From Paraflavitalea soli (lineage in GTDB: Bacteria > Bacteroidota > Bacteroidia > Chitinophagales > Chitinophagaceae), in assembly GCF_003555545.1 (NCBI RefSeq), contig NZ_CP032157.1, positions 6,080,546 through 6,144,545 of the forward strand: a DNA stretch of 64,000 nt, given 5' to 3'. The position numbers and the translations under genes were made by a program. Shown here piece by piece: positions 1 through 64,000 of the stretch. Under the pieces are notes generated by a model. That model saw nothing but the letters and a program-made list of their open reading frames with translations, was not told the origin of the DNA and made no database searches. Numbering within the stretch: position 1 is the first letter of the stretch; each line of letters begins with the position of its first letter.

Positions 1-738
1 GGTCACTCCTTCTACTACCACTGTTTCCAATTTATCCTTTACCGCCGCTGTTCCCTTTCTCGCATCCCCGAGCGTAATACCCGCCCACCACATAAAGTCT
101 TTTTCTGTCGCCGGGCCATGACTGCTATAATACCGCAAAGCCAGTTCCGCCAGCGGATCAGCCGGTTCATACCGCTGTTCCTTCGGCACCCAATCATCCA
201 GCAACACATGCGTAAATTGTTTACCCCGCCGCGGGCCCATACAGATCAATTGCTCCTGTGAAGCATGCAGCAGTAAATGCCCGATGCCATAATGGGAAGC
301 CTTGATCCCTTTCTTTTTCAACACTTCCGCCAGTTCCTCCCGCGTCAGCACTTCCCCATCCTGCAAGGCTTTCACCAGGATATTATTGCTCTTCTTCACC
401 GCTGCCTTGTCCAACGACTCCTTCAGCAGGTGAGGGGTATATTTCCTTTGGATGATGGGCGATACCATGCGCAGCATCCAATGCACATCCGCCGGAGCTA
501 CCCAATGCCAGGTGCCCCGCAAAGCCCAGGTACGGATGATCTCTTTATTACCAACCGCCTTTTCAATACCCGCATCCGTGGAGCCGGGCAGCCGCACCCC
601 GATACTCCATTTCGCCCCCGCATAATCCTGCGCCTGCATAGCCCCCATCCAGCGAACAACCTCACCGGCAGTTTTAAAAGCAGGCGCCGAAAGCTGTTGG
701 TTCAATAAGCGGTATTGTGCGATGCCGGCTGTTTTCAT
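1..738 (-). CDS. AlkZ/YcaQ-like winged-helix DNA glycosylase, partial
   Basis: The frame is open from an ATG at 738 to the window edge, giving 246 residues; the C-terminus lies outside. The protein matches the winged-helix DNA-binding family PF06224 (AlkZ/YcaQ), whose members remove bulky or crosslinked alkylated bases. Visible marks are the motif WMGAMQAQDYAGAKW near residue 30, which has the Q-x-Q pattern used as the catalytic element in this family, and RTWALRGTWHW near residue 70, the most conserved stretch of the family. It is a cytoplasmic repair enzyme by inference. The next gene, a DinB-like protein, is on the same strand 22 bp upstream, so the two may be cotranscribed. Family assignment is firm; the substrate is not. 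Confidence 0.85.
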   Translation of the reverse strand, partial: MKTAGIAQYRLLNQQLSAPAFKTAGEVVRWMGAMQAQDYAGAKWSIGVRLPGSTDAGIEKAVGNKEIIRTWALRGTWHWVAPADVHWMLRMVSPIIQRKYTPHLLKESLDKAAVKKSNNILVKALQDGEVLTREELAEVLKKKGIKASHYGIGHLLLHASQEQLICMGPRRGKQFTHVLLDDWVPKEQRYEPADPLAELALRYYSSHGPATEKDFMWWAGITLGDARKGTAAVKDKLETVVVEGVT

Positions 739-760
739 GAAGCGTATTTTGGCTGTTAAG

Positions 761-1384
761 TTACTGTTTACTGAAAAAATTGACCGCCAGGAAACTGTTG
801 CGGCCATAGGAGTCCGTATTCTTCCTGTTAGCCGGTGTTTCTGTTTTAGATGACCCGGATGCCTGCTCTTTTACCTTCAGCACATAGAACATATAATCTG
901 TCATTGGCGCATCCTTCAGGCCCACCTGGTGACCGATTGTAACCACCTGGCCGCGATGATACGTGCTGTGGTTCAGACAATGCTGGATGATCTCAAACCG
1001 CGGCCTGCAGATCGTTTCTGAAAACCACAGCTGGCAATAGCAATCCTCCTGCACCTCCTCTTCCGTCAGCGATTGTACATATTTACTAAAGTCTGCTGCC
1101 TGCTCCACCAGCCTGTTCAGCACAGTCGTAAGATCGTCATCAATACCCTGCTGCAACCCATTCGGTCTTTGCTGCAAGTGCCCCATCCACTCCCGCTCCA
1201 CTTCCCATATATGTAAAAGCGTAGCCTTGATACCGGGAAAACTGGAAGCCGCAGAGGCCTCCAGCAACACCGCAGGCTTACTTTTCAGCCAGTCTGTAAG
1301 CCGCGTAATCGCCCAGCAATTATAGGTGGCCAGGTCCTGAAGCTGTGTCAGCAGACTTGATCGATGAAAGGAAGTGTAAAGCAT
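761..1384 (-). CDS. DinB-like four-helix-bundle protein
   Basis: This 207-residue protein has the layout of the DinB/YfiT superfamily, a four-helix bundle that binds a metal through three histidines. Candidate ligands are the His in LLHIWEVEREWMGHL and the His pair in CLNHSTYHRGQVV, the latter being the typical C-terminal H-x3-H signature. The frame extends ten codons upstream, but the ATG at 1384 (MLYTSFHRS) fits family length better. Some family members are mycothiol or bacillithiol transferases; most Bacteroidota paralogues have no known reaction. The C-terminal 35 residues are polar and probably unstructured. It probably shares a transcript with the AlkZ-like gene downstream. Confidence 0.8.
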   Translation of the reverse strand: MLYTSFHRSSLLTQLQDLATYNCWAITRLTDWLKSKPAVLLEASAASSFPGIKATLLHIWEVEREWMGHLQQRPNGLQQGIDDDLTTVLNRLVEQAADFSKYVQSLTEEEVQEDCYCQLWFSETICRPRFEIIQHCLNHSTYHRGQVVTIGHQVGLKDAPMTDYMFYVLKVKEQASGSSKTETPANRKNTDSYGRNSFLAVNFFSKQ

Positions 1385-1588
1385 AGGTTTGCTATTTATA
1401 ACACAAAGCTCCACCCGGGTAGTGACAGCAGTATGTCAGGAGCAAATCTGCCCTGGAAAATTTATTTTAACTACAATTCATACACCTAAAACCTCAATTC
1501 ATCCACAATGTTGCCGATCCCATCTCTTCCTATTTTTTCTTTGCAAATTGGTTCATCATGCCCCACCCGGCAATAAATCCTTGCTGCA

Positions 1589-2701
1589 TTGATAAAGGTT
1601 CGTGATAAGTGGTTCCGCATACTCGTCCTGGTGCTTCCCTTCATCCTGGTACTCTATACCAATGATGTACTCCTGCGTGCCGACCTGCCAAAGATCCTGC
1701 GAACCCTCGTTTCCCTGGCCTGTATCATATTGGTTTGCGAGGGCAGCCGCTACCTGATCTACAACAGCCGCAAATGGAACAAAAACCGGCTAAGTCCCAC
1801 CCTGCGCCTGGGGGCCGTTATTGTAGCCGGTCTGGCTTATACCACCACCCTCCTGGTGTGCAGTGCATGGGTCCGCCACCTCCTGTCTGGCAAGGACACC
1901 ACTCACTATCCTACAGAATCCTTCGTCCGGATCAATAACAGCCAGGTAGCCTCCGGCCTCTGGGGATATTCCTTTTTCAATGCCATCTTCATTTTCTTCT
2001 TCCTCCTGGCTGGTTTCGAGACCCTCTACCATTATGCCAAAATGAGGCATACCGAAAAAGAGAAAGAGCAACTCGAAAAAGATAAGCTCCGGGCCGAGCT
2101 CAACCAGCTCAAAGGCATTGTAAACCCCCATTTCCTCTTTAATAACCTCAATTCCCTCTCCTCCCTCATAGGAGAAAACCCTGCCCGGGCCGAATCCTTT
2201 CTCGATGAGCTCACCAAGGTATTCCGCTACCTCCTCCGGAATAACCAGTCCGAACTCACCACCCTCGAACTGGAACTCCAGTTCATTCAGTCCTATTACC
2301 ACCTGCTGCAAACCCGCTATGGCAACGGCATCAGCCTCCACATACACCTCGATGCAAAATATGAGGAATGGCGCCTGCCGCCCCTCACCCTCCAGTTGCT
2401 CATAGAAAATGCTGTAAAACACAACAGCCTCCAGAAAGAACACCCCCTGGAAATTGAACTGATGTCCGCCCCCGGCAATAACCTCATGGTGCGCAATACC
2501 GTTTTTAAAAGGGAAGGCATGGTGGAATCTACCGGCATTGGCCTCCAAAGCATCAATGCCCGTTACAAAATGCTCCACCTCCCCGAAGTAAGGATTGAAA
2601 AAGACAACCGGTATTTTACCGTCATCATCCCCCTCGTAGAGCCCCAGGCCGATGGCCAGCAGGTACAAGACCCCGGCGCCCAACTTACCTCCTGGCAGTA
2701 G
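1589..2701 (+). CDS. LytS/YehU-type membrane sensor histidine kinase, orphan
   Basis: This 370-residue kinase has four predicted membrane helices (about residues 9-26, 36-52, 74-96 and 126-147), a short coiled coil (150-175) and a His_kinase domain. The phosphoacceptor motif PHFLFNNLNSL puts the acceptor His near residue 181. The ATPase domain shows LLIENAVKHN (N box) and a GIGLQSINARY G box. The only usable start is TTG at 1589, since an in-frame stop lies 15 bases upstream and no ATG occurs before the catalytic part. Relatives normally sit next to a LytTR response regulator, but none is adjacent here; the only LytTR protein in the window is near 41.5 kb with its own kinase. The signal is unknown. 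Confidence 0.88.
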   Translation: MIKVRDKWFRILVLVLPFILVLYTNDVLLRADLPKILRTLVSLACIILVCEGSRYLIYNSRKWNKNRLSPTLRLGAVIVAGLAYTTTLLVCSAWVRHLLSGKDTTHYPTESFVRINNSQVASGLWGYSFFNAIFIFFFLLAGFETLYHYAKMRHTEKEKEQLEKDKLRAELNQLKGIVNPHFLFNNLNSLSSLIGENPARAESFLDELTKVFRYLLRNNQSELTTLELELQFIQSYYHLLQTRYGNGISLHIHLDAKYEEWRLPPLTLQLLIENAVKHNSLQKEHPLEIELMSAPGNNLMVRNTVFKREGMVESTGIGLQSINARYKMLHLPEVRIEKDNRYFTVIIPLVEPQADGQQVQDPGAQLTSWQ

Positions 2702-2773
2702 TCCTGGATCCGCGATCTTCCCGGTTTCGCACCCCTGCAAGATTTGCCCCCACATTTACGCAGTACTCACAAA

Positions 2774-2818
2774 CCGCGGCAGCAACTCAAAACACGAAAC
2801 CCAAAACTCGTAACCCGA
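2774..2818. repeat. CGCGGCAGC leader plus five A/C-rich heptads
   Basis: After CCGCGGCAGC (2774-2783) come five 7-base units in strict phase: AACTCAA, AACACGA, AACCCAA, AACTCGT, AACCCGA. The array ends 8 bp before the promoter box of the CDGSH gene. The same leader precedes heptads at 3431 and 44827. The function is unknown. Confidence 0.75.
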
Positions 2819-2825
2819 TTTCCCT

Positions 2826-2833
2826 TACTTTCG
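2826..2833 (+). promoter_or_regulatory. Probable -7 box of the CDGSH gene
   Basis: TACTTTCG differs at one base from the Bacteroidota -7 consensus TAnnTTTG and lies 18 bp before the ATG at 2852. No clear -33 TTG box is visible, because the upstream DNA is the A/C-rich heptad array. There is no Shine-Dalgarno sequence before the start codon. Confidence 0.5.
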
Positions 2834-2851
2834 CGCCCTTAATTCAACAAC

Positions 2852-3076
2852 ATGGCTACTACAAAAATTACGGTCAACAGCAACGGCTCCGTTAAATTAG
2901 AAGGTGATTTTGAGATCGTCGACAGGAATGGTAATAAATATGATCTGGGCGGACGCGAGATCGTTTCCATCTGCCGCTGCGGCCTTTCCCAGAACAAACC
3001 CTTCTGCGATGGCGCCCACAAAGGCCACTTTGAACACGATGCCGTAGCTTTCGCCCTGCCTCCCAAAAAACAATAA
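2852..3076 (+). CDS. CDGSH-type [2Fe-2S] protein
   Basis: This 74-residue protein consists essentially of one CDGSH iron-sulfur domain. The complete ligand motif is visible as CRCGLSQNKPFCDGAHKG near residues 47-64: three Cys and one His, with the CDG-x-H end that gives the family its name. Such proteins bind a redox-active, acid-labile 2Fe-2S cluster in the cytoplasm and take part in electron transfer or cluster handling; the partner is unknown. The length equals that of other single-domain bacterial members. It stands alone on the plus strand, with its own promoter box and a repeat-filled spacer downstream. Confidence 0.92.
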   Translation: MATTKITVNSNGSVKLEGDFEIVDRNGNKYDLGGREIVSICRCGLSQNKPFCDGAHKGHFEHDAVAFALPPKKQ

Positions 3077-3099
3077 TGGCTGCTGCTACAGCTTTGCAG

Positions 3100-3385
3100 A
3101 GATCGAATCAAAGGGTATTCTTGCCCCATCGGAGCTTGTCCCGCAACAGCGGGAGCTACCGCTTTGTAGCAAGGAAGATCGTATCAACGGGTTTTCTGCC
3201 CCTTTAGGGGCTACCGCTTTGTAGAAGGAAGATCGTATCAACGGGTTTCCCTGCCCCTTTAGGGGCTACCGCTTTGTAGCCAATCGAATCAAAGGGTATT
3301 CTTGCCCCATCGGGGCTACCGCTTTGTAGCAATGAATGTGATCAAATTCATTATTTGCCCCATCGGGGCTACCCGTCTGCAACAA
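3100..3385. repeat. Degenerate 50-55 bp direct repeats with paired hairpins
   Basis: The spacer 3077-3518 holds no gene. It carries five to six copies of a unit of the form GATCGTATCAACGGGTTT, then TGCCCCTTTAGGGGCTA, then CCGCTTTGTAG. GCTTTGTAG recurs at 3161, 3216, 3271 and 3321, so the period is 55, 55 and 50 bases. Each unit contains a GCCCC/GGGGC palindrome and a CTAC/GTAG pair, so a transcript would form a row of short hairpins. Two sequence variants alternate (CCCCTTTAGGGG and CCCCATCGGGG). The whole unit is conserved, so this is not a CRISPR array. Confidence 0.8.
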
Positions 3386-3430
3386 GGGTTCGTGTCCCAC
3401 GAATTGCCGCAAGTTGTCGGTAACTACAAA

Positions 3431-3475
3431 CCGCGGCAGCAATCCTATATCCTAAATCCTGCATCCGGAATCCCT
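3431..3475. repeat. CGCGGCAGC leader plus five heptads
   Basis: CCGCGGCAGC (3431-3440) is followed by AATCCTA, TATCCTA, AATCCTG, CATCCGG and AATCCCT in strict 7-base phase. The 15 bases up to and including the leader (ACTACAAACCGCGGC) closely resemble the DNA before the array at 2774, which indicates a shared origin. Confidence 0.75.
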
Positions 3476-3518
3476 CCCTGCTGGCACGACTTTTATCATT
3501 TGTACCATAAAAGCCGCC

Positions 3519-3758
3519 ATGACAGAAAAGCTAACCATCAACGGAAAAGAGGTGTGGGTCGTGATAGAACCCCACCTCGTGCCAAGGGAAAACCCACACA
3601 TCATCCCCACCGAATATTTCACCGCCACCTATTACTGGCAGGAGCCGGCAGACGACGTTTCCGGTGAACTCTTCATCGATGGCATCGAGCCCAGGCTCTT
3701 CGAATCCCCCGTGGCCGCCCTCGAATATGCCCGCGAAACCCTCTCCGAACTGATCTGA
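3519..3758 (+). CDS. Small acidic protein of unknown function
   Basis: This encodes 79 residues, rich in Glu and Pro, with no signal peptide or membrane helix. The order suggests an N-terminal beta-hairpin (KLTINGKEVWVVIEP), a central aromatic stretch (YFTATYYWQEP) and a C-terminal amphipathic helix (VAALEYARETLSEL). I do not recognise a family. It starts at an ATG and ends 15 bp before the GreA-like gene, with which it is probably cotranscribed. Coding bias (many C-ending codons) agrees with its neighbours, which supports it as real. Confidence 0.7.
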   Translation: MTEKLTINGKEVWVVIEPHLVPRENPHIIPTEYFTATYYWQEPADDVSGELFIDGIEPRLFESPVAALEYARETLSELI

Positions 3759-3773
3759 ACCGTATCTTGCGCC

Positions 3774-4241
3774 ATGACCCGCGCAGAAAAGATATCCTTC
3801 AAACAGGCCCTCAAACAAGCCGGACTGGCTATTATTGAGCAACGCATCACCGCTGCCAGGTCACTCATGGATGATGCCCAGCAGGCCGCCAATGGTGAAG
3901 AGAAAAGCTCCGCCGGCGATAAATACGAGACTTCCCGCGCTATGGGCCACCTGCAAAAAGATATGCATGCCCGGCAACTGGCAGAACAGGCCAAAGAACT
4001 GGCTGCCCTCCATGTTGTGAACGTAGACCAGCTCTACGATACAGTGACCAGCGGTGCTGTGATTGAATGTGAAAAAGCGACCTTCTTTGTAGCTGCTGGC
4101 CTGGGTAAAGTGACCATTGGCGATAAAGCCGTTTTCTTCCTTTCTCCTCAGGCTCCGCTCGCCCAACAAATACAACACAAAAAGGCCGGGGATCATTTTG
4201 TTTTTAATACATTGCGCACTATTATTGCCGATCTGTACTAA
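3774..4241 (+). CDS. GreA/GreB-like C-terminal domain protein
   Basis: This encodes 155 residues. The N-terminal half is charged and helical (to about residue 85), and the C-terminal half is a beta-rich domain ending in a stretch containing AGDHFVFN that resembles the FKBP-like C-terminal domain of transcript-cleavage factors GreA/GreB. The segment EEKSSAGDKYETSRAM is typical of a Bacteroidota family often labelled 3-oxoacyl-ACP synthase, a label with no support in the sequence: there is no thiolase fold or active-site Cys. By inference it contacts RNA polymerase, but the acidic tip residues of true Gre factors are not clearly present. It follows the 79-residue gene by 15 bp. Confidence 0.7.
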   Translation: MTRAEKISFKQALKQAGLAIIEQRITAARSLMDDAQQAANGEEKSSAGDKYETSRAMGHLQKDMHARQLAEQAKELAALHVVNVDQLYDTVTSGAVIECEKATFFVAAGLGKVTIGDKAVFFLSPQAPLAQQIQHKKAGDHFVFNTLRTIIADLY

Positions 4242-4271
4242 GCGCTTGCCCCACCCTATCAATAAACAATT

Positions 4272-4556
4272 ATGTTAGTCATCGTAAGGATCATCACGAT
4301 CATTGTTTCTGCTGCCTGGTTAGTAGCGGGCGGTTGGCTTATTGCGGCCGGCATATTGGATGAGCCCGAAACAGACTTCGGAGCTATATGGATCGGCATC
4401 GGCATTGTTGCTTTCTACCTGGCCAATATCTACCTGGTTTACCGCGGTTATAAGAAAAAGCACAAGCCCGTCCAATGGGTGGCTTTTATATTGAGTATAT
4501 TACCCGCTGTCGTCCTTGGAGGAATTATACTAATCTTAAATTGGATCGACCCTTAA
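4272..4556 (+). CDS. Small integral membrane protein, unknown
   Basis: This encodes 94 residues with three hydrophobic segments (about 3-25, 37-58 and 68-90) and a short basic loop (YRGYKKKHK) between the second and third. No family is recognised. It starts 30 bp after the GreA-like gene, so it may end that operon. Its TAA stop and the TAA stop of the converging serine hydrolase share the palindrome TTAA at 4553-4556, leaving no room for a terminator between the two genes. Confidence 0.72.
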   Translation: MLVIVRIITIIVSAAWLVAGGWLIAAGILDEPETDFGAIWIGIGIVAFYLANIYLVYRGYKKKHKPVQWVAFILSILPAVVLGGIILILNWIDP

Positions 4557-6190
4557 GGCGCCTCCGTGTAAACCCGCTTGAACACTACGTTGCGCGCACG
4601 CCCCACAGATATTCTTAATTCCATGATGCCCCGCTTCAGGTCACGTATAAAATACACCGGACCAAAAGTACAATCAAAGGCATCCTTATAAGTGGCGTTC
4701 ATAGGGAAAGTGGTCGTTGGTTTTATTTGCAGCAGCAGCCTGCCATCCTTCAGTACCATATAGTACATCGCCTCTGCTTCTTTCGAATAATATTGCCCCA
4801 CAAAGTCTTCCAGGTATTTGGGATTGGCATCCACATCCTCCATCTTTTCATAATAAATACTTTCCGGGCCTGCCGATGCCAATAACCCCTTTTTATAGCC
4901 CAATTCCAGCTTGTTGTTGCCCAGCATAAACACATTATCGGCAATGGCCATAAGGTTGGCAGTAGGAAACAAACTGCTCAACTTCCCGTCTTTTACATAC
5001 AGCTTCAACCCTGCATTGTTGCGTGGATCGCGGTACCAGCCGGCATAAGCAGCCAGCTTCTCAGGAGCTACCGTTACTGCAGCGGGCCTTGGTCTCGGAG
5101 CAGCAGGCCGGACAGGCAGGAAAAGCCGGCGCACAGCATTGCTTACATTCAGCGTGTCACTGTCGAAGGCCGAAGTATTACTGAGCCAGGCGATGGACAA
5201 ACCCGCTTCCGGGAAATATTCCAGGTTGGCACGGTAGCTCGCCGTGGCTCCCGAATGCGATATGGCTTGCCAGCCGGCGATAGAGTCCAGCATCAATCCC
5301 GCTGCATAATTATTCGTCCGGCCACTATTGAGTTTGTTGGTTGCTGTTTGCTTAGGCAATAGCGAAGGGTTGCCCAGTTTTCCACTTAAGTAATAATGAT
5401 TCCAGATCAGCAGGTCTTCTGCCGTGGTCAATAATCCTCCATTGCCATAAGCGTTTTCATTGGGCATATTGATAAGGAAGTTCTGCCCGCCGCCTTTTGA
5501 ATAAGCAATAGCCCTATCCTTCACCACCTTTCTAAAATTAGACCGCCACTCCGTATGCTTCATGCCTGCCGGCTCAAAAATATATTTACTCGTGAAGTCC
5601 GCCAGTGACAGCCCGCTTACCCGCTGTACAATGATCGCCTGCAGGTTATAATTCGAGTTGCTGTAAATGTATTCGTCGCCCGGTATATTGTTCAGCGTTT
5701 GCTGCAGCGAGATCACATACAAGGCATATTCATTCGAATAGACCCGCGTACCCCGCGACCAGCCTGCCAGGTCCATCACACTGCCCCAGTCTTTCAGCCC
5801 GCTCGTATGCTGCATCATATGCCGCAGCGTGATCACCTTACCATAGTCCGGCAGCTCAGGAATATACTTGCGCACATCATCCTCCAACGAAAGCTTTCCC
5901 TGTTGTTCCAATAACAGGATAGATGCCGCTGTAAATTGCTTGGATACAGACCCTGCCTCTACAAGTGATTGCGGCGTTAAAGCGATATTGTGTTCGAGGT
6001 CAGCCATGCCCCATGCCTTCGAAAAGATCACCTGCCCATTGCGGCTGATCGCCAGCTCTGCCCCTGGCACGGTATGACTGTTATACCGACTGAATATTTT
6101 CTCAATATGCGCTACCGTATCGGGCCAGCCTTGGGCAGCGGCGAAAAAAGAACAAGAGAAAGCACAGCAAACAAATAAGATCTTTTTCAT
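4553..6190 (-). CDS. Exported serine hydrolase, class C beta-lactamase fold
   Basis: This encodes 545 residues. A signal peptide (about 1-19, ending AAAQ) is followed by a beta-lactamase/penicillin-binding domain (PF00144) to about residue 360. The three catalytic elements are present: SVSK (S-x-x-K nucleophile motif) near residue 82, YSNSNYN (Y-x-N) near 175 and HSG near 315. The C-terminal 150 residues form a beta-rich domain often attached to these hydrolases in Bacteroidota. Family members are periplasmic or outer-membrane esterases, D-aminopeptidases or carboxypeptidases; resistance activity cannot be inferred. The lipoprotein-like gene upstream lies 14 bp away on the same strand, so they are probably cotranscribed. 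Confidence 0.88.
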   Translation of the reverse strand: MKKILFVCCAFSCSFFAAAQGWPDTVAHIEKIFSRYNSHTVPGAELAISRNGQVIFSKAWGMADLEHNIALTPQSLVEAGSVSKQFTAASILLLEQQGKLSLEDDVRKYIPELPDYGKVITLRHMMQHTSGLKDWGSVMDLAGWSRGTRVYSNEYALYVISLQQTLNNIPGDEYIYSNSNYNLQAIIVQRVSGLSLADFTSKYIFEPAGMKHTEWRSNFRKVVKDRAIAYSKGGGQNFLINMPNENAYGNGGLLTTAEDLLIWNHYYLSGKLGNPSLLPKQTATNKLNSGRTNNYAAGLMLDSIAGWQAISHSGATASYRANLEYFPEAGLSIAWLSNTSAFDSDTLNVSNAVRRLFLPVRPAAPRPRPAAVTVAPEKLAAYAGWYRDPRNNAGLKLYVKDGKLSSLFPTANLMAIADNVFMLGNNKLELGYKKGLLASAGPESIYYEKMEDVDANPKYLEDFVGQYYSKEAEAMYYMVLKDGRLLLQIKPTTTFPMNATYKDAFDCTFGPVYFIRDLKRGIMELRISVGRARNVVFKRVYTEAP

Positions 6191-6203
6191 AAACGGGATT
6201 CAG

Positions 6204-6953
6204 TTATTGTATAAAACCAATGATGTCGAAAAGTTTTTCAATGACGCCATTTTCAGTACGCTTTGAACTCAAGGTTAAGATGAGCTGCTTGCCGGGAATG
6301 CTTTTGCCAATGCATAGTATGATGTCCCGCTGCTTCAATGCCTCAGAAGCCCCTTTGCTGTTGAAATTGGATTGTATAAAATGCCAGCTATAGCCATGCC
6401 ATTGGCCGAAGGGTGTTTCAACCGGTGCATTGATCTCATCGGAAACAGGGATCGTATCTTTTCCCAGCGTAATGATCTTTTTATGAATATGGATCGTCAG
6501 CGAATCAAGCACTGCGAGTGCCCCCATCCCATGGAAGCTGATGGCGCCAGCCTTTTTGGTGATAGTGATTTTTTGTATGCCCAGTGACTTTAATCGGGAA
6601 GGAGGAGGGTTTTCTGATAATTGCAGGTAGCGCTCATACTCCTTTTTTGTAATGCCAAAATTTTCATGGTAAGGCATGGGCTGTTTCAGGTCAATATAGT
6701 GTTTGGCGTAAGCCTTCCACCACTCCCTGTTTTTGGCAATGGCGGCACTGTATCGTTTTGAAATAGCTGCCTGCTCATGGGAAATGATTAACTCTTGCCG
6801 CTTAAAGGCGAAGACACCCGCTTTCAATACAGAATCTGTGAAGGCAAAAGCCTTATCAACAAGGGGCGTTTGGGGTTTTTGTCCAAAGCAGGAACAGGAT
6901 ACAAGGATGCCTGTTAAAATAAGCACCTTGCGCAAGGCTGGTTTATATAGCAT
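6204..6953 (-). CDS. Exported protein of unknown function
   Basis: This encodes 249 residues. The N-terminus (KPALRKVLILTGILVSCSCFGQ) is a signal sequence that could be cut as a lipoprotein at SCSC or by signal peptidase I after FGQ. The first half is helical and charged; the second half is beta-rich, with a repeated ITI/IHI pattern. I recognise no domain. The gene lies 14 bp upstream of the serine hydrolase, so it probably heads a two-gene operon and may act in the same envelope process. The upstream spacer to the divergent ABC transporter is 275 bp and holds A/C-rich heptads. Confidence 0.7.
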   Translation of the reverse strand: MLYKPALRKVLILTGILVSCSCFGQKPQTPLVDKAFAFTDSVLKAGVFAFKRQELIISHEQAAISKRYSAAIAKNREWWKAYAKHYIDLKQPMPYHENFGITKKEYERYLQLSENPPPSRLKSLGIQKITITKKAGAISFHGMGALAVLDSLTIHIHKKIITLGKDTIPVSDEINAPVETPFGQWHGYSWHFIQSNFNSKGASEALKQRDIILCIGKSIPGKQLILTLSSKRTENGVIEKLFDIIGFIQ

Positions 6954-7104
6954 ACAAGAAATATTCGATCAGGAAAATAATAAAAACAACTGTAAATAAA
7001 TGCAAAGTCTTTCCTAATGACGACCGGAAAGTAAAATTGTAACTTCATTGTGCCTATTGATGGATGGACTGGCCAAAAAGCACCGCCCATCGCACAAAAA
7101 AGCA

Positions 7105-7187
7105 AACCCAAACCTCCAACCCGATTCTAACAACCACCACTTGCCAACTCCTCCGAACCCGAAACTCAAAACACCCAACCCCAAACC
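7105..7187. repeat. A/C-rich heptad array before the ABC transporter
   Basis: An 83-bp stretch contains almost only A and C. Its best-phased part is AACCCGA, AACTCAA, AACACCC, AACCCCA, AACC at 7156-7187; the earlier part is the same type with one phase slip. It lies between two divergent genes and stops just before a T-run that may belong to the transporter promoter. Confidence 0.65.
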
Positions 7188-7228
7188 TTTTTTGAACTTA
7201 ATGCTCGTTTAATCGTATATTAAATAAC

Positions 7229-8992
7229 ATGCATATCCTTTGGAAATATTTACATCCCCAGCGTTGGCTGGTATTGCTCTCCCTGGTGCTGGCCGCTATC
7301 GCCCAGGTATTGTCATTGATCGACCCCATCATCTTTGGTAAGATCATTGATGATTATGCCGGGCAGATCAACCTGCGCCCCCGCAATGAGCTCATCAAAG
7401 GTGTGCTCTGGTGGCTGGCCATAGCGGTGGGCGTGGCCCTCCTGGCCAGGGTCGCCAAAGCCTTCCAGGATTATACCACCCGCCTCGCCGTGCAGAAATT
7501 TGGTATGCAGATATTCAATGACGGCCTCCGGCAGACCCTCCGCCTTTCTTTCAATGAATACGAAGAACAACGCAGCGGCGAGACCATGGCCATCCTCCAG
7601 AAAGTGCGCACCGACACCGAAAAATTTATCACCTCTTTTATTAATATTTTGTTCTCCTCCCTCGTAGGCGTGGGATTTCTGATCTGGTATGCCATTACCA
7701 AACACTGGGCCCTCATCCCCGTATTTATCATCGGCGTACTCGTACTGGGAACCCTTACCGGCATGCTGAGCCGCAAAATGAAAGCCCTCCAGCGTTCCAT
7801 CAACCGCGAGACCAACCGCATGGCAGGCATTATCACCGAATCACTGCGCAATATTGAGCTGGTACGCAGCCTGGGCCTCACCTTTCCCGAGATCAGGCGC
7901 CTGCGCGAATACACTTTCCGCATTTTCCAGCTTGAAATGGAGAAGACCCGACAAACACGTACCCTCAGCTTCCTCCAGGGCACTGTGCTTAATGTGTTGA
8001 AGCAGTCCATTCTCTTCATCCTCCTCTGGCTCATTTTCGGAGGCGTACTCAGCACCGGTGAGCTCATCAGTATGCAGTTTATTTCCAATGCCATCTTTGG
8101 CCCCTTGCAGGATGTGGGCAATATCATTGTTTTCTACCGCGAAGCTGAAGCCTCCCTCGTCGTGTTCGATACCCTTATGAGCAAGCCTATCGAACAAAGA
8201 CCGCCCGAACCAGTAGCCTTGAACCAATTGAATAACCTGCGTTTTGAACAGGTGGTATTCCGGCACTCCACCGCCAACCAAAATGCCATGGATGGTATCT
8301 CCTTTTCTGTGCAGACCGGCGATACCATTGCCTTTGTAGGACCTTCCGGTTCCGGTAAGTCCACCCTCGTTAAATTGTTGGTAGGATTGTATAAACCACA
8401 GGAGGGGATGATCTATTTCAACGATATCCCTGCCTCCCTCATCCGGTACAATGAACTGCGCAGGCAAATTGGCTTCGTAACCCAGGATACCCAGCTTTTT
8501 GCCGGCACCATCCGCGAAAACCTGCTCTTTGTAAAGCCCGATGCCACCGATGAAGACATGCTTGGCGCCATGGAAAAAGCAGCTGCTTCCAACCTGGTCA
8601 AGCGTACCGGGAAAGGATTGAATACCATATTGGGAGAAGGCGGACTCAAACTATCCGGTGGAGAAAAGCAACGCCTGTCCATTGCCCGCGCTTTATTGCG
8701 CCACCCCCGCCTCCTGATCTTTGATGAAGCCACTTCCGCACTCGACTCCCTGACCGAAGAAGCCATTACAGAAACCATCCGCGCCATCTCAGCCCAACGG
8801 CAGCAGATCACCATACTCATAGCCCACCGCCTGAGTACCATCATGCATGCCGATACCATTTATGTGTTGGAAAAAGGAAGGATCACCGAATCTGGTTCCC
8901 ATGATGAACTCCTCGTCCAGAAAGGCCTTTACTACGCCATGTGGCGCCAGCAGATCGGCGAACGCCGTATGGAGGTCTCAGAACCAGAGTAA
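7229..8992 (+). CDS. ABC exporter, fused membrane and ATPase domains (MsbA-like)
   Basis: This encodes 587 residues, the usual length of a half-transporter that works as a homodimer. Residues 1-320 form a six-helix ABC membrane domain. The nucleotide-binding domain (about 335-575) has Walker A GPSGSGKST (about 371-379), the signature LSGGEKQR, Walker B LLIFDEATSALD and the H-loop in AHRLS. Such exporters flip lipids or export drugs or peptides across the inner membrane; no adjacent gene points to a substrate, and no peptidase domain is present. A T-run with TTTTTTG and an A/T-rich box lie 15-40 bp upstream of the ATG and may be the promoter. Confidence 0.92.
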   Translation: MHILWKYLHPQRWLVLLSLVLAAIAQVLSLIDPIIFGKIIDDYAGQINLRPRNELIKGVLWWLAIAVGVALLARVAKAFQDYTTRLAVQKFGMQIFNDGLRQTLRLSFNEYEEQRSGETMAILQKVRTDTEKFITSFINILFSSLVGVGFLIWYAITKHWALIPVFIIGVLVLGTLTGMLSRKMKALQRSINRETNRMAGIITESLRNIELVRSLGLTFPEIRRLREYTFRIFQLEMEKTRQTRTLSFLQGTVLNVLKQSILFILLWLIFGGVLSTGELISMQFISNAIFGPLQDVGNIIVFYREAEASLVVFDTLMSKPIEQRPPEPVALNQLNNLRFEQVVFRHSTANQNAMDGISFSVQTGDTIAFVGPSGSGKSTLVKLLVGLYKPQEGMIYFNDIPASLIRYNELRRQIGFVTQDTQLFAGTIRENLLFVKPDATDEDMLGAMEKAAASNLVKRTGKGLNTILGEGGLKLSGGEKQRLSIARALLRHPRLLIFDEATSALDSLTEEAITETIRAISAQRQQITILIAHRLSTIMHADTIYVLEKGRITESGSHDELLVQKGLYYAMWRQQIGERRMEVSEPE

Positions 8993-9049
8993 CTTAAGGA
9001 AATAGGGTGGGTCACCCTGCGTGTGGGTTTGTGCCCGGAAGGGGTGGCT

Positions 9050-9219
9050 CACCCTTCTTTGCTGTGTCGCCTCACCCTTCTCTGTCGTGTCAAATCCCCC
9101 TTCTTTGTAATGTCGAATCCCCCTTCTTTGTCATGTCGAATCCTCCTTCTTTGTCATGTCGACCGCAGGGAGACATCCGCTATCGAAGCAAACGCACTGC
9201 CGACTGCCGATTGCCGTCC
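9050..9219. repeat. Composite element A: five 23-bp repeats, core, GCCGATT heptads
   Basis: Five consecutive 23-bp units occupy 9050-9164 (later units of the form CCCCCTTCTTTGTCATGTCG plus AAT). The last runs into GACCGCAGGGAG, then CTATCGAAGCAAACGCACTGC, broken here as CTATCGAAGC and AAACGCACTGC, and finally three heptads GCCGACT, GCCGATT, GCCGTCC (9199-9219). The next base starts the stop codon of the helicase gene. A second copy with the same order of parts is at 10601-10837. The DNA before it (9003-9050) has imperfect GGGTGGGTCACCC-type palindromes. Confidence 0.8.
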
Positions 9220-10542
9220 CTACTTCGCCACCTCGATCTTCACCTTCTTACCCTTGATCTTCTCCGTTTTGATTTGTTCTAATGTATGTCCTGCTTTGCT
9301 TTTTCGCACCGCTACAAAAGAAAAGAAGTCCTTCACTTCGATCAGCCCGATATCTTCTTTTTTCAACTGCCCTTTATTCGTCAGGAAGCCCACAATGTCC
9401 ACCTTGTTCACCTTGTCTTTCTTGCCGGCCGCAATAAATAAGGTTGTCCATACCGGCTTGGCGGGCAATTCTGTGGTGGCCGGTAGTTTGATCTCAGTAG
9501 GTGCTGGCTTGATATAAGGAGGCACATATTCATTGGGGCCTACCACCAGGATGGCTGTGCCGCTTTTGTCCATGCGGGCCGTGCGGCCGTTGCGATGCGT
9601 ATAAGATTCTTCCGTAGTGGGAAGCTGGAAATGTACAATGTACCGGATATTGGGAATATCCAGTCCGCGGGCTGCCAGGTCAGTAGTTACCAGCACGTTC
9701 GAACTGCCATTCCGGAATTTACACAGCGCACTATCCCGCTCCTGCTGCTCCATAGCCCCATGATAATACACATTGGGTATCCCTTTGTCCCTGATATAAG
9801 TACTGAGCTGCGCCACAAACTCCCGCTGGTTACAGAATACGATCGTCGACCGGTTGCCCAGCGCACAGATCAGCCGGAACAGCGTGTCTGTTTTGTCAAC
9901 CTCATTACTCCGCACCAGCTGGACCGCCAGGGCGGGCGACTTTTCACCCGTCAGGAAATTGATCTCCACAGCGTCCTTTAATCCTACAAAAGCCGGCACT
10001 GCTACCGCTTCTGTAGCCGAGGTCAGGATCCTTTTCTTCAAAGCCGGCAGCGAGCCGATCACGAAAGACATTTCCTCTTCAAAACCCGCTTCCAGCGATT
10101 TGTCAAACTCATCCAGCACCAGCGTCTCAATATGCGTAGTGACGATGTTCCCACGCCGGATATGGTCCGCCAGCCTGCCCGGTGTACCTACGATCAGTGC
10201 TGGTGCTTGCTTCAGGTTGTTTTCCTCCGTTTCCCGCAAATGCCCGCCATAACAGCAGGTGATCTTGAAACCACTTCCCATTTTTTTGAACACCTGCTCG
10301 ATCTGCATGGCCAGTTCCCGCGAAGGCACAATGATCAGCGCCTGCGTTACCCGGCTGCTCCTGTCCAGCAATTGTGTTACCGGCAGCAGGAAGGCGAGGG
10401 TCTTACCCGAGCCCGTATCCGACAGCAGCAACACCGCATCGGAGTTCTTATTGGCTTCCAGCGAAGCCTCCTGCATTTCATTCAACGCATCAATTTGCAA
10501 ATTGGAAAGCGTGTCCGCGATAGAAAAAGAAGATACTTGCAT
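9220..10542 (-). CDS. DEAD-box RNA helicase with DbpA-type RNA-binding tail
   Basis: Starting from the ATG at 10542 the protein has 440 residues (the frame opens six codons earlier at a TTG). Domain 1 has a Q-motif region, Walker A SDTGSGKT, PSRELA, TPGRL, a motif II that reads DEFD instead of DEAD, and SAT. Domain 2 has the ARGLDIP and HRNGRTAR motifs. The last 70 residues (VDIVGFLTNKG, IEVKDFFSFVAV) match the DbpA RNA-binding domain, which in E. coli DbpA docks on a 23S rRNA hairpin during 50S assembly. The same rRNA role is likely but inferred. A -7 box sits only 4 bp before the ATG, so the mRNA may be nearly leaderless. Confidence 0.88.
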   Translation of the reverse strand: MQVSSFSIADTLSNLQIDALNEMQEASLEANKNSDAVLLLSDTGSGKTLAFLLPVTQLLDRSSRVTQALIIVPSRELAMQIEQVFKKMGSGFKITCCYGGHLRETEENNLKQAPALIVGTPGRLADHIRRGNIVTTHIETLVLDEFDKSLEAGFEEEMSFVIGSLPALKKRILTSATEAVAVPAFVGLKDAVEINFLTGEKSPALAVQLVRSNEVDKTDTLFRLICALGNRSTIVFCNQREFVAQLSTYIRDKGIPNVYYHGAMEQQERDSALCKFRNGSSNVLVTTDLAARGLDIPNIRYIVHFQLPTTEESYTHRNGRTARMDKSGTAILVVGPNEYVPPYIKPAPTEIKLPATTELPAKPVWTTLFIAAGKKDKVNKVDIVGFLTNKGQLKKEDIGLIEVKDFFSFVAVRKSKAGHTLEQIKTEKIKGKKVKIEVAK

Positions 10543-10546
10543 TTCG

Positions 10547-10554
10547 CAAAAGTA
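10547..10554 (-). promoter_or_regulatory. -7 box just before the DEAD-box helicase start
   Basis: Read on the minus strand this is TACTTTTG, an exact TAnnTTTG match, separated by only four bases from the ATG at 10542. Transcription would start at or inside the start codon, which implies a leaderless or very short leader. No convincing -33 box is seen. Confidence 0.55.
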
Positions 10555-10600
10555 CGTCAAATCTCCCCGACCCCTGCGGGTTACCTGAAAGGCCCCGGGT

Positions 10601-10837
10601 CCCCTTCCTTGTCATTCCGGTCATCTTGTAGTTATTCCGGCCGCCCTGTACTCATTCCGATCGCGCTCTGTCATTCCGGTCGTTTTGTAGCTATTCCGTC
10701 GTCTTGCAGTCCTTCCGACCCCCTTATTGTCCTTCCGATCCCCTTATTGTCATCCCGACCGCAGGGAGGGATCTGCTATCGAAACAAAAGTTTTCGAAGC
10801 AAACGCACTGCTGATTCTCGAACGCCGATTGCCGACT
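10601..10837. repeat. Composite element B: eight 20-bp repeats, core, GCCGATT heptads
   Basis: Eight 20-bp units fill 10601-10760, each ending in a variant of GTCATTCCGACC. They lead into GACCGCAGGGAGGGATCTGC, then a TATCGAA segment that is partly duplicated around ACAAAAGTTTT, then GAAGCAAACGCACTGC, and end in heptads GCCGATT and GCCGACT (10824-10837). The last base is the first base of the stop codon (TCA on this strand) of the 143-residue gene. Order and core match element A at 9050. Cores of the GTCATCCCGACCGCAGGGAG type are known as dispersed repeats in Bacteroidota genomes. Confidence 0.8.
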
Positions 10838-11268
10838 CACTTACTCAGCATCCTGTTAAACTTCTCCAGCTCCGTGATCTCCGGGGGCGTAAGCGTTTCA
10901 TTGTTATTGTATTTCACCTGGAAGAAAAGCACCCTTTTGTGCTGGGGATATTTGGCGAGAATTCCTTCGATCATCTGCCCCACATGTTCGTCTTTGCTGT
11001 ACAAAGGTTTGGGTGGGGGAGGGGCAGACTTATAACGCGTAGGTTTTTTCATGATCACCGCTTCCAGCGTGGCCAGCTTGCCGTCGGGGATCGACTCAAC
11101 TTTCAGCGCTTTTTGGTAAAGCCCTTCCAGCTGCTTTTTACTCAACCCACCCCTTTCTTCGTATTGATGAGAAAGACTTTTGATGAAAGTAGAATCAGGC
11201 CTGGCCGCCAGCATGGCTTCCAGTACATCTTTGATCACATCAACGTCTATCTTCTTCTTTTGTAACAT
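10837..11268 (-). CDS. Unknown 143-residue protein with internal duplication
   Basis: This is a soluble, highly charged protein without signal peptide or membrane segment. Two similar blocks are visible: residues about 15-57 (LEAMLAARP, QYEERG, L-S-KKQLEGL) and about 99-143 (IEGILAKYP, KYNNNE, L-T-PEITEL), separated by a Pro-rich spacer (SAPPPPKP). Each block is predicted as two or three helices. I know no named family. A -7-like box TACTTTCG (minus strand, at 11280-11287) lies 11 bp before the ATG. Its stop codon overlaps the end of composite repeat element B. Confidence 0.72.
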   Translation of the reverse strand: MLQKKKIDVDVIKDVLEAMLAARPDSTFIKSLSHQYEERGGLSKKQLEGLYQKALKVESIPDGKLATLEAVIMKKPTRYKSAPPPPKPLYSKDEHVGQMIEGILAKYPQHKRVLFFQVKYNNNETLTPPEITELEKFNRMLSK

Positions 11269-11310
11269 AATTTGACCACCGAAAGTAGGAAAAAAGCGGG
11301 AGTTGCCCGA

Positions 11311-11589
11311 TCAGAACAGCCAGCAACAGGCCAGCAAAGCCAGTCCCAGCCCAAAAACGCCGCCGATGACCGAAGCTACCGCATCCATAAAATCATAAAC
11401 GCCGAGACCAGTTATAAGAGAGAAAAGCTCAAATCCATAACTGATGATGACCACGAGCGCAAGAACGATAAGTACCGACAGGCCGGCATTGTTCGGCATC
11501 AGCCACCAGCCCAATCCTTGTAGCACCGCACCCATCACGATGCCGGCGTAAAAATGTCTCCACTTATCAGGGGCTATGCTCTTAAACAA
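11311..11589 (-). CDS. Small membrane protein, unknown
   Basis: This encodes 92 residues with three or four hydrophobic segments covering most of the chain after residue 15. Conserved-looking polar elements are the N-terminal DKWRHFYAG and the C-terminal YDFMDAVASVIGG, a layout seen in small VanZ-like or DUF2279-like membrane proteins, but I cannot assign a family. The annotated start is a TTG at 11589 because no ATG precedes the conserved DKWRH stretch; a start a few codons further in is possible. It stands alone between two other minus-strand genes. Confidence 0.65.
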   Translation of the reverse strand: MFKSIAPDKWRHFYAGIVMGAVLQGLGWWLMPNNAGLSVLIVLALVVIISYGFELFSLITGLGVYDFMDAVASVIGGVFGLGLALLACCWLF

Positions 11590-11720
11590 AAGATAAAATT
11601 TTTAGGGATATGCCAGCAAGGCATACAGTAAAGATCGGCCTTGCCTACCTGTAAGATATGTTAAAATATAGACCCTCTCTCTCCTCCAGATCCCCTAAAT
11701 CCAAAAAATCCAGGTTCAGA

Positions 11721-12218
11721 CTACTCGATCTCCTCAAAAATACCCGTTTGTTTATTCTTCCGCACATTGTCCCAACTGAAGTAACGGCCATTCATAGCTA
11801 CATACACGCCGGGAGGTAGCGATTGTACGAAGGCCATGGCGCTACCCAGGTTGAACAATCCATCCGAGCTACCGAATTTGATGGGGATCATGGCCCCCGT
11901 CAGTACGATCGTTTTATTTTTGATGCTTTCAGCCAGCACTTTGGCAGTAATAGCCATCGTATCCGTACCATGCGTAATAATGATCTTGTCTTCTTCACAT
12001 TGCACACATTGGTGCACGATCAGTTCACGATCCTGTGTCGTCATATCCAGGCTGTCGATCATCATCAACGTCCTGATCACCACCGGCACTTTATTACGAC
12101 CCATTTCCAGCAGGTCATGCATCTGCGTATCCTTGAAGAACAGCTGACCATTCAGTTCATTGTACTCCTTGTCGAAAGTACCGCCGGTGATAAAAATACG
12201 AATGGGTTTAATAGGCAT
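11721..12218 (-). CDS. Single-domain asparaginase-like protein
   Basis: This encodes 165 residues, about half the length of a normal type I or II L-asparaginase (roughly 330). It corresponds to the N-terminal domain and keeps both threonine motifs of the active site: TGGTFD near residue 11 and THGTDTM near residue 83, followed by VLTGAMIP. The C-terminal domain, which helps form the dimer interface, is missing, and the frame ends at a normal stop with no sign of a second half in the following DNA. Short asparaginase-domain proteins of this size are a recurrent family in bacteria, so this is probably intact rather than truncated. Activity on asparagine is not proven by the sequence. Confidence 0.82.
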   Translation of the reverse strand: MPIKPIRIFITGGTFDKEYNELNGQLFFKDTQMHDLLEMGRNKVPVVIRTLMMIDSLDMTTQDRELIVHQCVQCEEDKIIITHGTDTMAITAKVLAESIKNKTIVLTGAMIPIKFGSSDGLFNLGSAMAFVQSLPPGVYVAMNGRYFSWDNVRKNKQTGIFEEIE

Positions 12219-12344
12219 AATACACGCATTTTGTGCCGGTGAAATTATAACAATAAAAACTGGAGAAGGGCAGATTTAGAAAATCTCAAGCTTCCATTCC
12301 ATTTGCTTCGTCGCTGTTTAAGAAGCGGGCAGATATGTTAAATG

Positions 12345-12650
12345 TTAATATAGCAGTGGGTTCATTTTCGTATGCCGTATTCTGATAACCCTGATTTCCT
12401 GCGCAGATACATGGTATGTAATACGATACTTGTAGAGCTCATAAGCCCTGTATGATCCATCGTTGTTTAAACGATACTTATCAGGAGAATGGTGTAACGG
12501 ATTTTTGAGAAGGGCTTTAATGGAGAGAAGGATATTGTGACTTACTTTTTCCGCATTTTGAAGGGAATCCTTTTTTATATATTCATAAATTTCCTTCAAT
12601 TGACGCTTTGCACTATTGTCTATTACAACAATCAGCGCCTGTTTTACCAT
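12345..12650 (-). CDS. RelE/ParE-family toxin
   Basis: This encodes 101 residues with the order helix-helix-beta sheet of the RelE/ParE fold. Typical elements are AKRQLKEIYEYIKKDS near the N-terminus, the middle SPDKYRLNNDGSYRAYELYKYRITYHV, and IRVIRIRHTKMNPLLY at the end, where R and H residues sit in the place of the family's active or gyrase-binding face. It may cut mRNA on the ribosome (RelE type) or inhibit gyrase (ParE type); the sequence alone does not decide. Its start overlaps the stop of the upstream gene by 7 bp, the arrangement expected for a translationally coupled antitoxin-toxin pair. Confidence 0.85.
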   Translation of the reverse strand: MVKQALIVVIDNSAKRQLKEIYEYIKKDSLQNAEKVSHNILLSIKALLKNPLHHSPDKYRLNNDGSYRAYELYKYRITYHVSAQEIRVIRIRHTKMNPLLY

Positions 12651-12877
12651 GATTGCATTTCTTTTTCCAACTCTTCGAGCGTAGTAAACTCTCCGTTATT
12701 GATACGCTCCATAGCCTCATCCAGCTCTTTATTATAGGCTGCTATTGTACTCGCACTCTTACTGCCTTCCTTTTTCCTTTTGATGAAAGATTTAAGAAGT
12801 TGCAAAACTGATTTTTTATCAGCCTCATCCAACTGCATAAAGTATTTGTTCATTTCCTGCTCCAACGCTTTTGCCAT
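12644..12877 (-). CDS. Putative antitoxin of the RelE/ParE pair
   Basis: This encodes 77 residues from the ATG at 12877, or 80 from the ATG at 12886. It is almost entirely helical and charged, and its C-terminal part (AYNKELDEAMERINNGEFTTLEELEKEM) is like the toxin-wrapping tails of many RelB/Phd-type antitoxins. No DNA-binding motif is obvious in the N-terminal half, though AKALEQEMNKYFMQLDEADKKSVLQLLKSF may dimerise. The call rests on size, position directly before the toxin and the 7-bp overlap. The frame continues upstream to 13135, but that part is A/T-rich and lacks coding character. Confidence 0.78.
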   Translation of the reverse strand: MAKALEQEMNKYFMQLDEADKKSVLQLLKSFIKRKKEGSKSASTIAAYNKELDEAMERINNGEFTTLEELEKEMQSW

Positions 12878-12892
12878 ATACACCATTTGATA

Positions 12893-12900
12893 CAAATTTA
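12893..12900 (-). promoter_or_regulatory. -7 box of the toxin-antitoxin operon
   Basis: On the minus strand this is TAAATTTG, an exact TAnnTTTG match, six bases before the ATG at 12886. Transcription would start close to that ATG, so the first ATG would be leaderless and the second (12877) would have a leader of about nine bases. The upstream DNA is very A/T-rich. Confidence 0.5.
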
Positions 12901-13146
12901 ATTTAAAAAACCAACTGTAAAAAGAAGCGCGCCGATCCTTTATTTTCTTTATCAAAGTCTCATAAGTCAATATAAGACAGCAGACATAAATATAATTAAT
13001 TATAATAGTATTTAAAATAAAAACCCTGCGTTGGCGTAAAGAACGCCTTAAAGGAACAGGTAGACAGTAAGTTGGACTATCAGGTTCCCCCCATCCTCGA
13101 AATCCAGCTTTCTTTTTATAGTTTAGCGCCAGCAAAAAATCAACAC

Positions 13147-15564
13147 ATGAAAAACCGCTGGCGCCACCTGGTAGCAGGTTATATCCTTTTGTTATGCTCC
13201 CTGGCCACCGCAGCCCAGGACTCTGCCCGTTTTAGACAAGGTCGATTTCCCGGCCGCAGCGATTCCGCCCGGCAACAATCAGATTCCAGCCGCCCCCGGA
13301 GAGGCGGTATGTCCTCCCTTTTCGCCGACTCTGCCAAACTCACCAGCAGCGACTACCAGCTCCAGATCGAGAAAACATATGTGATCCTGGACAATATCGA
13401 AAATAAAAGCGAGCTCGGCCTTGCCATCCGCGAGATCACAGAAAAGCTGGCCGACAATGATTCCGTACTAGCCGTACTCAAAGACAATGTACTCAACAAC
13501 AGCCGTGCCCTCAACATGCGCAACCTGCAAGTGTTCAGAACCCTCCTCCTCAACCTGCAACGCGAAGGGAAAGATAACCGCGAAGTACTTGACAGTACCG
13601 AACATAAGCTCGACGGCCTGCGCAGCAGCATGAAAACCCTCATGGCCGATACCGTATTAAGACAACTGATGCGCGATTCCCTGCTCCGCCAGCAATTCAG
13701 CGCCCCTTTAAAGGACATGCGCGAAAACTGGCGCTCCAGCACCCGCCACCTGCGGGAAAGCATCGCCACCATCAACCTCCTGCAAACAAAGAACTCGTCC
13801 AATGCCATTACCACTGCCCAGCTATTGGAAAAAGTAAATACCCTGCTCAATACCTCCGCTGCCCGCATCTTTGGCAAAGAATACAATTACCTCTGGGAAA
13901 AAGATACTTCCAACCTTTCCGAAAGCGCCCGCTCCTCTTTTGGCAAAGCGTATGACGGAGAAAAGAAAGCCCTGCGGTACTACTTTAAAGACAGCGGCCA
14001 CAAAAGGTTCTTCCTCCTGCTCATCGGCCTGCTCTTCTTCTTTTGGATATACCGCAACATACGCATCCTGAAACGCCTCAAAGCCATGCACGCCATACAG
14101 GACCTCGGTTTTGAATACCTGCCCTCCGGTTACATCGTTTCTGCCTTTGTGATCATGTTTTCCATCGCACCCCTGTTCGATCTCCATGCCCCTGCCGCCT
14201 ATATTGAATCCATGCAGTTCCTGCTGCTGATCATCCTCACCATCATCTGCTGGAAGAAATGGCCGCGCAACCTCTTCTGGGTTTGGGTAGTCATGGCCAT
14301 CCTGTACATCTGTTTTGCAGCCACCCACCATATGGTAGATCCTGGTTTCTGGCAACGCATGTGGCTCATCCTGCTCAACATCCTGTCCGTTGTTTTTGGC
14401 CTCCTCTTCCTCTCTAAAATGAAAGAGCACCTCCACCTCAAAGGGTTCCTCCGCTTTGTGATCATCCTGCACAATGTGATGAATGTCCTGTCCATCCTGT
14501 TTAACCTGTGGGGTCGCTTTTCCCTGGCGCAGATCTTTGGCAATGCCGCCATCTTCGCCTTTACCCAGGCCATCGGCCTGGCTGTATTCAGCAAGATTTT
14601 TATGGAAGCCATCCTGCTGCAGATCATGACCAGCCGCGTAAAACGGGGAGTGCAAAGCCGCTTTGAATACCAGCATGTACTCGATGGCTTCCGTCGCCCC
14701 CTGCTTTTCCTGGTCGTCATACTGTGGTTGATCGTATTTACCACCAACCTCAATATCTATACTACCGTACTTGGTGGCTTGACCACCTTCATGGAAACAC
14801 CCCGCCACATTGGCAACGCTTATTTTACCATTGGCGGCGTACTGCTCTTCTTCCTCATCATCTGGATAGCCCACCTCCTGCAGAAATATGTAGGTTACTT
14901 CTTTGGCGATACCGGCAATGATGAGGAGATACACAATAAAGGACAGCGTTCAAGACTGCTCATAGCAAGGCTCATCCTGCTTTGCCTCGGCTACTTCCTG
15001 GCCGTGGCCGCTTCGGGTGTACCCGTAGATAAAATAACCATCGTCCTGGGCGCTCTCGGTGTCGGTATTGGTTTGGGCTTACAGAACATCGTTAACAATT
15101 TTGTATCCGGTATCATTCTCATCTTCGATAGACCACTACAGATCGGCGATGTGGTGGATGTAGGAGATAAGTCGGGTCGCGTACGTGAAATAGGCTTACG
15201 CTCCAGCACCTTGCTCACACCCGATGGCGCAGAAGTGATCATCCCCAACGGAGATATCCTTTCTCAACAAATTACCAACTGGACCCTCTCTAATAACCAG
15301 ATACGCCTGGAAATGGAACTATCGGTTAGTGGCAGCCGCGATATGGAGGTAGTGTCTTCTGCTATTAAAAAGGCCATCCAAACCTCCCGCTTCGTATTTG
15401 ACAACCGGGAACCACAAATACTCTTTACCAAAGTAAATGAAGACGGATTCGATCTCAAGGCCTTCTTCTGGTGTGCCGATGTAGCTAAAGCCGAAGAAGC
15501 GAAAAGCGATGTGCTGATCATTTTACATGATAAGCTAAATGCCGATAACCTGCACATAAACTAA
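13147..15564 (+). CDS. Large MscS-family mechanosensitive channel
   Basis: This encodes 805 residues from the ATG at 13147 (MKNRWRHLV, start of a signal peptide ending TAAQD); the frame extends 25 codons upstream without a signal. A periplasmic helical region (about 30-290) is followed by roughly ten membrane helices and a C-terminal MscS domain. The pore-lining helix is seen near residue 640 in VLGALGVGIGLGLQNIVNNFVSGIIL, broken here as GALGVGIGLGLQN and VNNFVSGI, with the Gly/Ala pattern of the family. The beta domain follows (GDVVDVGDKSGRVREIGLRS). The architecture resembles the long E. coli MscK/YbdG-type channels: an inner-membrane valve opened by hypo-osmotic shock. A clear terminator follows. 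Confidence 0.9.
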   Translation: MKNRWRHLVAGYILLLCSLATAAQDSARFRQGRFPGRSDSARQQSDSSRPRRGGMSSLFADSAKLTSSDYQLQIEKTYVILDNIENKSELGLAIREITEKLADNDSVLAVLKDNVLNNSRALNMRNLQVFRTLLLNLQREGKDNREVLDSTEHKLDGLRSSMKTLMADTVLRQLMRDSLLRQQFSAPLKDMRENWRSSTRHLRESIATINLLQTKNSSNAITTAQLLEKVNTLLNTSAARIFGKEYNYLWEKDTSNLSESARSSFGKAYDGEKKALRYYFKDSGHKRFFLLLIGLLFFFWIYRNIRILKRLKAMHAIQDLGFEYLPSGYIVSAFVIMFSIAPLFDLHAPAAYIESMQFLLLIILTIICWKKWPRNLFWVWVVMAILYICFAATHHMVDPGFWQRMWLILLNILSVVFGLLFLSKMKEHLHLKGFLRFVIILHNVMNVLSILFNLWGRFSLAQIFGNAAIFAFTQAIGLAVFSKIFMEAILLQIMTSRVKRGVQSRFEYQHVLDGFRRPLLFLVVILWLIVFTTNLNIYTTVLGGLTTFMETPRHIGNAYFTIGGVLLFFLIIWIAHLLQKYVGYFFGDTGNDEEIHNKGQRSRLLIARLILLCLGYFLAVAASGVPVDKITIVLGALGVGIGLGLQNIVNNFVSGIILIFDRPLQIGDVVDVGDKSGRVREIGLRSSTLLTPDGAEVIIPNGDILSQQITNWTLSNNQIRLEMELSVSGSRDMEVVSSAIKKAIQTSRFVFDNREPQILFTKVNEDGFDLKAFFWCADVAKAEEAKSDVLIILHDKLNADNLHIN

Positions 15565-15595
15565 GCAGATAAGCCGCCAGGCAGCTCAATAATTA

Positions 15596-15634
15596 AAGCG
15601 GTTACATACACTACCGGTGTGTAACCGCTTTTTT
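15596..15634 (+). terminator. Rho-independent terminator of the MscS gene
   Basis: The stem AAGCGGTTACA pairs with TGTAACCGCTT around a short loop and is followed by a T-run. It lies 32 bp after the MscS stop codon. Confidence 0.85.
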
Positions 15635-15778
15635 GCTGAGATTATTCCACAAAGCAGCCTGCTTTTTATACATTGACTGCTGAACGCTCTCCTCTTCTTC
15701 CACACCCGGCGGTTTGAATAGAAAAAAATCGTAGCTTTTCTGTGTGCGTACGATTATTCACTTTTGCATTGCTTACCG

Positions 15779-16192
15779 ATGGATCCGATTACGATTATTT
15801 TGCTGGCAGCATTAGTGCTGGGTTATTTCGCATGGTACAGACCAACTTTTCTGCTCAAGCCTGAGCGGAAAAGAAAGGAGCTTGTGGCAAGATTTGAACA
15901 GGTTACTAACCTCAACCAGCAGCTTCTGGCCGATATGCAGCAGTACGCTCAAAAGAATAACCTGCTCGACAAACCTTTTATAGAAGGAGATTCCTTCCGC
16001 AATAAGATCACCGAACTCCAGGCTGCCCGTGATGAGTTTTTCAGCGAAGAGAATTACCTCGGCCTCCGTGCCCGCAATCCCAAACACCTCGATCTTCAAC
16101 TCATGACCAAAACCCTCGATGATCAGATCCTCTACCACGAGCGCATCCAAAAAGCCCTTAACAAGCATAAGAATACGCCTGCAACCAATTAG
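15779..16192 (+). CDS. Membrane-anchored coiled-coil protein, unknown
   Basis: This encodes 137 residues from the ATG at 15779 (MDPITIILLAAL); the frame opens five codons earlier. One N-terminal membrane helix (about 3-20) is followed by a charged helical domain (KPERKRKELVARFEQ onward) that probably faces the cytoplasm, given the basic residues after the helix. No family recognised. It stands alone: the MscS gene before it has its own terminator, and the polA gene converges from the other side. Confidence 0.7.
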   Translation: MDPITIILLAALVLGYFAWYRPTFLLKPERKRKELVARFEQVTNLNQQLLADMQQYAQKNNLLDKPFIEGDSFRNKITELQAARDEFFSEENYLGLRARNPKHLDLQLMTKTLDDQILYHERIQKALNKHKNTPATN

Positions 16193-16211
16193 TGTTTTCC
16201 TGTTGCCGCAC

Positions 16212-16240
16212 AAAAAAGGCCAGCCCGATCGGCCAGCCTT
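16212..16240 (-). terminator. Terminator of polA
   Basis: On the minus strand AAGGC-TG-GCC pairs with GGC-TG-GCCTT around GATCG, with a symmetric internal TG/TG bulge, and is followed by TTTTTT. It lies 27 bp after the polA stop codon. Confidence 0.65.
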
Positions 16241-16267
16241 GTAATAAGTATGGAAAGAATAATTAGG

Positions 16268-19144
16268 TTAGTGCGCCACCAGCCAGTTCTCACCCTTGCC
16301 GATCTCTGCTTCCACCGGCACCCCATTGGGTAATGGCAAAGCTCCACGCATACAATCTATGATAATCGGCATAATAGTATCTGCTTCATCCAGCGTAGCA
16401 TCAAAGATCAACTCGTCATGCACCTGCAGGATCATCTTCGATTTAAACTTATGTTTTTTGAACGTTTCCTGGATCTTTATCATGGCCAGCTTGATCATAT
16501 CAGCCGCCGTGCCCTGAATAGGCGAGTTGATCGCGTTGCGCTCTGCAAATCCACGTACTGTAAAGTTGGAGGAGTTGATATCACGCAGCCAGCGCTTGCG
16601 GCCCATCAACGTTTCCACATAGCCTGTTTCCCGGGCAAAGTTGATCGTATCATCCATATACTTCTGGATATTCGCAAACTGCTTCTTATACGTATCAATG
16701 ATCTCTTTGGCTTCCGTACGGCTGATACCCAGGTTGTCGGCCAGGCCAAAAGCTCCTTGCCCGTAGATAATGCCGAAATTCACACTCTTCGCCTTATAGC
16801 GCATTTCCTTCGTCACATCCTTTTCATCCACACTGTATACTTTGGCCGCAGTAGCTGTGTGAATATCCTTTGCATTCTTGAAAGCATCACACATGGCCGG
16901 GTCACCTGAAATAGCGGCTACAATACGTAATTCTATTTGCGAATAATCGGCCGAAAGCAGGATATGATTACTGTCCCGGGGAATAAAGGCCTTACGGATC
17001 TCTTTGCCCCTGTCTGTACGTACAGGAATATTCTGCAGGTTGGGATTGTTACTGGATAAACGACCGGTAACAGCCACCGCCTGTGCATAAGATGTATGTA
17101 CACGGCCTGTCTTGCGGTTGATCATTTCGGGAAGCGCATCCACATAAGTAGACTTCAGCTTGGTCAACTCCCGGAAGGCAAGGATATCTTCCACGATCTT
17201 ACTTTGATTGGCCAGCTTAAGCAGTACATCTTCCCCTGTAGCATATTGGCCCGTCTTCGTCTTTTTGGCCTTGGGGTCCAGCTTCAGTTTTTCAAACAAT
17301 ACTTCACCCAGTTGCTTGGGAGAGGCCAGGTTGAACTTTAATCCTGCTTGCTGGTATACATTTTCCTCTGCCTGCCTGGCTTCCTTATCCAGTTGCAGCG
17401 AATAATCTTTTAAGAACTCGATATCTACCTTTACCCCTTCAAACTCCATATCTGTAAGCACCTTTACAAGCGGGTTCTCTACTTCCAGGAATACCTTTTC
17501 AACTGCTTTCGTTTTGAGCAGCGGGGCAAAGATCTGTTTCAGCTGCAGCGTGATATCAGCATCTTCAGCCGCATAGTCCGTGATCTTTTCCAGTGGCACA
17601 TCCCGCATATTACCCTGGTTCTTGCCTTTCTTGCCAATCAGCTCATCAATATGTACCGGCTCGTAACCCAAATATTGTGCGCTCATGATATCCATGCTAC
17701 GTTTGCCGTCCGGCTCGATCACATAATGCGCCAGCATCGTATCAAAGATGTTTCCCTTCAGCTCATAGCCATACCACTTAAGCACCAGCATATCATACTT
17801 CAGGTTCTGTCCCACCCAGGTAATATCCGTCTTGTTGAATAATTTTTCAAATTGTTTCAGGATGGCCTTGGTGCCTTCCACGTCGCCGGGCGGCACCGGT
17901 ACATAATACGCTTCTCCAACTGTATAGGAGAAGCTCATACCCACCATGTCCGCATCATTCGCATCTAATCCCGTAGTCTCTGTATCAAAACAAACTTCCG
18001 GCTGCTCCAGTAATTCTTTTACCAGTGTCGTAATGGCCGCATCGCCTGTGATGGCAACATATTTATGAGGCGTATTGTGAATCGTCTTTCCGGCCACAAT
18101 AGCCTCCGTGCTGTCTACCCGTTCGCTGTCTGCCCCTTCTGTCTCCGTGCCTGCGCCTTCTGTATGCTGTATTCTGACTTCTGTATTCTTCTTCTTGCTT
18201 TCCACTGGATTGCCAAACAGATCTGTCTGCACGCCCTCCGGTGCCGTTGCCTTCCCGGCCGTGATAGCGATCTCTTCGCCCAGTACCCGCTTGGCTACTG
18301 TTTTAAATTCCAGGTCCGTAAACACTTCACGCAACAACTCCCGGTTCATTTCCTTTACCCGGAAATCCTCTGCATGAAAACTTACCGGTACATCTGTAAT
18401 AATAGTAGCCAGCTTTTTGGAAAGGATAGCCGCATTCTTTCCGTTGCGTACCTTCTCACCCAAAGCCCCTTTGATCTTATCTGCATTGTTCAACACATTT
18501 TCCAGCGTACCATATTCGGCCAGTAGTTTAGCCGCTGTCTTTTCTCCTACCCCGGCAATGCCGGGTATATTATCCACCGAATCTCCCATAAGGCCCAGTA
18601 TATCTATCACCTGGTGTACTTCCTGGATATTCCATTTCTCACATACTTCTTTCACGCCCAGGATCTCCGCATCCCCGCCCTGGTAACCGGGTTTATAGAT
18701 CTTGACCCTTTCCTCCACCAATTGGCCATAGTCCTTATCGGGCGTTACCATGTATACTTCAAATCCTTCTTTGGCAGCTTGCTTACTCAGCGTGCCGATC
18801 ACGTCATCCGCTTCATAGCCATCCAGTTCTACAATAGGTATATTAAAGCCACGTATGATGCGCTTAATATCGGGAATAGCTGCCTTCAGATCTTCAGGTG
18901 TCTCCTGCCGGTTGGCCTTGTATTCTGCAAAGTCTGTATGTCGCTCCGTAGGAGCACTGGTATCAAACGCCACCGCCATATGTGAGGGCTTCTGGTTGTT
19001 GAGCAGATCAAGCAACGTATTGACAAAACCGAACTGAGCATTTGTGTTTACGCCCTTGGAGGTAATACGTGGATTGCGTATCAATGCATAATAGGCACGG
19101 AATACCAATGCATACGCGTCGAGAAGAAATACTTTTTGACTCAT
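16268..19144 (-). CDS. polA: DNA polymerase I
   Basis: This encodes 958 residues in three domains. The 5'-3' nuclease (1-290) has DAYALVFRAYYAL, DGYEADDVIGTL and GDSVDNIPGIAGVGEKTA. The 3'-5' proofreading domain (about 365-545) keeps its metal-binding DTETTGLD, so it should be active, unlike Taq polymerase. The polymerase domain (about 560-958) has DYSQIELR, the O-helix region KSVNFGIIYG and HDELIF. The enzyme fills gaps in repair and removes Okazaki primers. It lies downstream of uvrB on the same strand, separated by 81 bp and a terminator. The linker around residues 318-345 is unusual: it is encoded by twelve in-phase 7-base repeats and is rich in Thr, Glu, Gly and Ser (TEGAGTETEGADSE). Confidence 0.97.
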   Translation of the reverse strand: MSQKVFLLDAYALVFRAYYALIRNPRITSKGVNTNAQFGFVNTLLDLLNNQKPSHMAVAFDTSAPTERHTDFAEYKANRQETPEDLKAAIPDIKRIIRGFNIPIVELDGYEADDVIGTLSKQAAKEGFEVYMVTPDKDYGQLVEERVKIYKPGYQGGDAEILGVKEVCEKWNIQEVHQVIDILGLMGDSVDNIPGIAGVGEKTAAKLLAEYGTLENVLNNADKIKGALGEKVRNGKNAAILSKKLATIITDVPVSFHAEDFRVKEMNRELLREVFTDLEFKTVAKRVLGEEIAITAGKATAPEGVQTDLFGNPVESKKKNTEVRIQHTEGAGTETEGADSERVDSTEAIVAGKTIHNTPHKYVAITGDAAITTLVKELLEQPEVCFDTETTGLDANDADMVGMSFSYTVGEAYYVPVPPGDVEGTKAILKQFEKLFNKTDITWVGQNLKYDMLVLKWYGYELKGNIFDTMLAHYVIEPDGKRSMDIMSAQYLGYEPVHIDELIGKKGKNQGNMRDVPLEKITDYAAEDADITLQLKQIFAPLLKTKAVEKVFLEVENPLVKVLTDMEFEGVKVDIEFLKDYSLQLDKEARQAEENVYQQAGLKFNLASPKQLGEVLFEKLKLDPKAKKTKTGQYATGEDVLLKLANQSKIVEDILAFRELTKLKSTYVDALPEMINRKTGRVHTSYAQAVAVTGRLSSNNPNLQNIPVRTDRGKEIRKAFIPRDSNHILLSADYSQIELRIVAAISGDPAMCDAFKNAKDIHTATAAKVYSVDEKDVTKEMRYKAKSVNFGIIYGQGAFGLADNLGISRTEAKEIIDTYKKQFANIQKYMDDTINFARETGYVETLMGRKRWLRDINSSNFTVRGFAERNAINSPIQGTAADMIKLAMIKIQETFKKHKFKSKMILQVHDELIFDATLDEADTIMPIIIDCMRGALPLPNGVPVEAEIGKGENWLVAH
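18111..18194. repeat. Heptad repeat array inside the polA coding region
   Basis: Twelve 7-base units in unbroken phase, plus-strand reading: CTGTCTA, CCCGTTC, GCTGTCT, GCCCCTT, CTGTCTC, CGTGCCT, GCGCCTT, CTGTATG, CTGTATT, CTGACTT, CTGTATT, CTTCTTC. Three units make 21 bases, so the array translates as an approximate 7-residue repeat (TEGAGTE, TEGADSE). It falls exactly in the flexible linker between the 5' nuclease and proofreading domains of PolA. Confidence 0.8.
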
Positions 19145-19214
19145 GCTGCTAAGTTAACAACAATGACCACATGAAAAGCGGTAAAATTGTCTGTTTCTGC
19201 GGGTGTTTTGCGAC

Positions 19215-19235
19215 AAAAAAAGGGGCTATCGCCCC
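19215..19235 (-). terminator. uvrB terminator overlapping its stop codon
   Basis: On the minus strand GGGGC pairs with GCCCC around GATA, followed by TTTTTTT. The TAG stop of uvrB shares bases with the loop and the second arm, so the last codons form the first arm of the hairpin. Confidence 0.75.
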
Positions 19236-21274
19236 GTCTTCATTTCCTCCAACTTCTTCTGCATACCAAACATTTCATCCCTCAGCTTCGCCGCTTCCAT
19301 AAAGTCGAGATCGCGGGCAGCTTTTTCCATTTCCTTCTTCGTTTTGCCGATCGCTTTCTCCAGCTGTGGGATGGTTTGATATACCGCCTGCTCTTCTGCT
19401 GCAGCGTGTACTACCAGGTTTTCATCCGCTGCAAGAGCATAAGGATTCTTGGGATCATATCCCTTGATGTCCAATACCGATGTTTGTGCAAACACCTGCT
19501 CTTTCGATTTGACAACCGTGCGCGGTGTAATATTATGTTCGATATTGAAAGCTACCTGTTTTTCCCGGCGGCGCGTGGTCTCATCGATCGTCCGCTGCAT
19601 ACTCTCCGTCATCTTATCTGCATAGAAGATCACCAGCCCATCCACATTCCGGGCCGCACGGCCTGCCGTTTGCGTCAGCGACTTCTCATTACGCAGGAAT
19701 CCCTCCTTATCTGCATCAAGGATGGCCACCAGCGATACTTCCGGTAGGTCAAGACCTTCCCGCAACAGGTTTACCCCTACCAGCACATCAATCTCACCCA
19801 ACCTAAGCTGGCGCAGTATCTCCACCCGCTCCAGCGTATCTACTTCACTGTGTATGTACTTTGATTTGATATTGATCCGGTGCAGGTATTTATCCATCTC
19901 TTCCGCCATCCGCTTTGTCAGCGTGGTCACCAGTACCCGGTCCCCCTTCGTTACCCGCTTGTCTATTTCATCCAGCAGGTCATCGATCTGGTTCACACTA
20001 GGTCTTATTTCAATGGGAGGATCCAATAGTCCCGTGGGCCGCACTACCTGCTCTACCACTATACCACCGCTCTTCTCCAGCTCATATTCACCCGGCGTGG
20101 CTGATACATAGACCGTTTGGTCCACGATCTGCTCAAACTCATGGAAGTTCAGCGGACGGTTATCCAGCGCAGAAGGAAGACGGAATCCAAAATCCACCAG
20201 GATCAGCTTACGGCTTCTGTCCCCGCCATACATACCACTGATCTGTGGTATCGTCTGGTGACTTTCATCTATCACCGTCAGGAAGTCTTTGGGGAAGTAA
20301 TCCAAAAGACAGAAGGGCCTGGTACCCGGTATACGCCTGTCGAAGAAACGCGAATAGTTCTCCACCCCGTTACAATAACCAAGCTCCCGGATCATCTCCA
20401 CATCATAATTCACCCGCTCACTCAACCTTTGCGCTTCTATATATTTACCGTTCTTTTTAAAGTATTCTACCTGTGCGTGCGATTCATCCTGGATCTCGTT
20501 CAGTATCTCGTTGATCATGTCTTTCGGCGCCAGGTACAGATTGGCCGGGAAGATCGCGGCATTGTCCACCACCCCGATCCGTTTGCCCGTATTGATCTCC
20601 AGCGTTTCAATGCTTTCGATCTCATCTCCGAAGAAGGTTACCCGGTAGCCCCAGTCCATATAAGGAAGGTTAATGTCCACCGTATCACCCTTTACCCGGA
20701 AAGTACCGCGGGTAAAGTCTGTCTGGCTCCGCATATACAGCGCATTCACCAGCCCATGCAGGAACCCTTGCCGGGAAAGTACCTGTCCCTGATGTATACG
20801 GATGATGCCATTTTCAAACTCCGCGGGGTTACCAATACCGTAGATACAGCTTACGCTGGCTACCACAATGATATCCCGTCTGCCGCTCAACAATTCTGTG
20901 GTGGCATGCAGGCGCAGCTTATCCAGCTCCTCATTGATGCTGAGGTCTTTTTCAATATAGGTATCACTCACCGGCAAATAGGCTTCCGGCTGATAATAGT
21001 CGTAATAACTCACGAAATAGCCCACAGCATTTTCCGGGAAGAACTGCTTGAATTCCCCATATAGCTGGGCCACCAGCGTTTTATTGTGCGTGAGCACCAG
21101 CGTAGGCCGTTGCACCTGCTGGATCACATTGGCGATGGTAAAGGTCTTACCACTGCCCGTTACCCCCAATAAGGTCTGGTGTTTTTCGCCATTCAATATT
21201 CCTTCCGTCAGTTGACGGATCGCTTCCGGCTGATCTCCGGCCGGAGGGAAAGGTGCGTGTAATTTAAAAGGCAT
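19226..21274 (-). CDS. uvrB: UvrABC excinuclease subunit B
   Basis: This encodes 682 residues, the normal length. UvrB is the damage-verifying helicase of nucleotide excision repair: it is loaded by UvrA and recruits UvrC. Visible are Walker A LLGVTGSGKTFT near residue 36, the beta-hairpin region YYQPEAYLPVSDTYIEKD near 92, motif II DESH near 338, the helicase motifs GVNLLREGLDLPEVSLV and QTAGRAARN, and a C-terminal UVR domain (AIGKTKKEMEKAARDLDFMEAA) that binds UvrC. The start at 21274 gives the typical MPFKLHAPFPPAGDQPEAI. Its terminator hairpin overlaps the stop, and polA follows on the same strand. Confidence 0.97.
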   Translation of the reverse strand: MPFKLHAPFPPAGDQPEAIRQLTEGILNGEKHQTLLGVTGSGKTFTIANVIQQVQRPTLVLTHNKTLVAQLYGEFKQFFPENAVGYFVSYYDYYQPEAYLPVSDTYIEKDLSINEELDKLRLHATTELLSGRRDIIVVASVSCIYGIGNPAEFENGIIRIHQGQVLSRQGFLHGLVNALYMRSQTDFTRGTFRVKGDTVDINLPYMDWGYRVTFFGDEIESIETLEINTGKRIGVVDNAAIFPANLYLAPKDMINEILNEIQDESHAQVEYFKKNGKYIEAQRLSERVNYDVEMIRELGYCNGVENYSRFFDRRIPGTRPFCLLDYFPKDFLTVIDESHQTIPQISGMYGGDRSRKLILVDFGFRLPSALDNRPLNFHEFEQIVDQTVYVSATPGEYELEKSGGIVVEQVVRPTGLLDPPIEIRPSVNQIDDLLDEIDKRVTKGDRVLVTTLTKRMAEEMDKYLHRINIKSKYIHSEVDTLERVEILRQLRLGEIDVLVGVNLLREGLDLPEVSLVAILDADKEGFLRNEKSLTQTAGRAARNVDGLVIFYADKMTESMQRTIDETTRRREKQVAFNIEHNITPRTVVKSKEQVFAQTSVLDIKGYDPKNPYALAADENLVVHAAAEEQAVYQTIPQLEKAIGKTKKEMEKAARDLDFMEAAKLRDEMFGMQKKLEEMKTGR

Positions 21275-21478
21275 ATAGTTGTTAAAGAAGCCTGCAAATT
21301 TACAGCATTAGCCGCTGCAGGTAAGTTATCCATTATTCCTGAAGCCACCATTGCAAACCTGGGCAGGCCGTATCTATAACAATTTTCGTGCGCAGATGTT
21401 GGCTACAAAGAACCGTTGTAACTAATTGATATTGATAAGCTGGCTCAATCTCTTTAAATCAGCTTGCTACACCTAAAC

Positions 21479-21513
21479 AACCCTAAACACCAAACTCAAA
21501 ACCCGAAACCGAT
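21479..21513. repeat. A/C heptad array abutting the mgsA stop codon
   Basis: Five units in strict phase: AACCCTA, AACACCA, AACTCAA, AACCCGA, AACCGAT. The next base starts the CTA that is the mgsA TAG stop. Read in the mgsA direction, the 3' flank is G/T-rich (CGGGTTT, GAGTTT, GTTTAGGG) and resembles telomere-type heptads. Confidence 0.8.
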
Positions 21514-21975
21514 CTACTTATTCTCGATCCTCCTTTTCAGGTACTCCGTATAATCCGGTAATGTAGCCGCGTAGTCAGACTGCATAAGGGGGGAGGTTAG
21601 TACAAAATCCGCCGTCGACCGGTCGCAGGCCACAATGCAATTCCAGGCAATCGCTACCCGGAGCAAGGCCTTTACATCACTATCATGTGGTTGCGCTTCC
21701 ATGGGGTCCCAGAAAAAGATCATGACATCGATTTCTCCAACTGCTATGAGGGCGCCTATTTGTTGGTCGCCGCCCAGCGGACCGCTTAACAGCCTCTTGA
21801 CAGGGCGGTCCAGCTTTTCTTCCAGCAATTTTCCCGTCGTGCCGGTGGCTATCAGCTCATGTTTGGCCAATACAACCTTGTTGAACTCTGCCCAGTCTAT
21901 CAGGTCCTTCTTCTTGTTATCATGCGCTACCAGTGCAATTCGCTTACGCGCATCTATTCGTCTTGATGTCAACAT
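21514..21975 (-). CDS. mgsA: Methylglyoxal synthase
   Basis: This encodes 153 residues from the ATG at 21975, matching the 152 residues of E. coli MgsA; the frame extends 14 codons further but that part does not fit the family. The enzyme turns dihydroxyacetone phosphate into methylglyoxal and phosphate, a glycolytic bypass used when sugar phosphates accumulate. Visible signatures are [17 protein letters not shown] (catalytic Asp near residue 18), TGTTG and [12 protein letters not shown] (phosphate binding and catalytic Asp), and [20 protein letters not shown] (catalytic His). It is a cytoplasmic homohexamer in known cases. It stands alone, followed directly by a heptad repeat. Confidence 0.95.
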
Positions 21976-22130
21976 AGCTTGTATTTTAAAGGTTTTGGGC
22001 TGAAAAGGTAACTGCATTTTGAGGAATCTTTAACGCGATCGAAATAATTTTCAGGCAGATATCGCGTTTTCCACATCTGGGCACGGTAATTGTTAATAAC
22101 TATTTCCCATTTACACTCCCGTTAAATTCT

Positions 22131-22763
22131 ATGCAGAAAGGTTTGCTGATATGCTTGGTAAGCCTGTGGACACACTTGTGTGTAGCCCAGGATACTTCAA
22201 CCGGACCGCCTCCGGTAGAAACAGCAGCAGCTGTTCCAGACTCAGCCATTTACCTTACCGACCTCGTTTCAGCCATCCGGGATAATGCAAAAGTCATTCT
22301 CAACTGGCGGATGTTGAATAATAATACCACTGAATTTATAGCCGTAGAGCGTAGCAGCAATGGCCGCGATTTTGAAACAGTCGCTGTGCTTAAACAATCC
22401 AATACCGGCATCTGGTATGAATGGATCGATGATGCGCCCGCCAAAGGACGTAATTTATACCGCGTACGGTTTGCCGGCAAACAGGGTGCTGTGCAATATT
22501 CAAAAACGATTACTGCTATCATTGCCGGCGATATTTCATTTAGGTTCTATCCCAACCCCGTCGATAGTGTCCTTATCATTCGTTCAGAATCTGCACTCGA
22601 TATCCAGGTAGTTGATGCCAATGGTAAAGTACGCATCACACAAAACAAATTGCAGGGCCTGCAAACCCTCAATGTGGCATCACTCGAAAAGGGAATGTAT
22701 CTCCTCCGTATTAGTAATCTTACTACTGGTATCGTAACCCAGGAACGCCTCCTTAAAAACTAA
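22131..22763 (+). CDS. Secreted protein with type IX (Por) sorting domain
   Basis: This encodes 210 residues. A signal peptide (about 1-19, ending CVAQ) leads to a beta-sandwich region (about 38-125: VILNWRMLNNNTTEFIAVERSSNGRDF) of the fibronectin-like type common in these proteins. The C-terminal 75 residues are a type A sorting domain: FRFYPNPVDSVLII, IQVVDANGK, LNVASLEKGMYLLRI and the end VTQERLLKN. Such proteins cross the outer membrane through the type IX secretion system, which removes the tail and attaches or releases the product. There is no catalytic domain, so its role is unclear; it may be a small adhesin or matrix protein. A weak hairpin follows the stop. Confidence 0.85.
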   Translation: MQKGLLICLVSLWTHLCVAQDTSTGPPPVETAAAVPDSAIYLTDLVSAIRDNAKVILNWRMLNNNTTEFIAVERSSNGRDFETVAVLKQSNTGIWYEWIDDAPAKGRNLYRVRFAGKQGAVQYSKTITAIIAGDISFRFYPNPVDSVLIIRSESALDIQVVDANGKVRITQNKLQGLQTLNVASLEKGMYLLRISNLTTGIVTQERLLKN

Positions 22764-23285
22764 CAACCGGTAGCAAATCGGTTATTCGAACGGGTTTTTA
22801 CGCGTGTATTGTAAAAACTTAGAAAGTGTTATCCCCTAATTCCGGTATAATCGCCCCTTTTGGCATCGATAAACCACCTTTTCGAGAGTATTTTTACTAT
22901 AACCACAAAATGGTATTGCACATGTCAAAATTCACCCTTATTTTTACCTCGGTTTTTCATAGGATATTGGATTTTAAAGCGGGGTTGAATGTCTATTCAG
23001 ACCCCTTTTTTATTTCTGCTACTTGCCGATCCTCTTTTTTAGAGGCCTCGCCTCCCGGTAAACCACTAGTCCGGTTCTCTACACAACCTAAGTTCACACA
23101 ACGATGTAATAACTTCAATGCAGCCTGATCTGCTTTGGAGAAAGGAAGCTCTTGTAGTCTGTCTGACCGCTTCCGGATAATAGCATGGCAGTAGAAAATA
23201 AACGATCAATACCAGGGCTGGTTTTTTGGATGCTGTGTAGCAATAGAGCGTAGAGTGGATAGGAGGTTGCAAACGAAAGTATATA
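22764..23285. other. Gene-free spacer between the sorting-domain gene and recA
   Basis: No convincing protein gene is present; the two short open frames (22826-23128 plus, 23066-23272 minus) lack coding bias, a family or a start signal. The left part ends in a good plus-strand terminator at 22981-23011 although the nearest plus-strand gene stopped 220 bp earlier, so a short non-coding transcript is possible. The right part (23012-23285) shows nothing recognisable. Confidence 0.5.
22981..23011 (+). terminator. Plus-strand terminator hairpin without an adjacent gene
   Basis: GGGGT-TGAAT pairs with ATTCA-GACCCC around GTCT with one bulged base, followed by TTTTTT. The upstream gene ended 218 bp before, so it may close a separate small RNA transcribed from the spacer. 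Confidence 0.65.
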
Positions 23286-23319
23286 CAAAAAGAAAAGGTC
23301 CTGAAGAATCAGGACCTTT
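23286..23319 (-). terminator. recA terminator
   Basis: On the minus strand AAAGGTCCTGA pairs perfectly with TCAGGACCTTT, followed by TCTTTTTG. It starts 41 bp after the recA stop. Confidence 0.85.
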
Positions 23320-23359
23320 CATTTACTAACCCCTTAGTATTCACTTACTATAACATAGT

Positions 23360-24385
23360 TTATGCAGTAGCAGCAGGAGTACCACTGCTTTGCATTTCTT
23401 TTATCTTTTCACGAATCTTCGTTTCAATTTCATTAGCCAGCTCAGGATTGTCCCCTAATAACTTCTTCACCGAATCACGACCTTGTCCCAGCTTATCTCC
23501 ATTATAACTAAACCAGCTACCGCTTTTCTGTACCACACTCAGCTCAACACCCATATCCAGGATCTCACCAACTTTGGAAATACCTTCACCAAACACGATG
23601 TCAAACTCTGCTGCACGGAATGGAGGTGCTACTTTATTCTTTACCACTTTTACTTTTACACGGTTACCAATCGCTTCATCACCATCCTTGATCTGCGCCA
23701 TACGACGGATATCCAAACGTACAGAAGCATAGAACTTCAGGGCATTACCACCAGTAGTAGTTTCGGGGTTACCGAACATTACACCGATCTTTTCACGAAG
23801 CTGGTTGATAAAGATGCAAATGGTATTGGTTTTATTGATGGTGGCAGTCAGCTTACGCAAAGCCTGCGACATCAACCTTGCCTGCAATCCCATTTTGCTA
23901 TCACCCATTTCGCCTTCCAGCTCACCTTTCGGTACCAGGGCGGCTACGGAGTCAATTACTACAACATCGAGGGCGCCTGATAAGATAAGGCGGTCGGCTA
24001 TTTCCAAAGCCTGCTCACCATAGTCCGGCTGGGAGATCAGCAGGTTGTCTACATCTACCCCCAGTTTCTGTGCATAGGCGCTATCGAAAGCATGTTCCGC
24101 ATCGATAATAGCACACATGCCACCCTTTTTCTGTGCCTCTGCAATAACGTGGATAGCTACAGTCGTTTTACCGGAAGACTCAGGTCCATAGATCTCAACG
24201 ATACGGCCTTTGGGAAGACCACCTACGCCCAGGGCTGAATCCAACCCGATTGAGCCGGTTGATATCACTTCCATGGGATCATTTGACTTTTCATTCATCA
24301 TCATCACACTTCCTTTGCCAAAGTCTTTTTCAATCTTGTCGATCGTCAGCTTTAGCGCCTTGAGCTTTTCGTTATTTGCAGACAT
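23360..24385 (-). CDS. recA: Recombinase A
   Basis: This encodes 341 residues, the standard length. RecA coats single-stranded DNA, catalyses strand exchange and triggers self-cleavage of SOS repressors. Walker A is [11 protein letters not shown] near residue 68; other marks are the Glu in IDAEHAFD, Walker [10 protein letters not shown], loop L2 in [22 protein letters not shown] (shown in part as [17 protein letters not shown]) and the core [14 protein letters not shown]. The C-terminus is short and ends SSGTPAATA. An A/T-rich box TAATTTTA lies about 25 bp upstream of the start and may be the -7 element. Downstream there is a strong terminator; the gene is monocistronic. Confidence 0.97.
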
Positions 24386-24785
24386 AATGGGTTGTGTTTT
24401 GTTATAGTAAAATTACCGAATGCCAAATGTAGGGGAAATTATCTTATCACCACTAATTTTATTAGCATTTTTGGCTAATTATTTTGGGTGTAGGTAAGTT
24501 TATGGGATAGCCCACCGGCCGGAATGGACCCTAAAGTATTGATATTACGGGGAAATGAAGCTGACTAAACGGAGCCAAAAAGGGACTGGCCGCCTGAAAA
24601 TAAAAACCCCGCTACTAATCTGTTCGTAGCGGGGAACTACAGTAGAAAACTACCATAGGGAAATTTTAGAACTAATTCAGGAAAAGGCGATGGTTTAAAA
24701 CCATATTCAAAGGGACTACAAAAAGGAATACCCTACAATACCACTTTGTGGTAATTATCCCTAAAGGAAATATGAGGGTTTCCTC
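24386..24785. other. 400-bp spacer between recA and the M1 peptidase gene
   Basis: No gene is seen. Besides the recA promoter region (left end) it holds the terminator-like hairpin at 24602-24634 and, closer to the peptidase gene, two small perfect palindromes: ATGGTTTAAAACCAT near 24692 and TACCACTTTGTGGTA near 24739. These may be transcript-end structures or part of a small RNA. Confidence 0.5.
24602..24634 (-). terminator. Minus-strand terminator-like hairpin
   Basis: On the minus strand CCCCGCTAC pairs perfectly with GTAGCGGGG around a 10-base loop, followed by TTTTTATTTT. It lies about 150 bp after the M1 peptidase stop codon, so that gene would have a long 3' untranslated region. Confidence 0.7.
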
Positions 24786-26372
24786 TTACTCATAAATTAC
24801 GCGCTTCAGGTAGAACACTTTTTCACCTACCAGCGGTGTCGTTTTACTGATCACAGCAATTCCCTTTTTGTCAACCATCCTCCGCTTTACACCATCACCG
24901 ATGGTAATATCCAGCGGCAATGCTCCATCATAGTTCAATAATTTGATATGCCAGGTGCTGTCTCCTGTCCGGGCTACCTGTACTTCCAGTTTTTTGATCG
25001 TACGCAAATAAAAGTCAAACAAGGGCTTCAGTTCTGTGTTTGATTCCCGGCTGAAAAATTGCTCCACATCATCCGTCGTCACCAGGTTATCGTAGGTATA
25101 GCGCGCATCCGTAGCAAACTTCTTAAGAGTCGGGAAAAACACCTCATCGCCCAATACATACCGGAGGGTATGCATAAAGAAAGCCCCCTTGCCATAAATG
25201 TCCCCATGGTAGGCATCATCTGAATTGATATTGGTGCCCAGCACCACCGGCTTCTGGTTCTGTGTGCCCCGGGCCGTACCCTGCATCCGCCTGATATAGG
25301 CTTCCTCTCCCTCCGCATCGCGGGTAAACAGTGCGTCGCCAAAACTGCAAATGCCTTCCTGCACCCACATATCGCCCCAGTCTTTGCCCGTTACCTTATT
25401 ACCCCACCATTCATGGCCAAACTCATGGTGCATGAGCCAGTCAAAATCCTGTCCGCCCACCTGACTATATTTGAATTTATTGCCATAAGCGTTCAGCGAC
25501 TGGTGTTCCATGCCCAGGTGCGGCGTTTCCGCTATGCCGATCTTTTCCTTTACCCAGGAATATTCACCAAAATATTTTTCCTGCATCCGGATCGTTCGCT
25601 GAAATACATCCAGGTGGTGCGGGGCTTTGTCTGCATGTTCTTCCAGCACATAAAACTCAATCGGCACCGTATTGTCATTGACAGTAGTATAAGGCCGGCT
25701 TACTACTTTGTATTTTCCTGCATTGAACAGGATACTGTAATTATTAATAGTATAGTTTGTTTTCCAATGGTAGGTAGCAGTGCTTTTTTTAGTGGTCACT
25801 TTTTGTAGCAATCCCGGTCCGGCCACCACCAGCCCTTTGGGAACAGTAATAATAAGGTCCGCCCCTTCATTGGGCTCATCAGAAGGATGGTCTTTACAGG
25901 GAAAAAAGATCTTGGCTCCTTCATTCTGACAACTGATAGCGATCCAGTCATTCCCCGTTGAATCTTTCGTCCACTGAAAACCTCCATCCCAGGGAGGCCT
26001 TACCGCCACACGTGGCTTCCCTGCATATTGGATCTTCACCGTTGCTTTACCGGCGGCGGCAGCTGCCAGCGTGATATAGATCAGATCTTGCTCATGTTTG
26101 AACGGTTGCTCTTTATTGTTCACCCACACCTTACCCACTTTAAAAGTATTTAACAGGTCAAATAATAAAGTCGTTGTTGGCTGTGCCAATACAACGTCTA
26201 TCACAGTATATCCGTCAATGGATTGTTCACGGGGATCAACAGCTAATGCTACCGTATAGTGACGCACATCCATATTGGCTTGTTCCGGTTTCAATACCCC
26301 GCCGGAAAAAATAGCTTGTGAAAAGCCGCTATGTGTGCTAAACAGCAACAAGGCATAAATAAAAAAGCGCAT
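24786..26372 (-). CDS. Exported M1-family zinc metallopeptidase
   Basis: This encodes 528 residues. The signal peptide (about 1-18) is followed by an N-terminal beta-sheet domain and a gluzincin catalytic domain. The zinc site is H-E-F-G-H near residue 318 with the third ligand Glu in WVQEGICSF about 20 residues on. The substrate motif is GMEHQSLNAYG in place of the classical GAMEN, a variant seen in bacterial M1 enzymes. By family it removes N-terminal amino acids from peptides; by its signal peptide it acts in the periplasm or outside. It is shorter than full M1 aminopeptidases and lacks the large C-terminal helical domain. Confidence 0.9.
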   Translation of the reverse strand: MRFFIYALLLFSTHSGFSQAIFSGGVLKPEQANMDVRHYTVALAVDPREQSIDGYTVIDVVLAQPTTTLLFDLLNTFKVGKVWVNNKEQPFKHEQDLIYITLAAAAAGKATVKIQYAGKPRVAVRPPWDGGFQWTKDSTGNDWIAISCQNEGAKIFFPCKDHPSDEPNEGADLIITVPKGLVVAGPGLLQKVTTKKSTATYHWKTNYTINNYSILFNAGKYKVVSRPYTTVNDNTVPIEFYVLEEHADKAPHHLDVFQRTIRMQEKYFGEYSWVKEKIGIAETPHLGMEHQSLNAYGNKFKYSQVGGQDFDWLMHHEFGHEWWGNKVTGKDWGDMWVQEGICSFGDALFTRDAEGEEAYIRRMQGTARGTQNQKPVVLGTNINSDDAYHGDIYGKGAFFMHTLRYVLGDEVFFPTLKKFATDARYTYDNLVTTDDVEQFFSRESNTELKPLFDFYLRTIKKLEVQVARTGDSTWHIKLLNYDGALPLDITIGDGVKRRMVDKKGIAVISKTTPLVGEKVFYLKRVIYE

Positions 26373-26556
26373 AAAAAGGATTTAAGGGAAGGTAATAATT
26401 TTATGACCGCCCGGCGGGTATCGGATAAATTTGATTTAAAGCATATCATTTTTGCTGTTGTATTAGAAAAACGGGCTGAATGATTAAAAAAAACTTAAAA
26501 TCATCTTAAAATGAAATCGCTTATTAATCGTTCATAGGTATTTTATTACGATGCTA

Positions 26557-26564
26557 TACCTTTG
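26557..26564 (+). promoter_or_regulatory. -7 box of the OmpA-family gene
   Basis: TACCTTTG is an exact TAnnTTTG match, 99 bp before the ATG at 26664. This would give the mRNA an untranslated leader of about 90 bases, long compared with other genes here; an A-rich stretch precedes the start codon. The -33 box is weak. Confidence 0.5.
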
Positions 26565-26663
26565 AACCCCTTTTATCAGGCACGTAAGTTGCATATGACA
26601 AGTCATGAAGGATGATTGACATGTGTGAATGATTGCTAATTAATCAATTAAAAACCAATTTAT

Positions 26664-27530
26664 ATGAAGTTCAGACACGTTCTGTTAGTAGCATTAACCC
26701 CTGTAGTGCTGTTTTCCTGCGTCAGCACCAAGAAATTTAAGGCAGAACAAGAGAAATACACCCAATTAAACGACTCTTACGCCAAATTACAAGGCGATCT
26801 GAAAGCGTGTGAAGATCAGAAAGCAGAGGAAGCCCGTAAAAAAGCGGCGCTGCAAGCTGAGATCGACGGTCTCAACAAACAAATTGCTTTCCTGAAAGAA
26901 AACAACACCCAGGCTTTAAAGCAACTCCAGGATCTTTCTGTTATTTCCAGCTCACAGGCTGAAAGTATTAAAAAATCCATGGAGAACATCGGTGCGAAAG
27001 ATTCTTATATCCAGACTTTACAGCAACAAATGGCGCGTAAAGATTCTATGAACATGGCCCTCGTGATGAACCTGAAAGGTGCTATTGGCAACCTGGATGA
27101 CAAAGACATCAACATTAAGGTTGATAAAGGTGTAGTTTATATCGACATTTCTGATAAGCTGTTATTCAAGAGCGGCAAGTTTGATGTAACAGAAGAAGCT
27201 AAGGTTGTATTGGGTAAAGTGGCTACCGTACTGAAAAATCAGCCTGACATCGAGTTCATGGTGGAAGGTCATACCGACAACGTTCCTTACAAAGGAAATC
27301 CGCTGTTGCTCGACAACTGGGACCTGAGTGTTAAGCGTGCTACTTCTGTAGTACGGATCCTCCAAAACCAATATGGTCTGGATCCTGCTAAGATGTCTGC
27401 TGCCGGTCGTGGTGAGTACTCTCCACTGATGCCTAACGATTCTCCTGAAGCCAAAGCGGCCAACCGTCGTACAAGGATCGTTATCCTGCCTCAGCTGGAT
27501 CAGTTCTTCAAATTGCTCGAAAGGAAATAA
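26664..27530 (+). CDS. OmpA-family peptidoglycan-binding lipoprotein
   Basis: This encodes 288 residues. The signal ends in the lipobox LFSC (Cys near residue 19), so the protein is anchored to a membrane by lipid. Residues 25-135 form a long charged coiled coil (YTQLNDSYAKLQGDLKACEDQ onward). The C-terminal OmpA domain (about 150-280) contains LLFKSGKFDV, VEGHTDNVPYKG, NWDLSVKRAT and ANRRTRIVILP; the D and R residues bind diaminopimelate in peptidoglycan. It therefore probably ties the outer membrane to the cell wall. Codon use is less C-rich than in its neighbours, which suggests high expression. A perfect terminator follows. Confidence 0.92.
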   Translation: MKFRHVLLVALTPVVLFSCVSTKKFKAEQEKYTQLNDSYAKLQGDLKACEDQKAEEARKKAALQAEIDGLNKQIAFLKENNTQALKQLQDLSVISSSQAESIKKSMENIGAKDSYIQTLQQQMARKDSMNMALVMNLKGAIGNLDDKDINIKVDKGVVYIDISDKLLFKSGKFDVTEEAKVVLGKVATVLKNQPDIEFMVEGHTDNVPYKGNPLLLDNWDLSVKRATSVVRILQNQYGLDPAKMSAAGRGEYSPLMPNDSPEAKAANRRTRIVILPQLDQFFKLLERK

Positions 27531-27546
27531 GCTTACTATATAAGTG

Positions 27547-27584
27547 AAAAGGGAGAGCGGCATGATGCCGCTCTCCCTTTTTTT
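27547..27584 (+). terminator. Strong terminator of the OmpA-family gene
   Basis: AAAAGGGAGAGCGGCAT pairs perfectly with its complement ATGCCGCTCTCCCTTTT and is followed by more T. The A-run on the other side makes it potentially bidirectional. Confidence 0.9.
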
Positions 27585-27621
27585 ATGATGTATTGCCGAT
27601 GGCGAAGGTGGGTTGTCCTAT

Positions 27622-27682
27622 AACGAAGGTGGGTCGCCTTTCCAAGGCGGCTCACCTTTTCAAGGCGGCTCACCTTCGTTAT
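27622..27682. repeat. Inverted repeat with two 18-bp tandem units
   Basis: AACGAAGGTGGGTCGCC (27622 onward) and GGCGGCTCACCTTCGTT form imperfect inverted arms. Between them lie two near-identical 18-bp units, CCTTTCCAAGGCGGCTCA and CCTTTTCAAGGCGGCTCA. It sits between the converging OmpA and hydrolase genes. Related GGGTGAGC/GCTCACCC sequences occur at 9003-9050 and 48509. Confidence 0.7.
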
Positions 27683-27692
27683 TATTACCTGC

Positions 27693-28388
27693 TTACATCT
27701 TTAGAAACTTTTTTATTAAATGGCTTAGTTGCCTGGTGTCTACCTGTTCCAATGCATGTGCCGTTCCGGGTAGCACACCCAATTGCCCCGCAGGCAATTG
27801 CTTGTACACATTCACCGTTTCATCGAGGGTAACCATCTTATCCCGGTCGCCCAGCAACAACAGGCAGGGCGTTGTTATCTGAGGATAGTCATCCGGCTTT
27901 AAAGGATTGTCTTTTCCCATGGCCAGCAGCATATTCGCTGTTTGCTCCATCACCACTTTCCAATCCTGCGGTGCATGCCGTTTGGCCAATTGTTCTGCAA
28001 ATCCAGGTAGCTTCTGAAGAATAGTTTCAGGATTGAGCATTTGCACCTCTTTCGTGGCGCCTGCCTCATCCCAATGGAATTTGGTAGCAAGCGTGATCGT
28101 CTTTACAAACTTGCCCGGATAATGTCGGTTAATATACATACCTACATAGCCGCCCATGCTATAGCCAAACAAATGCAGTGTTTCCCCGGCAGGTACATAG
28201 GTTTCAATATAGGTCAGTACCTGCTGTGCAAACAGCTCAATAGACCATGGCTGATCAGGCAAAGCCTCCCCGCCATGACCCTTGAAGTTCAGCCGGTGAA
28301 CGTAATAGTCATTGGCAAGACTTTCACCCAATGGCAGCAATTGGTCTTTAGCGCCGATGGCGCCATGTAGTAACAGTAAATGTTGCAT
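27693..28388 (-). CDS. Alpha/beta hydrolase
   Basis: This encodes 231 residues without signal peptide. The fold is marked by LLLHGAIGAKDQL (oxyanion region), the nucleophile elbow GYSMGG near residue 97 (Ser), LLLGDRDKMV (acid Asp) and GTAHALEQVD (His). The closest general type is the MhpC/YcjY-like group of small esterases and C-C hydrolases; the substrate cannot be read from the sequence. It converges on the OmpA-family gene and stands alone; the upstream gene is 73 bp away on the same strand. Confidence 0.85.
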   Translation of the reverse strand: MQHLLLLHGAIGAKDQLLPLGESLANDYYVHRLNFKGHGGEALPDQPWSIELFAQQVLTYIETYVPAGETLHLFGYSMGGYVGMYINRHYPGKFVKTITLATKFHWDEAGATKEVQMLNPETILQKLPGFAEQLAKRHAPQDWKVVMEQTANMLLAMGKDNPLKPDDYPQITTPCLLLLGDRDKMVTLDETVNVYKQLPAGQLGVLPGTAHALEQVDTRQLSHLIKKFLKM

Positions 28389-28461
28389 GCTCTAAAGGTA
28401 CAAAACGCCCGTGGGGAACAATGCGGGGGCAGAAGAATAGAAAAGGGTACGGATCAAACTA

Positions 28462-28905
28462 TTATTTTATCAGATTCAGCGCGCTAAGCCAGCCCGGACG
28501 CTTGGCGGCCCAGCCACTCGTAAATGCTTCAGGCTTTAATCCGCCTTCCAGGTTTTTGAGCAGGCCTGTGGCGTTGGACAAGGTCTTTACCGTGTTGGCT
28601 GTTTTCAGCAGGCCGGCCACATCAAAGCCACTTTTGAACATATCGGGCTTAATAAAACCAGCCAGGGAAGAAATACTCTTACCCAACCCTCCTGCATCAG
28701 TAACCTTGGAGGCTGCGCTTAACCAATCGGTTTTTCCGCCACCCGCCCAGCTTCCCAGGAAAGAAGTAGGCTTCAGAGCACCCGCAAATTGGGTCAGCAG
28801 GCTGCCAATATTGGCTTTGCCCGTCTTGGGCAGCGTCAGCTGCGCTTCTGTGGTCAATGATCCCAGTGAGGTAATGAGCAAAAGAAAGAATAGGCTCTTT
28901 TTCAT
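28462..28905 (-). CDS. Exported protein with a triple KP-x2-F-x-S-G-W motif
   Basis: This encodes 147 residues. A signal peptide (about 1-22, ending TEAQ) is followed by a Gly/Ser/Leu-rich chain. A short motif occurs three times: LKPTSFLGSWAGGGKTDWLSA, quoted as KPTSFLGSW plus WLSA, then IKPDMFKSGFD, then LKPEAFTSGWAAKRPGWLSAL. The spacing (about 45 residues between copies) suggests three repeats of a helical unit. I recognise no named family, but the signal peptide and coding bias make the gene credible. It probably acts in the periplasm or at the cell surface. Confidence 0.68.
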   Translation of the reverse strand: MKKSLFFLLLITSLGSLTTEAQLTLPKTGKANIGSLLTQFAGALKPTSFLGSWAGGGKTDWLSAASKVTDAGGLGKSISSLAGFIKPDMFKSGFDVAGLLKTANTVKTLSNATGLLKNLEGGLKPEAFTSGWAAKRPGWLSALNLIK

Positions 28906-29230
28906 AAAAAATTGTTTTACCCGGACTCCTTTTATGCCGGGGTTGGTGTAACGATAATGAGTGATAAATGGTAATCCATATTAATGGATTGTCACTATCC
29001 AACCTAACTCTGTTTAAGCTTTGGGGTTATTGCGCAGCAAAAGATTCAGTGAAAGAGAGCAACCCTCCTTCCACCAGCCAGTCCAATTGATCGTGGAGCT
29101 ACTATCATGTAAAAAAACGACAGTCGTTTTAGCCCTTTCCTCCACTTACCGCATCCTATCGCATCCTGTAAAGAAGTGCTACGAAGCCATTCGTTTTATC
29201 AGAATATTTGTTTTTCAATAACTGGTAGGT
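28906..29230. other. Spacer before the beta-barrel receptor gene
   Basis: The 325 bp between two divergent genes contain no convincing gene. A 66-codon frame at 29021-29221 lacks a start signal and resembles no protein. The palindrome ACGACAGTCGT at 29116-29126 is the only structure seen. Promoters of both genes must lie here, but no clear TAnnTTTG box was found. Confidence 0.4.
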
Positions 29231-31669
29231 ATGCGCAAATTGATGTTGGTGATGATAAGTCTGCTGTCGGTAGGGATTACAATGGCCCAAAATAGTCAAC
29301 GCGGAAAGATTACCGTCAATATCCTTGGGGAGGGTCAACAGGGCCTCGAAAATGCTACTGTTGAGCTACTCAAAAGCAAGGACTCCACCCTGGTGAAGGC
29401 GGCTATTAGCGGCAAGGCGGGCCTGGCCGAGTTGGAAAATATTCCCCTGGGCAGTTATGTCCTCCGCATAACCATGATCAATTATGCCAGGCAGTTTTCA
29501 ACGCCCGTATCCCTTACCGGGGAGCGGTCCGTGATCAGTTTACCTGCTATTACCTTGCTGCCGGCTACTGCTGCTCAGATGAAGGAGGTAACCATTACCG
29601 CCCGAAAACCATTTATTCAAAAACTCAGCGACCGTATCGTAGTCAATGTAGACAACAGCATTGTCAGTGTGGGCAGCTCGGCCCTGGATGTACTGGAGCG
29701 CTCACCCGGTGTATTGATCGATCCCAATGATGCCATCAGCCTCCGCGGCCGGGCAGGCGTGATCATCATGATCGATGGTAAGATCACCCCCATGTCAGGC
29801 ACAGATCTCGTGAACATGCTGCGCAGCCTGCCTTCCAATAGTATTGAGCGCATTGATATCATCACCAACCCTTCCGCACGCTATGATGCAGCAGGAAACT
29901 CAGGTATTATTGATATCCGCATGAAAAAGGATCAGCGGGTTGGCGCCAATGGCACTTTTACAGCAGGTTACGGACAGGGCATCTATCCCAAGGCCAATAC
30001 CGGCGCCACCTTCAATTACCGCAATAAGAAACTGAACTTCTTTGGTAGTTATAATTTCGGTTATCGCGAGATGTTTGGCAACCTGGTTTTGAAAAGAGAG
30101 TTCTTTAAGAATGGTGCTTACGAAGGCGCCTATGACCAGGATAATTTCAGTAAGGTGCAATTCAATAGCAATACCGCCAGGCTGGGCGCTGATTTTTTTC
30201 CGAATAAGAAATCGATCATAGGATTTGTGCTCAGCGGCACGCTCACCAATATCAACCGCAACAGCAATAACCAATCACTGGTCCTGAATAATGTGAAAGA
30301 ACCCGAATCAAGGTTTATCACCAATAACAGAGAAAAGAACAAGCCCCGGAATATACTGGGCAATATCAATTATAAATATAGTTTCGACAGCACAGGCCGC
30401 GAACTTACCGCTGACCTCGACTATGGCGTATTCAACAGCAACGTGCTCTCGAGATTCATTACCGGCTTTTATACCTTGGACGGAATACCCAATAAGCCGG
30501 AATACAAATTGAATGGTGATCAAACTGGCAAGATCAACATTGCCACCGTGAAAGCTGATTATATCCATCCCCTTAATAAAAATACCAGCCTGGAAACCGG
30601 CTTTAAGAGCGCCTTCGTAGAAACAGACAACGATGTAGAGTTCTATGATGTAAGCAATGCCACGCCCCAATACGATTCTTCCAAAAGTAACCGGTTTAAT
30701 TATAAGGAGAACAACAATGCCTTGTATGTAAACATGAATACTGAGTTTAAAAAGTTCTCCCTTATGGCCGGACTGCGGGCCGAGCAAACCAATATGGAAG
30801 GATACCAGGAAGTCAATGACATTCGTTTCGATTCCTCCTACCTGCAGCTATTTCCCAGCATATTCCTGAATTATAAACTGGGCGCAGAAAAAACAATAGG
30901 ATTGTCAGTAAGCAGGCGTATAGATCGCCCCAATTATTCCGAGCTCAATCCTTTCCGTTTTTTCCTGGACCCCAGCACCTATAGCTCAGGCAACCCTTAC
31001 CTGAAACCCCAGCTTACCTGGGCATACGAGCTCAGTTATACCATTAAGCAATTAAGTTTTACACTTGCGTATAGTCATACAAAGCAGAACAGCACTGTGG
31101 TTATCAGACCCAGTGAAACGGAAGAAAGAGTAACGGTGCAGATGCCGGTCAATCTCAACACCTACGATTATTATGGGATTACTGTCGCTGCACCGATCCG
31201 TTTTACCAAATGGTGGAACGCCATCAACAATGCCAATATTTATTACGGGCATTATAATGGCAACCTCGCCAGTACCACCCTGGACAATGGCGCTCCGGCC
31301 GCCAATATCAGTACCAACAATACTTTTATTGTCCCCAAGGGCTGGACTTTTGAATTAAATGCCAACGTCAATACCGGCGGCCAATATGGGTTTATGAAAC
31401 TTGATCCCCAATGGCAATTATCTGCCGGCGTTCAAAAGACGATAATGAACAAGAAAGGTACCATCCGGCTCAACATCACCGACATTTTCTGGACCAATGT
31501 GCCAGCTGCCGTGATAGAGTTTAGTAATTATATCGAACACTGGCATTCGAGAAGAGAAACAAGGGTAGCTAACCTGTCGTTCACTTATCGTTTTGGTAAG
31601 AATACAGTGGCGGCTGCCAGAAGAAGGAACACTGCTTCCGAAGAAGAAAGAAGAAGGGCCGGAAACTGA
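29231..31669 (+). CDS. Outer-membrane beta-barrel receptor (TonB-dependent type)
   Basis: This encodes 812 residues. The signal peptide (about 1-19, ending MAQ) leads to a carboxypeptidase-like regulatory domain (GKITVNILGEGQQGLENATV, about 25-105), a plug domain with EVTITARKPFIQKLSDRIVVNV (shown in part as EVTITARKPF) and a beta-barrel of the OMP_b-brl_3 type (PF14905). The barrel shows SVSRRIDRPNYSELNPFRFF and ends in LSFTYRFGKN. The family lies in the outer membrane; the cargo is unknown. It lacks a SusD partner and any linked regulator. The C-terminal tail after the last strand is very basic (AAARRRNTASEEERRRAGN), which is unusual for a barrel that should end in an aromatic residue. Confidence 0.88.
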   Translation: MRKLMLVMISLLSVGITMAQNSQRGKITVNILGEGQQGLENATVELLKSKDSTLVKAAISGKAGLAELENIPLGSYVLRITMINYARQFSTPVSLTGERSVISLPAITLLPATAAQMKEVTITARKPFIQKLSDRIVVNVDNSIVSVGSSALDVLERSPGVLIDPNDAISLRGRAGVIIMIDGKITPMSGTDLVNMLRSLPSNSIERIDIITNPSARYDAAGNSGIIDIRMKKDQRVGANGTFTAGYGQGIYPKANTGATFNYRNKKLNFFGSYNFGYREMFGNLVLKREFFKNGAYEGAYDQDNFSKVQFNSNTARLGADFFPNKKSIIGFVLSGTLTNINRNSNNQSLVLNNVKEPESRFITNNREKNKPRNILGNINYKYSFDSTGRELTADLDYGVFNSNVLSRFITGFYTLDGIPNKPEYKLNGDQTGKINIATVKADYIHPLNKNTSLETGFKSAFVETDNDVEFYDVSNATPQYDSSKSNRFNYKENNNALYVNMNTEFKKFSLMAGLRAEQTNMEGYQEVNDIRFDSSYLQLFPSIFLNYKLGAEKTIGLSVSRRIDRPNYSELNPFRFFLDPSTYSSGNPYLKPQLTWAYELSYTIKQLSFTLAYSHTKQNSTVVIRPSETEERVTVQMPVNLNTYDYYGITVAAPIRFTKWWNAINNANIYYGHYNGNLASTTLDNGAPAANISTNNTFIVPKGWTFELNANVNTGGQYGFMKLDPQWQLSAGVQKTIMNKKGTIRLNITDIFWTNVPAAVIEFSNYIEHWHSRRETRVANLSFTYRFGKNTVAAARRRNTASEEERRRAGN

Positions 31670-31708
31670 TGCTTTCAATGGTGCATGTGAAATGGGCAGG
31701 ACCCAATA

Positions 31709-31858
31709 TCAATGCCTTTTGAAATATTGTATTTCCCGTTCATGCTTCTTGGCTGCCTCCAGGCTGTCAAAAGTGCCCAGGTTGCGGCGTTTATTCGTTT
31801 TGGGATCTTTCTTCCGGGAATAAATCCGGTATCCGCCCGATTTTAACTTGCGTATCAT
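31709..31858 (-). CDS. Conserved 49-residue basic protein
   Basis: Read on the minus strand, an ATG at 31858 opens a frame of 49 residues starting MIRKLKSGGYRIYSRKKD, followed by PKTNKRRNLGTFDSLEAAKKH and EREIQYFKRH. The order (beta-hairpin, basic loop, then a helix) and the wording K-L-K-S-G-x-Y-R-x-Y-S-R-K-K-D-P-K-T are like a small protein found again and again in Bacteroidota genomes without a known role. Its net charge is strongly positive, so a nucleic acid partner is possible, but this is inference. The AP2/integrase-arm-like pattern (LGTF, EAA) fits DNA binding. Confidence 0.75.
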   Translation of the reverse strand: MIRKLKSGGYRIYSRKKDPKTNKRRNLGTFDSLEAAKKHEREIQYFKRH

Positions 31859-31885
31859 AAATAGGTTTTCCAGTTTCGGCACAAT

Positions 31886-32755
31886 TCACATGCCATCAAG
31901 GCGGGGCTTTTTGTGTAAAGTCTGCAACAATTGAAGATGCGGCTGCAGGTTTTGCAACGTGCTCTTTTGAAGGAACTGCTTGAGGTGCTTGTAAAAATGG
32001 CTATGATCGTAATAGCCATAAATGGAGTAGTGGAAGGTTTGTGGAGAGCTGGCTATATGAGCCGCCGCTTTGCGGATGCGCATGATCTGCAAGGCATTTT
32101 TACTGCTGATGCTGGTGGCCCGCTCAAAATAGCGTTGCAAGGTGCGGGTTGATATCTTGTATTGACTGGCAAGCGTTTCAATCGTAGTCTTAAAATCATT
32201 GTCTCTAAAGCATCGGTCAAGGATCTCAGTAACAATGTGAATTTCCTGCAGGGAACCTGCATGTTCCCGGATAATGGGTTGATAGTGGTTGCTGATGATC
32301 CTTACCCTTTCTTCAAAGTTGGTAGCCCCCTTAATAGCATCTATGAGCGATTGCTCCACCAGGTAGCTCAGCGGAAAGATATACTCCCGGTACTCTGCGA
32401 AGTTTATTTTCTTCAGGAACAGTACAGGCGATATCTTGAATTTGATACCAAACAGCTGGTTGCCCGGCCGGTGATAGCATTCAATGCTGCGGTGGCGGGG
32501 CAGAAAGCCGTCAGACCGCATATCGAAAAACTGGTCCGCTACCTGCATCACAAACGGGGTGCCCAGGTTTACCAGGTAGGTGTACCCAATATTGGGAAAT
32601 AAGGCATCTGAAAACCCTTCCGGATGAGCCTGCCACAAGTGCCCAAAGTCTGTTTCCCATATAAAATCAATGAAATGGCTCAGACCCGCCGGCGGGGCCG
32701 TGCGGTGGTAGTTGTTTTCAAAATGAGCTTTATGGAAGAATTCTACATGCTGCAC
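31886..32755 (-). CDS. AraC-family transcriptional regulator
   Basis: This encodes 289 residues from a GTG at 32755; no ATG lies near the N-terminus. Residues 1-165 are a cupin-like sensing domain of the DUF6597 type found in Bacteroidota AraC proteins (GLSHFIDFIWETDFGH, quoted in part). The C-terminal half has the two AraC helix-turn-helix units: TLASQYKISTRTLQRYFERA near residue 205, and the second around HYSIYGYYDHSHFYKHLKQF near residue 250. It binds DNA as a transcription regulator; the target is unknown. The frame runs to a normal stop with a basic tail. Confidence 0.88.
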   Translation of the reverse strand: MQHVEFFHKAHFENNYHRTAPPAGLSHFIDFIWETDFGHLWQAHPEGFSDALFPNIGYTYLVNLGTPFVMQVADQFFDMRSDGFLPRHRSIECYHRPGNQLFGIKFKISPVLFLKKINFAEYREYIFPLSYLVEQSLIDAIKGATNFEERVRIISNHYQPIIREHAGSLQEIHIVTEILDRCFRDNDFKTTIETLASQYKISTRTLQRYFERATSISSKNALQIMRIRKAAAHIASSPQTFHYSIYGYYDHSHFYKHLKQFLQKSTLQNLQPHLQLLQTLHKKPRLDGM

Positions 32756-32845
32756 AAATACATCGTATCACATAAAACTAGCGCAACGGTAGTACACCGG
32801 GAAACAGGAAAACGATGATCCGTTGTATGGTTATATAGCCGGTTC

Positions 32846-33301
32846 CTACTTGAAGGTGATCTCGTTGTTGTTCAGTTCCCGGCGAAATACATTTTTATTG
32901 GGAAACATCACCAGCAGAACCACCAGGTCGAACAAAGCAAACAAAATAAAGATCCTGCGTGCCGTCAATACATAGAGAATACAGGCCGTAATGCCGATGA
33001 TCACATTCACAACCAAACGCTGGTCATAGATCTTCTTGTATTGTGCAACCTGCTCGTCGAAGCTGGGCAGGCCATGGATCGATAACAATTGTTCCTTATG
33101 TTTCCTGGTCACTATAAAAGAGGCGACAAAAGTGCCAGCCAGGAATACCCATTTAATAACTTCGTTTATCGTCGGATCCGTAAGCATACTATACCCCCTG
33201 CTGGCCAATACATAGGCAATAACCATGGGAATAAAAGAGACAGCTATATAGGTCAGGTGTTGTTTCTTGAAAGGCGCTACATCAATGGTATAAAGACTCA
33301 T
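32846..33301 (-). CDS. Four-helix membrane protein, unknown
   Basis: This encodes 151 residues with four hydrophobic segments (about 16-33, 47-64, 95-113 and 116-131) and a cytoplasm-like charged loop between the second and third. The C-terminus is polar (NKNVFRRELNNNEITFK). No domain recognised. It lies 68 bp downstream of the Na+/H+ antiporter gene on the same strand, so it may be cotranscribed with it. Confidence 0.72.
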   Translation of the reverse strand: MSLYTIDVAPFKKQHLTYIAVSFIPMVIAYVLASRGYSMLTDPTINEVIKWVFLAGTFVASFIVTRKHKEQLLSIHGLPSFDEQVAQYKKIYDQRLVVNVIIGITACILYVLTARRIFILFALFDLVVLLVMFPNKNVFRRELNNNEITFK

Positions 33302-33369
33302 ACTGGTTATTTTGTGGGTTTACGGCCGATCCGGACGGTGAAATTAGGGATAAAGATATTTTATGCAGA

Positions 33370-34962
33370 CTATTTTCTCAACCGGGCCTCTTCGAGGTCC
33401 AGTTCTGTTTCTCTTTTACGGATCAGTTCATCCGGAAATTCCCGGAGGCGGCTCATTTTGGCCAATTCAGCACGCCGCACCTGCACCGCTTCCAGTAACA
33501 TTTTCCGGTATTTGGGCAGAAAGGCACCGGCATGCTGCGTATTTTCATCCTTTTGTAGCCGGCTGTTCGCAATATCAGCCATACGCTGGTATCGCTCTTT
33601 TATCCGGATGAAGGCTTCAATAGAAGCCGACTCCTCAGTATAAGATTTCTCCAGTAAGTCAACCACCGCCGTCGCCAGTCGCAAACGGATGGCGTGGTCA
33701 TGATGCGCCTCCGATTCAGGCGCTTCAATTTTCAATATCCGGATAAGCCAGGGAAGACTCAGCCCCTGTAATACCAGGGTAAAGAGGATCACGACAAATG
33801 TGATAAACAAAAAAAGATTACGCTGGGGAAAAGCCTGTCCGTTACTCATCGTAATAGGAACTGCCAGCGCAGAGGCCAGCGATACCACGCCCCGCATGCC
33901 ACTCCAGCCTACGATAAATACCGACCCCCAGGTGGGCCGGGGCTCCCGCTCCCGTATTTTTTTATTGAATATCCTTGGCAGGTAAGCGCCGGGATATACC
34001 CATAAAATGCGAACGACAATGGTGACCAGGCTAATAATCACGGCATATAAGATGGCATCAAAAATGGAGCTTTCCCCAAGCTCTTTGATAATAAAAGGCA
34101 ATTCCAGCCCGATCATAATAAACACCACGCCATTCAGCAGGAATACCAGGGTTTCCCAAACACTCACCGCCTGCAGGCGCGTACTGTAAGAAAACACTTC
34201 ATGGGAGCGGAAGGAGAGGAAAAGACCGCCCGCCACTACAGCCAATACACCTGAAAAATGAAAATGCTCCGCCGCTATATACATCAGGTAAGGTGAAATA
34301 AGTGTAATAGCCGTATCAATACTGGGCGTAGTAGGTAAGAAACGGTGTATCAGGTAAACTACATGGGCTATGGCGAGACCAATAACAACGCCCATTACCG
34401 CTACCAGTAAAAAATTAGCCCCCGCTTCCCATAAGGTGAATTGACCAGTAAAGATGGCTGCCAGGGCAAAGCGAAATACAATTAAGCTGGAAGCATCATT
34501 GATCAGGCTTTCTCCCTCCAGTATGGCTGTTATCCTTTTAGGCACTTTTAACTGCTGTAATACGCTGGTAGCCGCAATCGCATCCGGCGGCGAAATAATA
34601 GCCCCCAGCAGAAAACCCATGGGCAGCGAAAAGCCGGGGATAATAGCATGGGAGGTAAAGGCAATAGCGGTAGCTGTGAAAATCACCAGGCCAAAGGCCA
34701 GCATAAAGATGGGGCGCCGGAACTTCCAGAAATCATTCCAGGAAGTATTCCACGCAGCGGCATACAATAAGGGCGGCAGGAAGATAATAAATACCAGGTC
34801 TGGCTCCAGGGTGATGGAGGGTGCGCCCGGTATAAAACCAATGCCCAACCCTGCAATGACCAATAAAATAGGATAGGAGATACGCACCTTATCGCTCAGC
34901 ATAGTGAGCATGGAAACGACAAAAAGCAGGGAAATGATAAGAAGCAGGTTGTCCTGGAGCAT
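33370..34962 (-). CDS. CPA1-family Na+/H+ antiporter
   Basis: This encodes 530 residues. About twelve membrane helices fill residues 1-405, followed by a cytoplasmic helical tail of 125 residues. The ion-binding pattern is visible in GAIISPPDAIAATSVLQQL (the conserved PPD in helix 5) and ESLINDASSLIVFRFA (ND), and VGWSGMRGVVSLASALAVP carries the conserved R-G. Members exchange cytoplasmic protons for sodium or potassium and set internal pH. The long C-terminal tail (SYTEESASIEAFIRIKERYQ, then many charged residues) is typical of bacterial NhaP/YjcE-like proteins and may regulate activity. Confidence 0.92.
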   Translation of the reverse strand: MLQDNLLLIISLLFVVSMLTMLSDKVRISYPILLVIAGLGIGFIPGAPSITLEPDLVFIIFLPPLLYAAAWNTSWNDFWKFRRPIFMLAFGLVIFTATAIAFTSHAIIPGFSLPMGFLLGAIISPPDAIAATSVLQQLKVPKRITAILEGESLINDASSLIVFRFALAAIFTGQFTLWEAGANFLLVAVMGVVIGLAIAHVVYLIHRFLPTTPSIDTAITLISPYLMYIAAEHFHFSGVLAVVAGGLFLSFRSHEVFSYSTRLQAVSVWETLVFLLNGVVFIMIGLELPFIIKELGESSIFDAILYAVIISLVTIVVRILWVYPGAYLPRIFNKKIREREPRPTWGSVFIVGWSGMRGVVSLASALAVPITMSNGQAFPQRNLFLFITFVVILFTLVLQGLSLPWLIRILKIEAPESEAHHDHAIRLRLATAVVDLLEKSYTEESASIEAFIRIKERYQRMADIANSRLQKDENTQHAGAFLPKYRKMLLEAVQVRRAELAKMSRLREFPDELIRKRETELDLEEARLRK

Positions 34963-35228
34963 AACGAACTGTTATTTGGATATACGTTTGGGGAACAATT
35001 TAGAATATTTTAATAAATGTCTGTAGGGCAATCAGCCCATAACGGGAATTCCTGTAGAATAAGAGCTACATCCCACTCATTCCGGTATTTACAGGAGAAT
35101 TAAAGCCAACCCGGCTAATGGACTAATTGTAAGATCATTTAAAGCCAATTCAATTCAAATTGAAACGGCGTGGCAAAGTAATTGAGTACTAAACAGAAAA
35201 TCATTGAGTAACACCTAACAAATTATTT

Positions 35229-35390
35229 ATGAAAAAGATCCTTTTCACCTTTGGGGTTATAGGCTTATTGATAGTAGCAGCTTGCGATACACCACAACCT
35301 ACATCCGATCCCAATTCCCGCGATACTACTGTAAACAATAATACACAGACAGATACATCCACCAACAAGCCCGATACTACAAGGCAATAA
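35229..35390 (+). CDS. Small Thr/Asp-rich lipoprotein 1
   Basis: The ATG at 35229 opens a frame of 53 residues: a signal with lipobox VAAC (Cys near residue 19) followed by a short disordered tail rich in Thr, Asp, Asn and Pro (TPQPTSDPNSRDTT). The tail has no fold. It forms a pair with the next gene, 19 bp downstream, which has the same plan. Small lipoproteins of this type are frequent in Bacteroidota and have no assigned function. Confidence 0.7.
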   Translation: MKKILFTFGVIGLLIVAACDTPQPTSDPNSRDTTVNNNTQTDTSTNKPDTTRQ

Positions 35391-35409
35391 TCCGATAAAA
35401 CTATACTTT

Positions 35410-35607
35410 ATGAAAAAGCTATTGGTAATAGCGCTCACGGCAGGCATATTCGCCGCCTGTGGCAGCAACGACAATCCGGATCGAATCAATAATAACGCAG
35501 ACAGTATCAACAATATGCCGTCTACAAGTGATACATCCATGAAAGACTCCGATACCAGTGATCGTCAAAATCCAAACCATAACCAGGATTCATTGAGATA
35601 CAATTAG
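35410..35607 (+). CDS. Small Asn/Asp/Ser-rich lipoprotein 2
   Basis: This encodes 65 residues. The signal peptide ends in the lipobox FAAC (Cys near residue 17), and the mature part is a disordered chain of Asn, Asp and Ser (DNPDRINNNADSINN, TSDTSMKDSDTSDRQ). It follows lipoprotein 1 by 19 bp and is closed by a terminator at 35634, so the two form one transcript. The two genes look like diverged duplicates. Confidence 0.75.
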   Translation: MKKLLVIALTAGIFAACGSNDNPDRINNNADSINNMPSTSDTSMKDSDTSDRQNPNHNQDSLRYN

Positions 35608-35633
35608 TGGACGGACGGTTATGAGGTTTAGGT

Positions 35634-35664
35634 AGGATGGCATACTTATTATGTCATCCTTTTT
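35634..35664 (+). terminator. Terminator of the lipoprotein pair
   Basis: AGGATG-GCATA pairs with TATGT-CATCCT around CTTAT, with one mismatch, and is followed by TTTTT. Confidence 0.75.
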
Positions 35665-35702
35665 GGGTTTCGTTAAACCCATAAATGATAAACTGAACCA
35701 CT

Positions 35703-36185
35703 ATGCAAAACTTATTTTTAACAGGAATAGCATGTGCCCTGCTGGCAGCAAGCCTGGTAGCAAACAAGGATGTCCACACAGGGCCGCAGGAGACGTCTGT
35801 TGATGCCCGGTCCAATACAAAGCCGGCCGACACTTCCCTGAATGGAGAATGGTTTCTACAGCCTGTATTGGCTTCTGATACTGCTGCAGGCAAGTTCCCC
35901 TCTATCAAATTCAATGTTGCCAAGGGCACGTTTACAGGAAATACCGGGTGTAACCGCATGAATGGTACCTTCAAGCGTACTGACACCAGCCTAACGATTA
36001 ATGAGCATATTGTAGTTACCAAAATGGTTTGCCCCGGTTTCAACGAAGCAGCTTTCCTGAAAACCCTTCTCAATACCAACCGGTACAAAAAAGAGAATGA
36101 TGTATTGGTGTTGATGTTTGACCAGACAGAACTATCCAGGTGGACGAGAAAGCCCTACCGGGCGCCTATGAGTAAAGGCATTTAA
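35703..36185 (+). CDS. META/HslJ-domain exported protein
   Basis: This encodes 160 residues. An N-terminal hydrophobic segment (about 3-20) acts as signal peptide. The META domain (about 45-150) shows LNGEWFLQPV, the hallmark GNTGCNRMNGTF near residue 80, ITKMVCPG-like VVTKMVCPGFNEAAF, and a final strand LVLMFDQTELSRW. In E. coli HslJ the domain is linked to heat and novobiocin resistance at the outer membrane; the molecular role is unknown. It follows the lipoprotein pair after their terminator, with a GGGTTT/AAACCC hairpin in its leader region (35665-35681). Confidence 0.85.
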   Translation: MQNLFLTGIACALLAASLVANKDVHTGPQETSVDARSNTKPADTSLNGEWFLQPVLASDTAAGKFPSIKFNVAKGTFTGNTGCNRMNGTFKRTDTSLTINEHIVVTKMVCPGFNEAAFLKTLLNTNRYKKENDVLVLMFDQTELSRWTRKPYRAPMSKGI

Positions 36186-36203
36186 ACGAAAAAAAGGAAT
36201 AGC

Positions 36204-38441
36204 CTATACACTTTCTCTTTGCAGCCAGTAGCGGTATTGCATAACGGCCCTTATTTCGCTATAGGAATAATCCTCTCCCAGTTTTTCTTTAGCGGCCGAG
36301 CTACTTGTACCCCCTGCTGCTTCCAGTGCCTCCAGGATGGGCACTATTTTATGTTCCGGTACGATGTCTTCTATATTTATTTCCCCCGTGGCAATAAATT
36401 GCACGAGGTGACCTTCAATGGTGCTGACTGCCATTCCCCGCAGAGCAGCTATCGCTGCAATGTTTTTCCCTTCTTTGAATAATTGCAGACTGATGATCTT
36501 TGTCTCCCCTTTCTTGGGTTTGATTACTTTTTCTTCCACCTCCTGTATTACTATCACTGCCGCCTTCTTTTGATTCTCCACCATTTGCAGCAGGTCATCC
36601 CCCTGCACTCCCTTCACCAGTGCATTGACTATCTGCATGGCTTGTTCCACCGATTGCTTTTTCCTTTGGAACAATAATTTCAATTCCTGTAGCTCTTTTA
36701 CATATTTCTTGACCTTCTGTTTCACCTTCACCTCATCAATATGTTGTTGCAGCTTGGTGCTCACCTCTTCCAGCTGGAGAATAAAATAGCTGGTAGCGGC
36801 CTGCAGGCGTTGCTGCAGTATACCGTATCCATCCGCTTCAGCCGTAATAACCAGTTGTTCCAGCTGGCGCATAAACTTTACCGCCACCTCTTGTTGATCC
36901 ATGATCTGGGCCAGCATAGCCCTTGCCCGGATGACCGCCCTGTTCTTATCCGGGATCTGTCTTTCTTCATACCCTTCAAAGTGCGCATCCCAGGCAGCCG
37001 TTACTTTTGTCCAGTCGAACGACTGAACAATAGACCGGCTGACGAAAGCTTTCCTTTCTTCCTGCAAAGCCTGTTGCAGTTCATTGGTTTCCATTTCAGC
37101 ACTTGTAAAAGCAATGACCCGCTGGTCCGTACTGATGCAATGCGGTTGTATACGGGAATAAAGCACCAGGCCTTCCATGGAGGTCAAGCGGCTCAGGGCT
37201 ACATACACCTGCCCCGGAGCAAAGGATTCCCCGGCATCGATGATCGCTTTCTGAAAAGTAAGCCCCTGGCTTTTGTGGATCGTAATCGCCCAGGCCAGCC
37301 GGATGGGATATTGTTTAAATGTGCCCAGTTCCTCCTCGTCAATATGATCTTTCTCTTTATTGTAACTGTACCGGATGTTTTTCCAGGTTTCCTGCTCCAG
37401 TTCAAGCTCAATTTCCTCATTAGGGAAGGACACCATTATCTTGTCCTTCTCAATGGCTTTGACGATGCCCAGTTTTCCGTTGAAATAACGCCTCAGCTCT
37501 CCTTTATCATTTTTGATGAACATTATCTGGGCGCCTTCTTTTAATTGCAGTGTCATTTCCGCAGGCAGCGCTTTCTCATTGAAATCGCCTTTTATCTCTC
37601 CCCGGAATTCAAATATTTCACCCGGTAGTTTGGCCAACTGGTATTGGTTGATCTTGTCTGCCTTATAATTATGGGAGGTCAGGGTTATATAATGTTCATC
37701 ATCTTCCGGTGTAAAGCCCGGATAATAGTGATTATGTAATTGGCGCAGGTCTTCGGCGCTGGTGGTATTGTTGCGCAGGTTGTTCAATATCTGGATAAAC
37801 GAGGCGTCATTTTGACGGTAGATCTTCTTTAATTCCAGGTATACCGGCGGCGCCTGTTTGATCACCTGGGCATCAAAGAAAAATGGACTGGCGTAGTGGT
37901 GCTTCAGGATATTATCCCATTCATCATTGCCAACAACGGGCGGTAATTGGTGCAGGTCGCCAATGTACAATACCTGTACCCCGCCAAAAGGAAGCAAAGG
38001 CTGCCGGCGAAATTGCCGTAGAATAGCATCTATCGCATCCAGCATATCCGCCCTTACCATACTTACCTCATCAATGACGAGCAATTCCAGTTCCCGCAGT
38101 AATTCCCGTTTGGCATTATTGAACCGGATATTCTTAAATAAGCTGTGCTGATCCGTCACCTCGGGGCCACCACTTTGCCATCCCCCCTGTTTAATAGGAA
38201 TAAATGGCCCGAATGGCAGCTGGAAAAAGGAGTGCATGGTTACACCACCGGCATTGATGGCTGCCACACCCGTGGGCGCGACCACCGCCATTTTCTTGAA
38301 ACTGTTTTGCTGTATATACCGCAGGAAGGTGGTCTTTCCCGTGCCCGCCTTACCCGTAAGGAAGAGGTGGCGGCTGGTTTGGTTTACAAACCGTACGGCT
38401 AACTGGAAGTATTCATTGGATATATCGGTACCTGACGACAT
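36204..38441 (-). CDS. PIF1-like helicase with C-terminal HTH_40 domain
   Basis: This encodes 745 residues. The N-terminal half is a superfamily 1B helicase: Walker A FLTGKAGTGKTTFLRYI near residue 35, VVAPTGVAAINAGG, motif II VIDEVSMVRADMLDAID near 120, and the second RecA domain with LAWAITIHKSQGLTFQKAII and VYVALSRLTS. After residue 470 comes a long coiled-coil-rich part, and residues about 655-740 form a winged helix of the RQC/HTH_40 type (GKNIAAIAALRGMAVSTIEGHL). Known PIF1 helicases unwind G-quadruplexes and stalled forks, and the HTH may guide it to DNA. The plus-strand META gene converges on its end with 18 bp between stops. Confidence 0.88.
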   Translation of the reverse strand: MSSGTDISNEYFQLAVRFVNQTSRHLFLTGKAGTGKTTFLRYIQQNSFKKMAVVAPTGVAAINAGGVTMHSFFQLPFGPFIPIKQGGWQSGGPEVTDQHSLFKNIRFNNAKRELLRELELLVIDEVSMVRADMLDAIDAILRQFRRQPLLPFGGVQVLYIGDLHQLPPVVGNDEWDNILKHHYASPFFFDAQVIKQAPPVYLELKKIYRQNDASFIQILNNLRNNTTSAEDLRQLHNHYYPGFTPEDDEHYITLTSHNYKADKINQYQLAKLPGEIFEFRGEIKGDFNEKALPAEMTLQLKEGAQIMFIKNDKGELRRYFNGKLGIVKAIEKDKIMVSFPNEEIELELEQETWKNIRYSYNKEKDHIDEEELGTFKQYPIRLAWAITIHKSQGLTFQKAIIDAGESFAPGQVYVALSRLTSMEGLVLYSRIQPHCISTDQRVIAFTSAEMETNELQQALQEERKAFVSRSIVQSFDWTKVTAAWDAHFEGYEERQIPDKNRAVIRARAMLAQIMDQQEVAVKFMRQLEQLVITAEADGYGILQQRLQAATSYFILQLEEVSTKLQQHIDEVKVKQKVKKYVKELQELKLLFQRKKQSVEQAMQIVNALVKGVQGDDLLQMVENQKKAAVIVIQEVEEKVIKPKKGETKIISLQLFKEGKNIAAIAALRGMAVSTIEGHLVQFIATGEINIEDIVPEHKIVPILEALEAAGGTSSSAAKEKLGEDYSYSEIRAVMQYRYWLQRESV

Positions 38442-38626
38442 GCTGGCCGCAATTTAAATAATGTGACCAGGAAGCCCGCTGGTATTTATCCGCAGCATGT
38501 TCAAAACTTTCCTTTCCCTTTCCGGCCTGCCCGGATCCAATAAGTTTTCAACGTTTCCTCCTAATCGGCCGGTATGACGTAAATTGCAGGCTTGACTCAC
38601 CCGTTGCGGGTGGTTACTAATCTATT

Positions 38627-41044
38627 ATGCAAGACTATTTAAAAGAGTTGAACGAGCGGCAGCGCGAAGCTGTCCTGCATATTAAAGGTCCGTTGATGAT
38701 TGTGGCCGGTGCCGGCAGCGGTAAGACCAAAGTGCTTACCACCCGCATTGCCCACCTGATGAACTCCGGCGTAGACGCATTTAATATCCTGGCCCTCACC
38801 TTTACCAATAAGGCCGCCAAGGAAATGAAAGAGCGGATTGAAAAAATACTGGGCAATTCCGAAGCCCGTAACCTCTACGTAGGAACCTTCCACAGCGTAT
38901 TCGCCCGTATCCTCCGCGCAGAAGCGCATCACCTGGGCTATCCTAATAACTTTACGATCTACGATACGGATGATGCCAAAAGTGTGGTGAAAACCGTTGT
39001 CAATGAAATGAACCTTGATGACAAGACCTATAAGCCTTCCACAGTCTACAACCGTATCTCCAGCGCCAAGAATGCCCTGGTAGGTCCGGTGGAATATGCC
39101 AACGACTATGCCCTCCAGCAGGAAGACCTGCGCGGCAACCGTCCTGCCATTGCCCAGATCTATGATGCTTATGTCAAGCGTTGCTTTAAGAACGGCGCCA
39201 TGGATTTTGACGACCTGCTGCTGAAGTTCTATGAACTGCTCAAAGGGTTTCCCGAATCACTCAGTAAATACCAGCGCAAATTCAAATATATCCTGATCGA
39301 TGAGTACCAGGATACCAACCCCGCCCAGTACGAGATCATCAAACTCCTGGGCGCCATGAATGAAAATGTGTGTGTGGTGGGCGATGATGCACAAAGTATC
39401 TATAGCTTCCGGGGCGCTACCATTCAGAACATCCTGCAATTCCAGAAGGATTATGAAGATGCCCATGTGGTAATGCTGGAGCAGAACTACCGCAGTTCTA
39501 AAAGCATCCTCAATGTAGCCAACGAAGTCATTAAGAATAATAAAGGACAGATCCCCAAGTCACTGTGGACAGACAACAAAGACGGGGAAAAGATCAGGCT
39601 GGTACGCACCATGACTGATAATGACGAAGGAAAATATGTGGCCGATTCCATACAGGAACAAAAGCTGCGCAACCACTACAACAACCGCGACTTTGCCATC
39701 CTGTACCGCACCAACGCACAGAGCCGGGCCTTTGAAGAAGCCCTCCGCCGTATGAACATTGCCTATACCATCTTTGGCGGCCAGAGTTTCTATACACGCA
39801 AAGAGATCAAGGACTTTGTAGCCTACCTGCGCATCATTATTAACTCTAAAGACGAAGAGGCCCTGAAGCGTATTATCAATTTCCCGGCAAGAGGTATTGG
39901 TAAAACAACAGTCGATAAAGCAGTACTGGCGGCCAATACCCATAATATTTCCATGTGGGAAGTATTGGAGCGGGCCCGTGAGTTTGGATTTAAAGCCGGC
40001 ACACTCGAAGCGATCGACAACTTTGTGGTAATGATCAAAAGCTTCGCCAGCATGCTGCAAAACAAAAACGCCTATGAAGTGGCGGTTCATGTAGGCAAGC
40101 AAACCAATATTGTAAAGGAACTCTTTAATGATAAGAGTACCGAAGGTGTAGCCCGGTACGAGAATATCCAGGAGTTATTGAACTCCATCAAAGAATGGGT
40201 AGACACGCAACAGAACCTGTCGCAGATTGACGAAGATGGAACTATGATCGAAACCTCCGATAATGAAGCTGTCAGTACCGGAGAAATTACCCTGGGCGCC
40301 TACCTGCAGCAAATTACCCTGCTTACAGATGCGGATGATAAAGATCCCAATGCAGATACCGTAAAGCTCATGACCATCCACGCTGCCAAAGGGCTGGAAT
40401 TTGGTTGTGTATTCGCCGCCGGACTGGAAGAAATGCTTTTCCCCAACGGTATGGCCGTCAATACCCGGGAAGAGCTGGAAGAAGAGCGCCGCCTGTTTTA
40501 TGTGGTGATCACACGCGCCAAACAAAGGCTTTGGATCACTTATGCCAATACGCGCTACCGTTTTGGATCGCTGGTGCAGAACGAGCCCAGCCGTTTTATA
40601 GATGAACTGCCCGAAGAATACCTCGACCGGAGTTACGCCGGTGCAGCCGCCTTTAAGAACCAGGGATTCGGCGCGCGTGGCAATACCAATGCCTTCGACC
40701 GTATGAATGGCGGAGGTTGGGGGGCTGGCGGCGGCGGCAGACAGTCTGCTGCTGATGCAGAAAAGAGATATGGCGCACCACCATCCAAGAAACCCGCTAT
40801 TCCTTCTTATGTAACACCCAAACCGCAAAGCAAACCGGTGGAGCACGTGCCCAGCGCCGACTTTGTGGCCAGCGATACCACCAACCTGCAGGAAGGCCAG
40901 AAGGTGGAACACCAGAAATTTGGTTTCGGGATAGTCACTAAAATGGAAGGCTCTGCCCACAACCCTGTGGCCACGGTAAAGTTTGATGTGAATGGGGAGA
41001 AGAAGATCATGTTGAACTACGCCAAGCTGCGTATCATACAATAG
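38627..41044 (+). CDS. UvrD/PcrA-type superfamily 1 DNA helicase
   Basis: This encodes 805 residues. All UvrD motifs are in place: LNERQREAVLH, Walker A AGAGSGKTKVLTTRI near residue 27, FTNKAAKEMKERI, the GTFHSVFARIL, motif II LIDEYQDTN near 228, VVGDDAQSIYSFRGA, EQNYRSSK, the VKLMTIHAAKGLEF motif V, and FYVVITRAKQRL. The C-terminal tail (about 685-805) is Gly-rich and ends in a small Tudor-like domain (KVEHQKFGFGIVTKMEG) that in PcrA contacts RNA polymerase. The enzyme moves 3'-5' on DNA and acts in excision and mismatch repair. It stands alone, ended by a shared terminator. Confidence 0.93.
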   Translation: MQDYLKELNERQREAVLHIKGPLMIVAGAGSGKTKVLTTRIAHLMNSGVDAFNILALTFTNKAAKEMKERIEKILGNSEARNLYVGTFHSVFARILRAEAHHLGYPNNFTIYDTDDAKSVVKTVVNEMNLDDKTYKPSTVYNRISSAKNALVGPVEYANDYALQQEDLRGNRPAIAQIYDAYVKRCFKNGAMDFDDLLLKFYELLKGFPESLSKYQRKFKYILIDEYQDTNPAQYEIIKLLGAMNENVCVVGDDAQSIYSFRGATIQNILQFQKDYEDAHVVMLEQNYRSSKSILNVANEVIKNNKGQIPKSLWTDNKDGEKIRLVRTMTDNDEGKYVADSIQEQKLRNHYNNRDFAILYRTNAQSRAFEEALRRMNIAYTIFGGQSFYTRKEIKDFVAYLRIIINSKDEEALKRIINFPARGIGKTTVDKAVLAANTHNISMWEVLERAREFGFKAGTLEAIDNFVVMIKSFASMLQNKNAYEVAVHVGKQTNIVKELFNDKSTEGVARYENIQELLNSIKEWVDTQQNLSQIDEDGTMIETSDNEAVSTGEITLGAYLQQITLLTDADDKDPNADTVKLMTIHAAKGLEFGCVFAAGLEEMLFPNGMAVNTREELEEERRLFYVVITRAKQRLWITYANTRYRFGSLVQNEPSRFIDELPEEYLDRSYAGAAAFKNQGFGARGNTNAFDRMNGGGWGAGGGGRQSAADAEKRYGAPPSKKPAIPSYVTPKPQSKPVEHVPSADFVASDTTNLQEGQKVEHQKFGFGIVTKMEGSAHNPVATVKFDVNGEKKIMLNYAKLRIIQ

Positions 41045-41065
41045 AAGAGGTCTCTACAAATAATA

Positions 41066-41101
41066 AAAAGCGGGCTGCCCTTGTAAAGCAGCCTGCTTTT
41101 A
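41066..41101. terminator. Bidirectional terminator between uvrD-like and lytTR genes
   Basis: AAAAGCGGGCTGC pairs with GCAGCCTGCTTTT (one mismatch) around CCTTGTAAA; A-runs and T-runs on both sides serve both strands. Confidence 0.8.
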
Positions 41102-41153
41102 TATTGAAGCTAATGAATCCTACGAATAATAAATAATCAGTAATCAATCATCC

Positions 41154-41888
41154 TCAGGCAAGCATCTTCATCACCCCATTCCGGTACAGCTTACCAATGG
41201 GTATCTCCGTAGTCTCAATTTCAATAAGCTCATTGGTATAAGAACGTATCTTTTCAATGGCCACAATAAAGGAACGGTGGGTGCGTACAAACAGCTTTTC
41301 TGAAAGCATCGCTTCTACCGAAGTAATGGATTGTTTGGTAATGAGTGTGCCGGCGGTGGTAACGATCTTCACATAATCCTTCATACTTTCAATATACAGG
41401 ATGTCATGAAGCATCACCTTTTGCATTTTGCGATCAGCCCGGAAATAAACAAACGACTCACTCTTCTTTTCTTCCTGCGCCGCTGGAGTAGAGAGTACTG
41501 AAGTTGTATCTGCTTGTTGACTTCCCAGCGGAAATGCTTTATTAACGGCTTTCAGGAACCGGTCAAAACGTACTGGTTTCAGCAGGTAATCCACTACATC
41601 CAGTTCATACCCTTCCAGTGCATATTCAGGATAAGCAGTAGTAAAGATAACCTTGGGAGGATTCTTCAATGTCTTCAGAAAGGTAGTGCCATCCAACTGC
41701 GGCATCCGGATATCCAGGAAAATGAGGTCGATGGCCTGTTGTTGTAAAGCGCCCAATGCCTGTACCGCATTGGCACATTCGCCTGCCAGGTGCAATGTAG
41801 GCACATCCTGCACATAACGCCTGATCACTTCCCGTGCGGGCGGCTCATCGTCCACTACCAGGCACCGTATCGTCTTTAATTCATTCAT
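41154..41888 (-). CDS. LytTR-type response regulator
   Basis: This encodes 244 residues from the ATG at 41888; the frame extends five codons upstream. The receiver domain (1-120) has VVDDEPPARE, the phosphate-acceptor Asp in LIFLDIRMPQLDG near residue 56 and a switch region FTTAYPEYALEGYELDVVDYL with the conserved Lys in LLKPV. The C-terminal LytTR DNA-binding domain (about 145-244) contains DILYIESMKDYVKI and FVRTHRSFIVAIEKI. It overlaps the stop of the kinase gene by 8 bp (ATGAATGA), so the two are translated together and form a pair. Confidence 0.93.
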   Translation of the reverse strand: MNELKTIRCLVVDDEPPAREVIRRYVQDVPTLHLAGECANAVQALGALQQQAIDLIFLDIRMPQLDGTTFLKTLKNPPKVIFTTAYPEYALEGYELDVVDYLLKPVRFDRFLKAVNKAFPLGSQQADTTSVLSTPAAQEEKKSESFVYFRADRKMQKVMLHDILYIESMKDYVKIVTTAGTLITKQSITSVEAMLSEKLFVRTHRSFIVAIEKIRSYTNELIEIETTEIPIGKLYRNGVMKMLA

Positions 41889-43035
41889 TATTTGTGAGTA
41901 CAAAAGTATTTTCTTCTTTTTTCCGGGAACTACGGATGCATTCCAGCTGCAGTGTCAATGTTACCACAAATACCTCTTCTTCGTTCATGATCTTGAGCGT
42001 GTGCCGGTCCGGATACAGTAACTGCAGGCGTTTGCGTACATTCTCAATGCCAATACCAAAATTAGGTCCTTGCTTTTTTTCCTTAGCCTTGCCATTCATC
42101 AGCCGCATTTCCATGAGATCCTCTTTCAGGTGTATCTGCAAATTGAGCCAGGGCTGTTCCAGCATATTGCTGGCGCCATGCTTAAAACAGTTTTCCACCA
42201 GCGGCAGCAATAATAAGGGGGCAATATACAGGTGATCGGCACCAGAAGGGATATCCAGGTGAATATCAAACCGCTCATCATACCGTATTTTCTCCAGGGA
42301 AATATAATCCCGGATCATGGTAAGCTCTTTCGACAAGGGCACCAGCGGCTGATTACATTCATACAGCATAAAGCGCAGCATGTCCGAAAGGCCCATCACC
42401 AACTGGGCGGCTACCGGCGCCACACCCTGGGTATGTGAATAAATATTATTGAGCGTATTGAATAAGAAATGTGGATGGACCTGAGCTTTTAATAATTGCA
42501 ATTGTGCTTCGGCTTTCTCTTTCTGGAGTTGCAGGTTGCGTTGCTCTTTTACGTACCAATGCTTCATCAGTTTGATAGCGGCAGCCATTCCACCGATGGT
42601 GATAGCCCCTCTCAATCCGGCCAACAGGCCCAGGAAAAAAGAAGGTGGTCTATCCCTTTTTGCTGGCTGAGACTCTTGCGACAAAATGCTGTCGCGTATC
42701 GGGTCAATAATGTACAAGGCGATACAGGTGGAAATAGCGGCCGTAGCAAAAAACAGGATTAATACCCAAATGCCCGTGGCTGTATATTTACCCTTCAACA
42801 GGTAGTGGGGCAACACAAAATACATGAGTGAATAGGCCAGGAATATATGTGCAAACAGATAAATGGCCGATTCTACCATGGTATAGGGGATCCTGTCCAG
42901 GTAACTAACATTGATGGGAGCCGGTGTAAAGGCATACAAAAACCCCTGGAACAGCCACCAGAATGTCCAGAATGCCACATGCCGCCATATGCGGTACCTG
43001 GGTGCATCAGAAAATATAAAAGGGTATTTGTTCAT
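41881..43035 (-). CDS. LytS/YehU-type membrane sensor histidine kinase
   Basis: This encodes 384 residues with four predicted membrane helices (about 17-35, 48-68, 80-105 and 135-155), a coiled coil and a His_kinase domain. The acceptor motif is VHPHFLFNTLNN near residue 198. The ATPase part shows LLLLPLVENCFKHG (N box) and FGIGIENVRKRL (G box). It is the partner of the LytTR regulator whose start overlaps its stop. The C-terminal tail (KKEENTFVLTNNE) is charged. Signal unknown; membrane helices are short, suggesting signals are sensed in or near the membrane. Confidence 0.92.
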   Translation of the reverse strand: MNKYPFIFSDAPRYRIWRHVAFWTFWWLFQGFLYAFTPAPINVSYLDRIPYTMVESAIYLFAHIFLAYSLMYFVLPHYLLKGKYTATGIWVLILFFATAAISTCIALYIIDPIRDSILSQESQPAKRDRPPSFFLGLLAGLRGAITIGGMAAAIKLMKHWYVKEQRNLQLQKEKAEAQLQLLKAQVHPHFLFNTLNNIYSHTQGVAPVAAQLVMGLSDMLRFMLYECNQPLVPLSKELTMIRDYISLEKIRYDERFDIHLDIPSGADHLYIAPLLLLPLVENCFKHGASNMLEQPWLNLQIHLKEDLMEMRLMNGKAKEKKQGPNFGIGIENVRKRLQLLYPDRHTLKIMNEEEVFVVTLTLQLECIRSSRKKEENTFVLTNNE

Positions 43036-43155
43036 GGCGTTGCATCCTAAAGATACACCAGCTTTTTCCCGTCGCTTATCCCGGCTGTCCCAATATCGCC
43101 GGAAAGCTGGTTTTTGTCGACAAACATTTTTAGTCCCCGGCTGTTATATTTTACT

Positions 43156-44184
43156 ATGTCTTTGCAATTAAGCGTTTTAGATCAAACCCCCATTCGCCGC
43201 GGTGGTACTGCGGTAGAGTCCTTGCAGGAATCCATTCAATTGGCACGCCTGGCAGACAAACTTGGGTATACCCGGTATTGGTTGTCCGAACACCACAATT
43301 CCGCCACCCTGGCCATGGCCGCTCCTGAAATACTCATCGCGCGCCTGGCAGGCGAAACCAATTATATCCGTTTTGGCTCCGGCGGCATCATGTTGCCCAA
43401 CCACAGCGCTTTAAAAGTGGCGGAGAATTTCCGGCTGCTTGAAGCACTCTATCCCAACCGCATCGATCTCGGATTGGGCCGTGCTCCGGGTGGAGATCGC
43501 ATCTCCGCTCAATTGCTCAACCCTTCCAATACATTCGATCCGCAGGAATATATCCGGCAGATCAGGGACCTGCAAAACTTCCTCACCGATACACCCGCTG
43601 AAGGAAATGCCCAGGGCAAGGTAAAGGCCATCCCGATTGTAGATACAGCGCCCGAATTGTGGATGCTGACCTCCAGCGGCGAAAGTGGTTACCTCGCAGC
43701 ACATGCAGGTATGGCTTTATCCTACGCACAGTTCATCAATCCCATTGGCGGCGCCGCAGCCGTGGCCAGTTACAGACAGCGTTTCCGCCCCTCCGCACAA
43801 CTGTCTGCCCCGCAGGCCAACGTGGGTATTTTTGCCTTTTGCTCCGAGAGTGAACGCAAAGTGCAGGAAGTACAGGCTGTGATGGATTATCGCCTGCTGA
43901 GTTTTGAAAAAGGCCAGTACAATGAAATGCCTACGTATGAAATAGCAAAGGCCTACAACTATACTCCGGGCGAATGGCAACGGGTATTGTTCAACCGGGG
44001 TCGCATGGTGATCGGGACACCTGATGTGGTAAAGGAAAAAATTACAGCCCTGACCAATGAGTTTGATGTAGAGGAGGTCGTAATAGCCACTTTTGCTGAG
44101 CAGGCTGAAGACAGGTTCCGCAGTTATGAATTATTCTCGGAGGTATTTGAACTGGCGGAAAGACAAACCCGGCAGTTTGCCTGA
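43156..44184 (+). CDS. Luciferase-like flavin-dependent monooxygenase
   Basis: This encodes 342 residues from the ATG at 43156 (MSLQLSVLDQTPIRRGG); 14 codons upstream belong to no conserved part. It matches the bacterial luciferase family (PF00296, group 1 of the LLM enzymes): YWLSEHHNSATLAMAAPEILIA near residue 45, FGSGGIMLPNHSALKVAENF and DLGLGRAPGG. These enzymes use FMNH2 or F420; the sequence resembles the FMN-type YhbW/LuxA-like group. The substrate is unknown. A hairpin at 44203-44238 follows the stop codon. Confidence 0.9.
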   Translation: MSLQLSVLDQTPIRRGGTAVESLQESIQLARLADKLGYTRYWLSEHHNSATLAMAAPEILIARLAGETNYIRFGSGGIMLPNHSALKVAENFRLLEALYPNRIDLGLGRAPGGDRISAQLLNPSNTFDPQEYIRQIRDLQNFLTDTPAEGNAQGKVKAIPIVDTAPELWMLTSSGESGYLAAHAGMALSYAQFINPIGGAAAVASYRQRFRPSAQLSAPQANVGIFAFCSESERKVQEVQAVMDYRLLSFEKGQYNEMPTYEIAKAYNYTPGEWQRVLFNRGRMVIGTPDVVKEKITALTNEFDVEEVVIATFAEQAEDRFRSYELFSEVFELAERQTRQFA

Positions 44185-44202
44185 TATGCATTAAATACAA
44201 AA

Positions 44203-44238
44203 GCAGGAAGCAAGAGTGTTTCAACTCCTGGTTCCTGC
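44203..44238. terminator. Hairpin between LLM gene and a small minus-strand gene
   Basis: GCAGGAA pairs with TTCCTGC with further partial pairing (GAGT/ACTC) inside. Without a strong T-run, terminator function is probable but not certain. Confidence 0.5.
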
Positions 44239-44247
44239 CGTATAATA

Positions 44248-44430
44248 TTATCCAGCCTTCCTCGGGGTAGTATGCATCGTACCACCCTTCTTACCAGAAA
44301 TAGAAGATTTGCCCGGAATCATCGAAGAGCCTTTTGACTGACCGCCTGATGATGTACTTTTGACTACCATTCCGGAAAGGGGCGCCGCTTTTTTAGCGAC
44401 TTTTCCTTTTTTTGATTTTGACTTGCTCAT
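44248..44430 (-). CDS. Basic Ser/Gly/Lys-rich small protein
   Basis: This encodes 60 residues made mostly of Lys, Ser, Gly, Ala and Thr (SKSKSKKGKVAKKAA at the start, KGSSMIPGKSSISGKKGG later). It has no signal peptide, no membrane helix and no recognisable fold. Highly basic low-complexity proteins of this kind in Bacteroidota may bind nucleic acids, but this is inference. The frame is closed by a normal stop and the start ATG fits; coding bias is weak evidence. Confidence 0.55.
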   Translation of the reverse strand: MSKSKSKKGKVAKKAAPLSGMVVKSTSSGGQSKGSSMIPGKSSISGKKGGTMHTTPRKAG

Positions 44431-44550
44431 ACTATAAAACTTGTTGTTATTGTAAACTAATGAAATATATTACAACAACGTGGTTTTGACCAAGATATTT
44501 TTGATAGTCAGGGGATGATTAAACTTTTTTAATAACCGGTTATTATACTT

Positions 44551-44778
44551 ATGGAATCGCTGCAACCCAATCCTGAATTGCTTCTCAGCCTGGTAACGAT
44601 GAAAATGCCTTTTGGTAAATACAAAGACACCCTGCTTTGCAATCTCCCCGTATCTTACCTCGAATGGTTTCAGCGCAAAGGATTTCCCAAAGGAAAGTTG
44701 GGCATGTTATTGCAAACGATGTACGAAATACAGATGAACGGCCTTGCATACTTGCTGGAGCCCTTGAAGAAGAAATAA
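44551..44778 (+). CDS. DUF3820-family protein
   Basis: This encodes 75 residues and matches the small DUF3820 family (sometimes called quorum-sensing-regulated virulence factor family): the core MPFGKYKDTLLCNLPVSYLEWF near residue 20, here read as MPFGKYK and LPVSYLEWF, is its signature. The function is unknown; relatives are small cytoplasmic proteins possibly linked to nucleic acid handling. It stands alone and is not preceded by a clear promoter box. Confidence 0.85.
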   Translation: MESLQPNPELLLSLVTMKMPFGKYKDTLLCNLPVSYLEWFQRKGFPKGKLGMLLQTMYEIQMNGLAYLLEPLKKK

Positions 44779-44826
44779 AATATCTTTACCAAGGGCGCCT
44801 AGAACAATTGATCCGCACTTTCAGAT

Positions 44827-44870
44827 CGCGGCAGCAACCCGGAACGTAAAACCCGGGACCCGGAACGCTT
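44827..44870. repeat. CGCGGCAGC leader plus heptads abutting a stop codon
   Basis: CGCGGCAGC (44827-44835) is followed by AACCCGG, AACGTAA, AACCCGG, GACCCGG, AACGCTT in phase (44836-44870). The last unit overlaps the first two bases of TTA, the stop codon of the minus-strand gene beginning at 45084. It has the same leader as the arrays at 2774 and 3431. Confidence 0.8.
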
Positions 44871-45084
44871 AAGACGCAATATCCTTATTGAAAGAAATAC
44901 TTTCTATGAACTGTTTCACTTCTTCTGTACTTCTATTCATCTTTCTCGCCAACCGATCCAATAAAGCATCTTCATGCCCTTCTTCATAGGCGAGGTCCTC
45001 ATCGGTAAGCCCGATAACTCTTTCCTTGATCTTTTCCTTTACTTCCTCCCAGGGAGCGTGTAAGGTAAGTTTGTTGTTTTCCAT
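44869..45084 (-). CDS. CsbD-like small protein
   Basis: This encodes 71 residues from the ATG at 45084; the frame extends seven codons upstream. The core PWEEVKEKIKERVIGLTDEDLAYEEGHEDALLDRL resembles the CsbD family (W-x3-K-x-K-x4-LTDDDL-x4-G), small stress proteins of unknown mechanism, although the spacing is not identical and the C-terminal part (NRSTEEVKQFIESISF) is an additional helix. Cytoplasmic by lack of signal. Its stop codon touches the heptad array at 44827. Confidence 0.7.
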   Translation of the reverse strand: MENNKLTLHAPWEEVKEKIKERVIGLTDEDLAYEEGHEDALLDRLARKMNRSTEEVKQFIESISFNKDIAS

Positions 45085-45129
45085 ACTTACCTGCATGCAA
45101 TACACAGGCCACCCAATTATTTGAAAGTC

Positions 45130-45259
45130 AGCTATTAGCTGTTAGCTCTTAGGTATTAGCAAGGCAAAACTTGTCCCGCTCCACGGGAAGCGCTAGAAGC
45201 CAACTATACCTGGTGGCGAAGCAGAGGCCTTAACAGCTAAAGCCTAAAAGCTAATGCCT
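45130..45259. repeat. 130-bp element with inverted heptad arms
   Basis: The left arm has units AGCTATT, AGCTGTT, AGCTCTT, AGGTATT, AGCAAGG (45130-45164). The right arm has AACAGCT, AAAGCCT, AAAAGCT, AATGCCT (45232-45259), the reverse complement type. A 67-bp centre contains a CCCGCTCCACGGG hairpin. The element lies between the divergent CsbD-like and SNF2 helicase genes. The two arms could pair over about 30 bp. Confidence 0.75.
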
Positions 45260-45323
45260 GTATTCCATATGTGCATAACCCATCCTTGTCCCGTCAGAAA
45301 GTTTTTATCAAATTGCGGCGGAT

Positions 45324-48233
45324 ATGGACAACCAAAAGCCGGCACAGAAGACGATCATTATCACCGAACAGTTCAAAAAGCCACTGGAAATATCCGGATT
45401 GCTTTTGAACCTCGACCCACGCAAGCAGGTAGGTTTTTATGTAGAAGCCGTGGTGGTGAAGGACCCCAAACAGCCGCAAAGTATTTCGAAACAACCCCTG
45501 CTGGATAGGGTGGCCATCAAGGGCCTCAAGCCTACCCCCTATGTAGTGCAGGGAATCCTGAAACAACTGACAGGCATTGCTGCCAAACACGAGCAGGAGA
45601 AATGGCAGCAACGCTACCAGGAAGAAGGCATCACCACTGCCGACCAGGAAACCTGGGTGCGGCATAAGATGTACCATTACTTTTACAATTCCCTGCTGCA
45701 GGTAAAGCCCTTTGCTTCCCACCTCAAATGGTATTACGAAACCACCGATGAAATGCTCAGCACCACCAAGGTGGTAAGGCCCGGCAGCATCAGCAACTAT
45801 AGCCCTGTAGTAAGTATTAAACTCTTTCGCACCCCGGCCGATGTGCTGCGGATGTTGGTACAGGTGAATATTAATGAAAACCTCTACCCGCTCACCGACT
45901 TTAAACGGCACGGCTTCTTACTGCGGCATAAGAATGAGTTTTTTATGCTCCGGCCCGAAGATGCCGTGCTTACCGAGCAATACCCCGAAGGATTCTGCGA
46001 TATTCCTGCCGCAGAAGAGCAGGCCTTCCTGCAAACCCAGGTACCCCTGTTGGAACAACAATACGTGGTAGACCGTACCCTGCTGCAGCAATTGGAAACC
46101 ATTGCCGTAGTGCCACAATGCAGGATACACCTCAGCGAGCTCAACGGCAGCTTCTTGATGATCCGTACCCGCTGGCAATATGGCGACTTTGAACTGGAAA
46201 ATGCAACCGCACCCACCGAAGAGATCAATCTGCCCGATGGCCGGTACAATATTGTCAAAGACCTCAACGCAGAAAAAGAGGCCCTTGATTTCATTCAGTC
46301 ACAACACAAGAAATTCAGCCAGCAGAACAATGGCTATTTCTACCTGCCCTTTGCCGATGCCGAAAAGAGCCAGTGGTTTGTAAAATTCTACCGCAAGCTC
46401 AACGACCGCAACATGCCCGTGTACGGCATGGAGTCTATGCAACACTTCCGGTACAATGCCAACCGGCCGGAGATCAAGTTCACACAAAAAGGCAATAGCA
46501 TCGACTGGTTCGACCTCACTGTCCATATTTCCTATGGCGACCAAACCATCACCCTGGCCGAACTGCAAAAGGCCCTGCAAAACAAACAACACTTTCTGCT
46601 CCTGAAAGACGGTACCCTGGGTGAGATACCGGAAGAATGGCAGGCACAATTTGGCCTGCTGTTGCAGATGGGTGAAATTGAAAAAGACAAACTCCGGTTA
46701 TCCAAACTGCACTGGACACTTACCGAAGACCTGGTAAAGAATGGACAGCTTACTGTTCAGAACAATATAGAAACAAGCCGCCAGAAATGGGAGCGCCTGC
46801 ACCAGCAGGCCAGCAGCTTTACCGTACCATCCGGTATACGCGCCACCCTGCGCGATTACCAGCAGGCTGGCTTTGCCTGGTTCTGTATGTTGGATGAAAT
46901 GCAATGGGGCGGCTGCCTGGCCGATGATATGGGCCTTGGTAAAACCCTGCAAACGATCTCCTTCCTGCAGCATGTGCATGATAAATACCCGGGCGAAACG
47001 CACCTGGTCATTTGCCCTACCTCACTCATGTACAACTGGGAGAATGAACTGAAGAAGTTTGCCCCGGAACTACGTTACTTCATTTACCACGGCAGTGACC
47101 GGAAATCGGCCGACTGGAAAAACTACGATATCATCATTAGTAGCTACGGCAGTGTACGGAACGATATAGAAACCATTAAGCAGTTCACTTTTGGTTATAT
47201 CGTACTGGATGAAAGCCAGGTGATCAAGAACCCTTCTTCCCTGGTAGCTGCCGCCATGATGCAATTGCAAAGTCGGAACCGCCTTATCCTCAGTGGTACG
47301 CCCATACAGAACAATACATTTGATCTCTACGCCCAGATGCAATTCACCAATCCCGGCTTATTGGGCAGCCACCACTTTTTCAAAACCACTTTTGCAGTTC
47401 CGGTAGACAAGTATGGCGATACAGAGAAAACACAGCAGCTGCGCAAGCTCATCTATCCCTTCCTGCTGCGCAGGACCAAGGAACAGGTAGCGAAAGACCT
47501 GCCCGCCAAAACAGAGATCACCCTATGGTGCGAAATGGGAGAAGAACAGCGTAAAGTGTACGACGAGATCAAGAACTATTACCGCGAACACCTGCTGGAC
47601 CGGATACAACAGGAAGGTATGGGCAAAAATACCATCCTGGTATTGGAGGGCTTGACAAGACTAAGGCAGGTGTGTAATTCGCCCAAACTCCTCAACGGCG
47701 GCAACAATGACCATACCCACGAATCGGTCAAACTGGAGGAGTTGCTGCGCGAGATTGAAAACAATACCGGCCGCCACAAGGCCCTGGTGTTTTCACAATT
47801 CACAGGCATGCTTCAATTGATCGCTAACGCCATGAAGGAACGCAATATTCCTTTCCTGTATCTCGATGGCAGTACCAAGGCAACTGATCGCCAGGCGCTG
47901 GTAGAGCAGTTCCAATCGGATGAAAACCTGCCGGTATTCCTGATCAGCCTCAAAGCAGGTGGCGTAGGCTTAACCCTTACTGCCGCCGATTATGTGTACC
48001 TGGTTGACCCCTGGTGGAATCCCGCGGCGGAACAGCAAGCCATTGACCGTACCCACCGCATTGGGCAACAGAATAAAGTATTCGCCTATAAAATGATCTG
48101 CAAAGACTCTGTTGAGGAAAAGATCCTGGCCCTTCAGCAGCGCAAAAAAGCCCTGGCCGAAGAGCTCATTACAGAAGATACCGGCTTTGTCAAGAACATG
48201 ACAGCCGAGGATGTGGACTTCCTTTTTAGCTGA
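45324..48233 (+). CDS. SNF2-family helicase (Rad54/HepA-like)
   Basis: This encodes 969 residues. The N-terminal 500 residues are a family-specific region with several beta-rich parts. The SNF2 ATPase part (about 505-960) has GIRATLRDYQQAGFAWF, Walker A ADDMGLGKTLQTI near residue 535, motif II VLDESQVIKN where DEAH is replaced by DESQ, LSGTPIQNN, the second RecA domain with FSQFTGMLQLI, FLISLKAGGVGLTLTAA, and DPWWNPAAEQQAIDRTHRIGQ. SNF2 enzymes are double-strand DNA translocases that strip or remodel bound proteins. Relatives in bacteria include RapA, which recycles RNA polymerase; this one is not closely RapA. Start ATG at 45324 gives MDNQKPAQKT. Confidence 0.9.
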   Translation: MDNQKPAQKTIIITEQFKKPLEISGLLLNLDPRKQVGFYVEAVVVKDPKQPQSISKQPLLDRVAIKGLKPTPYVVQGILKQLTGIAAKHEQEKWQQRYQEEGITTADQETWVRHKMYHYFYNSLLQVKPFASHLKWYYETTDEMLSTTKVVRPGSISNYSPVVSIKLFRTPADVLRMLVQVNINENLYPLTDFKRHGFLLRHKNEFFMLRPEDAVLTEQYPEGFCDIPAAEEQAFLQTQVPLLEQQYVVDRTLLQQLETIAVVPQCRIHLSELNGSFLMIRTRWQYGDFELENATAPTEEINLPDGRYNIVKDLNAEKEALDFIQSQHKKFSQQNNGYFYLPFADAEKSQWFVKFYRKLNDRNMPVYGMESMQHFRYNANRPEIKFTQKGNSIDWFDLTVHISYGDQTITLAELQKALQNKQHFLLLKDGTLGEIPEEWQAQFGLLLQMGEIEKDKLRLSKLHWTLTEDLVKNGQLTVQNNIETSRQKWERLHQQASSFTVPSGIRATLRDYQQAGFAWFCMLDEMQWGGCLADDMGLGKTLQTISFLQHVHDKYPGETHLVICPTSLMYNWENELKKFAPELRYFIYHGSDRKSADWKNYDIIISSYGSVRNDIETIKQFTFGYIVLDESQVIKNPSSLVAAAMMQLQSRNRLILSGTPIQNNTFDLYAQMQFTNPGLLGSHHFFKTTFAVPVDKYGDTEKTQQLRKLIYPFLLRRTKEQVAKDLPAKTEITLWCEMGEEQRKVYDEIKNYYREHLLDRIQQEGMGKNTILVLEGLTRLRQVCNSPKLLNGGNNDHTHESVKLEELLREIENNTGRHKALVFSQFTGMLQLIANAMKERNIPFLYLDGSTKATDRQALVEQFQSDENLPVFLISLKAGGVGLTLTAADYVYLVDPWWNPAAEQQAIDRTHRIGQQNKVFAYKMICKDSVEEKILALQQRKKALAEELITEDTGFVKNMTAEDVDFLFS

Positions 48234-48508
48234 TTTTTTACTTCTGATACACTTGCAAGTGGTTGTATATCAGCCATTAATACCTGTTTTGAATGCTCTC
48301 AAGATGCTCATACTTGCACTGAATTTAGATGCTCCACTCGATAGGGTACTCTAATCCATTGATATTCGCCGGATTATCAACACCCGCTTGCACCCGGATA
48401 AAAGTGGTAATTGCACTGGTAAGGCTAAGCCAGTGCAATTATCAGGGGACTGCAGTGCAATTACACTAGATAAGAACGGCCTATTGGCCCGGCCAGGGGA
48501 TAAAATTA
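48234..48508. other. Spacer with overlapping alternative hairpins
   Basis: The spacer to 48565 between two converging genes holds no gene. At 48403-48468 three related 11-base segments occur: AATTGCACTGG (48409-48419), CCAGTGCAATT (48430-48440, its exact reverse complement) and GCAGTGCAATTACACT (48453-48468). The first can pair with either of the later two, so two exclusive hairpins are possible. No promoter is seen. Confidence 0.6.
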
Positions 48509-48546
48509 AAAAGGGTGAGCTGCCCCTGAGACAGCCCACCCTTTTC
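48509..48546 (-). terminator. Terminator of the EEP-fold gene
   Basis: AAAGGGTG-AGCTG pairs with CAGC-CCACCCTTT around CCCCTGAGA, with A/T runs on both sides. It lies 20 bp after the stop of the minus-strand phosphoesterase gene and could also serve the SNF2 helicase gene. Confidence 0.8.
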
Positions 48547-48565
48547 TTATAAATATGCCTGTTTC

Positions 48566-49399
48566 TTACTTCAATGTTACATCTGCCACCACCGGAAAGT
48601 GGTCAGAAGGGTACTTACCAAAGTAGCTGTCCGTCAGAATACCCCACCTTTTAACGGAAAACTGCTTGGTCACAAAAATGTGATCGATGATAGCCGTGCT
48701 GCTGGGCGTTCTAAAGCTGTTAAAGGAGCCATTATTGGCATAAGGCTTCTTAACTGCCCGGTAAGTATCGGCCAGCACTTCAGAGCCCGCAATGGTCTGG
48801 TACCACTGGCTATTGTGATCTCCGTTAAAGTCGCCGGTGAGCAGAACAGGGCTGTCGCCAGCGATCGTTTTGATCTTTTCGAGGATCAGCTTGCTGCTTT
48901 CCTGCCGGGCCCTTACACCCTGGTGATCATAGTGCACGTTGAATACATAGAACTTCTTTTTGCTCTTTGCATCCTGCAATTGTAACCAGGAGCAGATGCG
49001 GTTGAGCCGGGCATCCCAACCGGGACCGGGCTTGTCAGGCGTTTCAGACAACCAGAAGTCACCCTTTGCCAATACCTTGTATTTGTCTTTTTTATAAAAG
49101 ATGGCAGAATGCTCGCCTTTGGCCTGCCCGTCATCGCGACCTAGGCCATACCAGGCATAACCCGGCAGGTTGGCGCTGAGGGTATCTATCTGGTGCCTTA
49201 AGCCTTCCTGTGTACCAAAAATGTCGAAGTCATGGAATTGTACCAGGGCGCTGATGATGGGATACCTGCTGGTCCAGAGATTGCCGCTATCACCCTTGTT
49301 GTCATAGCGGAGGTTGTAAGAGGCAATGCGTATGTCCTGGGCACTGACCTGGGTAACGAATAAAATAAGTACAATGAGAATAGCTTTGATCTGTTTCAT
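48566..49399 (-). CDS. Exported endonuclease/exonuclease/phosphatase-fold enzyme
   Basis: This encodes 277 residues from the ATG at 49399 (signal peptide MKQIKAILIVLILFVTQVSAQ, quoted as ending VSAQ). The EEP domain fills the rest: NLRYDNKGD (Asn), GTQEGL (metal-binding Glu near residue 62), VHYDHQGVRARQ (His), LLTGDFNGDHNS (Asp/Asn), IDHIFV and the final SDHFPVVADV (catalytic Asp-His). The fold cuts phosphodiester or phosphate ester bonds in nucleic acids, inositol phosphates or lipids. It lies 52 bp downstream of SusD on the same strand, so it is likely part of the same uptake locus and acts in the periplasm or at the surface. Confidence 0.9.
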   Translation of the reverse strand: MKQIKAILIVLILFVTQVSAQDIRIASYNLRYDNKGDSGNLWTSRYPIISALVQFHDFDIFGTQEGLRHQIDTLSANLPGYAWYGLGRDDGQAKGEHSAIFYKKDKYKVLAKGDFWLSETPDKPGPGWDARLNRICSWLQLQDAKSKKKFYVFNVHYDHQGVRARQESSKLILEKIKTIAGDSPVLLTGDFNGDHNSQWYQTIAGSEVLADTYRAVKKPYANNGSFNSFRTPSSTAIIDHIFVTKQFSVKRWGILTDSYFGKYPSDHFPVVADVTLK

Positions 49400-49451
49400 A
49401 CTGTAGGCTGGAATTTGGTGCAACTTATATATTTTTTAGAAAGCCTGACTA

Positions 49452-51233
49452 CTAGTCCCAACCCGGATTTTGACCCAGCTTAGGATTCATTTGACGATCA
49501 GCTTCAGGAATGGGATACAGGTAATGTTTGTCTTCCCAAACACGTTTGATATTGTTCAGCCAGGTCAGTTCACCATACGTGTCTTTGGACAAACGTTGGG
49601 GATTGGGTACACCACTCACTACTTCTGCTACATTGATGTAGGTAACGCCTGCTACTTGTGTGGCTGGTTTTACTTTGTAGAAGAACACATCATTTTTACC
49701 GTCGCCATTCAGGTCCATCGGCACATCGAGGGCTGGCACATAAAAACCATTCCATTCCTGCTTCAGCAGATCACCACGTTTCCAACGTACCAGGTCGTAG
49801 AAACGCAGGCCTTCCAGTGCCAGCTCGATACCCCGCTCACGACGTACTTCCAGTAATACAGCATTGAGGCCGGGGAAGTATTTTGTTTGCAGGTAGGTAT
49901 CAGCAACCGTGGGCAGCACATCGGTATTACCGGTAATGCCAGCCCGTTTGCGCAAGGCTCCAACGGTCTTCTTCCAGTCATCTGCAGTAAGGGTGCCCAA
50001 CTCTGCTTTTGCTTCCGCATAGTTCAACAACACTTCTGCAAAACGGATCATGGAAATGGAATTTTCATTGCGGGTGCCGCCATCAGGATAGGTATCATCC
50101 ACGCACCATTTTATAGGCTGGTAGCCTGTATAGGTATAGGAGAACACGGGAGGGGCTGGTTCAGGTTTGTCGGCATTGATACGTTTGTAATCGCCCATGC
50201 GGATGGTTTGCTGCAGGCGCAGGTCACGGCCTTTTACTTCATCTACAAAAGGCATGGTCTCATAGCCCGCCTTACTGGTGAAGGGCGTGCCGTCTATATT
50301 CAGGTAGGTGTTGATAAAGGTGCGGGTAAAGCTGAGGCGTGCGCCATAGGTAGCACTTGTCCAATACCAGTTGGCATCATTGAATACACTCAAAGCGGCA
50401 TCACACACCGCAGCCATGATGATCTCGTTGGTGACCGGTGCTTTGTTGATGAACAACTGACGGTATGATTTATCCGTGCCATTGGCGGTATTCAAACTAA
50501 AGCCACCGTCCTTCATTACCTTGTCGGCTGCATTGGCTGCTTCGGTAAGCCACTTGTCAATAGTACCTTCCAGTCCCTTGGCCAATCCATCTTTGTGGTA
50601 TCTTCTGAAAGTTCCTTCAAACAAGCATACCCTTGATTTGAAAGCATACGCCACATATTTAGTGACCAGGCTGCGCGTTTTATCGTCGGTTGCTTTGATG
50701 TTCTCACAGGCATAATTCAGGTCGGCCAATACAGAGTCCATCACTTTGAGGCGGCTGTCCCTTCCATTAAAGAGATTCGAATCGCCTACCGGCATGGTCT
50801 TGTTGATCCAGGGCACATCACCAAAGCGTTTTACTTTATCGAAGTAGAAGTAAGCCCTGAAAAAGCGTGCCAGGCCAATATAATTCTTGCGTACATCTTC
50901 CGGTATCCTGGGATTGGTGCAATTCTCAATGAAGTAATTGATGTTGCGCAGCTGTGTCCAGGTCCAGCCGGAACTTTGACGGGAATTGAAACCACCTTCG
51001 CGTAAAAAGTCAGGCGCTTGTGTGCGTGCGCCGTAGTCACTCATTTCATCACCGCGGTGAATAGCGTTGGCATCGGGCAGTATATCATAAAAAGAGTAAG
51101 CATACAATTCCAATCCCTTTTCGCTGCCAAAGACCGCATCTTTAGAAGCCGTTGATTCCGGCAGCTGGTCCAGTTTGTTGCAGCCGGCCATCAGTCCGCC
51201 TGCTAATAAGAGCCATAAAAATTGTTGTTTCAT
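49452..51233 (-). CDS. SusD/RagB-type nutrient-binding lipoprotein
   Basis: This encodes 593 residues. The lipobox is GLMAGC (Cys near residue 18), so the protein is lipid-anchored on the outer membrane. SusD-like N- and C-terminal parts follow: YAYSFYDILPDANAI, ARFFRAYFYFDKVKRFGDVPWI near residue 130 (the typical R-F-FRAY motif), VKYVAYAFKSRVCLFEGT, and SMIRFAEVLLNYAEAKAELG near 405, then EVRRERGIELALEGLRFYDLVRWKRG (shown in part). It acts as the lid on the adjacent SusC transporter and binds the substrate. The ligand cannot be read from the sequence. Confidence 0.95.
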   Translation of the reverse strand: MKQQFLWLLLAGGLMAGCNKLDQLPESTASKDAVFGSEKGLELYAYSFYDILPDANAIHRGDEMSDYGARTQAPDFLREGGFNSRQSSGWTWTQLRNINYFIENCTNPRIPEDVRKNYIGLARFFRAYFYFDKVKRFGDVPWINKTMPVGDSNLFNGRDSRLKVMDSVLADLNYACENIKATDDKTRSLVTKYVAYAFKSRVCLFEGTFRRYHKDGLAKGLEGTIDKWLTEAANAADKVMKDGGFSLNTANGTDKSYRQLFINKAPVTNEIIMAAVCDAALSVFNDANWYWTSATYGARLSFTRTFINTYLNIDGTPFTSKAGYETMPFVDEVKGRDLRLQQTIRMGDYKRINADKPEPAPPVFSYTYTGYQPIKWCVDDTYPDGGTRNENSISMIRFAEVLLNYAEAKAELGTLTADDWKKTVGALRKRAGITGNTDVLPTVADTYLQTKYFPGLNAVLLEVRRERGIELALEGLRFYDLVRWKRGDLLKQEWNGFYVPALDVPMDLNGDGKNDVFFYKVKPATQVAGVTYINVAEVVSGVPNPQRLSKDTYGELTWLNNIKRVWEDKHYLYPIPEADRQMNPKLGQNPGWD

Positions 51234-51331
51234 AACCTGTGTTATATGTGTTAAACATTCTTTTTAAGAAACGATTTCCGCACATTTCATTCCTCCACTT
51301 ACATTTAATCAGCGATCAAGCCTCTTTCTGA

Positions 51332-51357
51332 ACCCATTGCCGATTGCCGATTGCCGC
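51332..51357. repeat. GCCGATT heptads abutting the SusC stop codon
   Basis: AACCCATT is followed by GCCGATT, GCCGATT and GCCGC, then directly by CTA, the SusC stop codon. The unit is the same as at the ends of composite elements A and B. Confidence 0.75.
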
Positions 51358-54300
51358 CTACAGCGTTACCGACAATCCAAACGTTACACTTTTCAGCATG
51401 GGGTAGTTATTACCATTTCCATTGCTGCCATCCGTTAATACCCTGTCAGAGCCCTGGATACTTTCTACGTCGAGGTCTTTGGTGATCTTGTACAAGGGGC
51501 TCCATGACCAGACGTTCTCTGCAGAAACATATACCCGGGCGCCAGTGATACCGAAGCGGCCCATGAGACTTTGAGGCAGGTTGTAACCCAGTTGGATATT
51601 CTTGAGGCGGATATAAGCTACATTTTGGAGGTACTTGGTTTGCGCCTGTGTAAGCGTAGCTGATCCGTTTTGAGCGATATAACCACGGTAACGGGGGAAA
51701 TAGGCATTTGGATTGTCTTCAGACCAGATATTGCCTAAGTGCGATTTGGGCAGCCTGTTGTAAGGACGGTTGTATTGTCCCCAGAAGACACCTGCTTCAG
51801 CACCGGGATACCAATCCTGCTTGCCTACACCCTGGAAGAAAGCGGTGAGGAAGAAGTTGTTCCACTCCAGATCGAGGTTGATGGCATAACTATACCTTGG
51901 TGTAGCATTGCCAATGACCTTACGGTCGCCGGGATTGTTTACCGTGTTGTCACCGTTATTGATCACGCCATCTGGCCCGCCATTCTTGTTCTTGTCAATG
52001 TCTGCAAATTTTATATCACCTGGCAGGGTTTGACCGGTGTTGGAAGACTTATATAATTTTTGCTTGTCAGCTTCGCTGAGGTTGGCGGCTGTATAATAAC
52101 CGTCGGTAACAAAACCCCAGATCTCGCCCAGTTTCTGACCTTCGTAATAGTCTGTCAGTCTTTTTTCCGGGTTGTTGTATTTCGTAACCTCAGCCGAATA
52201 ATCGCTCAGCACTACGCGTACTGAATAGTTGAATGGTTTGGCTGCTACATTAAATTTATCTCTCCAGGATACGGATAATTCCCATCCTTTGGTTTTCATA
52301 TCAGCATAGTTGCCCTTGGGCACAGCAGTACCAAATACAGCAGGCAATGACATACCTACGGTAAACATGTCGGTCGTATTGCGGATATAGGCGTCTGCAT
52401 TTATTTGCAAGCGGTTGGAAAGCAAGCCCATGTCCAGGCCGATATTCTGGGTAGTAGCTGTTTCCCAGGTAAGGCCATCAGGAATAACACCGGGCTGACT
52501 GGTGCGCTGCGGACGTACGCCATTCAGTACCCGGCCCGATTGAGAAATGCCAAACTGCTCCTGGAAAGAATAAGATGCGATATTACCATTGCCAAGGGAA
52601 CCATAAGAGCCCCGTACTTTCAGATCGGAGATAATGGTTCGTGGTACATTCCAGAAAGACTCGTTGGATACACGCCATCCGGCTGATACAGAAGGAAAGA
52701 ATGCATAACGCTCGTTGGATGGGAACTTGGAAGAGCCGTCATAGCGGCCATCGACTTCCAGCAGGTACCTGTCTTTAAAAACATAGTTTACGCGGAAGAA
52801 GCCGCCTACAATATTCCAACGCTCATAGCCGCCATTGGTAGTAATGGCCTGGCCCAGTGCGAGGTTAAGGTCTTGCGCATCTTCGTAGATCAAACCATTG
52901 CGCAGGGTTTGCGCCTGCTTGTAGGTAGACTGTTCATAGTTATAACCCGCCATTGCCTTCAGGTAGTGATTGCCTTTTAAACGGTGTTCATATTCACCAT
53001 ACAGGTTGGCAGCGAGGTATTGTGTTTCGCGGTACAGCTCCTGCAGGTCATTGGTATTAGTGCCCACGTACTGAATTACACCGGGCTTCACGCTATAAGG
53101 TACCGGTACCCTAATGCGCTTCTCATTGTTGTCTGTATTGCGAACGGTGAAATCTCCTTTCAACCGGATGGTATTCTTTAAGATCTGGGCCGTGAAGCCG
53201 GTCGTATTCCGGATCACACGTCTGTCCATGTCAATACCATTCTTTCCGTACCAGAAATCACCTACGGTATAAGCGGCAGAATAACTCAAGGTGCCATCGG
53301 GATTGAACATAGGGGCCATATTGTGCCCTTCATCGGCAATATTCCTCCAGATACCACCACCCTCACCCACATTCAGGGGGTTATGGTAGGTCATATTGGA
53401 ATAATCTGTGTTGTTGTCAATAGTGAGCCAGGGGTATAATTGAATAGAGCCCTTTGCCCGGAAATTGTACATCTTGTAGTCATCCGAATTATAGCGGAAG
53501 AGCCCTTCCTGGCCATAATAGCGACCAGTTACATAAAAGCTGGTTTTGCCGCTGCTGCCGGAAAAAGCAATATTGTGGTCAATGGAACTGGTGTTTTTCT
53601 TATACAGCTCATGGTACCAATCTGTATTGTCATAATAAACATATTCACCCGCTGCGTTTGTTTCTACCTTGGGAAGGCTGGGATCTTTTGACCTTCTTTC
53701 CAGCTCGGCCAGGTAGGCCGGTGAAAACTTCACGGTCTTGTTAACATTCTGCGGCGTTTGGGAATAATCATTCCAGGCAGTCCATGCTTCGTTGAACATT
53801 TTGGCAAAGACATAACCATCTGTTACAAAATCAGGAACGGTAGTGGGAGCCTTGATGGAATAATTCATTGAGTAGTTGATACTCGTTTTATCCTTCGAAG
53901 GGTTCTTGGTAGTGATCAGCACCACGCCAAATACGCCACGTGCTCCATAAATAGCCGCAGAAGCTGCGTCTTTCAATATGGAGATATTGGCAATGTCATT
54001 GGGGTTCAGCATCGCGGGATCGCCTTCTACCCCATCGATCAATACCAGGGCATTACCCTGCTGACCAATAGAAGTATTGCCCCGGATATTAAAGGCAGGT
54101 GATTGAATGGGTTTACCATCGCCCAACACGATATTGAGGTTGGGGACAGCGCCTTTTAGCCCCTGGGCCACATTGGGCACAGAACGGTTTTCAAAAACCT
54201 CTCCGCTTACCTGGTCTACGGCGCCGGTGAGGTTTACTTTTTTGGTAGTACCATATCCTACCACCACCACATCATTCATGCTGCTGGGAGTGGGTTCCAG

Positions 54301-54633
54301 TTTTACTGATAAGGTGATCATTTCACCTTGCTTGTAGTGATAACCTTCCAGCACCTTTTTATCATAGCCGATAAAGGAAAAAGTAAAAGTGTAGGGGCCG
54401 CCTGGTTCCAGTGCATTGAACACAAAAACGCCGGACGCATTGGTTTGTGTAGCCGTGGAAAACTGATTACTCTTGTTCTGCACCATTACTGATACGGAAG
54501 CCATCGGCAATCCGTTTTCATCCTTGATAAGTCCTTTTACCGCAGGTTGTTTTTCCTGCGCAAAGCTTTGGTGGGCCAGCAGTAGCCATAGCAGGCAACC
54601 AACCAGCTTCGTACATTGGTGAAGTTGTTTCAT
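51358..54633 (-). CDS. SusC/RagA-type TonB-dependent outer-membrane transporter
   Basis: This encodes 1091 residues from the ATG at 54633 (signal peptide to SFAQ); the frame extends 20 codons upstream without a signal. Domain order: carboxypeptidase-like regulatory domain (KGLIKDENGLPMASVSV, about 35-115), the SusC signature MNDVVVVGYGTTKKVNLTGAV, quoted in part as DVVVVGYGTTKK, plug (QGLKGAVPNLNIVLGDGKPI in part, NIRGNTSIG, LIDGVEGDP), and a 22-strand barrel. It imports oligomeric nutrients using TonB energy, with SusD as lid. SusD follows 124 bp downstream. The FecR/sigma pair upstream probably controls it. Confidence 0.95.
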   Translation of the reverse strand: MKQLHQCTKLVGCLLWLLLAHQSFAQEKQPAVKGLIKDENGLPMASVSVMVQNKSNQFSTATQTNASGVFVFNALEPGGPYTFTFSFIGYDKKVLEGYHYKQGEMITLSVKLEPTPSSMNDVVVVGYGTTKKVNLTGAVDQVSGEVFENRSVPNVAQGLKGAVPNLNIVLGDGKPIQSPAFNIRGNTSIGQQGNALVLIDGVEGDPAMLNPNDIANISILKDAASAAIYGARGVFGVVLITTKNPSKDKTSINYSMNYSIKAPTTVPDFVTDGYVFAKMFNEAWTAWNDYSQTPQNVNKTVKFSPAYLAELERRSKDPSLPKVETNAAGEYVYYDNTDWYHELYKKNTSSIDHNIAFSGSSGKTSFYVTGRYYGQEGLFRYNSDDYKMYNFRAKGSIQLYPWLTIDNNTDYSNMTYHNPLNVGEGGGIWRNIADEGHNMAPMFNPDGTLSYSAAYTVGDFWYGKNGIDMDRRVIRNTTGFTAQILKNTIRLKGDFTVRNTDNNEKRIRVPVPYSVKPGVIQYVGTNTNDLQELYRETQYLAANLYGEYEHRLKGNHYLKAMAGYNYEQSTYKQAQTLRNGLIYEDAQDLNLALGQAITTNGGYERWNIVGGFFRVNYVFKDRYLLEVDGRYDGSSKFPSNERYAFFPSVSAGWRVSNESFWNVPRTIISDLKVRGSYGSLGNGNIASYSFQEQFGISQSGRVLNGVRPQRTSQPGVIPDGLTWETATTQNIGLDMGLLSNRLQINADAYIRNTTDMFTVGMSLPAVFGTAVPKGNYADMKTKGWELSVSWRDKFNVAAKPFNYSVRVVLSDYSAEVTKYNNPEKRLTDYYEGQKLGEIWGFVTDGYYTAANLSEADKQKLYKSSNTGQTLPGDIKFADIDKNKNGGPDGVINNGDNTVNNPGDRKVIGNATPRYSYAINLDLEWNNFFLTAFFQGVGKQDWYPGAEAGVFWGQYNRPYNRLPKSHLGNIWSEDNPNAYFPRYRGYIAQNGSATLTQAQTKYLQNVAYIRLKNIQLGYNLPQSLMGRFGITGARVYVSAENVWSWSPLYKITKDLDVESIQGSDRVLTDGSNGNGNNYPMLKSVTFGLSVTL

Positions 54634-54711
54634 AATATGTATGGTTTTGAGAATACTTATCCGTTCCCCCCTGCTGAGGGAGAGCATGCACACATGAAAA
54701 TGCCAGACCGG

Positions 54712-55755
54712 TTATTGATTGATCAACCGGTACAGGGTTCCTTCATTGGTCACGGTGATATTATTCAACCCGGCAATAGTGCCCAGTATATCATCCGCCG
54801 TTTGCTTTTTTAAAAAACTACCTGTAAACTTTCTTCCTTCGAGATTGATGCTATCAGCGTTAATGGATATTTTATATAGTTCACTGATCTTATTTAATAC
54901 TTCCGGTAAAGGTGTATTGGAGAAACTGATCTCGGTTGTTGATTCGGTAATACTGCCATCTGCCTGTATGGGTTCAATAAGTTTAGAGGGTGTCGGCGCC
55001 TGGGGTTCTTTGCGCTTAAATTGATTGTCGGCCAGGTTGAAAGCAAATTCATCTCCTGGTTTCAGGAATATAGGTTTAGCGGTTTGTTGTAAATTTTTCA
55101 GTACTACTTTTCCTTCGATCAGTTGTACCGTCGATGTTTGACTGCTGTCATACGCTGCGATCCTGAATGTGGTACCCAGGGCAGTAGTGGAAAACCCTTT
55201 GGTGAATACGGTGAAGGGCCGGGACTTATCTTTTGCTACGCGAAACAAGGCTTCGCCCTGCAGGTTGATGTTTCGCTGAGCGGAATCAAATGGCTGGTAG
55301 CAAACGATCGAACTATTGGCATGGAGTGCTACTACGCTTCCATCGTCCAATGTATAGGATATAACTTTATTACTGGTATTCCTAAATTGCTTTTCCTTAT
55401 TGATTGCCGGTACTTGCGGCACAATTGCTATGGGAGTTGCTTTTTTAACGGGAACCTGCATAAACTTGTAAACGCCTGCAAAAGCTGTTGCTATCAGTGC
55501 CGCAGCTGCGAGGCGAAACAATGGCCTGGCAGTAATGGATCTGTTGGTGATTGCTTTTTCAATGTGCCCGAACCATCGGTTGCTGCGATCGGCAGACAGT
55601 TGCCGGGTAGCTTCAAATGCTTCCCATTCCTGATCGGGCAGCCACTCCTCTAATTCATCCTTATGCGCCTGGAGATACGCGTACACCCTGGAGGCTTCTT
55701 CGGGTGTGCAGTTGTTTTCAAAAAATCGATGTATCAATTCTTTGCTGATCTCCAT
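54712..55755 (-). CDS. FecR-family anti-sigma factor
   Basis: This encodes 347 residues. The cytoplasmic N-terminus (LIHRFFENNCTPEEASRVYAYL) binds the sigma factor; one membrane helix (LFRLAAAALIATAFAGVYKF, about 82-101) crosses the inner membrane; the periplasmic FecR domain (about 125-225) shows SYTLDDGSVVALHANSSI and RPFTVFTKGFSTTALGTTF, and a C-terminal DUF4974 domain (about 270-347) follows (SNTPLPEVLNKISELYKI). It senses SusC occupancy through the signalling domain and releases the sigma factor. It lies 78 bp upstream of SusC and 107 bp downstream of the sigma gene, all on the same strand. Confidence 0.95.
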   Translation of the reverse strand: MEISKELIHRFFENNCTPEEASRVYAYLQAHKDELEEWLPDQEWEAFEATRQLSADRSNRWFGHIEKAITNRSITARPLFRLAAAALIATAFAGVYKFMQVPVKKATPIAIVPQVPAINKEKQFRNTSNKVISYTLDDGSVVALHANSSIVCYQPFDSAQRNINLQGEALFRVAKDKSRPFTVFTKGFSTTALGTTFRIAAYDSSQTSTVQLIEGKVVLKNLQQTAKPIFLKPGDEFAFNLADNQFKRKEPQAPTPSKLIEPIQADGSITESTTEISFSNTPLPEVLNKISELYKISINADSINLEGRKFTGSFLKKQTADDILGTIAGLNNITVTNEGTLYRLINQ

Positions 55756-55862
55756 ACGCAGATTGCTTTGTGCTACCTATAATACGTTTGGTCGTAAGCT
55801 TTACACCCACGGCCCGTTTATTTTATTTTATCTTGTTGTTGGAATAGCCGTTATGGGGAATA

Positions 55863-56417
55863 TTAAGGCCATAACATAAGCAGGGCTAATATAGAAATGT
55901 ATTCATTCATCTTCCTGATCTCCCGTACTGCCCGGTTGATCTGGTTCTCCACTGTTTTTTTGGAAATGGAAAGGCTGTCTGCTATTTCCTTATTGGATAA
56001 TCCCTCCAGGCGGAAGCCAATGATCCGCCGGCGCATGGGCGACAAATGTGCGAGACTGTTCATGATCGCCGTAAGCTTGTTGTCGTCTGCAGAATAATGA
56101 GGCGCTTCTTCGGGAATATCTGTTTGTTCGATTACCTGGAAAGAAACCGTTCTGTTAGCGGCATGGCGGCGAAGAATATCGATCATGCTGGTTTTAGCGA
56201 TGCGAAATAGTTGCCAGGAAAGAGGAAGCGCTGCATTTAGCTTGTGGCGGTAACGCCAAAACTTTATAAAGGTCAACTGAACCAACTCTTCACTTATATC
56301 GTCCGACTTTGTTTTTTGCAGGAAGTACGCGTATAGTTTCTCATGAAACAAATCATAAGCTTGCCGGAAGGCAAGTTCATCGCCCTTCCGGATGCTATTT
56401 ATCAGTGCCCTGTCCAT
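55863..56417 (-). CDS. ECF RNA polymerase sigma factor (SusCD-linked)
   Basis: This encodes 184 residues from the ATG at 56417 (MDRALINSIRKGDELAF); the frame opens eight codons earlier at a TTG. An AAAGGAG motif lies 5 bases before the ATG, unusual in this window. Region 2 is AFRQAYDLFHEKLYAYF to ELVQLTFIKFWRYR; region 4 is SPMRRRIIGFRLEGLSNKEIADSLSISKKTVENQI, quoted in part as GLSNKEIADSLSISKKTVEN, a helix-turn-helix. It belongs to the Bacteroidota group 1 sigma-70 family that pairs with FecR. It probably drives the SusC-SusD-phosphoesterase operon. Confidence 0.93.
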   Translation of the reverse strand: MDRALINSIRKGDELAFRQAYDLFHEKLYAYFLQKTKSDDISEELVQLTFIKFWRYRHKLNAALPLSWQLFRIAKTSMIDILRRHAANRTVSFQVIEQTDIPEEAPHYSADDNKLTAIMNSLAHLSPMRRRIIGFRLEGLSNKEIADSLSISKKTVENQINRAVREIRKMNEYISILALLMLWP

Positions 56418-56585
56418 TAGCTCCTTTTGATTCGTTGGCAAGTTAGTTAGGATACAAAAGTAGCCGGATTAAGTGATTGTTAACAAGCTGACTGCGAAAC
56501 CGGTTGAGTGGCCGTCCGGACTGACTTTCAGCGTTTTCGCCGGCCTCTTAAAATTCAGGGAAAGAAAAGAAATATTTGCCGAATA

Positions 56586-56599
56586 AGACCAATCGGTCT
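56586..56599 (+). promoter_or_regulatory. TetR operator 1 (autoregulatory)
   Basis: AGACCAATCGGTCT is a palindrome with arms AGACC and GGTCT, twelve bases before the TTG start of the TetR gene and overlapping the likely -7 region (TAATTTTA). The reverse complement of this sequence is identical to the site at 57227. Confidence 0.8.
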
Positions 56600-56610
56600 A
56601 ATTTTATAAC

Positions 56611-57207
56611 TTGGCTACAAAAGCAGAAAAGACGAGGGAATACATCATTGAGAAAGCGGCTCCGCTTTTCAATAAGAAGGGTTATGCCGGCACTTCCATG
56701 AACGATATTATGGAAGCCACCGGACTGGCCAAGGGAGGCTTGTATGGTAATTTCAAGAACAAGGATGAAATTGCTGCCGCCGCTTTTGAGTTTTCTTACC
56801 AACGGCTCAAAGCAGACCTGGGCGCCAGGGTAGGGCCTAAGAAGACAGCGATGGAAAAGCTGCACGCCATTCTTCAATATTACAGGAACTATACGGTGAA
56901 CCCGCCCATCGAAGGTGGCTGTCCCCTGATGAATACAGGATTGGATGCGGATGATACTTATCCCTTCCTGAAAAGGAAAGCCAAAGAAGCTTTGCTGGAA
57001 ATGCTTCATACCCTGCAGCGGATATTAAAAAAAGGCGTGGACAATGGTGAGATCAATCCTGGCATTGAAATAAAAAAGGAAGCAGAGATCATTTATGCGC
57101 AAATAGAAGGAGGCATTATGATGGCCCAGGTGGCTGATGATGTGGCGATGCTTAACCGCATGCTGGATCATTTAAAAGACCATATGAAAGAACGGTACAG
57201 CATATAA
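56611..57207 (+). CDS. TetR/AcrR-family repressor
   Basis: This encodes 198 residues from a TTG at 56611; no ATG precedes the conserved HTH. The DNA-binding domain (1-55) has REYIIEKAAPLFNKKGYAGTSMNDIMEATGLAKGGLYGNFKNKDEI, seen in part as SMNDIMEATGLAKGGLYGNF, typical of the AcrR/YezE-like group. The C-terminal ligand-binding domain is helical (LHAILQYYRNYTVNPPIEGGCPLMNTG, quoted in part). By position it probably represses itself and the thioesterase gene 64 bp downstream, since both have the same palindrome in front. The ligand may be a fatty acyl compound, by inference from the target. Confidence 0.92.
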   Translation: MATKAEKTREYIIEKAAPLFNKKGYAGTSMNDIMEATGLAKGGLYGNFKNKDEIAAAAFEFSYQRLKADLGARVGPKKTAMEKLHAILQYYRNYTVNPPIEGGCPLMNTGLDADDTYPFLKRKAKEALLEMLHTLQRILKKGVDNGEINPGIEIKKEAEIIYAQIEGGIMMAQVADDVAMLNRMLDHLKDHMKERYSI

Positions 57208-57226
57208 TATTTTTTTGTCTATAAAG

Positions 57227-57240
57227 AGACCGATTGGTCT
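57227..57240 (+). promoter_or_regulatory. TetR operator 2 (thioesterase gene)
   Basis: AGACCGATTGGTCT is the exact reverse complement of the site at 56586. It lies 31 bp before the ATG of the thioesterase gene, where it would overlap the promoter. Confidence 0.8.
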
Positions 57241-57271
57241 AATCTGTTTAAACATCAAATATTCTTATCAA

Positions 57272-57757
57272 ATGGAATTGCAAAGCACCTACAGGGTACG
57301 TTTTAATGATTGTGATCCCCTTGGTCACCTCAACAACGCCAGGTATATAGATTACCTGCTCAATGCCCGGGAAGATCACCTGGGTGAGTTTTACCACCTG
57401 AGTCTGCCCCAGTTTCACCGGCAAGGTCTTGCCTGGGTGGTCAAGACACATGACATTCAGTACATCAAGCCGGCTTATTACAATGAGAAAGTAACCATCG
57501 TTTCCCGACTGGTGGAGTTAACAGATACTTACATCCGGGTGGAAATGTTGATGTATGATGAAAAACAGCAGGCGCTAAAGGCAGTATTGTGGACAAACTT
57601 CACCTGCATTGACCCACAGACAGGAAAGCGCAAAAACCATACACCGGAATTTATGGACCTGGCCCGTACCATGGACCTCCATACAGTAGACCTTGCTGGC
57701 GGGGTAGCTGAAAGGGTAAAGCAATTGCAGGCCCAGGCAAAAGCCAATGCTGCCTGA
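57272..57757 (+). CDS. Hotdog-fold acyl-CoA thioesterase
   Basis: This encodes 161 residues from the ATG at 57272; the frame extends 19 codons upstream into the operator and is not coding. It matches the 4-hydroxybenzoyl-CoA thioesterase/YbgC group: VRFNDCDPLGHLNNARYIDYL with the catalytic Asp and the H-x-N-N active-site strand near residue 12, and HDIQYIKPAYYNEKVTI later. It would hydrolyse acyl-CoA in the cytoplasm. Under TetR control with the operator before it, it may remove or detoxify an acyl or aromatic CoA. It ends one base from the stop of the converging PAS kinase gene. Confidence 0.9.
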   Translation: MELQSTYRVRFNDCDPLGHLNNARYIDYLLNAREDHLGEFYHLSLPQFHRQGLAWVVKTHDIQYIKPAYYNEKVTIVSRLVELTDTYIRVEMLMYDEKQQALKAVLWTNFTCIDPQTGKRKNHTPEFMDLARTMDLHTVDLAGGVAERVKQLQAQAKANAA

Positions 57758-57758
57758 T

Positions 57759-59273
57759 CTAAATACGGAAACTTACTACCATACGGCACCCTTTGCCGGG
57801 CGATGAATGAAAGGCCACCTGGCCATTGAAGATCTCTGCCCGGTTGATGATATTGGTAATGCCGATACCCATGCGTTTTTGTTGTATATCAAACCCTTTG
57901 CCATCATCGGCTACTGTAAGGGATAATACGGACCCTGCCTGTTGTACTGCAATGCTGATGTGCCGGGCTGCTGCGTGGGTGAGAATATTGTTGAGCTGCT
58001 CCTGCATGATGCGGAACAAGGTCATTTTCAGTTTATCGTCCAGCCGGTTTTCATCCGGCAGGAAGAAGTCAACGGAAATCTGAAACCGGTTGCCGATGCG
58101 GATGCTTTCCACCAGGTTTTCGATAGAAAGCTGCAGGCCTATTTCGCGCTGGTATACCTGGATCAGCGATTTTGATAACTCCCTGATCTCTTTGATAGCG
58201 CTGTTGATCATGTCTTCGGCGCGCTGCATCATATGCTGCTGTTCCGCTGCATTGCCCCTTCCGTATTCGAGGCAAACTTTGGCGGTACTCAATATCTGCT
58301 TTACATTATCATGCAGCTCCTGGCCAATATGGGCTCTTTCCTTTTCCTGTGCTTCAATAGCCGCCTGCATGATCTCTTTCTGTCTGTTGATCTTTTCATC
58401 CATTAATTGGTGGCGGAGATCTTCCGATTCCTGTACCAGCGCTGCTGTTTTCACCCGCTCGGTTACATCCCGGAAATTACATACAATGCCATTTACTCCT
58501 TCTGTTTTTAGCATATTCGTTACTATGCCTTCCACCCAGATCAACCGGTTGCCCATTGCATAAGCCCTCGATTTAACAGGAATAGATATACCAGGGCTAT
58601 TCAGTACATCCAGGAACTTTTCAGCCAGTTCAGGTATATCGTCCGGATAAATAAAATCGAATGCATTTTCGCCTGTAAGGTCGGTTAGTTTTCTTCCAAA
58701 GTGTTTTTCTATCGAGGGACTGCCATATATAATATTGCCTGTATGATCTATTACAACAATGATATCGGTTCCGTTCTCTATCAGTGAGCGAAACCTTGTA
58801 TGACTTTCCTGTAGTCTGCGGTTGTTATTGATCTCGGCAGTAATATCACTGGCAAAACAGGAAATTCCATTGATGGCGCCTTCTTTATACATGGGGTTGA
58901 TGGAAACTTCAAAATACCGGGGTCGCCCATGGATCAGGAATTGAGATACAAACCGTTGTCCGCTCCCTTCAAAAGCCTGCTGGTAAATATTCTTCCATTC
59001 TTCGGTTTTTGAGGGATCCAGCAGGCCCAGTATGTCCAGCATTTTATCACCGGGTTTTGCTTCTACGCCAACAACCTCTTTAATGAGTTTGAGCAATGCA
59101 TTATTTAATATGATATAGCTCATTTCGAGGTCCACACTCCACACATATCCATCCAGGCTTTCCACCAACGCGTCGAGGTTAGCGGCTTTTTTGTGGACCT
59201 GTTGGGTGATATGCGCTTGCTTAAGGTGCCTGGTTTTAGCAGCGGCAATAGGAACATTGGGATCTATTCGCAT
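57759..59273 (-). CDS. Two-PAS soluble sensor histidine kinase (NarL-partner type)
   Basis: This encodes 504 residues. No signal peptide or membrane helix is seen. Two PAS domains are visible: about 30-145 (ALVESLDGYVWSVDLEMSYIILNN in part) and 155-270 (LIENGTDIIVVIDHTGNIIYG, quoted as IENGTDIIVVIDHTGNIIY). The HisKA_3 dimerisation domain has the phosphoacceptor IGQELHDNVKQILSTAKV near residue 320, and the HATPase_c domain has QEQLNNILTHA and GKGFDIQQKRMGIGITNI. It is the NarX/DegS group whose partner is a NarL-type regulator; no such regulator is adjacent, so it is orphan here. A cytoplasmic signal such as redox or a small molecule is likely but unknown. Confidence 0.9.
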   Translation of the reverse strand: MRIDPNVPIAAAKTRHLKQAHITQQVHKKAANLDALVESLDGYVWSVDLEMSYIILNNALLKLIKEVVGVEAKPGDKMLDILGLLDPSKTEEWKNIYQQAFEGSGQRFVSQFLIHGRPRYFEVSINPMYKEGAINGISCFASDITAEINNNRRLQESHTRFRSLIENGTDIIVVIDHTGNIIYGSPSIEKHFGRKLTDLTGENAFDFIYPDDIPELAEKFLDVLNSPGISIPVKSRAYAMGNRLIWVEGIVTNMLKTEGVNGIVCNFRDVTERVKTAALVQESEDLRHQLMDEKINRQKEIMQAAIEAQEKERAHIGQELHDNVKQILSTAKVCLEYGRGNAAEQQHMMQRAEDMINSAIKEIRELSKSLIQVYQREIGLQLSIENLVESIRIGNRFQISVDFFLPDENRLDDKLKMTLFRIMQEQLNNILTHAAARHISIAVQQAGSVLSLTVADDGKGFDIQQKRMGIGITNIINRAEIFNGQVAFHSSPGKGCRMVVSFRI

Positions 59274-59456
59274 AGAAATAGGTATTACTCAGGTATTTGT
59301 TAATGAAACTACCTGAATCAGAAGGCCTTAGCCAATAATTATCGCACGTATACGGTATGGTTGGGCGGAAAGGGGAGTGTATAAAATTAAAAAAGTATAC
59401 TATAAACTACTAATATTCTTTTAAGAGTAAGTATGTAGGTGGGCGATAGTACCGGC

Positions 59457-60389
59457 TCAGGCGGTTTTTTTTCGTTGTACCAGGTAGAGACCTGCAATAA
59501 CCAACAGCATGCCTGCCATAGCGTAAAGGCCAATAGGTTCTTTCATCAATACGTTTGCAATAATATACCCGGACACCGGGCAAAGGAACAGCCAAAAGGA
59601 GGCTTTCACCGCATTATCCCGCAACAGGTACAGCCAAAGTTGTACGGCCACGATGGATACGGGTATGGCCAGCCACAATACAGAACCTATAAAATGCCTA
59701 TCCCATACATTCTTAGCGGGGTTATAAGTGATGGCGGCAGCTGGCAGCAGAAAGATACCACCCAGCAAGGTTTGCCAGCCATTGATGGTTAATATATGCA
59801 GGTCGCTCCATTGCTGGCGGGAAAAATAAAGTACGCCGATAGAATACACCAGCATACTGCCCATCAGCAAACTAATCCCAAAGGGAGTAGCCATACTCTG
59901 GTGCATCAGGGGCCAGGCAGCCAATACCACGCCGGTACTGCACAACAATAAACTGGTAATAGTAATGGGTTTTAAACGCTGGCGGAACAACAGGGAGGTC
60001 ATCAGGCTGATAAATACCGGATTGGTAGCGATGGCCAGGGAACCCAGTCCCGGCGAAACCTCCTGCATGGCTACTATATAGACACCCAGGTAGATGGAAA
60101 TATTCAAAACGCCATATATAGCCAACTGCTTCCATTCCTTACCGTGCGGCAAGCGTTTGCCCATTAGTACATGTGCGATGAGCAGCATCACGATCCCTGC
60201 CAGGAAGAAGCGGGCAATACAGATCACAAAGGGCTGGGCAGACAGTAATCCTATCTTGGTTGCGGTGGAGGCAGATGACCACAACACGGCGAAGAACAAG
60301 CCCGCTACAAACAGCAGAACGCCCTTCGATTTATCCGCTTTCAATAACGCTTCTTGTTCTGTCACACGATGAGTTTTGATCCCTGGCAC
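59457..60389 (-). CDS. EamA/DMT-family transporter
   Basis: This encodes 310 residues from a GTG at 60389 (a second GTG eight codons further on is possible). About ten membrane helices are arranged as two EamA repeats (FAVLWSSASTATKIGL in the first, GSMLVYSIGVLYFSRQQWSDL in the second). The family exports or imports amino acids, sugars or drugs and cannot be assigned further by sequence. It is an inner-membrane protein. The gene stands alone, with 279 bp to the TonB-dependent receptor on the other strand. Confidence 0.88.
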   Translation of the reverse strand: MPGIKTHRVTEQEALLKADKSKGVLLFVAGLFFAVLWSSASTATKIGLLSAQPFVICIARFFLAGIVMLLIAHVLMGKRLPHGKEWKQLAIYGVLNISIYLGVYIVAMQEVSPGLGSLAIATNPVFISLMTSLLFRQRLKPITITSLLLCSTGVVLAAWPLMHQSMATPFGISLLMGSMLVYSIGVLYFSRQQWSDLHILTINGWQTLLGGIFLLPAAAITYNPAKNVWDRHFIGSVLWLAIPVSIVAVQLWLYLLRDNAVKASFWLFLCPVSGYIIANVLMKEPIGLYAMAGMLLVIAGLYLVQRKKTA

Positions 60390-60668
60390 AGGCAGGTGGT
60401 TAAGTTATCCTGTAAAGTATAGCCGGGCGCAAAAATAACCTGTAATGGTCAAACACCAAATTGTACGCTATTCGCCACTTAAAGGGGTATTCTCATGTGA
60501 TTTATATGTGAGGTCCCGTTTCTTCCTGGTGAGTGGTATACTTTTGTGGCGTTTTGCTTCGTTGATACGCAGCCAATAAAACCGGTTTTGTTAATATTTT
60601 CTAAATAGTATGGGTAGCGTAGGGGTAAAGAAAACTTACGTTGTCATTACTGCAAACAAAATTTCTGT

Positions 60669-63047
60669 ATGTTACGTTCCACCATCCGTTTTTTATCCTT
60701 GTTCCTTACCCTGCTAACTTTTCATGAGGCCTCTCAGGCGCAGGCTGGAAAACCACTCACTATCAGTGGCTATATTCGTGATGCCGCCAGTGGCGAAGCG
60801 CTTATCAACGCCACTATCACGGTAAGCCCTATAGGCGCTACGGTGCAATCCAATTCGTACGGCTATTTCTCCATTACCCTTCCCGTTGGTAAATATACCG
60901 TCAACGTAAGTTATACCGGCTACAGCATTTATAAAACAGAGATCGATCTCACCGCCAGTAAAACACTGGAAGTTCCGCTGCAAACAGCTGCTGCCGAAAT
61001 GGACCAGGTAGTGATAACCGGTGAAAAGAAATTGCGCAGGACCAATACCGTGGCACTGGGTATACAGCAAATGAGCATGGGACAGATCAAGAAGATCCCT
61101 GCTTTTATGGGAGAGCCTGATGTAGTAAAAGCCATGTTGACCCTGCCAGGTATCACATCGGTAGGGGAAGGTGCTTCAGGTTTCAATGTGCGTGGTGGTA
61201 ATGTAGACGAGAACCTTATTATCATGGACGAAGCGCCTGTATACAACTCCTCTCACCTGCTGGGTTTCTTTTCCGTATTCAATCCTGATGCGGTGAAGAA
61301 TGTAACCTTGTACAAAAGTGCTTTCCCCGCTGAATACGGTGGCCGCACCTCTTCTGTGCTGGACATCCGCATGAAAGAAGGGAATAACCAAAAGCTCACG
61401 GTTAATGGCGGTATCAGCAGCATCTTCAGCCGTATCTCTGTAGAAGGACCCATCCAGAAGGACAAGTCCTCTTTCATTGTGGCTGCCCGCCGCTCTTATA
61501 TCGATGTATTGTCCAAGCCTTTCCTGAAGGAAAAAGACCGCGACAATAAATTGTACTTCTATGATATCACTGCCAAAGGAAACCTGGAGATCAATGACAA
61601 GAATACCATTTATCTCAGTGGTTATTTTGGACGTGATGTATTTGGCTTTGGCGGCGAAGCGGGTTTCGAATGGGGCAATACCACCGGTACCTTCCGCTGG
61701 AACCACCTGTTTAGTCCCCGCTTATTCCTGAATACCAGTGTATATTATTCCAAGTATGACTATAAGTTGTTCTTCAGTTCTGAAAAGGGTGCTGAAGTGG
61801 ATGAAAAGTATGATTGGAAATCTGACATTCAAACTTATGGAGTAAAGCCAACACTTACCTGGTATATTAACAATAAACATACCCTGAAAACTGGGGTCAA
61901 TGTTACCTACTATAACTTTTATCCCGGTAAAGGGGTAGCTACCAGCGAAGGTGTTAAGAATGATATTACCCTCAAAAAGCGCTATGGGTCAGAAATGGCC
62001 GCCCACGTGGAAGATACCTGGAAGATAAACCGTAAATGGCAGGTACAGGCTGGTGTTCGCGTCAATCACTACGCTTATCTGGGCAATACTACGGTATATT
62101 ATTTCAGGGATACCACCGCCAATGTGCGCAAACCACTCGATCGCGAAGAAGTGGTGACCAGCAAGAAACCGGTTGTAGACTGGACATTCCTGGAGCCGCG
62201 CCTCTCCGTACGTTATGAGCTGAAGAAAAATACATTTCTTAAAGCAGGCTATGCCCGCAGCTCCCAATACCTGCACCTGCTGTCCAATACGGCGTCGCCT
62301 ACACCGGTTGACCTGTATTTCCCCAGCACCAACAATATCAAGCCTTCCGTTACCGACCAGGTATCAGCAGGCGTAGTGACCATTCCGGAATCCCTGCCTG
62401 TGGAATTTTCTGCGGAAGTATTTTATAAAAAGATGGATGATGTGCTTGACTTTATAGACAATTCCAACCTTGAATTGAACCAGCTGGTAGAAGCCGATCT
62501 GCTTACAGGACAGGGCAGATCATGGGGGGTTGAACTGGAAGTAAAGAAAGAGACGGGCAAGTTACAGGGATGGGTGAATTATACCTATTCAAAATCTGAA
62601 AGGAAAACACCCGGCATCAGCAAAGGCGAATGGTACCTCAGCCGGTATGATCGCACGCATGTAGTGAATGCAGCCCTTACTTATTCTTATAATAAGAAAT
62701 GGGACTTCTCCACCACTTTCAACCTCGGTTCTGGTACACCTGCTACCTTTCCTGATGTGCGATTGGATGTGCAAGGCATTCCTATTCCTTACAACAGTAC
62801 CGAGAAGCGCAACAACTATCGTTTGCCCGCTTATCACCGGCTGGACATAGCTGCTACCATGAAGGGCCGTCAGGGTAAGAAGTTCAAACAGGAATGGGTA
62901 TTTGGTATCTATAACGTATATGCCCGTAAAAACGCTTATACTGTTTATTTCCGCCAAAATGAAGATGAGCCTCAAAAGAAAGAAGCTGTTAAGCTGTCTA
63001 TCCTTGGTTCCATCATCCCATCCATCACCTGGAACTTTAAATTCTAA
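60669..63047 (+). CDS. TonB-dependent receptor with carboxypeptidase-like domain
   Basis: This encodes 792 residues. The signal peptide (about 1-24, ending QAQA) is followed by a carboxypeptidase-like regulatory domain (about 28-110: LTISGYIRDAASGEALINAT), a plug (about 115-240: RTNTVALGIQQMSMGQIKKIPAFMG in part, GFNVRGGNVDENLIIMDEAP in part) and a beta-barrel to the C-terminal strand ITWNFKF, which ends in Phe as expected for outer-membrane proteins. It is directly followed by a DUF4249 lipoprotein, a common pair in Bacteroidota. It probably imports an unknown ligand across the outer membrane. Confidence 0.93.
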   Translation: MLRSTIRFLSLFLTLLTFHEASQAQAGKPLTISGYIRDAASGEALINATITVSPIGATVQSNSYGYFSITLPVGKYTVNVSYTGYSIYKTEIDLTASKTLEVPLQTAAAEMDQVVITGEKKLRRTNTVALGIQQMSMGQIKKIPAFMGEPDVVKAMLTLPGITSVGEGASGFNVRGGNVDENLIIMDEAPVYNSSHLLGFFSVFNPDAVKNVTLYKSAFPAEYGGRTSSVLDIRMKEGNNQKLTVNGGISSIFSRISVEGPIQKDKSSFIVAARRSYIDVLSKPFLKEKDRDNKLYFYDITAKGNLEINDKNTIYLSGYFGRDVFGFGGEAGFEWGNTTGTFRWNHLFSPRLFLNTSVYYSKYDYKLFFSSEKGAEVDEKYDWKSDIQTYGVKPTLTWYINNKHTLKTGVNVTYYNFYPGKGVATSEGVKNDITLKKRYGSEMAAHVEDTWKINRKWQVQAGVRVNHYAYLGNTTVYYFRDTTANVRKPLDREEVVTSKKPVVDWTFLEPRLSVRYELKKNTFLKAGYARSSQYLHLLSNTASPTPVDLYFPSTNNIKPSVTDQVSAGVVTIPESLPVEFSAEVFYKKMDDVLDFIDNSNLELNQLVEADLLTGQGRSWGVELEVKKETGKLQGWVNYTYSKSERKTPGISKGEWYLSRYDRTHVVNAALTYSYNKKWDFSTTFNLGSGTPATFPDVRLDVQGIPIPYNSTEKRNNYRLPAYHRLDIAATMKGRQGKKFKQEWVFGIYNVYARKNAYTVYFRQNEDEPQKKEAVKLSILGSIIPSITWNFKF

Positions 63048-63126
63048 TAGTATCACCATGGAGCGCCTGTATAAAAGTGTGAGACAAGAACATGTTGACC
63101 AGGCCTCAAAAACTAAAAATGCACCA

Positions 63127-63999
63127 ATGAAACAGTATAAATTATATATAGTCGCACTCGTAGCCCTGTACACCTTTTCTTCGTGTGAAAAAGTAATCGA
63201 CGTCAATTTGCCCGACGGTGAAAAATTACCTTACCTGGATGCGTGGATCACCAACAAACCTGGTAAGCAAACCATCAAATTCCTGCGGGCAGTAAATTAC
63301 CTGGAGAATAAGGCGCCCGAAGTGGTAACAGGCGCGCAGATCGTTGTTACTGATGTGACCGATAATAAAACCTACAACTTTACCTTTCAAAACGGCGCCT
63401 ACGAGTACGATGCTGGAGCGGCTGCCATTGGTATCATTGGCCATACCTACAAACTTAACATCACCTGGGATGGCCAGCAGTTTGAAGCTACAGACAAACT
63501 CACCCGGGTGACTAAAGTTGATTCCATCTCCGTTGAATACCGTGATGAGGAAAAAACATCAGGCGATGAAAAAGTAGGATATTATGCAGAAATGCATGCA
63601 AGAGACCTGATCGGTGGCACAGATTACACCTGGATACGTACCTATAAAAATGGCTCCCTCAATTACCATGTGAATGAAATGGTAGCCATTGATGCCTCTT
63701 TTTACGAGGATGCTTCTGACGGCTATGTGTTCATTGAACCATTCAGAGAAGGCATTACCTCCGATGGAGAGCCCTATGAAAAAGGAGATGTAGTAAAAGT
63801 AGTGCTCCGCTCCCTGAGTAAGCCTACCTACGATTTCCTGGATCAACTCATTGATCAACTGTACAGTGGCGGCCTATTTGCCAAAGTATTGCAAAACGTA
63901 CCCTCCAATATCTTCAACAAACAAGCCGACAGCAAGAAAAAGATCTATGGCTGGTTTGGTACGGTAGCTGAATCCGAATTGTCTAAAACAATAAACTAA
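63127..63999 (+). CDS. DUF4249-family lipoprotein
   Basis: This encodes 290 residues from the ATG at 63127 (MKQYKLYIVALVALYTFSSC, the lipobox TFSSC puts Cys near residue 20). Beyond the signal the protein matches DUF4249 (PF14054): KVIDVNLPDGEKLPYLDAWI, VNYLENKAPEVVTGAQIVVTD in part, and further beta strands. In Bacteroidota this family pairs with TonB receptors as a partner lipoprotein, here 79 bp after the receptor gene; a role as substrate-binding partner, like SusD, is likely but unproven. The gene is complete and ends one base before the window edge. The frame extends further upstream inside the receptor gene but that part is a shadow. Confidence 0.88.
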   Translation: MKQYKLYIVALVALYTFSSCEKVIDVNLPDGEKLPYLDAWITNKPGKQTIKFLRAVNYLENKAPEVVTGAQIVVTDVTDNKTYNFTFQNGAYEYDAGAAAIGIIGHTYKLNITWDGQQFEATDKLTRVTKVDSISVEYRDEEKTSGDEKVGYYAEMHARDLIGGTDYTWIRTYKNGSLNYHVNEMVAIDASFYEDASDGYVFIEPFREGITSDGEPYEKGDVVKVVLRSLSKPTYDFLDQLIDQLYSGGLFAKVLQNVPSNIFNKQADSKKKIYGWFGTVAESELSKTIN

Positions 64000-64000
64000 G

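Follow-up and report, generated by a model that had tools for sequence, protein, structure and literature searches.

Heptad arrays behind stop codons of Paraflavitalea soli as probable terminal arms of small elements carrying an IVP gene

The heptad arrays that follow stop codons in the genome of Paraflavitalea soli (G000) are very probably the terminal arms of elements of about 0.5 kb that carry an IVP gene, those of the window (the whole 64,000-nucleotide stretch of DNA analyzed here) being ORF-less remains; that arrays and IVP elements belong together, taken as a matter of identity alone, is held with greater confidence still. A typical full element consists of the host stop codon, a gap of about 0-10 nt, 3-5 G/T-rich heptads, an IVP ORF co-directional with the host gene and the same heptads in inverted orientation, after which the next gene follows. 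For the arrays of the window, the best reading is that of ORF-less pairs or lone arms, which such elements either left behind or helped to spread.

The period-7 signal was measured in the window and in 40 stretches of 20 kb at even spacing, together 864 kb of the 8.44-Mb single-contig genome, in which 595 genes were called with a simple coding-potential script and base matching was calculated per lag in intergenic DNA (gene calls throughout this work come from a simple caller or from long ORFs rather than from curated annotation). Past stop codons, the excess of lag-7 matching over neighboring lags was +0.038 in the first 15-nt bin and +0.036 in the second (12,593 positions), and upstream of start codons it was -0.005 and +0.006 in the corresponding bins; in later post-stop bins the excess ranged from -0.022 to +0.046, the top value falling in the smallest bin. 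Scored as arrays (lag-7 segments scoring ≥12), 31 intergenic runs were registered, of which 18 lay ≤20 nt from a stop codon and 2 lay ≤20 nt from a start codon. The same scoring at control lags 5, 6, 9, 10 and 13 returned 0-2 arrays each, with 9 at lag 8 and 6 at lag 11, and when 31 arrays were placed at random in intergenic DNA, 2.27 on average fell near stops (at most 8 in any of 1000 trials). The post-stop excess, the array counts and the random placement together make the observation valid genome-wide: lag 7 is enriched next to stop codons relative to other intergenic DNA, as the preliminary description of this DNA had asserted, and the real repeat family that it proposed, with a period independent of unit sequence and a placement at stop codons, stands well above chance. 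The minus-strand position of the genes that it listed is not a rule, since arrays elsewhere in the sample trail stops on both strands, and its strict 7-base period holds for the arrays it named, although the genome also carries period-8 arrays.

The nine period-8 arrays of this sample (AGTCCGGA- and GGCAACGA-like) lie in L012, L016, L019, L027, L028, L031 and L048, and despite their presence octad arms are absent from all four IVP loci of the genome; six period-11 arrays, for example with TCCGAGTTTGG units, were also seen (L018, L024, L043, L044). Among the sites listed, CGGCAAT arrays on the G000 chromosome are oriented 16+/5- below 3.87 Mb and 5+/22- above it (P = 1e-4, with the boundary picked post hoc), and the listed AGAAT sites lean the opposite way (11+/18- below, 14+/7- above). 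GC skew of the G000 sample showed no clear origin.

Arrays at five stop codons of the window had been named in the preliminary description (Table 1). Those at 21513, 9219 and 51357 are clear, with 3-4 units, whereas the one at 44870 is short and the one at 10837 degenerate; at a sixth site, the asparaginase gene at 11720, the signal was too weak for confirmation, and the label "CsbD-like" given to ORF 44869-45105 is not borne out by any Pfam match at E ≤ 1e-4. The site orthologous to the mgsA array was empty by eye in all four congeners, the array being present in G000 only. Two ORF-less arrays of different class, GGATNNN (3439-3473) and TTTCGGG-class (2787-2807), have the identical inner sequence TTGCTGCCGCGGT.

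Table 1. Heptad arrays in the window, with positions counted from its first nucleotide
Array	Position	Strand	Context
Heptads GTTTCGG-GTTTTGA-GTTTGGT-GTTTAGG, ORF-less, TTTCGGG class	21482..21509	-	Past mgsA stop (21514-21516); clear run
CGGCAAT x3	51336..51356	-	One base beyond stop of SusC-family gene; clear run; same unit as IVP element L052 of this genome
CGGCAAT-CGGCAGT-CGGCAGT	9196..9216	-	Past DEAD-box helicase stop; clear run
Degenerate CGGCAAT-class array	10810..10836	-	Reaches stop of 143-residue protein; below 3-unit threshold
Short CGGGTNN array, 2 strict units	44849..44862	-	By stop of 78-residue ORF; subterminal motif GGTTGCTGCCGC at 44828-44839
Left arm of ORF-less inverted pair, TTAGCNN class	45130..45159	+	Lag-7 scan
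Right arm of same TTAGCNN-class inverted pair	45231..45259	-	Partner of 45130..45159
GGATNNN array, 5 units, leading into TTGCTGCCGCGGT	3439..3473	-	
GTTTNNN (TTTCGGG-class) array, leading into TTGCTGCCGCGGT	2787..2807	-	
AGAATNN array, 3 units, 21 nt	18169..18189	-	Inside polA (DNA polymerase I), between exonuclease domains

Other repeats occur in the window as well. Tandem repeats of 20-23 bp (GTCATTCCGACC-like; 9049-9162 and 10611-10760) adjoin the core GACCGCAGGGAG.GATCTGCTATCGAA and CGGCAAT heptads, and composites like these, found in other stretches of the genome too, are REP-like, with an interior that is not IVP-like. Repeats of 55 bp with TTTAGGGG..CTACCGCTTTGTAG (3155-3329), similar to sequence in L033 after 12771, represent another dispersed repeat family, and an 18-bp tandem repeat, AAGGCGGCTCACCTTTCC (27626-27676), has a similar sequence, GGCTCACC, in L030.

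The array-bearing intergenic regions include inverted pairs, one of which encloses an ORF for an IVP (PF05635). A whole-genome search returned four IVP matches in G000, all above the PF05635 cut-off and all four over that of TIGR02436. Each of the four genes (4/4) sits between protein genes and has inverted heptad arms, with the units AGAATNN, CGAGCTG-like, GGATNNN and CGGCAAT/GT, and these arm classes recur in many ORF-less arrays genome-wide, including most arrays of the window. Over a set of 109 loci (113 minus 4 at contig ends), arms with at least 3 units upstream and at least 3 reverse-complement units downstream were found at 65 loci for spacing 7, compared with 1-2 for spacings 5, 6, 9, 10 and 11, 16 for spacing 8 and 13-17 for random cross-locus pairs of arms. 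The 65 paired elements have a median length of 491 bp (IQR of 454-529), too short for a transposase beside the IVP ORF. A left neighbor was called at 60 loci and was co-directional at 56 of them, and at 51/56 the left arm begins ≤20 nt past that neighbor's stop; at L168, the IVP gene is antiparallel to the neighboring nrd genes. Arms are mostly of 4-5 units (upstream, 4 in 33/65 and 5 in 14/65; downstream, 4 in 24/65 and 5 in 22/65), units have 4-5 near-constant and 2-3 variable positions, and the inward strand is G-rich and C-poor (G>C at 59/65 loci, G<C at 5/65). The four G000 IVPs gave no match to a transposase family in NCBIfam or to a PADLOC defence family, and no target-site duplication was evident by eye at the gltX-, SDR- and hisB-type loci, where the congeners have diverged.

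IVP genes were found in 45 of 60 genomes of the same family, each from another genus. At 33 loci (4 from G000, 29 from other genera), lag-7 segments scoring ≥9 were present upstream at 18 and downstream at 24, while lags 5, 6 and 9-12 gave 0-1 and lag 8 gave 2 upstream and 4 downstream. In a scan of named bacterial genomes, the best 80 of 588 IVP loci were taken by similarity to the query and are hence mostly Bacteroidota; among these 80, lag-7 segments scoring ≥9 occupied both flanks at 17/56 loci of Bacteroidota and at 12/24 of other phyla, and array-flanked IVP genes came from Planctomycetes, Acidobacteria, Gamma- and Alphaproteobacteria, Clostridia and Ignavibacteria. Flanks that scored at lag 7 numbered 77/155 within 300 nt of an IVP gene vs 33/443 at 600-1700 nt, a distant background that is raised. 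At 22 loci on viral contigs, some of them near-copies, lag 7 scored 18 times upstream and 13 times downstream and other lags 0-2 times. Twelve of 29 plasmid matches were fetched (eleven from cyanobacteria, one from Gemmatimonadota), and at these loci arrays adjoin the IVP gene, some being short or clear on one flank only, with GGGAGTA, GGGAACA and similar arrays on Nostoc plasmids. The plasmid IVP genes were located between nrdB and nrdA, between cas10 and cmr3 (L170, on a Picosynechococcus plasmid) and between cas6 and cas4 (L176, on a Pseudanabaena plasmid). IVP genes inside cas loci are also reported, in a passage that offers no explanation, in PMC3936711; they may have inserted there and not belong to the CRISPR system. 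One element was found at the identical locus across six genera, and some IVP elements are old. Two Acido-Lenti-1 RNAs lie near the KSB1 IVP locus L128 (3007-3052 and 3580-3625). A scan of 20 heptad-poor IVP loci found no match to rRNA, which leaves the idea of such IVPs as rRNA insertions unsupported for these loci; many carry period-8 arrays instead.

Inverted octads flank many of the IVP loci that lack heptads. Periods were scored over 140 loci, drawn from a broad range of phyla as well as from plasmids of cyanobacteria and from viral contigs; this set omits the 4 contig-end loci, 7/22 viral loci (each duplicating the arrays of a retained locus), 17/29 plasmid matches and 4/8 newly fetched congener loci (orthologues of kept ones). 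Period 7 scored at 93 loci and period 8 at 20, with 0, 1, 1, 0 and 1 for periods 5, 6, 9, 10 and 11, and assignment gave 90 loci of period 7, 18 of period 8 and 32 of neither. On a FastTree phylogeny of IVP proteins, which is built on few columns and has many forks of low support, period changed 11 times vs 16.9 times when shuffled (0 or 1 of 500 shuffles as low). One group of 11 rows (fork support of 84), drawn from Bacteroidota, Nitrospirae, KSB1 and Syntrophaceae (taxa as labelled), comprises 8 period-8, 3 unassigned and 0 period-7 loci; the clade that encloses it adds one period-7 row, and the remaining 10 of the 18 period-8 rows are scattered over the tree. Since in this group the period stays with the protein although the hosts differ, the IVP protein itself would seem to read the array. 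Unit similarity followed IVP identity only above about 50-60% (Mantel r = 0.20, 0/1000 permutations; pairs at ≤50% identity, r = 0.04, 240/1000), and a strict IVP-to-unit code is weakly supported by these values.

Within the genus, no IVP match was found in two of the four congeners (G061 and G063). With 800 kb sampled from G000 and 200 kb from each other genome (arrays defined as lag-7 segments scoring ≥11), four IVP-bearing genomes held 37, 8, 48 and 6 arrays (22-87 per 100 kb of intergenic DNA) and the IVP-free G061, G063 and G018 held 0, 0 and 1 (0, 0 and 2.1 per 100 kb); the post-stop lag-7 excess was +0.032, +0.032, +0.057 and +0.028 with IVP vs -0.004, +0.013 and +0.007 without. The IVP-bearing G004 and G055 also showed an excess before starts (+0.036 and +0.019), which right arms near starts may explain. 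Three further IVP-free genomes, sampled over 100, 100 and ∼44 kb, had 1 (A-rich), 2 (A/T-rich, G036) and 0 arrays (two short G039 pieces that read as N being excluded). The total for IVP-free genomes is thus four runs in ∼844 kb from six genomes, of which two are congeners. Exact counts over whole genomes, five from this genus, gave three consecutive CGGCART units 121 times in G000, 17 in G060, 5 in G062 and 0 in G061 and G063, and four consecutive AGAATNN units 134, 14, 14, 0 and 0 times in the same order; controls with the pattern written backwards gave 0, except for 4 of AGAAT in G062. G060 thus retains CGGCAAT and AGAAT arrays, and neither of its two IVPs uses those units, so either the cognate link between IVP and unit is loose or arrays can outlast their IVP. 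Plain polymerase slippage favoring 7-nt units, in which the IVP would have no role (Mrazek, as cited in the available part of PMC4679880), fits a copy number that varies, some arms being 10-15 units long. It is already disfavored and hardly credible beside the near-absence of arrays from the sampled IVP-free genomes, congeners included, the inverted pairing around a single gene family (65/109 loci) and the period 8 of a clade that spans four phyla.

Orthologous loci in the congeners were found filled, reduced or empty. At the hisB-type locus the element is present in G000 and G062, the site in G063 is empty with ten bases from stop to start, G060 has a lone arm and G061 a different upstream gene. 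The gltX locus has the full element in G000 only, with a small ORF-less pair in G060 and nothing in the three other congeners. At the SDR/DUF62 locus, an orthologous IVP is flanked by TTTCGGG-type arms in G060 and G062 and by GGATNNN arms on both sides in G000, and short spacers are found in the IVP-free G061 and G063. The end of the host protein is unchanged with vs without the element (SDR, gltX and hisB-neighbor loci), which indicates that insertion follows a pre-existing stop. The idea that the array supplies the stop codon was rejected (host ends unchanged; TAG at 21/52 junctions vs 32/107, P = 0.21). It has to be considered that arrays could be retained for a function at the 3′ end (as terminators, mRNA stabilizers or G-quadruplexes), with IVP genes merely using them, as the post-stop position of the arrays would allow, and GGGNATC arrays form G-quadruplexes in vitro, are transcribed and have a gene context conserved in two Xanthomonas species, according to the available part of PMC4692102. 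However, most units are by eye without a GGG run (TAAGTNN, AGAATNN, CGGCAAT), arrays are present or absent past the same gene among congeners, and IVP-free congeners manage without them, which makes this account unlikely.

The unit switch at the SDR/DUF62 locus, together with the two kinds of window array that share an inner sequence, suggests that both arms change unit together, and such a joint switch would need some array-homogenizing process; any strict code from protein to unit has to account for one orthologous IVP whose arms differ in unit between sister species. There is no need for a process in which 7-base units are extended at gene ends, as put forward in the preliminary description, where arrays are inverted ends of IVP elements and their ORF-less derivatives behind unchanged stops, though the idea of copying survives in part in the joint switch of both arms. 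The mechanism then envisaged, telomerase-like or reverse transcriptase (RT)-templated addition of the units, can draw on this switch and on the distant relationship, by weak scores, of IVP to Avd of diversity-generating retroelements; it is nevertheless very improbable, as elements of ∼0.5 kb are too small for an RT gene and RT genes (RVT_1) occur in 5/5 genomes of the genus regardless of IVP and arrays. Their occurrence in the IVP-free genomes means that no RT link is seen, and an RT partner was dropped as a candidate.

The arms could also act at the RNA level, as the closing stem of an mRNA insert comparable to that of 23S rRNA intervening sequences, with RNase III-like cleavage freeing the insert from between two genes and the IVP binding or chaperoning the RNA. 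In the single whole element folded (L049), the arms form the outer stem (z = -3.9). Of four ORF-less pairs, three fold strongly (z = -5.6, -4.5 and -5.9), whereas foldback is not strong for the fourth, the pair 45130-45159/45231-45259 of the window (z = -1.4). In addition, elements lie in sense orientation behind the left neighbor (56/60), and IVP ORFs are found in rRNA insertions (available part of PMC11270868). On the other side, variable columns of the two arms are alike at 0.668 in register vs 0.647 with units shuffled, so a perfect stem is not the conserved feature and covariation of the arms at free positions is unsupported; many arrays are single arms, and the IVP gene of L168 opposes its nrd neighbors. 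We therefore regard action at the RNA level as possible but rather doubtful.

Returning to the arrays as arms of IVP elements, the IVP is a four-helix-bundle protein (PF05635/TIGR02436) whose solved relatives, 2gsc (E = 6.6e-38) and 2rld (E = 4.8e-19), are assemblies of five chains each. The title of the 2gsc paper reportedly speaks of five four-helix bundles. The five chains, this title and the anatomy of the arms point to a pentamer with about one repeat per subunit, and binding of the array by such a pentamer, as DNA or as RNA, is putative. The pentamer would engage the arms through the 4-5 constant and 2-3 free bases of each unit, the bound IVP might mark or join the two ends of the element, and host enzymes or an unnamed partner would perform the chemistry; post-stop placement would owe something to targeting and something to the survival of copies that do no harm and are co-transcribed. 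On a more specific view, the IVP may be a ring-shaped repeat reader, the ring setting the period (7 or 8) as well as the copy number (4-5), pairing the arms and placing the element behind stops, perhaps guided by translation termination; this is quite possible, and we hold it tentatively, with somewhat less than even confidence. Several points stand against the arrays being arms of IVP elements: transposition was not observed directly and no target-site duplication was evident, no catalytic domain is known in IVP, and the 32/140 loci without assignable period and the 10/18 scattered period-8 loci do not favor this reading. The stability of arrays speaks for slow movement at best. If the IVP does act as a ring-shaped reader, the heptamer repeats long known from bacteria would form a single system of selfish elements measured by a protein. 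Once arrays and IVP are connected, separate puzzles become one testable one-gene element with a protein-specific repeat period, and an answer suggests itself to the old question of why bacterial DNA so often contains seven-base repeats.

The components of these elements are known, and the kind of element is new as far as the open-access literature was searched. Intervening sequences of 23S rRNA consist of an IVP ORF between complementary ends, an arrangement (PF05635/TIGR02436) that the elements share. Unlike them, the present elements lie behind stops of protein genes and outside rRNA (at the G000 loci and the 20 heptad-poor loci scanned), have ends of 3-5 tandem heptads or octads and have many ORF-less copies. 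Cyanobacterial STRR are heptamer repeats, and STRR, TAACTGA and GGGNATC repeats resemble the arrays in their tandem 7-nt units dispersed in intergenic DNA. The word "undescribed" in the preliminary description is accordingly too broad for the repeats, heptamers being known in cyanobacteria, Beggiatoaceae and Xanthomonas (PMC4679880, PMC4692102), and holds for their link to IVP, which was not found in print. In the available parts of these sources, TAACTGA heptamers of Beggiatoaceae lie mostly just upstream of starts and are proposed as translation signals (PMC4679880), and heptamers are followed across prokaryotes (PMC6344855). GGGNATC arrays of Xanthomonas and Nostoc are like those described here in lying near stops (on average 28 nt from the 5′ gene), in having mostly four units and in forming paired convergent arrays (70 cases in Xcc; few inverted pairs in Nostoc), and 83% of their context is common to two species, with no general association with mobile elements (available part of PMC4692102). 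The accessible passages on published heptamers differ in proposing translation signals, G-quadruplexes, phase variation or no function, and an IVP link was not found there: the text of PMC4679880 contains none of "four helix," "S23" or "intervening," that of PMC4692102 none of "xcc0516," "four helix" or "intervening," and among the papers listed in searches of the open-access literature none linked heptamers to IVP by title, abstract start or passage. The IVP domain is termed functionally uncharacterized in a passage of PMC11270868, and Avd of diversity-generating retroelements is said in one of PMC10053308 to be homologous to IVP. The Avd model NF033474 is a distant relative of the G000 IVPs, three of which score 17.7-25.9 bits (E of 1e-5 to 3e-3), below its equivalog cut-off of 80, the fourth being without a match. 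MITEs and ERIC-like repeats are short, inverted-ended, ORF-less copies that depend on an autonomous relative. The elements described here differ from them in ends made of unit-changing tandem arrays and in having no transposase and no visible target duplication, and resemble them in their short inverted-ended ORF-less intergenic copies, reliant on a related autonomous element; with MITEs and transposons they further share terminal inverted repeats (65/109 loci) and empty sites in relatives (the hisB-type and gltX loci and, for an ORF-less array, mgsA).
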